This document shows positions 1-36,075 of a DNA stretch of 36,075 nt, piece after piece. The translations under genes were made by a program, and so were the position numbers. The DNA is taken from IMG/VR virus record IMGVR_UViG_3300032271_001027, positions 1-36,075 of that record, one strand, 5' to 3'. Every line of letters starts with the position of its first letter. The first letter of the stretch is position 1. The stretch comes from a virus. The notes beneath the pieces are model-generated. The model saw only the letters and a list, made by a program, of their open reading frames with translations. It was not told the DNA's origin and did not search any database.

Positions 1-123
1 CTGACGGGCGACCTTAAGAAGAATCATCATCATGGCCACATCGGCCGCACTTAATTTGCCAATAATCCCGACCGCGCTCAGGTGGGCATTCCAGTACCCG
101 GCAATCCGTTCGTGGTTCGGCAA
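1..123. repeat. Terminal direct repeat, copy 1 (circle closure)
   Basis: These 123 bases are identical to 35953-36075. An open reading frame runs through the repeat in the same frame at both ends, so joining the ends gives one intact gene. This looks like an assembly overlap of a circular or circularly permuted molecule. A physical T7-type terminal repeat is less likely, because the repeat lies inside a coding region and far from the terminase gene. Confidence 0.93.
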
Positions 124-285
124 GGCGTGGTCGTAATCCCTCCGACGATCCCCCGAAGTGTAGGCCAAGGCCTCCTCAAGCACCGAGGGAACGGATTCGG
201 GGCACCGTTCGGGCAATTCGTCGACACGTTTTCCCAATATGTCGTCGGCATCGACATATTGGCCGACATCATTTTGCTGGGGCAT
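1..285 (-). CDS. DUF6378-like phage protein, N-terminal part (gene crosses the circle junction)
   Basis: This holds the first 95 codons of a 122-residue protein that starts at the ATG at 285-283 and continues after circularisation at 35952, ending at 35869. The joined protein contains the run YTSGDRRRDYDHALPNHERI (residues 42-61), then WNAHL and VAMMMILLKVAR, and in the other part a DNIVDMAGYA motif. That order (GDR-DY, NHERI, W, LLKVAR, D-VD-AGYA) matches what I know of the DUF6378 family, found in phages and of unknown function. It follows the 162-residue gene by 4 bases and belongs to the leftward early operon. Family assignment is from memory of the motif pattern; the junction-spanning frame is seen directly. 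Confidence 0.85.
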   Translation of the reverse strand, partial: MPQQNDVGQYVDADDILGKRVDELPERCPESVPSVLEEALAYTSGDRRRDYDHALPNHERIAGYWNAHLSAVGIIGKLSAADVAMMMILLKVARQ

Positions 286-289
286 GGGT

Positions 290-778
290 TTAAGCGGCAA
301 GGGTGTCATGGAATTCTGCGGTGGGTAACGGTGCGGGGAACCGGATGATGTTGCGGCCATCGTCCTCAAGGTCTTTGCCGGTGCGGGCTGAAACCATGCG
401 CTCCCTCATGTGGCGCGGGGTACTGGTCCACCACAGGTCGGCCGTGCCTAGCAAGCGGGTTCCGGGATCCACGGGAACCAGGCCGATGCGACGCCGGAAT
501 TGCCAGGCCTGCCAATGGGCCGAATCGGTCGAGACATAATCGCACAACAACTCAAAGTGCTGGCCGGAAAGGAACTCGATCAGCTCTTGCACGGATTGCA
601 CGGTGCCGTATCCGAGGGGCCGGTAGCGCCAATCCTTGTTTTTTTCGTAATTCCACCGGCCCTCGTCAATCGTGGTGCCACTCACCGCGCCGATTTCGCG
701 CAAGGTGACGTAGTCCTCAATGGCCAGCTCCAACATGGCCAGGGCCAAGGCCCGTGCAGGATTCTCGACCGGGGTCAT
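290..778 (-). CDS. Hypothetical phage protein, 162 aa
   Basis: The 162-residue protein overlaps the previous gene by ATGA (778-775). It is rich in aromatic residues (WRYRPLGYG near residue 50, HWQAWQFRRR near 87). No signal peptide, membrane segment or familiar catalytic motif is visible. Its place in the small-gene run after dnaB suggests an early accessory role. I do not recognise the family. Confidence 0.8.
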   Translation of the reverse strand: MTPVENPARALALAMLELAIEDYVTLREIGAVSGTTIDEGRWNYEKNKDWRYRPLGYGTVQSVQELIEFLSGQHFELLCDYVSTDSAHWQAWQFRRRIGLVPVDPGTRLLGTADLWWTSTPRHMRERMVSARTGKDLEDDGRNIIRFPAPLPTAEFHDTLAA

Positions 779-957
779 GGTTTGGGTGATCTTGGTTGTG
801 TCGCATGGCCGTAGTCCGGACTGAGCGATGCGGACGTGACCAACTCGCGCAGCAACGCAATCTCAATCCTCATGGCGTCGTGTTCGGCCTTGAGTTGGAT
901 CATTTTATCCAGCAGGCCGTTGACCTGCTCCTCGGTATAAATTTGTTTTTTTGTCAT
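775..957 (-). CDS. Small coiled-coil protein, 60 aa
   Basis: The 60-residue protein begins MTKKQIYTEEQVNGLLDKM and then has a heptad-like helix (KAEHDAMRIEIALLRELV, about residues 23-40) followed by a polar tail. It is linked by ATGA overlaps to both neighbours. A purine-rich GGAG stretch lies about 9 bases before the start. The function is unknown; a short oligomerisation helix is all that can be seen. Confidence 0.75.
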   Translation of the reverse strand: MTKKQIYTEEQVNGLLDKMIQLKAEHDAMRIEIALLRELVTSASLSPDYGHATQPRSPKP

Positions 958-1151
958 GCGCCTTTTCTCCGGGGGTTAATCGATCCGAAACTGAATTGGG
1001 TCGAATCGCGCCATAAAGGGTCGCGCTTCCGTAAGAAGGCTTCGCAACGGGCACGCATGATGGCGGCATCGCCATGACTGATCTCGCCCCCGCTTTCGCT
1101 GATCTCAAAGCGGAGGTATTTGTTGTTCATTTTGGGATTGGTTTCTTTCAT
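954..1151 (-). CDS. Small hypothetical protein, 65 aa
   Basis: The 65-residue basic protein starts MKETNPKMNNKYLRFEISES and ends with a lysine/arginine-rich tail. Its ATG overlaps the stop codon of the upstream gene (ATGA at 1151-1148) and its own stop overlaps the next start. No domain is recognised. The tight coupling in an otherwise coherent operon is the main support. Confidence 0.75.
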   Translation of the reverse strand: MKETNPKMNNKYLRFEISESGGEISHGDAAIMRARCEAFLRKRDPLWRDSTQFSFGSINPRRKGA

Positions 1152-1411
1152 GAATCGCAGGCGGGTTGTGATGCGGATTGACTTTGTGAAGGTTGGAGGT
1201 CGACCTTAAGGAACTTCTCGGGCTCGCGCTCCCAGGCGGCAATAACGCGGGCACAATCCAGGCCAAAGGCCAGAAAGGTTCGGCTGAACATGGCCCCGTT
1301 CTCTGCCAAGACGCGGACATCCACGACCGGCACAAGGATGTTGTCGGGCTCGGCATGTGGTCGGGGATCCCCGATCAGGATGCGCGAAATGGTGAGAGGC
1401 TTTGCGGTCAT
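1148..1411 (-). CDS. Small hypothetical protein, 87 aa
   Basis: The 87-residue protein follows dnaB with an ATGA overlap (1411-1408). Its first half looks beta-rich (NILVPVVDVRVLAENG), and it ends in a Ser/Gln-rich tail. The CTTAAGGT motif found in the phage promoter elements also occurs near its 3' end (about 1203-1210). Here it encodes Leu-Lys-Val and no good -10 box follows, so I treat it as coding. The family is not recognised. Confidence 0.78.
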   Translation of the reverse strand: MTAKPLTISRILIGDPRPHAEPDNILVPVVDVRVLAENGAMFSRTFLAFGLDCARVIAAWEREPEKFLKVDLQPSQSQSASQPACDS

Positions 1412-2808
1412 GCGGCTTTTTTGTGGCCCGAATACCCCTTCTGATATTTCTCGGAGTTGTTGGAATACATCTCCTCGGTCTTGTCGCTGAATTTGGTATT
1501 CTCCCCCGAGAACATCAGCTCCAGCGGGCCGGTGGCGCCGTCGCGCTGCTTCTCAATCAAGATCGTGCAAGGCTCGACCGGTGCCTCCTTGTCACGGTGC
1601 ATGAGGATGATGACATCGGCGTCCTGCTCAATAGTCCCGCTCTCGCGGAGGTCGCTGGCCTTCGGCAGGGATCGCTTGTCGGCGTCGCGGTTTAGCTGTG
1701 CCAGGGCCATGATCGGAATGTGCAGCTCCATGGCGAGCTGCTTCAGCCCTCCGGTGATGTCGCCGATCTCCAGGGCGCGATTCCCATCAGCCCGGCGGCT
1801 GGGGCAGCGCATGAGCTGAAGGTAGTCGATGACGATGAAGTCGAGCTTGCCCTGGTACTTCATGCGGCGGGCCACCGAACGCAACTGGTGCAGGGTGATG
1901 GCGGGCGTGGTCTCCAGCCAGAGATTCCCCCCGGCAATCTGCGCTCCGGCAGACCCAATCCGCTGGAGGTCCTGCCTGCTCATGAGCCCATCCTTGATCC
2001 GCTGGAGGGTGACTCCCGACTCACTGCAGATCATGCGGTTGGTCTGCTGGGTGCGGCTCATCTCCATGCTAAAGAACAGGCAATGAAATCCCTCCTTCAC
2101 CGCGTGGGTGAGGATGTTGAGCGCAAGCGAACTCTTGCCAATGGCAGGCCGCGCACCCAGGACAATGAACTGGTCGGGCTTGAATCCGGTCAGCATCCGG
2201 TCCATGTCCTTGAATCCGGTGGGGATGCAACCGGGCTGCACGGCCTTGCCTCGGTTCTTATACATGGTTTCGATCTGCTCCAGCGACTCGTCCACGCACT
2301 TGCTGATGTGGGCAAGGTTGTCGCCCTGTTTCTTGTAGACATCGCGAATGCCAAGGAACTCGCTCTCGGCCATGCCGATCAGCTCCTGGGGATTCCCCCG
2401 GTCGTCATAGCTGAGGCACTGAGCACGGATGGTGTCGCAGGATTTCACCAGGCGCATGAGGACGGCCTTGCGCTGGACTTCGTTCATGTGCTCGGTGAAG
2501 AGGAACGTCGTGGAGGCAAACACCGCGATGTTGGCCACGGCCGCCGCCCCTCCGGCCGCATCGAGGAGCTGCTTGTCGGTCAGGTGCTGGGTGATCGAAA
2601 TCATGTCGCACCCTTGGCGGTTGGCATGGCGGTCGAGGATCGCCTCGCAGATCACGAGGTGACCCCCGCCACGGAAGGCCTCGGCTAAGGCCATGCCAAC
2701 CCCCTCAAGGACGGGGCCAACGAAGTTCGCCGGATCCTGCATCATGCAGGAAAGGACGACCTTCTCCGATTCAGGGGAAGCGTTGGGAAGAGAGAACAGG
2801 TTGCTCAT
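1408..2808 (-). CDS. dnaB: Replicative DNA helicase, DnaB family
   Basis: This is a 466-residue hexameric 5'-3' replicative helicase of the DnaB/RecA-like type. An N-terminal DnaB domain covers about residues 8-115. The Walker A motif GARPAIGKSS is at 218-227, Walker B FIVIDYLQLM at 324-333, and the motif H3/H4 region has QLNRD at 371-375 and DLRESGTIEQDADVI at 386-400. Length is normal for DnaB. The start follows a strong AGGAGG and overlaps the upstream DUF1376 gene by ATGA. With that gene it should form the phage's own helicase-loading step; no polymerase or primase is encoded, so the rest of the replisome must come from the host. Confidence 0.97.
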   Translation of the reverse strand: MSNLFSLPNASPESEKVVLSCMMQDPANFVGPVLEGVGMALAEAFRGGGHLVICEAILDRHANRQGCDMISITQHLTDKQLLDAAGGAAAVANIAVFASTTFLFTEHMNEVQRKAVLMRLVKSCDTIRAQCLSYDDRGNPQELIGMAESEFLGIRDVYKKQGDNLAHISKCVDESLEQIETMYKNRGKAVQPGCIPTGFKDMDRMLTGFKPDQFIVLGARPAIGKSSLALNILTHAVKEGFHCLFFSMEMSRTQQTNRMICSESGVTLQRIKDGLMSRQDLQRIGSAGAQIAGGNLWLETTPAITLHQLRSVARRMKYQGKLDFIVIDYLQLMRCPSRRADGNRALEIGDITGGLKQLAMELHIPIMALAQLNRDADKRSLPKASDLRESGTIEQDADVIILMHRDKEAPVEPCTILIEKQRDGATGPLELMFSGENTKFSDKTEEMYSNNSEKYQKGYSGHKKAA

Positions 2809-3749
2809 GCGGCCTCCTGGGCGATGGTGGGGTTGCGGTGAATATCGGCCTTAATCTCCGCAGTCAGCGCGGCCTGTTCGCGGATCTCGGCCTGCACGCT
2901 GGCCGGAAGGAAGCGGAAGGAGCTGGGGAAATTCCCGCTCTGCATTCCGTCCGGATAGTTCTCCGAATGCAGGTCGACCAGGATCTCGCGCCACTGAGTT
3001 GGAGCCACTACCTCATCGGGGGCCTTTTCTTTTTTTCCAAAAGATGACCCTTTTTTTTTTGCGATCTCGGTCGCCCGCTGGATCTCGCCGTGCCAGTTAT
3101 TCAGCAGGGTGGCAAGGTCTCGGCGGCGGTACTCGGCCACCTCGCCGCCTTGGGCAAAATACCACTCCAGCAGCAACCAATCCCCCTCGGAGGTGGATTC
3201 AACGGCCGCCTTATTTTTTTTCCATGCGCGGTCTTGGGAGGAATCAAGGACAGTCGAGGGACGCATCCGGAAAAGCATCTTTGCCCGGTGGAGGGCAAGA
3301 TTGTCATCGATGAGGTCGATGGATGTGTCCCCCGTGGGGACTATAGGGGTATCTGATAGCTGATTACTGATTATTGATATCGGCGCAGTTGCTTCGGTGT
3401 TGGTTTGCTTGTGTTTAGCATTTGCTTTCCGTTGCTTTGCTTTTGGCCTGCCGCCAGATTTGCCAGAGGTGGATCTTTTCTCGCAAAGTGCGGTGTATGC
3501 GGTGATCTCTGCGTGTGCTCGGGCATTAATCCACCCCTCGGGCGTGGGCTCAAAGTATTCGTTGAGGATATCCTCGACGACATTTGCTTCCATTTGGATT
3601 TTCCGTGAAAGCAAAAGGTTATCATTTGGTAATGGGGTCTCCTCGGTGTAGTAGAGGTCGAGCAGGCGCCGGTAGCACAAGTCCTCGTCATTGCTGAGGT
3701 GCCGGGTGCTGACCATGTAGTCGTTGATAAAGAATCGGTAGAAGTGCAT
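2805..3749 (-). CDS. DUF1376 (YdaU-like) replication protein
   Basis: This 314-residue protein starts at the ATG at 3749, just before MHFYRFFINDYMVSTRHLSNDED, the characteristic N-terminus of DUF1376 (FY-F---DY---T--LS--E---Y--LLDLYY). A basic linker (KSGGRPKAKQRKANAKHKQ) follows, then an acidic-aromatic C-terminal half. In many temperate phages such proteins sit directly before a helicase or helicase loader, as here before dnaB, and are taken to act in replication initiation. The longer open frame to 3854 overlaps the upstream gene and adds no conserved sequence, so I reject that start. An A10 tract (3051-3060 on the complement) lies inside the gene, encoding KKK before GSS. Confidence 0.88.
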   Translation of the reverse strand: MHFYRFFINDYMVSTRHLSNDEDLCYRRLLDLYYTEETPLPNDNLLLSRKIQMEANVVEDILNEYFEPTPEGWINARAHAEITAYTALCEKRSTSGKSGGRPKAKQRKANAKHKQTNTEATAPISIISNQLSDTPIVPTGDTSIDLIDDNLALHRAKMLFRMRPSTVLDSSQDRAWKKNKAAVESTSEGDWLLLEWYFAQGGEVAEYRRRDLATLLNNWHGEIQRATEIAKKKGSSFGKKEKAPDEVVAPTQWREILVDLHSENYPDGMQSGNFPSSFRFLPASVQAEIREQAALTAEIKADIHRNPTIAQEAA

Positions 3750-3760
3750 GGCGGGTGTGA

Positions 3761-4339
3761 TTAGATGCGGCCCTTTGCCCGTGGTCGCTCGGTGCAGCTC
3801 CAGAACTTGGGGATCTCGGCCTTGATGCACCCGCTCATGACCATGCCACGGCACCAGGCGTTATTATCGGCCACCCTGACCCGCATGGTCTCGGGATTGC
3901 CCGGCTGCCGTGCCAGGACAAGGCGGGGATTAACCACATGGGCGCTCAAAACGATGAGGGTGTCCTGCTGGGCGATCCGAGACTCTAGCTTCGCTAGGCC
4001 TCCGGCCGTGAGACGGACGAACCCTGCCTCGCGGATGTAATCCTTCCCTGCATCGAGGATCCCCTTCCTAAGCCAGGTCACATCCTCATAACCGATGCCA
4101 AGGCGCTCGGCCGCAGATTCCTCGGAGTATGTAATCCCTGCCCCGACGGCGTCCTTGATTTTTTTTGCCATTTGACCCGCTTCTTTTTCAGTAATCGCGG
4201 AAGAGGTGGTTGGAGTGACGGCAGTCGTGGGCGAATCGCTCAGGACGGCCGTGGCGGGGTTTTTTTTTGCAAACAGGGTGGTGATCGCACTAAAGGCGCC
4301 CCCCTCTTTTTTTGGCGGTGTTTTTTGTTCTGTGCTCAT
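3761..4339 (-). CDS. HTH-containing hypothetical protein, 192 aa
   Basis: The 192-residue protein is read from the ATG at 4339, which follows a 64-base gap without a gene. Residues 1-60 are low-complexity (Lys, Thr, Pro, Ser), with several A-run codons (A9 at 4260-4268). Residues about 60-115 look like a helix-turn-helix (TYSEESAAERLGIGYEDVTW), and the rest contains RLTAGGLAKLESRI and a Cys-containing tail. It lies between two DNA-interacting genes in the early operon. A role in replication or early regulation is inferred from this context. Extending the frame to 4663 would run into the upstream gene and is unlikely. Confidence 0.78.
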   Translation of the reverse strand: MSTEQKTPPKKEGGAFSAITTLFAKKNPATAVLSDSPTTAVTPTTSSAITEKEAGQMAKKIKDAVGAGITYSEESAAERLGIGYEDVTWLRKGILDAGKDYIREAGFVRLTAGGLAKLESRIAQQDTLIVLSAHVVNPRLVLARQPGNPETMRVRVADNNAWCRGMVMSGCIKAEIPKFWSCTERPRAKGRI

Positions 4340-4403
4340 GGTGTCGTGATGTGGTTGGTTGAATTGAAAGCGATCGATTAAAATAAAATTTCTATGTGAC
4401 CAA
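4340..4403 (-). other. 64-base AT-rich intergenic spacer
   Basis: Read on the minus strand, this spacer contains an AT-rich run (AATTTTATTTTAAT) and then a C/A-rich, Shine-Dalgarno-free leader (TTCAACCAACCACATCACG) up to the ATG at 4339. A promoter is possible, but I cannot identify a convincing -35/-10 pair. Confidence 0.35.
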
Positions 4404-5231
4404 TCAGTCGGGGTTTTCGGCCACCGGCTTCGCCGCAGACCCCCTCCCCCCCTCCTTGGCGGCCGCGGCGTTGGCCTTCGATGTCGGGGACTTTCTGGAG
4501 GATTTGGTGGGCGACTTTGTATCCGGAGTTGTAGCCGGATCCGCCTTATCAGTGTAGAATAGCGGAAAGATTGCTGATAACGGATCAGCACCCGAGGTCT
4601 GTATGTTAATTTTGTCCTGGTCGATTTGACATACAGAGACACCCAGCCGCACCGGATCCACATCGGGCAGCGCCGCTATTGGCTGAGTATTCTCGCCGCC
4701 CAGATTGATTGCAGACGCCGTTTCGGGTTCCCACTCGGCATCGATCACCGGCAACTCATCGAGCATCCGCTCCAGACCGGCTGCAACCTGACTCTGCTCA
4801 ATCTTCTCAACTCGCGCCGTGACACCGCCGGTCAACACTTGACCTTTATCGATCAGAATACCTACAGCCATCGAAAGCTCACCTGGCTTGATGTTGCCAT
4901 CAGCAATGATCTCCTCCAATCGCTCCACTCCCATAGCGGCCACCTTCAAAGCACGAGCACCGAGATCCTTTCTATGTGTGTCAATAGACTGACCCTCACG
5001 GATCATGACCGCCTCAATCGTCCGATGGTGCAGGCCGGTGAGTCGTTTGATCTCCCGAATACCTGTTCCCTGACCGAGAAGCTGAACCGTGATTCGGTAA
5101 AGATCCGGGCGTTGAGATATTAACCGATCACCAGTAGAAGCTCCCGTGAAGACAGGACTGCCTACCTTTTCCAACGCCAACTCCTCCTCAGAAAAAAGAG
5201 AAGGGGGCTCATTTGAATCCTTGGAATTCAT
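4404..5231 (-). CDS. HTH protein, possible replication factor or small terminase
   Basis: This 275-residue protein has a helix-turn-helix around residues 45-80 (GIREIKRLTGLHHRTIEAVM) followed by a helical stretch (GARALKVAAMGVERLEEIIADG) and MAVGILIDKGQVLTG. The same layout, HTH then a 'GIL-DK--L-G' segment, occurs in many phage small-terminase-like and DNA-binding proteins. The C-terminal 60 residues are a Lys/Ser/Ala/Pro-rich tail. It sits in the early operon and far from terL, which leaves both a DNA-binding early role and a displaced terminase small subunit open. No other terminase small subunit candidate stands out in the window. Confidence 0.8.
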   Translation of the reverse strand: MNSKDSNEPPSLFSEEELALEKVGSPVFTGASTGDRLISQRPDLYRITVQLLGQGTGIREIKRLTGLHHRTIEAVMIREGQSIDTHRKDLGARALKVAAMGVERLEEIIADGNIKPGELSMAVGILIDKGQVLTGGVTARVEKIEQSQVAAGLERMLDELPVIDAEWEPETASAINLGGENTQPIAALPDVDPVRLGVSVCQIDQDKINIQTSGADPLSAIFPLFYTDKADPATTPDTKSPTKSSRKSPTSKANAAAAKEGGRGSAAKPVAENPD

Positions 5232-5307
5232 TACATTCTGGCCCGATAGATACCTATCAAAAAAAAGAAAAGGGACGCATACAGGGCGAGCTGAACGACG
5301 TCATGAA
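5232..5307. other. 76-base gap with a small palindrome and T-run
   Basis: This gap between the excisionase-like gene and the 275-residue gene holds GATAG-ATAC-CTATC (5245-5258), a 5-bp inverted repeat, next to an A8 run on the plus strand. On the coding (minus) strand the T-run precedes the palindrome, so it is not a terminator for the early operon. It could be a weak operator or a plus-strand terminator-like structure. Confidence 0.3.
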
Positions 5308-5499
5308 TCATGCCATGCGCTCCTCAATAAATTTCTGGATCGAAGACTCAGGAAATCGAATATCCTGCTCCAGCCTAAGCACCCGCCCGAACTTACCGGC
5401 CTTGACGTATTTGAGCACCGTGTTCTTGTGAATTCCTAACCGAACCGAAACATCCTTGGTGCTAAAAAACCGCTCATAATTAACCTTTGATGCACTCAT
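5308..5499 (-). CDS. Excisionase-like HTH protein (MerR/Xis type), 63 aa
   Basis: The 63-residue protein has the layout of HTH_17/excisionase-family DNA-binding domains: FFSTKDVSVRLGIHKNTVLKYV (about residues 11-32), a helix-turn-helix, then a wing with RLEQDIRFPESSIQKFIEER. The KAGKFGRVLR-then-RFPESSI order is typical. The start follows GGAG and overlaps the upstream 37-codon gene by ATGA. With an integrase on the plus strand, a recombination directionality factor is the attractive reading; an early transcription regulator is the alternative. Confidence 0.82.
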   Translation of the reverse strand: MSASKVNYERFFSTKDVSVRLGIHKNTVLKYVKAGKFGRVLRLEQDIRFPESSIQKFIEERMA

Positions 5500-5609
5500 T
5501 GATCAGCTCCTGGGTAGACCGTGGATTGAATGCGCAGCCGGTCAGCAACCGCGGCCTCATAGCCGGTGACCCACTTGTACCAGGAATAAAAACGCTTCAT
5601 CAGCTTCAT
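5496..5609 (-). CDS. Small coupled ORF, 37 aa
   Basis: A 37-codon frame (MKLMKRFYSWYKWVTGYEAA...) has its ATG overlapping the stop of the 80-residue gene (ATGA at 5609-5606). Its own stop overlaps the start of the HTH gene (ATGA at 5499-5496). It therefore fills exactly the only gap in this part of the operon. The product is basic and aromatic and matches nothing I know. Double coupling is good evidence that it is translated. Confidence 0.68.
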   Translation of the reverse strand: MKLMKRFYSWYKWVTGYEAAVADRLRIQSTVYPGADQ

Positions 5610-5848
5610 AGAACGGACGATGTGATCGACTGCCCGGTCCGCATCCAGCGATGGCACCCGCGCCATATCGCCTGAGCCGCTTCCGGGTCTTCGGTAAATG
5701 CCCTCATCTCCCCGTTGAGACGTACCTCATAAAAAAAAGAAACGGCCGCGCCATGGATCGCCTTGAGGAATTCCCCAGGGATCACCTTGCGAAGCGTCAA
5801 AAGGTTTCGCCCCTGCTTGATCTCGACCTCAATGATCTCGCGGTTCAT
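5606..5848 (-). CDS. Hypothetical protein, 80 aa
   Basis: The 80-residue protein is read from the ATG at 5848, directly after the stop of the small membrane protein (TGA at 5852-5850). It begins MNREIIEVEIKQGRNLLTLRKV and contains AVSFFYEVRL and a helical EDPEAAQAIWRGCHRWM segment. The longer open frame to 5944 runs into the upstream gene. The function is unknown. Confidence 0.75.
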   Translation of the reverse strand: MNREIIEVEIKQGRNLLTLRKVIPGEFLKAIHGAAVSFFYEVRLNGEMRAFTEDPEAAQAIWRGCHRWMRTGQSITSSVL

Positions 5849-5849
5849 A

Positions 5850-6020
5850 TCAGCGAAGGGCAAGGCGATAGCCGGGACGACGGCGGGCTGGCAGCATCCG
5901 ATCCAGTGACGTATTGCGGTGGCGAATGAATGCCATGGCCGCAATCGCTAAAAGCTCAGCCGCCTCACGACGGCAGATTGCAAGAGTTCCAACAATGATT
6001 CCAAGTGCCAGGATGATCAT
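5850..6020 (-). CDS. Small membrane protein, 56 aa
   Basis: The ATG at 6020 overlaps the stop of the minus-strand RHH gene (ATGA). The 56-residue product starts MIILALGIIVGTLAICRREA and has a hydrophobic N-terminus long enough for one membrane span, a second hydrophobic stretch (AAELLAIAAMAFI) and a basic tail. Position directly behind the early regulator suggests an early, host-facing role, but no function can be assigned. Confidence 0.65.
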   Translation of the reverse strand: MIILALGIIVGTLAICRREAAELLAIAAMAFIRHRNTSLDRMLPARRRPGYRLALR

Positions 6021-6202
6021 TTTGATTCTTTGTTTTCGTGTTGTAGTTCGGTTGTGCCACATTCCGACACCAAATAATTGCGAATAGCAATTCGTGCCAG
6101 GTCCGATGGTTTGAGCCAATTCTTCTTGGCCGCTGCAGCAAGTCTGGACTTGAGTTCTTCGGGCAAGCGAAGCGTTAGGGTGGTATCGAGTTCGTCTGTC
6201 AT
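6017..6202 (-). CDS. Ribbon-helix-helix regulator (early side of the switch)
   Basis: The 61-residue protein (from the ATG at 6202) has the RHH pattern: a short strand TLTLRLPEELKSRL (about residues 8-21), helix A, then KPSDLARIAIRNYLVSE as helix B. Arc/MetJ-type RHH proteins bind palindromic operators as dimers. It is divergent from a second RHH gene and is the first gene of the leftward early operon, the place Cro occupies in lambda. An 11-bp operator-like sequence lies in its own promoter and another copy lies inside its 3' end (6052-6062). The longer start at 6241 would put the promoter elements inside the gene, so I prefer 6202. Confidence 0.85.
   Translation of the reverse strand: MTDELDTTLTLRLPEELKSRLAAAAKKNWLKPSDLARIAIRNYLVSECGTTELQHENKESK
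6052..6062. promoter_or_regulatory. RHH operator-like site, copy 3 (intragenic)
   Basis: TTGTGCCACAT, identical to the copy at 6277-6287 and the reverse complement of 6222-6232. Its core TGTGCCACA is a 9-bp palindrome around one central base. It lies within the 3' end of the minus-strand RHH gene. Confidence 0.55.
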
Positions 6203-6237
6203 GTTTTGAGTTGTAGTTGATATGTGGCACAAGTCAA
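6203..6237 (-). promoter_or_regulatory. Early leftward promoter
   Basis: Read on the minus strand: -35 TTGACT (6237-6232), a 16-base spacer holding the operator core, and -10 TACAAC (6215-6210). Seven bases then remain to the ATG at 6202. The expected transcription start falls at or next to the start codon, giving a leaderless or near-leaderless mRNA. The operator inside the spacer should make it repressible by an RHH protein. Confidence 0.6.
6222..6232. promoter_or_regulatory. RHH operator-like site, copy 1
   Basis: ATGTGGCACAA, with palindromic core TGTGGCACA, sits between the -35 and -10 boxes of the leftward early promoter. It is a perfect inverted copy of 6277-6287. Confidence 0.65.
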
Positions 6238-6258
6238 ACACAAATAAGCAATTTGACT
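6232..6258. repeat. Inverted repeat AGTCAAA / TTTGACT between the divergent regulators
   Basis: AGTCAAA at 6232-6238 and TTTGACT at 6252-6258 are exact reverse complements around a 13-base AT-rich centre. Each arm contains a TTGACT -35-like box pointing outward, so the region looks like two back-to-back promoters. Confidence 0.55.
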
Positions 6259-6546
6259 ATGGCAATTATGATTTCATTGTGCCACATTGGGATTGTGAAA
6301 CGAGAAAGCACATTCAACTTCCGACTTCCCAGCACGCTAAAACAGCGTCTGGATCGCATAAGCGATGAGCGCGGAATATCAAAAGCCGATATTGCTGTGG
6401 CGGCCATACGCGAATTTTTGGAAGCCTTGGAGCGATTAGATCGCCCCAATTTGTTTCATCGAGTGTATCCGACGGCGGGTAATATCGGATCCTTGCAACC
6501 CCCGGAAAACGTCGAACAAACGAAGTTACGCCGAAAGAAATCGTAA
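6259..6546 (+). CDS. Ribbon-helix-helix repressor (lysogeny side of the switch)
   Basis: A 95-residue RHH-type protein from the ATG at 6259: strand STFNFRLPSTLKQRLDRI, then ERGISKADIAVAAIREFLEALE as the two helices, then a 40-residue basic tail ending KLRRKKS. It is the only regulator on the lysogeny strand and faces the other RHH gene across shared operators, so a CI-like role is inferred. The start is uncertain. A GTG at 6295 would give 83 residues beginning at KRESTF, would leave the operator at 6277-6287 outside the gene, and would place the start about 8 bases after the predicted transcription start. The open frame extending to 6217 is unlikely. Confidence 0.82.
   Translation: MAIMISLCHIGIVKRESTFNFRLPSTLKQRLDRISDERGISKADIAVAAIREFLEALERLDRPNLFHRVYPTAGNIGSLQPPENVEQTKLRRKKS
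6277..6287. promoter_or_regulatory. RHH operator-like site, copy 2
   Basis: TTGTGCCACAT lies 19-29 bases downstream of the plus-strand TTGACT box, where a -10 box or transcription start would be expected. Binding here should control the plus-strand RHH gene. If translation begins at the GTG at 6295 the site is in front of the gene; if at 6259 it is inside it. Confidence 0.6.
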
Positions 6547-6610
6547 CCCTACCCTGTTTTACCTACAGCAACGACCTGATTGACGACAAGTTAATATATT
6601 TGAAAATAAC

Positions 6611-6913
6611 ATGAACAAAAACACACTTATCATTATTGGATTATCGATAGCTTTTTTATGCGGTTGGGCAACACCACGGAATCGTTATCAGCTCATTCAT
6701 TTCGATTTGGCCGACAACAAGAAGCAATATGATGCAACCCGAATGGATACTTGGACCGGTGATATTCAAGTTATTTTCCGAATGCCGGATCCAAATGGCA
6801 GCGATTACCTTTGTGACTATTGGGTTACTATTCCTATCAAAAAAACCGAAAATGAAGCCGTTCGGATTTTTGAAAACAGAAAAGCATACAACGAAAAGCA
6901 ATCTAAAAAATGA
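6611..6913 (+). CDS. Exported or membrane-anchored small protein (candidate cargo), 100 aa
   Basis: The 100-residue protein has an N-terminal hydrophobic segment (LIIIGLSIAFLCGWA, about residues 6-20) preceded by lysine, fitting a signal peptide or signal anchor. A polar domain with WTGDIQVIFRMPDPNG and a CDYWVTIPIKK stretch follows, then a lysine-rich C-terminus. The gene is clearly AT-richer than the virion genes. It overlaps the next gene by ATGA and lies between repressor and integrase, the usual place for genes expressed from a prophage. No family is recognised; superinfection exclusion or another lysogenic-conversion function is inference. Confidence 0.75.
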   Translation: MNKNTLIIIGLSIAFLCGWATPRNRYQLIHFDLADNKKQYDATRMDTWTGDIQVIFRMPDPNGSDYLCDYWVTIPIKKTENEAVRIFENRKAYNEKQSKK

Positions 6914-7719
6914 AAACACTATGCTTCTTTGCATTATTGGGCACCATTTCCCTTCATGCTGACATTGTGAATGGCCCGAATGGCGGGTACATTGTCAACC
7001 AAATCCCCGGTGGAAATACCCTCGTTACGGGAGAAAATTCCAGCACCTACATCCAGCGCAGTGGCCGGAACGTCAACATCATCAGCGACGGCCCCGCGGA
7101 TCTTGGCGCCATCCAGGCCGCACAACTCGTCACCCCACCAGCACCGCAGCCTCCGGAGCCGAATTATTCAATGATACCTCAACCGGTTCAAATTCCCGTA
7201 CTTGAGCCCGTTTGTTATCCAATCCCGCAAAATGATTCTCGGCCAAATGTGGTTCCAGAAAAGTTATCAAGATACATACCTGGCAAAGGTTGGGTGAATG
7301 TCGAATCACCCATAGGCTTAAAACATTCGGCACAAAATGAAGTCTTGATTAATCCCTATACTGACAAATCAATTCCAACAGATTATCCACCAAAAGATCC
7401 CAAACCGTGGCAACAATATCTGATCGCCGCCAAAGTGCCTTCAAACAAACTTATGCGGGAAAGCACAATGTTGGCTTATTTGCACGGATTCCTCGTTCTC
7501 GATAATTACAAAACCCAAATTGGTCACGATCCGGCCAGCGAGAAGAAATATTCGGAACAATTCACCGCGCTACTGGCGCCACTCAGCGCCGATCAGAAAA
7601 CACAAATCCGACAACACCTCTGCGAAGACTTTGGAGTCAAAAATCCCAAAGACATCGAGACCAAAGAAATGATTCCTTACCTCCGGCAATGGATCCGCGA
7701 GCATGGATCCAAATTGTAG
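6910..7719 (+). CDS. Secreted proline-rich protein (candidate cargo), 269 aa
   Basis: The 269-residue protein begins MKTLCFFALLGTISLHADIV, a good signal peptide with a likely cut after HA near residue 17. Residues about 18-75 look beta-rich (GGYIVNQIPGGNTLVTG). A proline-rich stretch (about 88-135, PPAPQPPEPNY) follows, and the last 105 residues look helical (LSADQKTQIRQHLCEDFG). It is coupled by ATGA to the 100-residue gene upstream, so the two probably act together at the envelope. AT-rich base use compared with the virion genes suggests separate acquisition. No homologue is recognised. Confidence 0.78.
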   Translation: MKTLCFFALLGTISLHADIVNGPNGGYIVNQIPGGNTLVTGENSSTYIQRSGRNVNIISDGPADLGAIQAAQLVTPPAPQPPEPNYSMIPQPVQIPVLEPVCYPIPQNDSRPNVVPEKLSRYIPGKGWVNVESPIGLKHSAQNEVLINPYTDKSIPTDYPPKDPKPWQQYLIAAKVPSNKLMRESTMLAYLHGFLVLDNYKTQIGHDPASEKKYSEQFTALLAPLSADQKTQIRQHLCEDFGVKNPKDIETKEMIPYLRQWIREHGSKL

Positions 7720-7900
7720 TCAGACCTGTATCTTTAGAATTCCTACAGAGAAAAATGGCAAAATGTCATTCAGCGATTACCTCATTGTTGGATCCATGAG
7801 TCTGTCTCTTTTGAGATACAGTTGACTGCTTATTCAAATCTGTTAGAGATACATCCATGCATGATGAAACCGACACAAACCGAACATACGGAACCATCCA

Positions 7901-7933
7901 AAGTTGTAGCCAAGTTGTAGCCAAGTTGTAGCC
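7901..7933. repeat. Three tandem 11-bp repeats upstream of integrase
   Basis: AAGTTGTAGCC is repeated three times without spacers (7901-7911, 7912-7922, 7923-7933). A spacing of 11 bp puts the sites on one face of the helix, as expected for cooperative protein binding: integrase arm sites, excisionase sites or an operator. The inner AGTTGTAG also occurs at the -10 region of the leftward early promoter (about 6209-6216). Confidence 0.8.
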
Positions 7934-7951
7934 AGATACCACCATCATACC

Positions 7952-7961
7952 TGCTATAAAT
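7952..7961 (+). promoter_or_regulatory. Integrase promoter, extended -10
   Basis: TGCTATAAAT matches an extended -10 (TGn-TATAAA). The expected start is about 7967, six bases before the ATG at 7973. No good -35 box lies at normal distance, but the 11-bp repeats end 18 bases upstream and could bind an activator or repressor. Confidence 0.5.
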
Positions 7962-7972
7962 ACCACCCACCC

Positions 7973-9139
7973 ATGAGCGCAAAAGTTGTTGGCAAATTCA
8001 AACATCAGGGCAAATCCTACAGCTTCTATCAGAAGCCTGGGAACCCCAATCTCTACATCCGCGTCCAGCACCAGGGAAAGGCCCGATGGAAATGCCTCGA
8101 TACCCCTGACAAGAAGGCGGCGGCGATCCGTGCCGGGATCTGGATTGATTCCCTATTCAACAGCAAGTGGGATGTGCTTGAGACGTTAAAGACCCGAAAC
8201 GAGTTTGCCACCATTGGCGAGATCATCGACGTATTCCTTGCCAACATCCGTCACCTTGGGATCAAGCACGCCACGGCCAAGGGATATGTCGTGAGCTTGA
8301 AGAACATTCTTGGCGATGCCTTGGGCTCAGAGGATCCCTTATCGTTGAAGTCCACCGTGCTCACCGGCGAGACGTTAAACAAATTCGTTGCCGTTTCGCG
8401 CCAGGCACGACGGCCCGATTGGTCCATCTCGGGCCAGATCGGACAGGCGCGTAGCATTTTGAAGGAACGCGAGGGCCGCATGGATATTTACAATGCTTTG
8501 CGGTTACCCGATCTCACCACTTGGAGGAATGCCAAGTGGGCTTTTGAGACCAATATCCGTCGCGGGTTTGTCCCTTTCACGACTCAGCAGGTCCTCGACC
8601 TTGAGGCAGGGGCCGCCCAGCTCTATGACGAACGCAATCCCGTATGGATTTCCTACACCCTCATGAGCCTCTATGGATTGCGTAACAGCATGGTTAAGAA
8701 CCTCAAGAAGAGCGACTTTACCATCACCGAGAGCGCCATCACGTTTATTGTCAAGGGAGACTATGCCGAGGCCAAGGCCGTGGAGCACACTATTGACAAG
8801 GAGACCTACGAGAAGATCACGACCTTCTTTGACGATGGCGAATATGTCCTGCCAGGGTCGAAAACGAAACGCCAGCACGCCAGCAATACCGAGCTAAACA
8901 ATTTCATGCGGCGCTTTGTGGATCGATCTACTCAGGGAGAGCGTAAAAAAGCGTATTTGCTTCGTAGACAGGCCGCCACCGTCATGGCCGATGCCAAGGA
9001 CATCTTTGCCGCGCAGGCCATGTTGGGGCATAAAAGCGTCAAGACAACCGAGAACGATTACGGTCCCCGCGTGCTTCGCAGTCCTGGCATTTCTCCTGAC
9101 GACATCCGGAAGTATTACCGGATCGAGAGGCAGGCCTAG
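7973..9139 (+). CDS. int: Tyrosine integrase
   Basis: This 388-residue site-specific recombinase is expected to integrate and excise the phage genome. Residues 1-65 form an N-terminal arm-binding-like part, about 75-190 a SAM-like core-binding domain, and about 200-388 the catalytic domain. Catalytic residues visible are Arg I in LYGLR (R237), Arg II in YLLRRQAAT (R331/R332), the second His in LGHKSVKTT (H353) and the nucleophile in ENDYGP (Y363). The usual HxxR histidine before Arg II appears replaced, with Tyr328 in that position if R331 is the active Arg. The gene ends convergently with the last virion gene, their stops sharing one CTAG. Confidence 0.93.
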   Translation: MSAKVVGKFKHQGKSYSFYQKPGNPNLYIRVQHQGKARWKCLDTPDKKAAAIRAGIWIDSLFNSKWDVLETLKTRNEFATIGEIIDVFLANIRHLGIKHATAKGYVVSLKNILGDALGSEDPLSLKSTVLTGETLNKFVAVSRQARRPDWSISGQIGQARSILKEREGRMDIYNALRLPDLTTWRNAKWAFETNIRRGFVPFTTQQVLDLEAGAAQLYDERNPVWISYTLMSLYGLRNSMVKNLKKSDFTITESAITFIVKGDYAEAKAVEHTIDKETYEKITTFFDDGEYVLPGSKTKRQHASNTELNNFMRRFVDRSTQGERKKAYLLRRQAATVMADAKDIFAAQAMLGHKSVKTTENDYGPRVLRSPGISPDDIRKYYRIERQA

Positions 9140-9363
9140 TGGAATTTATAATGGGGCGTGGGGTAGAGGCCCCGGGTCGCCGTCTGCACGATGAATTTTT
9201 GAACCGTGACCCGTTTGGCCGCCAGGGCATCGGTGATCAGTTTATTGGTGTAGGTGCGACTGGTCTTCCATTCATTTTCCAGATCCTGACGGGAGAACCA
9301 TCCCGGCGGCACCGTGTCGGCCCGCTTGATGCTTTTCATTTGATTCAGGGTCGGCGGTTTCAT
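9136..9363 (-). CDS. Small winged-helix-like protein, 75 aa
   Basis: Read from the ATG at 9363, which overlaps the metallophosphoesterase stop (ATGA). The 75-residue product contains PPGWFSRQDLENEWKTSRTY, then TNKLITDALAAKRV and a short beta end, a layout like a small winged helix. It is the last gene of the long leftward late operon and meets the integrase tail to tail. The frame upstream to 9498 only overlaps the neighbour. Function unknown. Confidence 0.7.
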   Translation of the reverse strand: MKPPTLNQMKSIKRADTVPPGWFSRQDLENEWKTSRTYTNKLITDALAAKRVTVQKFIVQTATRGLYPTPHYKFH

Positions 9364-10352
9364 TGGAATTTCCCAGCAAGCTGACCCAGCAGGGACCGGC
9401 CCCCAATGATTGGAATGTTTAAGTGGAGGAATTCCCCGCTGCGGGCCACCGACTGAATGGCAAAACCATGCGTCCAGGACGTTGGGAATGTATGGCACCA
9501 GAGCGGTTGGAGTTCACAGAGGCACCCAGGATTCCACGACTTGATCTGCCCGGTGTGGACCGGCCGAGCACTGGATGATTGCTCCCTGTGCGTATGGCCA
9601 AAGACAATGTTCCCGGCAAACGAGGAGAGCATCGTTGTCGTGGCCTGCTTCGATGTGGAGGATCCGTGGGTAAAGTAGCACTTGCCCCGCTTGATCGTCC
9701 CCGAGAGCGACAGGCCGTCATAGCATTCGGCCTGACGATAGTAGGGAATGCCGCGTTCTTTGAGCCGGAGGAGAAACTCCGGGGCAAAGGCCCGCCGGAG
9801 ATACTCAGCATCCTTGGAGTTGCGTAATGTTTGCGTGATCGCCCATTGCTCAATCCGGCGCTCGTGGTTGCCCTCGATGTATTCCACTTTGGCACGAGGC
9901 GCTGCGGCCTGCAGCGCATCGAGGAATGCATTGGTGGCCGCAATGTCGGCCTCATAAGTATAGGAGGACTCCGCCACAAATCCCATCACATGGTGTTGGG
10001 CGAGGAATCCCCCGCAGTCGACATGGTCTCCGAGGAGGATTATCTCATCCGGGTCGAGGGCTTGGATGTCACCCAGGCACGCTGCCAGCGCCGCTTTGTC
10101 AACCTTGGCCCCATGTGTATCGGGAATGATAACCCTGACGATGTCGTCTTTCCCTTTGCGGGTTGGTTTGGCTGGGGTGATGACCCGAGCCTTTGGAGTG
10201 TGGAGGTGACGGTCGAGGGTAGCGGCAAGCTTTGCTTTGGACGATTCCGAGGCCTTGAGCTGATCCTTGAGCTTGGCAATCTCAGCGGCATGAGACGACG
10301 CCTCTAGGTCAGCACGCAGGGCCTTGGCTGAGATGAGGCGTTTCATGGTCAT
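9360..10352 (-). CDS. Calcineurin-like metallophosphoesterase
   Basis: The 330-residue protein has an N-terminal coiled coil (about residues 10-50) and a complete set of metallophosphoesterase motifs: IPDTHG (76-81), LLGDHVDCGG (106-115), GNHERR (161-166), FTHG (227-230) and FGHTH (251-255). These bind two metal ions in phosphatases and nucleases of this fold. The substrate cannot be told; DNA/RNA phosphodiesters, nucleotides or phosphoproteins are possible. Its place is unusual: it follows the largest virion protein gene with an ATGA overlap and so is expressed late, which allows a virion-associated or late DNA-processing role. Confidence 0.9.
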   Translation of the reverse strand: MTMKRLISAKALRADLEASSHAAEIAKLKDQLKASESSKAKLAATLDRHLHTPKARVITPAKPTRKGKDDIVRVIIPDTHGAKVDKAALAACLGDIQALDPDEIILLGDHVDCGGFLAQHHVMGFVAESSYTYEADIAATNAFLDALQAAAPRAKVEYIEGNHERRIEQWAITQTLRNSKDAEYLRRAFAPEFLLRLKERGIPYYRQAECYDGLSLSGTIKRGKCYFTHGSSTSKQATTTMLSSFAGNIVFGHTHREQSSSARPVHTGQIKSWNPGCLCELQPLWCHTFPTSWTHGFAIQSVARSGEFLHLNIPIIGGRSLLGQLAGKFQ

Positions 10353-13300
10353 CTTGCCACATCCGGCATCATGTTGTTGTTGACCTTAAAATAATCGAAA
10401 TGGAATCCCTGCAGCGGTTGTCCGTAAGTGGGCGATCCTTTGTCCTGGTCGGTGACACGGTTCATGTCCTCGATGCGGTCCATGCGGATACGGCGGACGA
10501 CCCCTTGTGGCCCGAAATTGGAGGCCAGCGGGTTTGCATTCCGATGGACCTTGGAAAAGGAAGTGAGGACGGCATTGACTTCTTTGCGCTTTCCTTCCCC
10601 GATCCCGTTTTCACCAGGTAAGCCTTCCTTGTGGTTTTTCACATACTGCATGATGGAATCACGGATCGCAGCCGCATCATTGTTGTGAAACGGGAAAAGC
10701 CCCTGATTGATTCCCTTGAGGACATTCCGCTGCACTGCCGAGTCATCGATTGTATGGGCAAGGAGATGCCCTTCCTTGGAGACCGAATACTCAAACGGTT
10801 CCCAAAAATTCCGAGTGATTGAACGGATATTTCCAAGGTTGAGGATGCGATAGCTGCCGGACTCTCCCGTTCCCGTGCGGTTCACCTTCATCCGATACAC
10901 ACCACCCTGCCCGGCATCATTGCGCCAAGTATTGGCAATGGACTGAATCCATGGTCCGAAATGCTGGAGCGCACCCATCGTGGCCGGGAGCTGCGATCCG
11001 GAGATCACTTTCTTGCCATCGACCATGCGCGGGCCGAGCACGGGATCATTCTTGGGTCGTAGGGCCGTGCCGACCGCCGAGGCGATTTGATCTTTGCGTA
11101 GCTGATCTGTCTGTTTGATTTCGTCTTGAGATTTGAAAGTGACCGTGCCGTTGTCATTACGCAGGAAATCATTTTCAAAGACTCCGGGCCGTCCTGGCAC
11201 GGGTCGCAGGTTGACCAGGTTCGACCGCGCCATGTCATAGGGAGACCCCGACGGGGCAATTTGAGTTCCCTCGGTACGTTTGGCACCGAGATCGATGCCG
11301 TTCAGCCATGAATCGTAAGAACTGACATATTTTGCCAGTTGTTTGGAAAGTGTCGGAGAAGATCCAACCAAGGGATTGTCTTTGAATATCGTAGATAATG
11401 AACCGATCACCTTTCCGGTTTGCGGATCTATGGAAACACCTTGAGCACCTAATGATCGGGCATTCATGGCAAGAATGGATCGGGTGGCCGCATCGGGGTC
11501 AACATTTGCAGGCAATCCTTTGCGGATCGAATTCACATCGATACCGGCTTGATTCATATGTTCGGCAAAAATTTCATCCCGCGCCCAATCCAGCGGATGT
11601 TCATCACCGGCCGCCATCCCATTGTCGGAGAGTTGCTGGACCCGTTGCGTGACCCGATCATCCAACGGGGGAAATGTCGGGATGGGTTGCTTATCTTTGA
11701 TTGCCCGATCCATGAGCGCCCGTTGTTCTGATTCAACTTGAGCTTTGGCATATTCACGGGCACGGGCATCGATTCCATCATCCCCGTAAAGTTGTTGGAT
11801 GAAATTCCGTGCATCGGATCGTTGCGCTCCATCCATGACATTGGATGCCAGGATCGCATGGCCGAGCCCTTCATGAATATCTGCCGGGTGCTCCGCATCG
11901 AGGTTAATGAAAACCCGTGCCCGCTGGCCGGGGGGGGCATCGACAAACCATCCTGCAGCACCCCGTCCACCGAGTGCGGCGACGTTGGCCGAATAGTCAG
12001 TTCCATCGAGGGGAACCGTATCGGCCGGTGCAATCCCTGGTTGATTGGCAAGCGCAGTTCCGACCTGTTTGTCAAAGGCCCCCTGTTCAATGACGTTTCC
12101 CGTGGCCGGATCAACTTTGGGTTGATTATCGAGCGGAATGACATCGGTGCCTTTAAGTGAAAGCAGACCTTGAATTGCGGCAAGGTTTTGGAGGCGACTT
12201 GCCGGAAGATTGGCAACCTTATTGACATCGCCACCGACCAATGCCGTATCCGCCAGGAATCTTGCCACATCTTGATTGCGTTCCCTGGTTGAATTTCCCA
12301 GAACGCGGGACGCAAGGCCCCCAGCCGCGCCAAAACCAAATCCAGCACCGACCGTGGCACCGGCCTGTTCGTCATTCTGGCCAATGGTTAGCGGAAGCAT
12401 GGAGAGCGAGCCGCCAATTCCCCTTTCGACCGCCGCACCCGCCGTGCGCGAGGCGCCGACCAGCACGGGATTGTTAGCTTTTGCAGCGATGCGTCTGACC
12501 CATGCAGGATAGGAATCTGAATTTGCTATTCGTGAAGGTGTTGAATCGATGGCGCCCGTTCCTCCGGTGGCCACGGCATCACCGGCTGCCGTGCGATAGG
12601 CTTCCGGGATGGCAGGGTTGGAAGCAATGGCGCCAAGCGCATCTTGACGCAACGGCCCCATGGTGTCGGAGGCCTCACGCAGGATCGTACCCGCGACCTG
12701 AGCGCCTTGGCCAACCGTTCTGACCACGGCCGCACCTTTGCGCAGCGCCAGGTATCCAAGCACGGGTTTCATGGCCGACCAGAGAGGGTTGCCACCCTCC
12801 TCATCATGGGAGGCACCACTCCACCCGACGAGCCCCGCACCACCGGCAAGGGCACCCCCGGCGATATCCGCCCCATCATAGACCTTGTCTCCGATCTTGA
12901 CCGCAGGGATCACCGCATTGACTCGGTCGATGGCGGCCTTGGCAAGGTTATCGAGCGCATCATTGGCAATGATTGTTCCCGATCCGAGCCCTTGCAAGAC
13001 GCGGCCGGAAGCATATTTGACCATGTTGCCAATCGGCACTTTGGAGATTAGCGCACCTGCGGCCCAGGCAATCTGATTTTCCGGCGCTGAGGCCATGGCG
13101 GCGGCACCGGTCAGATCCTTGAGTGGTGCGGTGTCTGGGTTATTGAATGATGCGGCAAGCGCCTGTTGAACTGCTTGTCTCGATGCATCATCGGGAGCCA
13201 ACATGGAAATAATTTGAGGAACCGACGTGACCGTTGGGTGTGCGATCTCCCGTTTGAATGCATTGTTCTCGAGATAATTCCCATACCCAGCATCGGCCCC

Positions 13301-13999
13301 AGCCTTGATTTGCTCGGGAGTGGCATTAACGAGTCCGGCATCGGCCGATCCATCAACAAGGCCTTGGATCCCTTGCTTTACTTGTTTGTAAAGAAGTTTG
13401 GTGTTCATCCCGGCATTGCGGACACCCTGCAGCCACGAGTTAGCCACGGCCGTTTCATGGTTAAGAAATTTCTCCGTGGTATCAGCAAGATCACCATTGT
13501 AACGCGGCACATTCCAGAGGTCTTTGATCCCGCCATAAGTCGTCTGGAATAAACCCCCAATACCTCCAGCGATATTGGAAAGAGCCGAACTCATAAAGCT
13601 ACCCCCCACCCGTTGACGGGCCGCCTGGGCGGCATCCCATTGATCTCGGGTCATGTCGACCGACGGATCATTGAGCGCATCGACCTGCATTTTATCCAGA
13701 TCGGTCGATGAATAGGTTTTTGGCTGGATCGGACCGAGTCCCGTGGCGTTGTAGGGACTTGGCGAGGATGGCCCAGCAAGCGGGGATGCGGGCATGGATG
13801 ACCCATACGCAGCATTGATATGACCAGCGGCCTGGGCTTGATCTTCCATGGCCGCGATGTCTGCATCGCTATAGATTGCCCCATCCGTGGATGGCGTGGG
13901 TGCAACGGACGGTGCTGGCATTGGCGCGGGTTGCGTATCACCCGGCGCTGAGGCCATGGCGTTCAGATCCTCATCGCTGACGATGTCGCCGATGGCCAT
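10349..13999 (-). CDS. Giant internal virion protein with a zincin-like motif, 1216 aa
   Basis: From the ATG at 13999, four bases after the preceding stop, the frame encodes 1216 residues. The first 130 are Ala/Pro/Ser-rich. Residues about 300-560 contain several Gly/Ala-rich, membrane-prone stretches, as in ejected internal proteins of podoviruses. Residues 709-714 read HEGLGH inside a DIHEGLGHAIL segment, and about 105 residues later comes LDWARDEIFAEHMN, which could supply the third metal ligand. This is the HExxxH version of a metallopeptidase site. By size and position (last large protein after tail and internal genes) it is the likely counterpart of T7 gp16-type ejection proteins. The 18-residue extension to 14053 overlaps the previous gene and is rejected. 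Confidence 0.85.
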   Translation of the reverse strand: MAIGDIVSDEDLNAMASAPGDTQPAPMPAPSVAPTPSTDGAIYSDADIAAMEDQAQAAGHINAAYGSSMPASPLAGPSSPSPYNATGLGPIQPKTYSSTDLDKMQVDALNDPSVDMTRDQWDAAQAARQRVGGSFMSSALSNIAGGIGGLFQTTYGGIKDLWNVPRYNGDLADTTEKFLNHETAVANSWLQGVRNAGMNTKLLYKQVKQGIQGLVDGSADAGLVNATPEQIKAGADAGYGNYLENNAFKREIAHPTVTSVPQIISMLAPDDASRQAVQQALAASFNNPDTAPLKDLTGAAAMASAPENQIAWAAGALISKVPIGNMVKYASGRVLQGLGSGTIIANDALDNLAKAAIDRVNAVIPAVKIGDKVYDGADIAGGALAGGAGLVGWSGASHDEEGGNPLWSAMKPVLGYLALRKGAAVVRTVGQGAQVAGTILREASDTMGPLRQDALGAIASNPAIPEAYRTAAGDAVATGGTGAIDSTPSRIANSDSYPAWVRRIAAKANNPVLVGASRTAGAAVERGIGGSLSMLPLTIGQNDEQAGATVGAGFGFGAAGGLASRVLGNSTRERNQDVARFLADTALVGGDVNKVANLPASRLQNLAAIQGLLSLKGTDVIPLDNQPKVDPATGNVIEQGAFDKQVGTALANQPGIAPADTVPLDGTDYSANVAALGGRGAAGWFVDAPPGQRARVFINLDAEHPADIHEGLGHAILASNVMDGAQRSDARNFIQQLYGDDGIDARAREYAKAQVESEQRALMDRAIKDKQPIPTFPPLDDRVTQRVQQLSDNGMAAGDEHPLDWARDEIFAEHMNQAGIDVNSIRKGLPANVDPDAATRSILAMNARSLGAQGVSIDPQTGKVIGSLSTIFKDNPLVGSSPTLSKQLAKYVSSYDSWLNGIDLGAKRTEGTQIAPSGSPYDMARSNLVNLRPVPGRPGVFENDFLRNDNGTVTFKSQDEIKQTDQLRKDQIASAVGTALRPKNDPVLGPRMVDGKKVISGSQLPATMGALQHFGPWIQSIANTWRNDAGQGGVYRMKVNRTGTGESGSYRILNLGNIRSITRNFWEPFEYSVSKEGHLLAHTIDDSAVQRNVLKGINQGLFPFHNNDAAAIRDSIMQYVKNHKEGLPGENGIGEGKRKEVNAVLTSFSKVHRNANPLASNFGPQGVVRRIRMDRIEDMNRVTDQDKGSPTYGQPLQGFHFDYFKVNNNMMPDVAR

Positions 14000-14003
14000 G
14001 GGC

Positions 14004-15242
14004 TTACTGGATCTGCTTCCACTGACCGTTTCCGAGCGACTGGAAGGTTCCACGCCCAGGGATCGTTTTAATCACCGGAGCTGTGGCGGCAGGCACTGAA
14101 GCCGGAGCCGCCGATTGGTTTCCAGTAACAGACGCCGACGGAGAATAGGAAAATTGCTTGAGGAGGTCTTGGTTGACCGAAGGCATTTTGTCGATTTGCG
14201 CTTTCTTGGCGTCGATTGCCTTGTTGAGGATCCCAACATATTCACCCACCGAATTTTTGAATGTTTCGGGGGATTGATAGGTCTGCAAACGATTGACCGC
14301 ATCCTTGACGGCCTGAGCTTCCTGCTGGGTGATTCGGAAACCAAGTGATGACCCCGGGGTGGAGGCCTCGTCCTTGAGCATGTTGATTCCGGAAATTAGA
14401 TTCTGTCCTGATACTTGTGCCAAACGTGCTTGCAAATCACGTTGACCCGGTGTTACGGCCGGGAGGAAACGAGCCGCCCCGACTACATATTTCAGTTCCG
14501 GATGGTCGGCGATTGCCTGCAAATTGTCGCGCTGCGTTTCAAGTGAGGAGACCTGGTTGCTTGCATCCTGCAATGCTTTCCCTTTGGCCAGCTCCCCGGC
14601 AATGACCTTGGATTGGGATTCGGCCGTCTGGGCCTGCAGGTTTTGATCTTTCATCCCCTGGGTGGAGATTTCATGTTGCATCTGCTGGAGCTTGAGCTGC
14701 TTCTCCGGGTCTTGAAGTTCAAGCTGTTTGAGCATCAGGGCATCAAAAGCTTTATGGGCTTGCAAACGATCCGCCGGGGTCAAATCGATGTTGACCCGAC
14801 CGGTCTGGATCATGAACTTGTCAAAATCAGAATACTGCGGCTGGGCGGTTTGCCGCCCTGCCTGTTGGCCAACCTGTTGTTGGTTCATGCCCATCCCTTG
14901 ATTGGCCGCACCATTCGGCGTGTAGGGATTGGTTGCTGGGTTAAATGTGACCGATGTTCCAGATTGCGAAGGATCTGATCCTGCGCTGCCTGGGTTCCCT
15001 AATTGAGCCGCCGATGGCGCGGGCGGTGGCATCGGCCCCGAAGTAAATCCATTGGGGTCATCCATGGTTGCCAGGACGGCCGGATCGATTCCGCTGGAGG
15101 TATTTTGGGGCATCGATTGCGCAAGCATGGGCGCAATGCCCGCCGCTTGCAGGTCTGCCGGGCTGATCCCTTGCTGGGGAATGGTGATCGAGCCATTGCC
15201 TTGGGCGGGTACGCCCAGGTTCATGAGTTCTTCGGCGGTCAT
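14004..15242 (-). CDS. Probable internal virion protein, 412 aa
   Basis: The 412-residue protein has a Gln/Pro/Asn-rich first third (residues about 1-135), then a long helical region with much Gln, Lys and Ala (about 150-320) and a Ser/Pro/Ala-rich end. Composition and position between the 145-residue and giant internal proteins fit an ejected internal core protein like T7 gp15. No enzymatic motif is visible. The role is inferred from gene order. Confidence 0.75.
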   Translation of the reverse strand: MTAEELMNLGVPAQGNGSITIPQQGISPADLQAAGIAPMLAQSMPQNTSSGIDPAVLATMDDPNGFTSGPMPPPAPSAAQLGNPGSAGSDPSQSGTSVTFNPATNPYTPNGAANQGMGMNQQQVGQQAGRQTAQPQYSDFDKFMIQTGRVNIDLTPADRLQAHKAFDALMLKQLELQDPEKQLKLQQMQHEISTQGMKDQNLQAQTAESQSKVIAGELAKGKALQDASNQVSSLETQRDNLQAIADHPELKYVVGAARFLPAVTPGQRDLQARLAQVSGQNLISGINMLKDEASTPGSSLGFRITQQEAQAVKDAVNRLQTYQSPETFKNSVGEYVGILNKAIDAKKAQIDKMPSVNQDLLKQFSYSPSASVTGNQSAAPASVPAATAPVIKTIPGRGTFQSLGNGQWKQIQ

Positions 15243-15245
15243 GTT

Positions 15246-15683
15246 TTATTGATCAGATGGCGTTGAGTCATCTGCCGAAATCGACCCGCTCGGCACATAT
15301 CCTTGGCCGGGAATGTATCTTGTGGTTTGGACTTTGGCGGCGGCCGCATCAGCTTTCTTTTGGCCGAGTCCGAGCATCATTGCATAATGGTCTGCCGTGG
15401 TTTTCTGGCCGATCATCTGAATCAGGTTGGGGGCAATGGAAACCTTTTGCTGCCAGGGAAGTGCCTTGACCGTGTCGACGGCCGTCGAATCAATCAGGCC
15501 CATTTTATTGGCCAAATCGACCGTGGCATCAGCCTGCTGGGATTGAAGTTTGAGCGCATTCATTTGCTTGATGGCGTCCGCGATGCCGGATCCGGCCTGA
15601 TTGATGCCGTTGGCAAGGTTTTCGCCACCCTGGGCAATGTAGGCAGCGCCGTTGTTGAGCTGGGGAGGATTGTAAGCAAACAT
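15246..15683 (-). CDS. Probable small internal virion protein, 145 aa
   Basis: The 145-residue protein begins MFAYNPPQLNNGAAYIAQGG and is mainly helical (GIADAIKQMNALKLQSQQADATVDLANKM), with a Ser/Asp-rich end. Its start follows a C/A-rich leader without Shine-Dalgarno sequence (CAACACAACCAATAACC). It lies among internal virion protein genes and probably contributes to the same assembly; no direct evidence for function. Confidence 0.72.
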   Translation of the reverse strand: MFAYNPPQLNNGAAYIAQGGENLANGINQAGSGIADAIKQMNALKLQSQQADATVDLANKMGLIDSTAVDTVKALPWQQKVSIAPNLIQMIGQKTTADHYAMMLGLGQKKADAAAAKVQTTRYIPGQGYVPSGSISADDSTPSDQ

Positions 15684-15701
15684 GGTTATTGGTTGTGTTG
15701 A

Positions 15702-17591
15702 TTAATTTCCGTAATAGGCGGCACCTACTTTGCCGATTGTTCCGATTGCACTGCCCAAAAGCGCATTATTGCTGGCATAATTTGCCGCATTATAATTGTT
15801 ACCGGACGACCAGTTACCCGAAGCAAGGTTGGTATTGAATGACGGTACATTTCCAGCTACCTCCATTCCTTGACCATACGAGTTGTTCACAAGACCACTC
15901 TGGAATCCAAGGTTCTGCGCCGTGTATGGCACACTATAGCCTAAAGACATTGTGTAAGGGTTGAGCGAGCTATACATTCCGGCACCTTGAAGGCCGAGTC
16001 CAGTGGCACTGCCGAGGGCCGATGCCGATTGGCCCAGCATATTGGACGAATTTCCAAGCAGGCCCGAGGCGGCGGCCGCGTTCCCGTTATTGGATTGGTT
16101 GACCCCTTGATTTGCGTTGAGTAGGAAATTCTGACTTTGCCCCGTGTTGGTGAGGTTGGCAGATTGATTCATTCCCTGACGCTGAATATCTTGGCCATTG
16201 TATTGGCCTTGGGCGCCGAGGTTTGAGCTCTGGCCTGACAAATCGTATCCGGCATTGGCTAGATTGGTATTTTGCTGGTATCCCGAATTGACCTGATTGG
16301 TATTAAAAGCCGTGTTTTGATTCTGAATTCCCGCCTGCTGCTGATACCCGGCATTGGTTGTGTTGGCGTTTTGTTGGTTTCCCGTATTGATCTGACCGGT
16401 ATTGAATTGCGTGTTCTGATTTTGGACTCCGGCCTGTTGCGCGAGCTGAGCATTGGTCTGGCCAGCCTGTTGGGTGTACCCGGCATTGTAATTGCCCAGT
16501 TGCAGGTTCGTGTTCTGGTTCTGGATCTGGCCTTGATTGGAGGCCGCCTGATTGGAAAGGCCAAACTGGTTGAGCGAATTTGTGTTGGCCTGACGCAATG
16601 CCGTGTCGGCATTGTTTACATTTTGGCCGAATGCCTGGTATTGCTGGAGTCGGGCATTGGTGGCCGCATCACGGTTGAGGATTCCGGCGGCGGCCGCACT
16701 GGCACCGGTGCCGAGACCATTGGCCGACCAAGTCGCGGCAGCCTGCTGGGAAGCATTCCGCAAGGCCTCGGGGCTGAGTTGACCCCCGGACGCAAGTTGA
16801 TCCTGTGCCTGACGCAGAAGCTGGTTGCCGAGCCCACTGCTTTCCGTGGTTTGCGCTCTGGCCATGGTCGGCCGGACTTGTTGGATCGGGGAAATCTGGG
16901 CGGCCCGCATTGAGGCAGCGGTCACGTTGTCGACCGGGGCCATTTGCGCGGCCGTGACGTTCGCGGCCGTGACATTGTCGACCGGGGCCATTTGCGCTGC
17001 CGTGGCCGTAGGTGCCTGTATGTAGTTGAGCGCACCAGGGGCTGAGACCTGAGTCGCCGTGTTATTCATGGCCGTCAGGCCGGCATCTTGTAACTTTTGG
17101 GTCAGCGGGGTGGGGCTTGAAGCCCGAGCCACAGCCGAAGCGGCAAGACCAGTATTAACCCCGGATAGGGATCCCATTCCCGATCCGATTCCCTCAATCG
17201 AGTTGACGTTGCCAAGTGCATGGTCGGTAGCGGCAAGGGCCTGTTTCTCTTGGGGAGATTTGGCAATCTTCTTGGCGACACTATTGACCGTGTCAAATTG
17301 CTGATTGCTGATCCCGCTATACCCCCCGTTGGTGACATTCCCGAGTCCGGAACTGTAAATCTGCGAACCACCCGAAGTTCCATTATTGATGATGTCTTGG
17401 AAGTTCAGCGGTTTGGCAGGATTCTGGCCAATACTAGGTGAGCCGTTTGACATAAAACCGCCAGCCAAGGCTCCCAAAGCGGCACCGCCAAGCATTCCAA
17501 TCGGCCCACCGGCCAGGCCAATCATAGCTCCACCGGCCGCGCCTCCGGCAGCGCCTTTGGCTGCACCTGATCCAGAAAATGTTGATCCCAT
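15702..17591 (-). CDS. Gln/Asn-repeat internal virion protein, 629 aa
   Basis: The 629-residue protein starts with a Gly/Ala-rich, membrane-active-looking N-terminus (GGAAGGAMIGLAGGPIGMLGGA, about 15-36). Residues about 335-480 are dominated by Gln, Asn and Tyr and contain a repeated unit of roughly 15-18 residues of the type AGYQQQAGIQNQNTxFNT. A duplicated segment MAPVDNVTAA lies near residues 200-225. This pattern, Gly-rich N-terminus plus Gln/Asn-rich helical repeats, fits an internal virion or ejection protein of the T7 gp14 kind. Inference is from composition and gene order. Confidence 0.8.
   Translation of the reverse strand: MGSTFSGSGAAKGAAGGAAGGAMIGLAGGPIGMLGGAALGALAGGFMSNGSPSIGQNPAKPLNFQDIINNGTSGGSQIYSSGLGNVTNGGYSGISNQQFDTVNSVAKKIAKSPQEKQALAATDHALGNVNSIEGIGSGMGSLSGVNTGLAASAVARASSPTPLTQKLQDAGLTAMNNTATQVSAPGALNYIQAPTATAAQMAPVDNVTAANVTAAQMAPVDNVTAASMRAAQISPIQQVRPTMARAQTTESSGLGNQLLRQAQDQLASGGQLSPEALRNASQQAAATWSANGLGTGASAAAAGILNRDAATNARLQQYQAFGQNVNNADTALRQANTNSLNQFGLSNQAASNQGQIQNQNTNLQLGNYNAGYTQQAGQTNAQLAQQAGVQNQNTQFNTGQINTGNQQNANTTNAGYQQQAGIQNQNTAFNTNQVNSGYQQNTNLANAGYDLSGQSSNLGAQGQYNGQDIQRQGMNQSANLTNTGQSQNFLLNANQGVNQSNNGNAAAASGLLGNSSNMLGQSASALGSATGLGLQGAGMYSSLNPYTMSLGYSVPYTAQNLGFQSGLVNNSYGQGMEVAGNVPSFNTNLASGNWSSGNNYNAANYASNNALLGSAIGTIGKVGAAYYGN
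16255..16530. repeat. Intragenic Gln/Asn repeat array
   Basis: Imperfect repeats of about 45-54 bases, each containing an ATTGGTATT / GTGTTTTGATTCTG-like core on the plus strand, encode the AGYQQQ-QNQNT repeats of the 629-residue protein. Repeats differ by many silent changes, so they are old or under protein-level selection. Confidence 0.6.
16919..17003. repeat. Short direct repeat inside the 629-aa gene
   Basis: Two copies of GTCGACCGGGGCCATTTGCG with flanking GGCCGTGACGTT-like sequence (about 16929-16948 and 16976-16995) encode the duplicated MAPVDNVTAA segment. They are nearly identical at the DNA level, so this duplication is probably recent. Confidence 0.7.
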
Positions 17592-17613
17592 AATTATTTA
17601 ATGTTGAAACCCG

Positions 17614-17949
17614 TTAAATGCACCCAACTTTGGCAGCGAGTTTGTGCCATGGATGTATGTGATAATGTTGTCCAGGACGCCCGAGTGCCCGTTGCCAGAT
17701 GACATAAGAGAGCGGGTGTGGCAGGGCACCCATGAGCTGCTTGAGTGATCCGGTGGTCGATGCCAGGGGAATGAACCAGGCATTCGCCGGAGTGATTTCC
17801 GATTCTGGATAGCAAACCTGTTTTGCCAGCAGAAAATTTTCCGGCGTGGAATGAACGATCCCATGCTGGAAGAAATGACCCAACAAATCCTCGAAACGAT
17901 TGCCCGGTTCCGATTCGTAAAGATTGCGTGCGATTTGCCATGCCAGCAT
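17614..17949 (-). CDS. Hypothetical phage protein between fibre and internal protein genes, 111 aa
   Basis: Its ATG (17949) overlaps the tail fibre stop as TAATG, giving 111 residues beginning MLAWQIARNLYESEPGNRFE. HFFQHGIVHSTPENFLLAKQV and a Trp/His-rich end (YVIWQRALGRPGQHYHIHPW) follow. I have the impression of a known small phage family of the type 'FL-A-PV', often near tail genes, but cannot name it. Other frames here (17594-17986 and the extension to 18114) lack coupling or overlap the fibre gene and are rejected. Confidence 0.75.
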   Translation of the reverse strand: MLAWQIARNLYESEPGNRFEDLLGHFFQHGIVHSTPENFLLAKQVCYPESEITPANAWFIPLASTTGSLKQLMGALPHPLSYVIWQRALGRPGQHYHIHPWHKLAAKVGCI

Positions 17950-19391
17950 TAGGTTCCAAAGACTTGGACACAGACAATCGACCCATCTTTGGCTACTCCG
18001 TTGAAGTTGAACACGCTGATGCTGGCCGAGGTGGCTGTTGGCGTTGTTCCGTACGTCAAACCGCAACCTAATACCCCTCCCGCCTGAGAAGACATTGCCG
18101 AAACTACCAAACAATAATTGGAATTGGAAAAAAGCCCCGTAGGGAAAGTCAGCACATAAAGTCCGGTGCTGCTCCGGGTGACTGCTGAAACATTGAACGC
18201 TAGGGAAATTGTTCCGGTCGTGCCGTCAAAGGTAACCCATGCTTTGCAAAGGGCTGCCTGAGTCGTCGTTGCCAGGTTCGAAGTGGCAATGACGCCGGAA
18301 CCGATTTGTGTTGATGTCGTGATGGCCCCGGTGGCCACGGTTGTAGCGGTTCCGGCGGTTGTCGCCGTGGTGGCGTTACCGTTGAGAGCAGCCGTGATCG
18401 TCCCGGCCGAGAAATTGCCGCTGGAATCCCTGGCTACAATGGCCGAGGCGGTGTTGGCATTGGTGGCCGTGGTGGCGCTGTTACTGACCTTGCCTGCGCT
18501 AGAAATGGTGGCCAAGGAGGAATCCGGCAAAGAAGAAATCGTGGTCGTGAGCGCAATGTTGGCGCTCCCGTTAAAGCTGACCCCCGTGGCCGCAACGGCT
18601 CCGCTTAATGAGATCGTGCGCGCCGTGGCCAGGGTGGTGGCCGTGGTGGCATTTCCCGTGAGTGCGGCCGTGATGGTTCCGGCCGAGAAATTGCCGCTGG
18701 AATCGCGGATGACAATCGCCGACGCCGTGTTGGCACTGGCCGGTGATTGCCAAGAAAGCGCAGCCGCTCCATTGCTGGTCAGCACTTGCCCGGTGGTTCC
18801 CGCACCGAGCATGGCGGTCGTTCCGGCGGCGGATTGGTAGGGGAGTGATCCAGCCAAACCTCCGGTGAGGTTGCTGGCATTGGTGGTCGTGGCCGAAAGC
18901 GTCTGCCAAGATGGTGCGGCAGCCCCATTGCTGGTGAGGACTTGTCCGGCCGTTCCCGTCCCGGTCTGGGCGGTCGTTCCGGCAGCGGATTGGTAGGGGA
19001 CAGTTCCGGCCGAACCTCCGGCCAGATTGGTGGCCGTGGTGGCGGTCGTGGCATTGCCGGTGACGGCGCCGGTGAGTGGTCCAGAGAATGCCGTGGCCGT
19101 GACGATGCCCGTGACGGTGGCCCCACCACTCAGGGTGGCTGCCCCTGTGGACTTGAAAGTTCCGGTGACGGTTTGATTTCCTCCTATGGTGGAATTGCCC
19201 GTCGTGGCAATCGAGGCCCCCGTGATCGCCCCGGTGACGGCCAGCGGACCGGTCAGGCTCCAGTTTTGGCTTGCGGTCGTCAAGTCGGCTTGGACGATGG
19301 TTCCGGCCGCCAGGGTGGGGTTGGCGTTGAGGATTGCCGGAGTGACGACGTCACCGTTGCTGACTGCAATTCCTGAGACGAGGGAGGCCAT
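17949..19391 (-). CDS. Tail fibre protein with repetitive shaft, 480 aa
   Basis: The 480-residue protein has an N-terminal part (MASLVSGIAVSNGDVVTPAI), then a long beta-repeat shaft of Thr/Ala/Gly/Asn with recurring units such as GNATTATT, LPYQSAAGTT and GQVLTSNGAAA, and a C-terminal knob (about 385-480) without repeats. These units are typical of trimeric phage tail fibres that bind the host surface. It has its own promoter-like element ending six bases before the ATG, so it may be expressed apart from the upstream operon. Confidence 0.88.
   Translation of the reverse strand: MASLVSGIAVSNGDVVTPAILNANPTLAAGTIVQADLTTASQNWSLTGPLAVTGAITGASIATTGNSTIGGNQTVTGTFKSTGAATLSGGATVTGIVTATAFSGPLTGAVTGNATTATTATNLAGGSAGTVPYQSAAGTTAQTGTGTAGQVLTSNGAAAPSWQTLSATTTNASNLTGGLAGSLPYQSAAGTTAMLGAGTTGQVLTSNGAAALSWQSPASANTASAIVIRDSSGNFSAGTITAALTGNATTATTLATARTISLSGAVAATGVSFNGSANIALTTTISSLPDSSLATISSAGKVSNSATTATNANTASAIVARDSSGNFSAGTITAALNGNATTATTAGTATTVATGAITTSTQIGSGVIATSNLATTTQAALCKAWVTFDGTTGTISLAFNVSAVTRSSTGLYVLTFPTGLFSNSNYCLVVSAMSSQAGGVLGCGLTYGTTPTATSASISVFNFNGVAKDGSIVCVQVFGT
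18390..18745. repeat. Direct repeats encoding fibre shaft units
   Basis: Segments at about 18390-18458 and 18666-18735 share GGCCGAGAAATTGCCGCTGG and flanks. A second pair, about 18770-18890 and 18920-19040, shares GGCGGTCGTTCCGGC and GGATTGGTAGGGGA. They encode repeated shaft units and could allow length change by recombination. Confidence 0.7.
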
Positions 19392-19427
19392 GCGAAGAGA
19401 TTAGGTTGTGAGGATCGACACCTTAAG
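19392..19427 (-). promoter_or_regulatory. Late promoter element, leaderless (tail fibre)
   Basis: Minus strand: -35-like TTAAGG (19426-19421), exactly 17 bases, -10-like TAATCT (19403-19398), six bases, then ATG (19391). The upstream side carries AACCCAC. The same element with the same spacing precedes the 92-residue gene and the portal. A start of transcription at the A of ATG is predicted. Confidence 0.72.
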
Positions 19428-19453
19428 TGGGTTCGGTTCGCAGAATGATTTTC

Positions 19454-21574
19454 TTAGGATTCGGTGCGGGCCAGGCGGCTCGGATCGCTGGTCACTGCGG
19501 CGTCGGCACTGATGGCGCGGATGGTGGGACGCCCGCCCGAGGTGGAGACCTGGATGTCGAGGTATTCGGCCGTACGGCGGATCGGGGCCTTGATCGTGTA
19601 GTCGTTGTCAGCTTCGGCATTGGTTACCGAGGCAACTTGGGTCGTGCTATCGCGGTCGGTGGCAATCGCCGTGACATTCACCGTAGAACCTGCCGGAAGG
19701 TAGGAGGAGACCGTGACCGAGTTGAGGCGCTTGTGGTTGAGCTGACCGTAGAAATATCGCCGCGTGGTAAGCGATCCGACCACACCAACCGAGGCATCAC
19801 CACTGGTCGCGTCATCGGCGGCCGAGTTGTATTGTTCTAAAAGGTAAAGCAGGCCCGTGGTGGAGGCAGCATAGAGTCGGCGCTGGGTGGCCGTGGTCGT
19901 GACGTAATCGCTCACCACCAGGCGGTCGAGGGAGAAGGGGTAAGTGTCGACCGATTCCCAGGCCTCGTTGAGCTGATTGTAGATCAGCAGCGTATTGTTG
20001 CTGGTGGAACTTCCGGTCGGAATGGCCAGATAATACCGATTGTTAAAATACAAGCCGCAGGCATTGGAGACGGTCGCCGGATTGATCGTTGAGAGGATGT
20101 CGGCAATCGGCTCGGAGAGCGGTAGCGTGTTGCCGCGCAGCGCAAGGTCGAGCTGGGTATTGTCGAGCCGATAGACCCCGTTATCCGAGAGGAAGTAGAT
20201 GTAATTTCCGGCCGTGGTGACGGTGTTGCGGGCATTGCACCCGATTTCGTTGGTCAGGATCTGCAAGAACGAGGCGGCCGGATCAATCGAAACGCCATCA
20301 CTTTTTAAAACGATTTTTCCCAAGTAAATTGATTTGCGCAGGAACACGATCACTTGACCATTGGCATAGGGGTGGATGGCGGTAATGTAATCATTGGAAC
20401 CGACATTGGTTCGGAAACTCTTCAGCAAGGGATCGAAGTTCGTAGGATCCAGAACATCGGAAACGATCAAGGCATCCCGCGCATTGGCAATGACGAGTTG
20501 GTTGTTGTAGAAGGTTGCAATCGCCCCATAAGGACTACTCAAATAACTATAAGTTGCACCGAGTGGTGAAGTGCCGGTCGGCACTCGCACGAAATTCGTT
20601 GAGGTCTGCCCATCCCAGACCAAGGGGCAGCAGACCCGCTGGGCGAGCAGGTAGGTCGTGACCCCGCTCGATCCATTGGCGGCGGTGGCCGAGGGCACGG
20701 CAAAGGTGAATGTCGTCGTCCCGGTGACCGTGATGACAGCATCGAGGTTAAACCCTGCCTGATCGCTGCCCGAGATCCGCACGACTTCGCCGGTAGCATA
20801 CCCGTGGGCGGCGGCGGTCGTCGCCGTGGCTGTGCCGGAGCTCTGGGTCAGGGTGGAGATTGTCTTGGTGGCCTCATTGCGCCACCGGAAAATGAAAACT
20901 TGATCGAAGGCCTGGACAACGCTGACCGCGTCGGAATTCTGGATCGATTCCGTGATCGGGGAAACCGGATAGCTCTTGGTGATGACGGTTGGCCCGGACG
21001 AGGTGGAACGCCAGAGGTAGGCCTGCGTCGATCCGGCCAGGACGACATACTCATTGGAATTATCAAAGCGCGGGGAGGAATAGACTCCGGCTGCGTAGAT
21101 TCCGGCCGTGGTGCTGCTAGATTGGAGCACGGGATACCCGACCGATCCCCCGCTGGAGGCGGAGGGAGATCCCGAGACCGCATAGGTGAACGTGGTCGGT
21201 GTGGGAACCGTCAGGATTGTGAAAGTGCCGTTGTAGTTGGCAATACCGACACCCAAAATTTTAACCTGCCAACCGGCCAACAATTTGTGGGCCGTGGACG
21301 TGGTGGCCGTGGCGGTGTTGGAACTTTGCGAGATTGAGGAAATCGTGGCCGAGGTCACCGTGAAGGGCACGGTCACAATGGTGCCTGAGGCCGAAATTCC
21401 CTGGGTGAGTCGTTTGGCGCCTGCCCGCGTTGTGGCAATGCCTCGGTCGAGGCGAATGTTGGAGGCGGCCTGCAGGTATCCGGCCGGGATCGTAATCGGG
21501 TTGCGGCGGGATTGGAGTCCGATGAACGAAGTGTCACCGTCACGGACAATGGGGCTGGAGAGTGGTCCGGGCAT
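19454..21574 (-). CDS. Tail nozzle / tail stabilisation protein, 706 aa
   Basis: The 706-residue protein starts PGPLSSPIVRDGDTSFIGLQSRRNP. Features include LDRGIATTRAGAKRL (about residues 42-56), a beta-rich middle with NARDALIVSDVLDPTNFD, GNYIYFLSDNGVYRLD and FNNRYYLAIPTG, and LLIYNQLNEAWESVD. This series of 'D-G-Y/L--', display-like strands is characteristic of podovirus tail tube or nozzle beta-propeller proteins (T7 gp12 / P22-like role). It closes the tail and contacts the fibres. The gene lies directly before the fibre gene, which supports this. No enzyme motif is seen. Confidence 0.82.
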   Translation of the reverse strand: MPGPLSSPIVRDGDTSFIGLQSRRNPITIPAGYLQAASNIRLDRGIATTRAGAKRLTQGISASGTIVTVPFTVTSATISSISQSSNTATATTSTAHKLLAGWQVKILGVGIANYNGTFTILTVPTPTTFTYAVSGSPSASSGGSVGYPVLQSSSTTAGIYAAGVYSSPRFDNSNEYVVLAGSTQAYLWRSTSSGPTVITKSYPVSPITESIQNSDAVSVVQAFDQVFIFRWRNEATKTISTLTQSSGTATATTAAAHGYATGEVVRISGSDQAGFNLDAVITVTGTTTFTFAVPSATAANGSSGVTTYLLAQRVCCPLVWDGQTSTNFVRVPTGTSPLGATYSYLSSPYGAIATFYNNQLVIANARDALIVSDVLDPTNFDPLLKSFRTNVGSNDYITAIHPYANGQVIVFLRKSIYLGKIVLKSDGVSIDPAASFLQILTNEIGCNARNTVTTAGNYIYFLSDNGVYRLDNTQLDLALRGNTLPLSEPIADILSTINPATVSNACGLYFNNRYYLAIPTGSSTSNNTLLIYNQLNEAWESVDTYPFSLDRLVVSDYVTTTATQRRLYAASTTGLLYLLEQYNSAADDATSGDASVGVVGSLTTRRYFYGQLNHKRLNSVTVSSYLPAGSTVNVTAIATDRDSTTQVASVTNAEADNDYTIKAPIRRTAEYLDIQVSTSGGRPTIRAISADAAVTSDPSRLARTES

Positions 21575-21586
21575 GGGGTGGGGAAA

Positions 21587-22180
21587 TTAGAGGCGCTGGA
21601 GGTTGAATCCTGGCGCAGCCTTTCCGGGCCAGAACGTGTAGCGGAAATCCTTGGAGGAACTTCCCCCCGTCTTCGGGTCGAAGTTGATGCCCAACTCGCG
21701 GGCGGCGGCAATCGAGGCCTCGCCCAGGTGGGAGGCCGGGCCGAGGTCGGCCACGACGCAGGAGACCTTCGCACCCGTGAATTGGTTGAGGATTTCGGCA
21801 CGGCAGCCGAGCACGATGCCGGTACACATCCGGGCAATCGGGCCGGGGACGACGATGAAGGGAACTTCTTCGGAGTTAATGTAGCGGCGCGGATCGTTGG
21901 TAGCGTAATCCGAGTGCTGCAAACTTGTCGTGGAAATGTAATATCCGGGTGCGGGGTCATCCTGACCCTGCAGGACGGGGTAGCCTTCCTGATCGGTGAC
22001 AATTCCCCACCAGTTGCCGGGGTGTCCCGCATTCTCCAGGTAGTCGAGTCCTTGGCCGTGCGGCCCATAGGCGCGGGGTGACCCATCGGCATCGATGCAG
22101 AGTTCGGTCAGGTACTGGATCGACCCATCCTCGGCCTGCATGATCGGCTTCCCATTGATGTTGCAGATGAAACGGCTCAT
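21587..22180 (-). CDS. GH75-like endolysin (chitosanase fold), 197 aa
   Basis: The 197-residue protein looks like a member of glycoside hydrolase family 75 (fungal chitosanase family, PF07335). It shows IDADGSPRAY (29-38), GLDYLENAGHPGNWWGIVTD (44-63), DPAPGYYISTTSL (75-87), DPRRYINS (96-103), VPFIVVP (106-112), ADLGPASHLGEASIAAARELG (144-164). Asp145 and Glu154 lie in the positions of the GH75 catalytic pair. No signal peptide is present, and the gene is linked by ATGA to the holin-like gene, so it should reach the wall through the holin. The expected target is the wall glycan (peptidoglycan), which is inference. Confidence 0.82.
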   Translation of the reverse strand: MSRFICNINGKPIMQAEDGSIQYLTELCIDADGSPRAYGPHGQGLDYLENAGHPGNWWGIVTDQEGYPVLQGQDDPAPGYYISTTSLQHSDYATNDPRRYINSEEVPFIVVPGPIARMCTGIVLGCRAEILNQFTGAKVSCVVADLGPASHLGEASIAAARELGINFDPKTGGSSSKDFRYTFWPGKAAPGFNLQRL

Positions 22181-22431
22181 GGGGTTGATCCTCCGTCATT
22201 CTTCTCACCGAACTTGCTGGCGGCCTTGGCCCCGGCCAACACACTGACTGTCCAGTTGATGACCGAGACCACGCCGGGGGGGAGGTCGATCAGGGTGCCA
22301 AGCCGAGCGTGCTGGACCAGCACATAGACAATCGCCCCGACCGCGCAGAAGGTGGCGACGCCAAGCAGGATCCGGATGCTCGATGGCGTGCCGTTGGCCT
22401 CCTCAAAAATGCGTTGGATCCATTGAGTCAT
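22177..22431 (-). CDS. Holin-like membrane protein, 84 aa
   Basis: The 84-residue protein has two hydrophobic segments (about 20-42, IRILLGVATFCAVGAIVYVLVQ; and 53-68, VVSVINWTVSVLAGAK) with a short loop and a charged C-terminus. Size, membrane layout and ATGA coupling to the endolysin fit a class II holin. No sequence family is certain. Confidence 0.75.
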   Translation of the reverse strand: MTQWIQRIFEEANGTPSSIRILLGVATFCAVGAIVYVLVQHARLGTLIDLPPGVVSVINWTVSVLAGAKAASKFGEKNDGGSTP

Positions 22432-22439
22432 GAGCGTGG

Positions 22440-22982
22440 TCAGGGAATGAAGCGCGAACCGTAGGCCGCAATCGTGCGGGAGAGGATGAAACCGGCAGCA
22501 CCCCCGGCCGCGAGCAGTAGGAAGGGTGCAACGATTCCAGCACCAAAAGGCAAGTGTGCTGCTGAGTCGCCAAAGACCCTCAAGGTCACAATGGCAGCAG
22601 CAACAGCAAAGAGGATTGGGTAGAAGTCGCGTTCTCTGGCGGTTTGGTGCAGGGACTTGATGAGGTTTGCAATCTTGTTGTCCTTGTCGACAAGTTCGTG
22701 CTGGGCCGTGGCCAGGGTGACGGATTGGGCATCGACCTGGGACGCGTAGGCGGCAAGGGATTCTTTGGCCGAGTCAATGTCGTCGGAAAGTTCTTCCACC
22801 TCGCCACGATTTGTTGCGGGGACTTCAGTTTTCAACCGCTCAGCACGGAGGCGGGCCGAGTTGACGGCATCGACCACGGGCGCGGCCGAGGGAGTCAGCA
22901 CGGCCTCATGGCGTTGCTCATGGGCGCAGGCGGTCAGGCCAAGCGCGGCCAGCATCAGCAGGATAAGGGATCGCAGATTCAT
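22440..22982 (-). CDS. Lipoprotein with coiled coil and C-terminal membrane spans, candidate spanin
   Basis: The 180-residue protein starts with a lipoprotein signal (LRSLILLMLAALGLTACAHE; lipobox LTAC, Cys19). A coiled-coil region (about 35-115, AERLKTEVPATNRGEVEELS and after) follows, then two hydrophobic stretches (about 117-135 and 145-172). A lipid-anchored N-terminus, periplasmic coiled coil and C-terminal inner-membrane anchor is the plan of unimolecular spanins (T1 gp11), though those have one span. It sits inside the lysis cassette. A plain lysis-cassette lipoprotein is the alternative. Confidence 0.72.
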   Translation of the reverse strand: MNLRSLILLMLAALGLTACAHEQRHEAVLTPSAAPVVDAVNSARLRAERLKTEVPATNRGEVEELSDDIDSAKESLAAYASQVDAQSVTLATAQHELVDKDNKIANLIKSLHQTARERDFYPILFAVAAAIVTLRVFGDSAAHLPFGAGIVAPFLLLAAGGAAGFILSRTIAAYGSRFIP

Positions 22983-23209
22983 TTGACTTCGAGCTTCTGC
23001 TGGATGGCCAGGACATCGCTTTGAAGGCGGTCGAGCATTTGCGTTTTCTGCCCGGCAATGTAAACCGACATAAAAATTTGCAAAACCACGGCCGCGCCGA
23101 TGGTCTTGAGCATGGCGGAGTTGTTGGCGGCGGACTTGGCCCGCTCCTCAACAATCGCCCGCAGGATGGCGATGTCTTCCCTTAAGGCGCTGACCTCGTC
23201 GGCTGACAT
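22979..23209 (-). CDS. Small single-span membrane protein of the lysis cassette, 76 aa
   Basis: The 76-residue protein has a helical, charged N-terminus (SADEVSALREDIAILRAIVEE), one membrane span (about 36-54, IGAAVVLQIFMSVYIAG) and a coiled-coil-like tail (LDRLQSDVLAIQQKLEVK). It overlaps the spanin candidate by ATGA. An antiholin, a second holin or a pinholin are possible. Confidence 0.7.
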   Translation of the reverse strand: MSADEVSALREDIAILRAIVEERAKSAANNSAMLKTIGAAVVLQIFMSVYIAGQKTQMLDRLQSDVLAIQQKLEVK

Positions 23210-23215
23210 GGCCGC

Positions 23216-23494
23216 CTAGTGTTCCCAGCGATACGAAACGGTTGGAGTGTCGGTGGATGCCTGAATCGAAAGCACGGCCGCATCACGGATCCCGTTAAAA
23301 GTGAAAGTGGCATTGGGCTGGATCGTGATTCCGGCCGAGGATCCGGCCTGATAGACGGTGACGGCCACGGCCGAGGCGGCAGTGTTAGCAACGATCACGC
23401 GGGTTGAGACCTGGGCGGAAAGGGCGGTCGGGGTGGAGGCATTGGTCACGACCGACCCGATGCCCGACGATTTCATTTGCGAGTAGACGTTCAT
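23216..23494 (-). CDS. Small beta-rich virion-like protein, 92 aa
   Basis: The 92-residue protein is almost all Ser/Thr/Ala/Val strands (VSTRVIVANTAASAVAVTVY, then GITIQPNATFTFNGIRDAAVLSIQAS), compatible with one small beta-sandwich as in decoration or tail accessory proteins. It is first after its own promoter-like element and heads the lysis genes. Function unknown. Confidence 0.72.
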   Translation of the reverse strand: MNVYSQMKSSGIGSVVTNASTPTALSAQVSTRVIVANTAASAVAVTVYQAGSSAGITIQPNATFTFNGIRDAAVLSIQASTDTPTVSYRWEH

Positions 23495-23530
23495 GCGGAG
23501 AGAATAGGGAGTATCGGTGGCGACCTTAAG
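23495..23530 (-). promoter_or_regulatory. Late promoter element, leaderless (92-aa gene and lysis cassette)
   Basis: Minus strand: TTAAGG (23529-23524), 17 bases, TATTCT (23506-23501), six bases (CTCCGC), ATG (23494). Alignment with the fibre element continues outside the boxes (AACCCG before; TCT then CTCCGC or CTTCGC, ATG after). It would drive the 92-residue gene and the lysis cassette downstream. Confidence 0.72.
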
Positions 23531-23542
23531 CGGGTTTGGGAA

Positions 23543-23782
23543 TTACTTGGAGTGGTGCAGGGCCTGCCACGCCAGCGCCAGGTAGACGATGGATCCGTTG
23601 ATTTCCGCATCGGAAAAACGGAATTCCTTGATCAGTGCCAGGCGGGTGCGCTGATAAGCGATCTGGAGTTTCACCACGCCGGGATGGGCTTCGTCATTCA
23701 TTTCTTTGACGTAGCGTTTGGCTAACGAAAGCGATTTCCAAAAGGTCGCAAGGCCAACAAATAATTTCGATATATTAATCAT
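23543..23782 (-). CDS. Hypothetical helical protein, 79 aa
   Basis: The 79-residue protein is mostly helical (LFVGLATFWKSLSLAKRYVKEM, then KLQIAYQRTRLALIKEFRFS). It starts one base after the stop of the glycine-rich gene (TAATATG). A role in tail or fibre assembly is possible because adhesin genes often carry a small chaperone, but nothing in the sequence shows it. Confidence 0.7.
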   Translation of the reverse strand: MINISKLFVGLATFWKSLSLAKRYVKEMNDEAHPGVVKLQIAYQRTRLALIKEFRFSDAEINGSIVYLALAWQALHHSK

Positions 23783-23783
23783 A

Positions 23784-24560
23784 TTATGAAAACGACACCG
23801 TTGGTGATCCCGAGGTAGTTGTTACCGTGTAAATTTTGTATCCGGAAACGGCAGTAGAAAGGGTGGAGGAAACCGTTCCATTGAAAGTTGCCGTGTTTGT
23901 GTTTGGAATTTTAAGGACGACAATTCCAGAACCTCCATTGGTTCCGTCAGCGGGGGTATTTCCATTTGCGCTAGAAATTCCACCACCACCCCCACCCCCT
24001 GTATTATTCCCTCCTCCAGAAAGTGCTGGGGATCCAGTCTGCTCGTTTCCGCCATCTCCTCCCTGACCATAAACAATAGAAGTTCCCGTGATCGCCGAAG
24101 TAATTCCCGAGCCCCCACTTCCTGGCGGCCCCCCCTGAGTTTGACCAGCATTTTGACCTACCCCTGCAGCGCCTCCTCCCCCTCCACCATACGTTTGACC
24201 AAATCCATCTGTATAATTTGCCCCACCGGCATAACCAGAACCACTTGTGCTGCCGTTCCCACCGTTGGCCGTGACATTTGCAAATATACTGTTTGTTCCA
24301 GAGGTTATTATTCCACCAGACCCGTAAGAATTAACAATACCGCCATCCCCTACGCGCAAGGAATATGCATAGTTCAAATTAAAAGAATTACTTCCCGTAA
24401 GAACAGCTCCCCCACCCCCTGCATTGGTAAAAGACGCACCTCCACTTGAACCACCACCCACAACAAGGTAACTAACAGAAATGAGCACAGGCGCAGCTCC
24501 AAAGGTCAACACACTTGTCGGCCCAACCAAAAGTGGATTTCCTGTGATCGTGACGCCCAT
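23784..24560 (-). CDS. Glycine-rich adhesin-like tail protein, 258 aa
   Basis: The 258-residue protein is strongly enriched in Gly, Ser, Asn and Thr with runs such as VVGGGSSGG, AGGGGAV and TGGGGGGG between about residues 30 and 215. A beta-rich end (TATFNGTVSSTLSTAVSGYKIYTV) follows. Glycine-rich, polyglycine-sandwich-type domains are used as receptor-binding tips in T4-like gp38 adhesins and many tail fibres. It abuts a 59-residue gene by TAAATG. A host-recognition role is inferred. Confidence 0.8.
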   Translation of the reverse strand: MGVTITGNPLLVGPTSVLTFGAAPVLISVSYLVVGGGSSGGASFTNAGGGGAVLTGSNSFNLNYAYSLRVGDGGIVNSYGSGGIITSGTNSIFANVTANGGNGSTSGSGYAGGANYTDGFGQTYGGGGGGAAGVGQNAGQTQGGPPGSGGSGITSAITGTSIVYGQGGDGGNEQTGSPALSGGGNNTGGGGGGGISSANGNTPADGTNGGSGIVVLKIPNTNTATFNGTVSSTLSTAVSGYKIYTVTTTSGSPTVSFS

Positions 24561-24740
24561 TTAGGAAACCGGATACTGCGACGCATAGGAATCAGCCGCC
24601 CGTTGAATAACCCAAGTCAGGTAAGCTTCATCGGTATCAAACGGGGCCCCGGACTCGGAAGGAGGGTTGGCGTTGTGAGCGAGGCGGGCGGCGGTGATAC
24701 CACAAGCCTGTTCTGACGTGAAATTAATCGTGAAATTCAT
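24561..24740 (-). CDS. Small tail-region protein, 59 aa
   Basis: A 59-codon frame (MNFTINFTSEQACGITAARL...) overlaps the end of the 55-residue gene by 17 bases and stops one codon before the glycine-rich gene (TAAATG). It fills what would be a 160-base gap. The helical SEQACGITAARLAHNAN and AYLTWVIQRAADSYA segments resemble small proteins found next to tail fibre genes, as does its acidic centre. Function unknown. Confidence 0.72.
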   Translation of the reverse strand: MNFTINFTSEQACGITAARLAHNANPPSESGAPFDTDEAYLTWVIQRAADSYASQYPVS

Positions 24741-24891
24741 CGGTAGCCTTTGGGTTGATGGTTTCTGCTAAAGTTTCCAAAGCCTTCTGGATCGCGATAT
24801 ATCCAGCTCTAGAGATGGCGTTGATATTCCGAGGCTCCAGAGCATCGGAGAGAAGTTGGAGAGCTTCTTGCGGAGTCATGGGTTCATTCAT
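24724..24891 (-). CDS. Small helical protein, 55 aa
   Basis: From the ATG at 24891, seven bases after the upstream stop, the frame gives 55 residues (MNEPMTPQEALQLLSDALEP...) that are almost all helix. The ORF extending to 24930 overlaps the upstream gene and is less likely. Small helical proteins of this type often sit between fibre genes; function unknown. Confidence 0.68.
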   Translation of the reverse strand: MNEPMTPQEALQLLSDALEPRNINAISRAGYIAIQKALETLAETINPKATDEFHD

Positions 24892-24895
24892 AAAA

Positions 24896-25507
24896 TTAAG
24901 CAAGGGCAATTCCGACCATGGTTCCGGCATTATTTGCCCAAAGTTTCACCACTCCTGTTGTGGTATTTCTCCATAGAGCGCAAGAACCCGCTCCATTATT
25001 CCAAGGTGTTGTGCTAGTTGTAGGGTCTCCAGCACCTGAGTAATACTGCCAAGTGAACGTGTTGTAACAGGTAACTGTACTGGTAGACATTTGGAACTGG
25101 CGGGATGTATCGGTACAGTAAAAATCAATCTGCTCGGCAGAATTAAGCCTGAGACGACGGGCGGTTCCCGTGCCTGCTTTCTGAGTGCCAATCGTCAGAG
25201 CATTGGCATTGGTGGTCCAATCAAGGACTGCCCTTTCATAGTTGCTGGCATCCGTATAAGTGTTGTAGACGCGAAACGTGTTGGCATTCGTGCCATTGCG
25301 TTGGGCAAACGTGTTTGCCGCATCGGCAGTTAAAATAGCATTTGTGCTTCCATTTCCAATCAATGGACTCGTCAATGTTTTATTGGTCAGGGTTTGAGTC
25401 CCCGTGAGTATTGCGACATTAGAAGAGAGCCTAGCATCGGCGAGCGCCCCCGTAGTCAGAAGCGAAGCATTTGTCGTTGGCGCTGAAGAAAAAGGAGGGA
25501 TGGGCAT
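24896..25507 (-). CDS. Tail fibre-like protein, 203 aa
   Basis: The 203-residue protein contains LTGTQTLTNKTLTSPLIGNG (about residues 32-51), the hallmark 'GTQTLTNKTLTSP' repeat of tail fibre and phage adhesin shafts, then ADAANTFAQRNGTNANTFRVYNTY, and a beta-rich domain ending WRNTTTGVVKLWANNAGTM. It is one of several adhesin-like genes in a row between adaptor and lysis cassette. Confidence 0.82.
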   Translation of the reverse strand: MPIPPFSSAPTTNASLLTTGALADARLSSNVAILTGTQTLTNKTLTSPLIGNGSTNAILTADAANTFAQRNGTNANTFRVYNTYTDASNYERAVLDWTTNANALTIGTQKAGTGTARRLRLNSAEQIDFYCTDTSRQFQMSTSTVTCYNTFTWQYYSGAGDPTTSTTPWNNGAGSCALWRNTTTGVVKLWANNAGTMVGIALA

Positions 25508-25508
25508 A

Positions 25509-26555
25509 TTATGAGCCTATGTAAGAAAGGTTTCCCGTTGAGGCCGTTCCAATCAGATAGACAACATTTAAATTTGAAACCGCCAAACCAATACTTGCTC
25601 CCGAAGGTAATGCGTATCCATTGGAAGAAGTCACCCCACTGGTTCCCAAATAAACTGTTGCAGTAGCATTGTTCGTGAGGACGATGCCCGTGGTAAGCGT
25701 TGCAGAAGGAAGTGCGGCTGCCGAGGCGGTCACGGTTTGTTGTCCTGCTGTGAAAGTGCTGGGATTTGTCAGATAGCCAATCGCGTTAGTACCGGCCCCA
25801 AGGGTAGGATTGCTGGAACTTGTTAAAGTAACAGAACCCCCAACAATAGAATCATAGACAGGCGTTAAAGAACTTGTTCCCAATCCTCCGGCAATGGTGG
25901 AAATAGAAACCGTCCCCCCTGTAAGCGAGACCGATTGCCCGCTGGCCAAGGAAACCGCCGGAAGGGTTGCAATGCTTCCCACACTTGAAAGCGTCGACCC
26001 ATTGGCAAGCCCGGCCGTAAGCGTGCTGCCACTGGCAAGTGCCGAGGTCAGCGATTGCCCACTGGTCAACGAAACCGCCGGAAGGGTTGAAATCGCCGCC
26101 GTGAGAGAATCGGTTGAAGTGGCAAGGTTCCAATTCCTGGATGAAGTCACCGTACCACTCACCGGCAGGGTCACCCCGGATCCGACTCCGGACAACGTGA
26201 CCGAGGAACTGCCACCCCCACCCCCGGACAACACGTTGACATTAAGGTTGCCCAAGGTGTCGGTCTTAATCGCCCGGTAGGTCGACCCATCGTAACCTTG
26301 AATGGTCGAAGTTCCCGACCCTCCACCCCCGCCACCCGTGCCGCCGGTGACCGTCAGCGTGCCGGTCGACAACTGGCTTTTGATGGCATTGACATCGGCG
26401 GCCATGGCCGTCTCAATTCCGGTCTGCGTCGTGAGGATCGTCTCCACATTTCCGATGGAGGAAACGGTGCCCGAAATGACGACCGCCCCCGTGGAATCGA
26501 CCCTGACCGGGTGTTTCAGTCCGCTGCTGTCTTTGCCAATGATTAGGTCGCTCAT
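25509..26555 (-). CDS. Tail fibre-like repeat protein, 348 aa
   Basis: The 348-residue protein starts SDLIIGKDSSGLKHPVRVDS (the opening of many phage proteins with 'DSTGAV' strands). A shaft with repeated units such as LPAVSLTSGQSLTSALASGS follows (about 165-230), then a C-terminal domain (about 250-348) rich in Ala, Thr and Gly. It overlaps no neighbour. A structural or host-contact tail role is inferred from composition and position. Confidence 0.8.
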   Translation of the reverse strand: MSDLIIGKDSSGLKHPVRVDSTGAVVISGTVSSIGNVETILTTQTGIETAMAADVNAIKSQLSTGTLTVTGGTGGGGGGSGTSTIQGYDGSTYRAIKTDTLGNLNVNVLSGGGGGSSSVTLSGVGSGVTLPVSGTVTSSRNWNLATSTDSLTAAISTLPAVSLTSGQSLTSALASGSTLTAGLANGSTLSSVGSIATLPAVSLASGQSVSLTGGTVSISTIAGGLGTSSLTPVYDSIVGGSVTLTSSSNPTLGAGTNAIGYLTNPSTFTAGQQTVTASAAALPSATLTTGIVLTNNATATVYLGTSGVTSSNGYALPSGASIGLAVSNLNVVYLIGTASTGNLSYIGS

Positions 26556-26567
26556 AAAAGTGTTATT

Positions 26568-27359
26568 CTATCGGGTCATGGCCGTGAAGTTACCGCGCTG
26601 GCCCTGTTTCATTTCGATCTTGTCCCATTCGGTATTGAGGCATTCGCGGACTTTGGCCTCATGGATCGCGGCCTTGTCGAATTGTCCATCCTCACGCTGG
26701 GCCTCGGCACAGATGCCGAATTTGACCGCTTCGGCCACGACGTAGGGAATGGTGGTCCCATCCGAATAGTTGGCCGTGGTAAAGACTGCGGGCCGCGTGG
26801 TGAACTGAATCCAGACCGTGGAGGGAATCGAAGTCACCGAGAGTCCGTTCTGGCCGACCACGATGCCGTCATTGGTCAGCATCCAGTTGACCGGCGTGGC
26901 GTAACGATTCGTGCGGGGATCGCTTTGAAAGACTCCCAGGACTTCACCAATCGGGGTCTGTGTCGTCCCGCCAATTACCTGATCGAGGTTGATGGCGTAG
27001 AGGATGCCACCCCCGTTGGATGAGGTGTAGGAGCTGGCCAAGGCCCAATAGGTGTCGGCCGTGTCGGTGATGGGATTCTGTGCCGAATTTGCTTGGAGTG
27101 CGTAATAGTAATTCCCGTCACTACCCAGGACGACATCCCCAGCAGAATAGGAATTTCCATTGGCCCAAGTGTCGTAGAATTGGCGACTCTCAAAGCGGAC
27201 CGCATCCGGCCAAGGATACATTTCCCAGGCGGTTCGGTAGACCGAGTTTGCGTATTCGACAAACGCGGCCAAGGTATTGGCCGAAGGGGTCAGCAAGGGG
27301 TCGAGCCCCATGCGGGCCAAGGCTCCGTCAACCACGCTTTTGAAAGTTACCGTCCTCAT
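26568..27359 (-). CDS. Head-tail adaptor-like protein with carbohydrate-binding insert, 263 aa
   Basis: The 263-residue protein begins MRTVTFKSVVDGALARMGLDP, with helices and WEMYPWP, as in podovirus head-tail adaptor (gp11/gp4-like) proteins. Residues about 66-107 (NSYSAGDVVLGSDGNYYYAL, then a Trp) look like a CBM5/12-type chitin/carbohydrate-binding fold, an insert also seen in other phage adaptor proteins. The end is helical (AEAVKFGICAEAQREDGQFD). It overlaps the upstream gene by ATGA. Confidence 0.78.
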   Translation of the reverse strand: MRTVTFKSVVDGALARMGLDPLLTPSANTLAAFVEYANSVYRTAWEMYPWPDAVRFESRQFYDTWANGNSYSAGDVVLGSDGNYYYALQANSAQNPITDTADTYWALASSYTSSNGGGILYAINLDQVIGGTTQTPIGEVLGVFQSDPRTNRYATPVNWMLTNDGIVVGQNGLSVTSIPSTVWIQFTTRPAVFTTANYSDGTTIPYVVAEAVKFGICAEAQREDGQFDKAAIHEAKVRECLNTEWDKIEMKQGQRGNFTAMTR

Positions 27360-27814
27360 GAAACGGCCTGATCAGGGGTTTCCGTCACTTCGGTTCCATC
27401 CACGGTCCCCTCGGTGGACGGGGGCGGAAGGTCTTCTTCAGCAAAAATGTGTTCGGCCAGCATCGTGGATGTCGGATGCTCTTTGGGGGGTGCAGCAAAG
27501 CTCATGATCTTGTCGCTGATCCCCTTGACCCGCTGGATCACCCCATCCCGTTCCAAGGCATCGGTGAAAGCCGGATCCTTCCAGCAATCGGGTCCGAAGA
27601 TGGCTTTCATGTGGGCATGAAGGTCGGCATCGATCCGGTACTTGAGCTGGCCGATCCCGTCCATGAGTCGTGACGAATTCTCCAGGCGCCGGGAGTAGGC
27701 GTTGACCTGCTCCTGACGCAGGGAAGCCTGCACGGCGTGTTGCTTGAATCCTTGGCGGAATTCATTTAAGACGGCCGCACTGCACTCAATGGGTTCGATC
27801 AAGGATTCGGACAT
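27356..27814 (-). CDS. Hypothetical virion-region protein, 152 aa
   Basis: The 152-residue protein is helical through about residue 110 (AVLNEFRQGFKQHAVQASLR, YRIDADLHAHMKAIFGP), with an acidic, Thr-rich tail. It comes directly after the capsid gene's terminator-like hairpin and is coupled to the adaptor gene. A head-completion role is plausible by position only. Confidence 0.75.
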   Translation of the reverse strand: MSESLIEPIECSAAVLNEFRQGFKQHAVQASLRQEQVNAYSRRLENSSRLMDGIGQLKYRIDADLHAHMKAIFGPDCWKDPAFTDALERDGVIQRVKGISDKIMSFAAPPKEHPTSTMLAEHIFAEEDLPPPSTEGTVDGTEVTETPDQAVS

Positions 27815-27845
27815 GGGTTAAGGGATTTAATGGTGGGCGTGGGCC

Positions 27846-27888
27846 GTGATGGGAGCGCCCACCCCGTAGGGTGGACGCTCAGTATCAC
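27846..27888. terminator. Large stem-loop between capsid and downstream genes
   Basis: GAGCGCCCACCC (27853-27864), loop CGTA, GGGTGGACGCTC (27869-27880) pair over 12 positions with one mismatch. Outside a small internal loop, GTGAT (27846-27850) pairs with ATCAC (27884-27888). There is no T-run after it on the minus strand, so it may attenuate transcription or protect capsid mRNA rather than act as a simple terminator. Confidence 0.72.
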
Positions 27889-27898
27889 GAACCAAGGA

Positions 27899-28915
27899 TT
27901 ACGCGTTGGCGGCGTCGATCTTGGCGTGGGCCTGTGGGTTCGTGGGAACCAGGGCCACAATCGCCTCGACAATGCCACGACGGCCTGCACCGAGGTCGGG
28001 GAGTTCGGTGAAGAACGGCGCAGTGTGCGTGCGCACCTCGACGAACTCCGGATCGATGATGTAACCAGTGCGAGTGGTGGGCAGGAATGCGGAGAGGTGA
28101 AGCTCCAGATTGCCGTAGTCGCCGCTGTAGATGTCCACCACGGAGCTGACCATCTTGCTGTTCACGTCCTGATTGTAGAAACGCACAGGGGTGTTGCTCG
28201 TCTTGCTCGGAAGGTAGCGGCTGAAGTCGCTGACCGAGTTCTTGATGTCGCTGCCGACGATGGCGAGGAGATCACCACCACGCCCGGTAACGCTCCAGCG
28301 CTGCTGAAGCACGCCACGGAGGGAGTCCTCTGTGAAGGCGCTCAGGTTGCCGGAATAAATCTGGCTGGAGCTGAGCAGGACGTTGGACTGACCAAGGGCC
28401 ACCGAGTCGGCCGAGGCACTGAGCCACTGACCAAGACCACGGGTCTTGTAGGCCACCGAACCGGTTCCAGCCACCGCGCCATTGGCGCTGAGGAAAGTCG
28501 CCTCGATGTCGCGCTTGACCATGATGGTTGCCTTGGCCTTCGCACGAGCAAATTCCGTGGCCCCTGCGACACCCTGGGGGTCGGGGTTGTTGACACCGGC
28601 CACCGTGGCGACGGTCTCCTCCAGGCGGCTGACGCCGGGTACGCGGCGGAACTGCTGGATGTAGTTGCCGATGCGGTAACGGGTCGACGCGAAGTCGGCG
28701 GCGTCGGTGTAGGCGACCTCAGTGCCATCCACGGTGCCAAAAGTCTGGGTGGAGGGATAGGAATCGACAAGCCACTCGACGTAGGCGTTGGTGGGCTTCT
28801 TGGAGCCCTTCTTGATGGTGGAGGTCAGGACGGTTTCCTTGGCGTCCACGACCGCGATGATGTCGGAGAGGTCTTCCCTCTTACCGACGCTATTGAGATA
28901 AGTTGTTGCTGCCAT
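27899..28915 (-). CDS. Major capsid protein, DUF5309 (SU10-like) family
   Basis: The 338-residue protein begins MAATTYLNSVGKREDLSDII, then VVDAKETVLTSTIKKGSKKP, YIQQFRRVPGVSRLEETV (about 103-120) and FARAKAKATIMVKRDIEATF (about 139-158). An N-terminal arm, the 'D--A-F---K-A--ELK-D-E---L' type helix and beta-rich C-terminal part fit the HK97-fold DUF5309/SU10 major capsid family. Length is normal. It is preceded by the acidic scaffold gene and flanked by two strong inverted repeats, one upstream and one downstream. Confidence 0.88.
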   Translation of the reverse strand: MAATTYLNSVGKREDLSDIIAVVDAKETVLTSTIKKGSKKPTNAYVEWLVDSYPSTQTFGTVDGTEVAYTDAADFASTRYRIGNYIQQFRRVPGVSRLEETVATVAGVNNPDPQGVAGATEFARAKAKATIMVKRDIEATFLSANGAVAGTGSVAYKTRGLGQWLSASADSVALGQSNVLLSSSQIYSGNLSAFTEDSLRGVLQQRWSVTGRGGDLLAIVGSDIKNSVSDFSRYLPSKTSNTPVRFYNQDVNSKMVSSVVDIYSGDYGNLELHLSAFLPTTRTGYIIDPEFVEVRTHTAPFFTELPDLGAGRRGIVEAIVALVPTNPQAHAKIDAANA

Positions 28916-28930
28916 TTGATTGGGTGGTTG

Positions 28931-28957
28931 GGCGCTAGGTTTTTAAGTTCTAGTGCC
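28931..28957. repeat. Inverted repeat in the capsid leader
   Basis: GGCGCTAG (28931-28938) and CTAGTGCC (28950-28957) pair except at one position across an 11-base loop, in the 75-base gap before the capsid ATG. It could be an operator, an mRNA-stabilising 5' hairpin or an RNase site. No Shine-Dalgarno sequence lies between it and the ATG (CCACCCAATCAA). Confidence 0.55.
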
Positions 28958-28990
28958 GGATGATTGATTGGGTTGCTGCGTTAGTGGTTG

Positions 28991-30043
28991 CTACCCGCCG
29001 AAATAGGCCGTGAGGTCATCCACCGATCCGGATCCGATCACTCGGTCGAGCTGGTTGGACTTGCCCTTGGTACTGGCGGCGGGCGGGCGGCTGGCCGAGG
29101 ACTTGGGGACCGCCGGGGCGATCACCTTCCTGGACGGGGCCGCAAGTGTGCTGGCGTTTGCGTTGGCAGCTTTCGATTCGGCAGGCTTCGACTGATTGGA
29201 CTGATGGGCTTGGAGGCGGTAACGCATTCCGAGCAGGGCATCCCCGATCACCATTTCGTAACCGGGCAGGCGCTTGAGCGCCGGAACGGCCTTGAGGGTG
29301 TCGACCATGACCTTGTGCTCGGCACTGCCGACCTTGAAGAGGTCGGGGTAGGCGGCACGGGCCTCGGGCAGGATTTGCTCGCGCTGGGCAATGTATTCCC
29401 TGCGGGTCGGCGCATGGTCGGTCAGCAGGGCGTCGGTTTGGGCGATGTATTTTGCAATCTCGCTCCGGTCGACATAACGCTCGCTGCCGTCCGGATTGGT
29501 GACGGTGGCCCCGTCCGGATTGGCTAGTGCCCAGGCGCGGACCTTCTTGGCCGCGCCGACCTTGGCTTCCAGTTCGGACATCGAATCAAGGTCCGACAAC
29601 GGGTCGTCGGCCGTGGGTTCGAGTTTGATGGCGGACCGTTTCTCGACTTCAACCTTGAGGGCCTCGTTCTCGGCCCGGAGCGATTCGGCAGCGGACTCGG
29701 CTTCCTTGCGGCGTCGGGTCAACTTGTCGATGCGCTTTTCGAGCTTTTCGATTCCCTTGGGCTTGTCGCCTTCGGACTCCTCCTTGTCATCGTCCTCCTC
29801 TTCCTTGGATTCCTCCTCGGACTTGGTTTCGTCAGTTTCCTCCGCGTCCTTCTCCTCGGTTTCCGGATCCTCGGACTCGGGCTCGGGCTTGTTCTTGGAG
29901 TCTTTCGACTTGCCAAGGGCCTGGGCCACCTCGGGCGGGAGATGTTCTAGGATGTCGCTGATGGAATCATAAGACTCCTCGGCGGGTTCGGTCGCGGGTG
30001 CTGCAGTTTCTTGGGTGCTTTCGCTCATAGTGTTTAAGGCCAC
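28991..30043 (-). CDS. Capsid scaffolding protein
   Basis: Up to 350 residues from the GTG at 30043 (345 from the ATG at 30028). The N-terminal 110 residues are extremely acidic with Lys/Glu runs (SEEESKEEEDDDKEESEG), a coiled coil follows (about 105-155, EKLEKRIDKLTRRRKEAESA), and the end is Ser/Ala/Lys-rich with a short DDLTAYFGG C-terminus. This is the usual plan of phage scaffolds. It lies between portal and capsid genes. The GTG start overlaps the stop of a 24-codon leader ORF (TAGTG), so coupled re-initiation is possible; the ATG is the alternative. Confidence 0.85.
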   Translation of the reverse strand: MALNTMSESTQETAAPATEPAEESYDSISDILEHLPPEVAQALGKSKDSKNKPEPESEDPETEEKDAEETDETKSEEESKEEEDDDKEESEGDKPKGIEKLEKRIDKLTRRRKEAESAAESLRAENEALKVEVEKRSAIKLEPTADDPLSDLDSMSELEAKVGAAKKVRAWALANPDGATVTNPDGSERYVDRSEIAKYIAQTDALLTDHAPTRREYIAQREQILPEARAAYPDLFKVGSAEHKVMVDTLKAVPALKRLPGYEMVIGDALLGMRYRLQAHQSNQSKPAESKAANANASTLAAPSRKVIAPAVPKSSASRPPAASTKGKSNQLDRVIGSGSVDDLTAYFGG

Positions 30044-30117
30044 TAAGCGGCCGTAATGTCAGCACTTGCCTTTGCCCCGCGTGGTGCGGTGCTGATCGAA
30101 GCGCAGGAAGATCCCAT
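30043..30117 (-). CDS. Possible 24-codon leader peptide before the scaffold
   Basis: An ATG at 30117 opens 24 codons (MGSSCASISTAPRGAKAS...) ending TAG, whose last base is the first base of the scaffold GTG (TAGTG). The ATG lies 31 bases after a CTTAAG element, almost the same distance as in the leaderless promoters of the fibre and 92-residue genes. It could be a translated leader that couples to the scaffold. No protein-level evidence exists. Confidence 0.4.
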   Translation of the reverse strand: MGSSCASISTAPRGAKASADITAA

Positions 30118-30154
30118 GCGCGGAATGTGCTCCCTCCGAGGGGGGCACCTTAAG
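30118..30154 (-). promoter_or_regulatory. Degenerate late promoter element (scaffold-capsid)
   Basis: TTAAGG (30153-30148, minus strand) with AACCTT before it matches the other elements, but the -10 position (GCACAT, or CACATT with an 18-base spacer) is weak. The spacer holds an imperfect GC-rich hairpin (30127-30148). A promoter is likely by analogy, perhaps weaker or activator-dependent. Confidence 0.5.
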
Positions 30155-30174
30155 AAGGTTCTGTCGAAAAATGT

Positions 30175-30486
30175 TTAATTTCCCTGGCGTTGCCGCATCG
30201 CTTCGGCACGGAGGTTGAGCAAATACTCCTCCAGGCGGTCGAGTCCATTCTCGCCGCCCAGGGCAAAGATCGTTTCCCGTTCGCTCTTGATGATTGCCTT
30301 GGCCTCGCTGCGGGCCTCGGTCCGGGCGCGGTCGATCACTTCCAACACGGCCTGCAGGACGGGGTGATCGGCATCGACCGACAACGCCCCCACCAGGGCG
30401 GCATCATCTAGGCGAGTGGCCCGCAAGACGTAAGGTTTCGGGAACAGAGATTTCAATCTGGAACTTAGGAAGGCAGGAAGATTCAT
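30175..30486 (-). CDS. Hypothetical protein between portal and scaffold, 103 aa
   Basis: The 103-residue protein is basic and helical (FLSSRLKSLFPKPYVLRATR at the start; RTEARSEAKAIIKSERETI in the middle; GLDRLEEYLLNLRAEAMRQR at the end). Its start overlaps the stop of the 35-codon gene (ATGA). No family is recognised. Confidence 0.75.
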   Translation of the reverse strand: MNLPAFLSSRLKSLFPKPYVLRATRLDDAALVGALSVDADHPVLQAVLEVIDRARTEARSEAKAIIKSERETIFALGGENGLDRLEEYLLNLRAEAMRQRQGN

Positions 30487-30590
30487 TTGGATGATGTTGC
30501 CTGTTTTCCCGCCCGGAGATTGGCCTCCAACATGGCCAGCAATTTCTCGGCCGGGCTCAACTTCTTAAATCGGATTTTCTTGGGTTTCAT
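30483..30590 (-). CDS. Small basic protein, 35 aa
   Basis: The ATG at 30590 overlaps the portal stop (ATGA) and its stop overlaps the start of the 103-residue gene (ATGA at 30486-30483). The 35-residue product (MKPKKIRFKKLSPAEKLLAM...) is lysine-rich. AGGA lies about 7 bases upstream. Exact coupling at both ends supports translation; function unknown. Confidence 0.7.
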   Translation of the reverse strand: MKPKKIRFKKLSPAEKLLAMLEANLRAGKQATSSK

Positions 30591-32794
30591 GCCTGTCCTG
30601 GTTGATTGCCTTGGCCACCTTGGCCGGGTTGACCGGCCTGCAGGACGGGTTGCGTGCCGACACGGCCGATCTGCGCGTTGCCCTGCTGCTGGAGTTGGAA
30701 GTTGAGGAACTTGATCCGGTTCTCCACCATCTTGCTCAGGACCGGCCGTGCCGCGATCATCTGCTGCAGTTCGGGATTCATCTGGATGGATTGCTGCAGG
30801 GTCTGGAGTCGAAGTTGGTAATTCATGCCTGCTTGCGGTGTCATGGGCGGTTCGATTCCGGCCACCATTTGGGTCAGGGCCGTCTGCTCGTCGGCAACCT
30901 GGGCCTGCGTGGCCTGATCCATCGGCTGGAGGACGGCCGATGCCATGTTCGGGTCGATGGAGCGGAACATCAGCTCGGTGAACTTGCTGTAATCCACACG
31001 GCCAAATCGGTCATTGGCCAGGACACTCTGAATGAGGCCGAACTTTTCCTTGAGGAGTTCGTGATTGAGGTCACGGATGTCGAACTCCAACGAGACATCG
31101 AACATTCCCTGCACTTCGCTGCGGGCGACATTCCACGGACGCGAGAGGGCGCCCACGATCCGCGTGACTTGATCTTCGGCCATGTATTGCTGGCAGAGTT
31201 GCAGGGTCTGGCCGACCACTTGCCGCATTTCCAGCAACCACCCGTCGACCAGGTCTTGCTGGTGGAGCTGGGCGAGCTGGGGCGGGCAGTTCTCGGTCAT
31301 GCGGCCGAGGTACTGGTCGAGCGTGGCCTGGGATGCCCGTTCGATCTCGATGGAGGATCCGTCCCCCGGCGGTATCTGCATCCAACTGATTTCTTCCCCT
31401 CGGCGGCTCGGCCACTTGGTGCCGGGGCCGAAGGAAAGGTTCATGGCGCCACGAGACGCGGGGACGAGAATTGGCGGGAGGACGGAAATGGAGGTTCGGT
31501 CGGTGCGGGCGTCACGTTGGACCTTGATCTCGTGCTCCCAGGTGTCGGCAATCGTGGGAATGCCCCGGGACTCAAGGATCGTGCGGGCAATCTGCTCGCG
31601 CTGGTGGACCACATAGGGATACTGGCCATGCTCGTAGGGCAGGGCCTCGTCAATGGCCACCGAGTCACGGACTCCTAAACAGAGCACGGTGTTCCAGACA
31701 TTGGGAATGCCGTCATCGTCAACCGACTTGCGATGAAAATGAAAGATTTCGATCAGGTCGCGGCGTTCATAGTCAAGAATCCCCCAAAAGTTTCTACGAC
31801 TCTCAGAAAGCAACAAGAGATTGCTCGTGAGCGTGTCGACCACATACCCTTTCCGTTTGACGGCCTGCTCGACCCAATCGGCATCATAACCGTGGGTGTT
31901 GATGCGGTCACGCAGCTCGCTCTCGGTCAGGCGCTCGCGGTGGGCGACCCAGGGCGCCCGCTGGATGTCGTCGGTGATGCAGGGGAAGAAGACATCGACC
32001 ATGGGGAGGAGCGCACTCCATTTCGGCATGGCGGAAAATACTTCGGGAATCGGGATCTCGGTTTTGCCGGTCTCGCGCAATTCCTTGAGGCAGGCACGGG
32101 CCGCACCTTTCTTCAAAATGGGACTTATCCCGGTCAGGATGCGCAGGTTCTCCTCCTCGCGGAGCGGATCCATGACCTGCTCCAAAATCTGCTGCTTGAC
32201 GGCGGCCAGTTGCTGGGGATCCTCGGTCGCCCCCATCATGGTGGCAAGGCCATCCAGGGTGATTTCTTGGGTCGTGCGGCGCAGCTGCTGATCCCACATG
32301 ATGGCCGTGATGCTGGCCCCGTAGGTCTGACGCCAGTTGGCGGCCAGTTGCAGCTCGCGGCGGATCTGTGGGCGCATCTGATTCCAGATGACGTATTTCA
32401 GCAAGGTGGAAACCTTTTCGGCATATTCCAGGTCGTCGGAATTCATTGCCACGGCCTGCGTGTTGGCCCGCGTGAAGGCGCTCATCATGAGCATGACTTG
32501 TTCATTGATGGCCGAATCGATCACCCGGGGCCTCATGTCGGAGGCACCCTCCCAGGGGAAGGGTTGGGCATTGAGGTCAGCGCCATGCTTGCGACCGTCC
32601 GAGGATTGGCCATTCCAAAGATTGAGCCGGGTGTGGTAGGCCTGCTCGGATCGGTTGTAGTACCAAAACGCGTCGCGGGTCGATTGGATCAGCTCGGTCG
32701 AAAGGATTGCTAGGTTGTCGGCCAGATCCCCTCCGGCATCGAGTGAGCCGATGCGTTCGATCTTGGATCCGGTGCCGTCATTTGCGAGAGACAT
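30587..32794 (-). CDS. Portal protein (podovirus head-tail connector)
   Basis: From the ATG at 32794 the protein has 735 residues, the size of T7/P22-type connectors. Motifs include WNGQSSDGRKHGADLNAQPF and PWEGASDMRPRVIDSAINEQ (about 40-85), and a C-terminal Gln-rich tail (QQQGNAQIGRV, GQPGQGGQGNQPGQA). The order 'PWEGAS--R---D---NE-V' is typical for these portals. A GTG at 32815 is also in frame, but it lies upstream of the -10 element of the adjacent promoter, so the ATG is preferred. Downstream the gene couples to two small genes. Confidence 0.85.
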   Translation of the reverse strand: MSLANDGTGSKIERIGSLDAGGDLADNLAILSTELIQSTRDAFWYYNRSEQAYHTRLNLWNGQSSDGRKHGADLNAQPFPWEGASDMRPRVIDSAINEQVMLMMSAFTRANTQAVAMNSDDLEYAEKVSTLLKYVIWNQMRPQIRRELQLAANWRQTYGASITAIMWDQQLRRTTQEITLDGLATMMGATEDPQQLAAVKQQILEQVMDPLREEENLRILTGISPILKKGAARACLKELRETGKTEIPIPEVFSAMPKWSALLPMVDVFFPCITDDIQRAPWVAHRERLTESELRDRINTHGYDADWVEQAVKRKGYVVDTLTSNLLLLSESRRNFWGILDYERRDLIEIFHFHRKSVDDDGIPNVWNTVLCLGVRDSVAIDEALPYEHGQYPYVVHQREQIARTILESRGIPTIADTWEHEIKVQRDARTDRTSISVLPPILVPASRGAMNLSFGPGTKWPSRRGEEISWMQIPPGDGSSIEIERASQATLDQYLGRMTENCPPQLAQLHQQDLVDGWLLEMRQVVGQTLQLCQQYMAEDQVTRIVGALSRPWNVARSEVQGMFDVSLEFDIRDLNHELLKEKFGLIQSVLANDRFGRVDYSKFTELMFRSIDPNMASAVLQPMDQATQAQVADEQTALTQMVAGIEPPMTPQAGMNYQLRLQTLQQSIQMNPELQQMIAARPVLSKMVENRIKFLNFQLQQQGNAQIGRVGTQPVLQAGQPGQGGQGNQPGQA

Positions 32795-32831
32795 ATTCGG
32801 GGAGACTATCTCCACGAGGTGCCCACCTTAA
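32795..32831 (-). promoter_or_regulatory. Late promoter element, near-leaderless (portal)
   Basis: Minus strand: TTAAGG (32831-32826), 17 bases, TAGTCT (32808-32803), eight bases (CCCCGAAT), ATG (32794). It starts right behind the terL stop codon, with AACCCCC on its upstream side. The transcript should begin within about two bases of the ATG. Confidence 0.68.
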
Positions 32832-32837
32832 GGGGGT

Positions 32838-34526
32838 TCAGTAACAACCGCCCGGATGTGATTGTGGTCTCAAGATGTCTCCCTCGACGTAGAGCAGCTC
32901 CGGCTCGGCGGTCACGGCGTAGCGGACACAGTCGAGCGGATCTTTGGTGGCGGCCTTATTCCCATCGGCCCCTGTCCATTCCTTGAGGGCATAAATCACA
33001 TTGGCGCAGTCGCGTGAGATAAAGAGGCGTGGTTCATTCCCCGTGCCGACCGTTTTGTCGGGATCGTAGGCCAGGGCGTTGTTGATCAAATCAACCCCCT
33101 CATCAATGGCGCGGCCGGAGGTGGGATTAAAATCAAGATCAATATCGGCACATTCATCCAAAAGCGTGGTCACCCCATCGCGCAGGATCGTGGCGCTCGA
33201 CGCATAGCGTGAATCCATCAGGCGTTCACGGATCACCTCATCGCCCTCAAGCCTTGCAATCTCTTCCTTGTATTCTTGCAGGCCCCAGCCAAAGGTCTTC
33301 TGTGCATCCCCCATGTCGCCGTCGGCCTTACTGGCACTCGGCACGGCCCACGGACCGACGACACCAACTCCTGTGATGTAGCGCGAGGAATCGGGCCACT
33401 CGCGGTAGACAAAGAGGCGGCCACGGATGTCGACTCGGACCCAAATCATGAACCAGTTGCGTCCCGAGCAGGGGTCGACGATGTGGTAGTTGCTGCCATC
33501 CTTGGGCACGGATTCGGGATCGACGACATGGACATCGTCACGGAATCGGGGAAAACGACTGACCCGTGATTTAGTCGCCACGCCATACGCACGGCAAAGG
33601 ATCGTTTCTTTATTCTTTCCCTCCAACACGACTTTGAGGGAAGGATAGTTCCCAAACGGGTTTTCCTGGGTGTGGAAGTAAATGATTCCGGCATTGCGCA
33701 TGACCGGTTGCTGGATCAGGGGCACCTTGTCAAATCCCTCGCCCGGGATCTTCGGCAACAATTCGGCCTCGGTTTCTTCGGTAGTGATCGCCCCATTCAG
33801 CACGCTGGCCACGGTCGGCGTGTATCCGGCCACCGGTGTGAAGGTGACATGGAGGAGTCCGTTGCGGGTCAGGAGTCGGTAGCGCAAGGCCTCCAACCAA
33901 TCGGGCGTAACCAACTCGTCGGCCCAGGCACAATCCAATTCGGCACCTTCCACGCTCTTCACATCCATGGAATAGAACTTAAAAACGCACATCGAACCAT
34001 TCGGCAGCACGAGCTTGTTCTCGGTAAATCCGCCCGAAACCGAGTAGTTGATCTTGGTAGTCGTCCCTTGTCGGAGTTTGCCGGTCTCGGATTTGTATTC
34101 GGGGGGGAGGTACTTGTAGATCAGGCCCTGTTGGTTCTCAATCGATGAGGCCTCGGTCGACTGCAGGCACCAGACTTTTGCAAAGTCTTTGGCAATCATC
34201 AACTCGACGATCCGCTTGGCCGCCCGTTCGGATTTCCCCGCACGATTTCCGCCAAGATTCCACTCCTCAATCACTCCGACGGGGAACTTCTCCCGCAGCC
34301 GGGCACGCTCGGCATCGGCCCGAGCCCAACTCACCGGCTCCACGCCGTAGCGCAAAGGGTCGGCTTTTTCCATGCGGATTCCCTCTTCCCGCTTGGTAAT
34401 GTATTCGGCGAGTTGATCCTGGGTAAATAACCGCTCCCGCTCACCCACGCGGGCGGCAATCCGACCATCCTTGCAGCGGCCGATCAGCTCGACTACGGGG
34501 TGAACCGGGTGCGGGGTTTGAATCAT
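32838..34526 (-). CDS. terL: Terminase large subunit
   Basis: This 562-residue DNA packaging motor shows an ATPase half with Walker A LGGNRAGKSE (91-100), a Walker B-like ELDCAWADE (196-204) and a coupling-like HVTFTPVAG (226-234). A nuclease half follows: HIVDPCSGRNWFMIWVRVD from about 348 with likely metal ligand D351, then DECADIDLDFNP and an end with DPLDCVRYAV. The 'GGNR-GKS' Walker A and layout match T7-like/Terminase_6 proteins. It follows a DUF736-like gene by TAAATG and is followed directly by the portal promoter. Confidence 0.93.
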   Translation of the reverse strand: MIQTPHPVHPVVELIGRCKDGRIAARVGERERLFTQDQLAEYITKREEGIRMEKADPLRYGVEPVSWARADAERARLREKFPVGVIEEWNLGGNRAGKSERAAKRIVELMIAKDFAKVWCLQSTEASSIENQQGLIYKYLPPEYKSETGKLRQGTTTKINYSVSGGFTENKLVLPNGSMCVFKFYSMDVKSVEGAELDCAWADELVTPDWLEALRYRLLTRNGLLHVTFTPVAGYTPTVASVLNGAITTEETEAELLPKIPGEGFDKVPLIQQPVMRNAGIIYFHTQENPFGNYPSLKVVLEGKNKETILCRAYGVATKSRVSRFPRFRDDVHVVDPESVPKDGSNYHIVDPCSGRNWFMIWVRVDIRGRLFVYREWPDSSRYITGVGVVGPWAVPSASKADGDMGDAQKTFGWGLQEYKEEIARLEGDEVIRERLMDSRYASSATILRDGVTTLLDECADIDLDFNPTSGRAIDEGVDLINNALAYDPDKTVGTGNEPRLFISRDCANVIYALKEWTGADGNKAATKDPLDCVRYAVTAEPELLYVEGDILRPQSHPGGCY

Positions 34527-34820
34527 TTACCAAGGAATGTCGTCGCTGTGGATCGGCTCCTCGTTCTTGACCGGAATCTTGGGCTGAGTTGGCACCCAGG
34601 GTTCCTTGACTTCGCCCTTGATGTATTTCTTTCCTTCGATCTTGGTGCCGGGGCGGCCTTCGTTGACCCAACCTGCCAGGTCGAATTTCGTGCCATCCGG
34701 CAGCTCAATCGATCCTGAGTAGACCGGCTTGCGCGGGTGGTCGCCCTCCTTCTTTTCGTTCTTAAACAGGACAAAAGATCCCTTGGGCTTGTCGTTCGGT
34801 GTGTCGTTGTTTTCGCTCAT
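34527..34820 (-). CDS. DUF736-like small protein, 97 aa
   Basis: The start at 34820 overlaps the upstream stop (ATGA). The 97-residue protein reads KGSFVLFKNEKKEGDHPRKP, then GSIELPDGTKFDLAGWVNEG and KGEVKEPWVP. A 'LFKN-------P-Y-G-IEL-DG----LAGW' pattern resembles DUF736 and similar single-stranded-DNA-associated small proteins. Ends with an acidic DDIPW tail, as in single-strand binding proteins (SSB-like tip). An SSB-like or DNA-associated role is inference. Confidence 0.78.
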   Translation of the reverse strand: MSENNDTPNDKPKGSFVLFKNEKKEGDHPRKPVYSGSIELPDGTKFDLAGWVNEGRPGTKIEGKKYIKGEVKEPWVPTQPKIPVKNEEPIHSDDIPW

Positions 34821-35128
34821 GCTGTTTTCTTGGGTTGGTTTGGTTTGGTTGGTTGGTGAGTGTCGGGTTCGATCCGGCGCCAGCGGTCGCTCCAAAGGAC
34901 GGAAGCGATCCGTTGTTCGCACAGGATTGTCTGATCCTCATCGAGGTCAGGGAAAACAATGTGCAATAACTCGTGCAAGAGGGTTCCGAGTCGTTCTTTC
35001 TGACCTTGCCGGGGGTCGAGTTCAATCAGGGGCACCGCACCATAATGGGCCATGCCGACCGCCCCTTCGCGGGCCATCTTGCGGTCGCGGAGTCGGATAG
35101 TTTTCCTGATGTTGATCCGGATCTTCAT
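34817..35128 (-). CDS. Small HExxH metallopeptidase-like protein, 103 aa
   Basis: The 103-residue protein has TLLHELLHIVFPD, with H52-E53-x-x-H56 and a later glutamate (CEQRIASVLW, E71) that could be a third ligand, the core of a small zincin. The N-terminus is basic (KIRINIRKTIRLRDRKMARE) and the end is Pro/Lys/Gln-rich. Such short HExxH proteins occur in phages, and most lack an assigned substrate. Location just before terL suggests it is made together with the DNA-packaging and DNA-binding gene set. Confidence 0.75.
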   Translation of the reverse strand: MKIRINIRKTIRLRDRKMAREGAVGMAHYGAVPLIELDPRQGQKERLGTLLHELLHIVFPDLDEDQTILCEQRIASVLWSDRWRRIEPDTHQPTKPNQPKKTA

Positions 35129-35352
35129 GGTTCCGGATGAGGCGAGACGGTGCGGCCTCTCTCGGAGTTCTCGCGGCGTTTTCTTAATTCACGGCCGACC
35201 GAGTCCATGACCTCACCAAGTCGTTTTTCATACTCTTCCTCACTCAGCCCTTTGGGCCGCAAAGTGAAAGGTTTTTTGCGGAAAATCGCATCATAGTTCT
35301 CACGGAACTTTGGCCCCATGTTCCTGGGGGATGAGCCCTTGCCTGCGCTCAT
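35125..35352 (-). CDS. Small basic protein, 75 aa
   Basis: The 75-residue protein is basic and helical (MGPKFRENYDAIFRKKPFTL, YEKRLGEVMDSVGRELRKRR). Its ATG overlaps the upstream stop (ATGA). Function unknown. Confidence 0.72.
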   Translation of the reverse strand: MSAGKGSSPRNMGPKFRENYDAIFRKKPFTLRPKGLSEEEYEKRLGEVMDSVGRELRKRRENSERGRTVSPHPEP

Positions 35353-35639
35353 GGAGTTTTTTCAATTTTTCGGCAAGCCATGTAACCCAGCTCAAAGGCC
35401 TGACGAAACCGCTCCATGGCGTCGGTGATGATCGACCCGTCGGGGTTTACGGCACGGATTCCCTCCGTCTTCCAATAGCGCTTCCAGATCGGGTCTTCGG
35501 CATAGGCCCCGGGGTTGTCGATTGGGTCAAAAGGTTGATCGAAATCAAAGGGCAAGGTTTCCCTATCGCGGGCGATGGTGGCCTTGCGGCGCTTCTCCTC
35601 GGCCGCAGCATAGGCGGCCTGCAGCTTGGGATCACTCAT
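35349..35639 (-). CDS. Hypothetical protein, 96 aa
   Basis: The 96-residue protein starts SDPKLQAAYAAAEEKRRKAT and contains DFDQPFDPIDNPGAYAEDPI and AFELGYMACRKIEK. It overlaps both neighbours (8 and 4 bases). No domain recognised. Confidence 0.75.
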   Translation of the reverse strand: MSDPKLQAAYAAAEEKRRKATIARDRETLPFDFDQPFDPIDNPGAYAEDPIWKRYWKTEGIRAVNPDGSIITDAMERFRQAFELGYMACRKIEKTP

Positions 35640-35826
35640 GGGTGCGGGACTCCTGTTCCTGGTCGATCCGGATGTCTTCGACGATATTGCGCAAGAGGGC
35701 GCAACGGTCGTCCGAACGTCCGTGGAATGTCTTGAGGGTGGTGTAGTAGTGGTGGATGAGGGCGATGAGGCGTTCGCGCATCATCTCCCCCCCGAGTTGG
35801 TACTGGCGGGCTTCTTCAGTCGTCAT
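35632..35826 (-). CDS. Small helical protein, 64 aa
   Basis: The 64-residue protein (MTTEEARQYQLGGEMMRERLIAL...) contains HHYYTTLKTFHGRSDDRC. The start follows a 42-base gap with a C/A-rich, Shine-Dalgarno-free leader (ACAAACCCCACACACC). Function unknown. Confidence 0.72.
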   Translation of the reverse strand: MTTEEARQYQLGGEMMRERLIALIHHYYTTLKTFHGRSDDRCALLRNIVEDIRIDQEQESRTHE

Positions 35827-35868
35827 GGTGTGTGGGGTTTGTTGTTTGTTACCGACGCAGGAAGATCA

Positions 35869-36075
35869 TCAGGGTTCCATCTCACAAATTTGGCTCAGGC
35901 AGCGGGCATAGCCTGCCATGTCGACAATGTTGTCCCGTTTAGGTGTCCTCGCCTGACGGGCGACCTTAAGAAGAATCATCATCATGGCCACATCGGCCGC
36001 ACTTAATTTGCCAATAATCCCGACCGCGCTCAGGTGGGCATTCCAGTACCCGGCAATCCGTTCGTGGTTCGGCAA
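35869..36075 (-). CDS. DUF6378-like phage protein, C-terminal part (same gene as 1-285)
   Basis: This is the 3' part of the gene described at 1-285. Bases 35953-36075 repeat codons already present at the other end; 35869-35952 add the last 27 residues and stop, including KRDNIVDMAGYARCLSQICE. The full protein has 122 residues. Read alone, the frame here would look like a 68-residue ORF starting at MPNHERI. Confidence 0.85.
   Translation of the reverse strand: MPNHERIAGYWNAHLSAVGIIGKLSAADVAMMMILLKVARQARTPKRDNIVDMAGYARCLSQICEMEP
35953..36075. repeat. Terminal direct repeat, copy 2 (circle closure)
   Basis: Exact copy of bases 1-123. See copy 1; removing one copy gives a circular genome of 35,952 bp. 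Confidence 0.93.

Follow-up and report, generated by a model that had tools for sequence, protein, structure and literature searches.

A GH75-family gene in a phage lysis cassette very probably encodes the endolysin

The window, by which we mean the whole stretch of 36,075 nucleotides analyzed here (IMG/VR virus record IMGVR_UViG_3300032271_001027), is a 36-kb phage contig with an integrase, a DnaB-like helicase, and virion genes, and without tRNA or Rfam matches. The integrase is of the tyrosine type (positions 7973-9139), and the phage may thus be temperate. The GH75 gene (Table 1) has an ATG start with GGAGG upstream as ribosome site, and the structural gene, one homologue of which is annotated as 'head closure', begins 12 bp past its stop. 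The sequence-only reading had put the GH75 gene in the endolysin position, and this is borne out, as it overlaps the preceding holin-like gene, which itself follows the genes for the lipoprotein and the coiled-coil membrane protein. It therefore sits within a lysis cassette, the holin and spanin roles of its neighbors being predicted ones. The holin-like protein, which has no family match, is a putative holin by size, hydrophobicity, and place, and it is conserved in six GH108 phages, two L094-type phages, and three other GH75 phages. A relative in the Tunturi_5 phage (40% identity) was considered as a guide to this protein and rejected, as the match stands among unrelated genes. The lipoprotein is a candidate spanin that gives only a weak match to a PHROG Rz-like spanin (E 0.067), and homologues of the coiled-coil protein occur in GH75 and GH108 cassettes at 44-87% identity.

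Table 1. The GH75 gene of the window and the genes around it.
Feature	Positions	Strand	Details
Virion structural gene, 706 aa, downstream edge of slot	19454..21574	minus	PHROG virion structural proteins
GH75-family endolysin (predicted)	21587..22180	minus	197 aa; D30, D32, D145, E154; no signal peptide; phmmer + AF2/Foldseek
Holin-like protein, 84 aa, hydrophobic segment(s)	22177..22431	minus	4-bp overlap with GH75 start
Lipoprotein, spanin-like; lipobox LTAC, coiled coil, C-terminal membrane segments	22440..22982	minus	conserved in sister cassettes
Small coiled-coil protein, 76 aa, one hydrophobic segment, cassette member	22979..23209	minus	homologues in sister cassettes

The product of the GH75 gene is a GH75-family protein and a direct homologue of V-Csn, a viral GH75 chitosanase from a soil virus (PDB 7TVL-7TVP; Wu et al. 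2022, PMC9485262). The assignment is based on sequence homology to V-Csn, the four active-site acids, and the predicted fold. In a phmmer search of all solved structures, V-Csn was the only convincing match (E 1.5e-35), the next being an unrelated protein at 8e-4. The sequence-only reading had offered the PF07335 profile as a check, and this check failed: a single-sequence Pfam scan gave no match to PF07335, or to any other family, at E≤1, although V-Csn itself passes above the cut-off (9.5e-7). PF07335 takes its name from fungal chitosanases and performs poorly on phage members; membership of the window protein therefore rests on V-Csn homology, and the profile is best regarded as a detection tool, not as a biological criterion. 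Taken at face value, it would have wrongly denied the protein a place in GH75, since it misses a sequence whose homology to V-Csn is strong. The same earlier reading described GH75 as a fungal family; fungal members exist, but the family also has bacterial and phage branches (PMC9485262). Scans of the protein against PHROG and NCBIfam gave no match, and 50,697 deposited phage genomes contained no homologue of either it or V-Csn. The gene is under purifying selection when compared with that of the related phage L103 (dN 0.107, dS 1.6; 85% protein identity).

The protein contains the motif ADLGPASHLGEAS and retains all four GH75 active-site acids (D-D-D-E), with D30, D32, D145, and E154 aligning with D34, D36, D148, and E157 of V-Csn. 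The Asp145/Glu154 pair, noticed from the sequence beforehand as a GH75-like signature, is thus at the expected positions and corresponds to the catalytic residues D148/E157 that were mutated in V-Csn. D32, D145, and E154 are invariant across 24 phage sequences, and the residues D50, N54, and T91 proposed for the subsites of V-Csn are D46, N50, and T85 in the window protein. An AlphaFold2 model was obtained with pLDDT 94.7 and pTM 0.90 from an alignment of 24 phage relatives, and this is the model used here (five sequences only gave pLDDT 69). It shows the two-domain double-psi barrel fold, and a Foldseek search with it returned the five V-Csn entries as its top five matches (E about 1e-23, TM 0.87; 7TVL: E 7.6e-24). 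Separately, a GH75-like fold was found by Foldseek (E 8e-5) in the BFVD entry A0A8S5Q6Z6 (Myoviridae sp. ctTRu92, 'PGRP protein'), which is maybe another fusion of an amidase with a GH75-like domain.

The strongest evidence that the GH75 gene is an endolysin comes from gene replacement. Viral contigs were searched using the neighbors of the GH75 gene, and not GH75 itself, as queries, and the sister contigs, which have the holin-like protein (57-82% identical), the lipoprotein, and usually the coiled-coil protein, were sorted by the gene that follows the holin-like gene. This slot holds GH75 in the window and in L103, L006, and L007, the last two with a more distant holin. In six contigs (L092, L093, L097, L099, L102, and L106) it holds a GH108 lysozyme with PG_binding_3 by Pfam, the GH108 score of L099 being just below the cut-off in one search and at the cut-off in another. 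The L092 enzyme, which is a PHROG 'endolysin' (6e-25), is unrelated by sequence to the GH75 protein. The GH108 enzymes (PF05838 with PG_binding_3; L092, L097, L102, and others) have the slot, the cassette, and the size (~192 aa) in common with GH75 and differ in having a lysozyme-type catalytic domain and a peptidoglycan-binding domain of their own. A third type of protein, 176-178 aa in length, takes the place of GH75 in L094 and L098 (L094:4230-4760 and L098:4252-4788); it has no Pfam, PHROG, NCBIfam, or PDB match and is a candidate endolysin family. The exchange extends to relatives that were recognized by the structural gene. In L101, an M15 peptidase and a GTA_holin_3TM lie just before a structural gene 60% identical to that of the window. 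In the more distant L107, L110, and L111 (structural gene 34-38% identical), the order is two small membrane proteins, Amidase_2, one small gene, and the structural gene.

The occupants of the slot are also mutually exclusive. Whole-record searches were run with positive controls, which for GH108 (PF05838) were known positives. Of 20 slot-sharing records, four have GH75; none of the four has GH108, no record with GH108 or M15 has GH75, and GH75 never shares one of these records with another tested lysin. The earlier suggestion of an endolysin in place of a lysozyme is therefore upheld, and slot exchange together with mutual exclusivity supports the conclusion that GH75 fills the place of known peptidoglycan-degrading enzymes. 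In the window record, which may be incomplete, profile searches gave no match to phage lysozyme (PF00959), Amidase_2 (PF01510), M15_3 (PF08291), SLT (PF01464), GH108 (PF05838), M15_4 (PF13539), or GH25 (PF01183); it is possible that a further lysin was overlooked in the 36 kb or lies outside the contig.

A second, independent exchange is seen around V-Csn itself. The V-Csn fragment is encoded without a change in locus L021, which therefore shows the neighborhood of V-Csn: its gene comes after genes for two small membrane or coiled-coil proteins. In L123, located through the small membrane gene as query, an 82-aa membrane protein, which matches its counterpart in the GH75 phage L017 at ~86% identity, is followed by a GH25 lysozyme (1e-26), and a search of that record found no GH75. 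L021 and L123 have both flanking genes in common (53% and 41% identity), and at this site a GH25 lysozyme is exchanged with GH75. L119, a relative of the V-Csn clade found by a search with the downstream gene, has neither GH75 nor a recognized lysin at the position. A phylogenetic tree resolves most phage GH75 as two distinct all-virus clades, both well supported (100/97 and 100/100), and the slot exchange is hence seen in two lineages. V-Csn and the window protein are homologous over the whole domain (~40% identity), with the same fold, D-D-D-E acids, and subsite residues, and both have small membrane proteins upstream; V-Csn differs in its longer C-terminus, in its separate all-virus clade, and in having been published as an auxiliary metabolic chitosanase. 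On this same evidence, V-Csn too is in all likelihood an endolysin.

Other GH75 loci are in keeping with a lysis role. Phage L022 has GH75 in fusion with a peptidoglycan-binding domain (PG_binding_1, 3.6e-9), and in L005 a GTA_holin_3TM (2.4e-20) lies just upstream of a GH75 copy that is split between reading frames. A small membrane protein is encoded upstream in 14 of 23 viral GH75 loci vs 24 of 178 other genes (odds ratio 10, p 2e-6), a count that comes from a crude gene caller and from related loci that are not fully independent. By the same gene caller 9 of the 23 have no such gene just upstream, and many of the GH75 viral contigs are fragments. Bacterial GH75 proteins (Bacteroidota, Myxococcota, and others; L031-L070) have the same domain and active-site motif, and some are fused to Amidase_2 or SLH. 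Most of the bacterial proteins have a lipobox or a hydrophobic export signal at their start, whereas the phage proteins start directly with the domain. One bacterial protein, from a Bacteroidota (L031:363-4124), combines Amidase_2, fn3 repeats, a GH75-like domain, and a type IX secretion tail and is possibly a secreted wall-degrading enzyme. The Paenibacillus proteins L045, L048, L049, and L050 have no signal peptide, unlike most other bacterial GH75. An NlpC-type domain suspected in L065 was not confirmed by Pfam. In the L028 record, a phage that also has GH75, an Amidase_2 match lies inside a 1576-aa open frame (G024:C1:9127-9453) and is probably a virion-associated lysin.

We conclude that the GH75 gene of the window is, with high probability, the endolysin of this phage. 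We propose that the glycosidase would be made without a signal peptide and kept in the cytoplasm until the neighboring holin-like protein releases it, whereupon it would cut the beta-1,4 links of the host wall glycan. Cleavage would follow an inverting mechanism on a double-psi beta-barrel, with E154 as the acid and D32 as the likely base, and D30 and D145 would sit in the binding site. In the history of the otherwise conserved lysis cassette, GH75 would have taken the place of a GH108 lysozyme, unless the exchange ran the other way. The probable substrate is peptidoglycan. V-Csn binds the free amines of GlcN via D36 and D148 and cleaves chitosan (PMC9485262), which makes de-N-acetylated peptidoglycan a possible target, and the amine-binding pair is retained in the window protein as D32/D145. 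The target is thus possibly a glucosamine-containing, de-N-acetylated peptidoglycan, and the enzyme either aims at this form or also accepts the acetylated one. A precedent for such specificity in a wall enzyme is DslA of Bdellovibrio, a deacetylation-specific lysozyme that is specific for GlcNAc-deacetylated peptidoglycan (PMC7511926) and has chitosanase-like features; it differs in its lysozyme (GH23-like) fold, in being a predator exit enzyme, and in having no homology to GH75. The literature that we found contains no GH75 enzyme shown to cut peptidoglycan, and in the literature available to us there was no earlier claim of GH75 as an endolysin. A 2025 review warns in general terms that endolysins can resemble metabolic glycosidases and lists the GH75 chitosanase as validated.

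It is unlikely that the enzyme, while associated with lysis, is aimed at a glucosamine-rich envelope or capsule polymer other than peptidoglycan, with lysis being carried out by another, undetected enzyme. V-Csn is specific for a glucosamine polymer, and this, like the open reading frames of the window that have no assigned function, would fit the idea. Against it, the slot otherwise carries just one peptidoglycan hydrolase at a time, and searches with the tested families turned up no further lysin.

We consider it very unlikely that the gene has the auxiliary metabolic role published for V-Csn, in which its product would degrade environmental chitosan and feed the host. V-Csn does have endo-chitosanase activity at pH 5, in assays described on a dyed chitosan (AZCL-chitosan), and a metabolic role was proposed by its authors (PMC9485262). 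However, the window protein has no signal peptide for export, its gene is located in a lysis cassette and exchanges with GH108, GH25, M15, and Amidase_2 lysins, the contig that carries it retains none of the tested lysin families, and a phage relative (L022) joins GH75 to a peptidoglycan-binding domain. The text of the V-Csn study makes no mention of a holin, an endolysin, or peptidoglycan, and the study screened against lysozyme profiles (PMC9485262), a procedure that would keep a GH75 lysin since such a lysin is itself GH75. The endolysin assignment contradicts the published one. A virion-associated lysin that acts at entry instead of exit, which the neighboring virion structural gene might suggest, is highly improbable given that GH75 lies with the spanin-like gene and the holin-like gene, overlapping the latter by 4 bp, and is exchanged for an enzyme that PHROG annotates as an endolysin.

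Beyond the assignment of the window gene as an endolysin, we tentatively put forward a broader proposal that is, on balance, somewhat doubtful. GH75 may be a widespread class of phage endolysin, V-Csn included, comprising at least two separate lineages and specific for glucosamine-rich (de-N-acetylated, lysozyme-resistant) peptidoglycan, which is swapped with GH108 or GH25 to match the modification of the host wall. V-Csn, whose structure has been solved, is cited as a rare functionally validated auxiliary metabolic gene of a soil virus, and a total of 142 viral GH75 genes have been counted as auxiliary metabolic genes (PMC9485262; cited in PMC12713726). Should GH75 prove to be a lysis enzyme, V-Csn would fall as an example of viruses that help their hosts to eat chitin, estimates of viral carbon cycling would change, and endolysins would gain a new catalytic class, one that is possibly suited to lysozyme-resistant walls.
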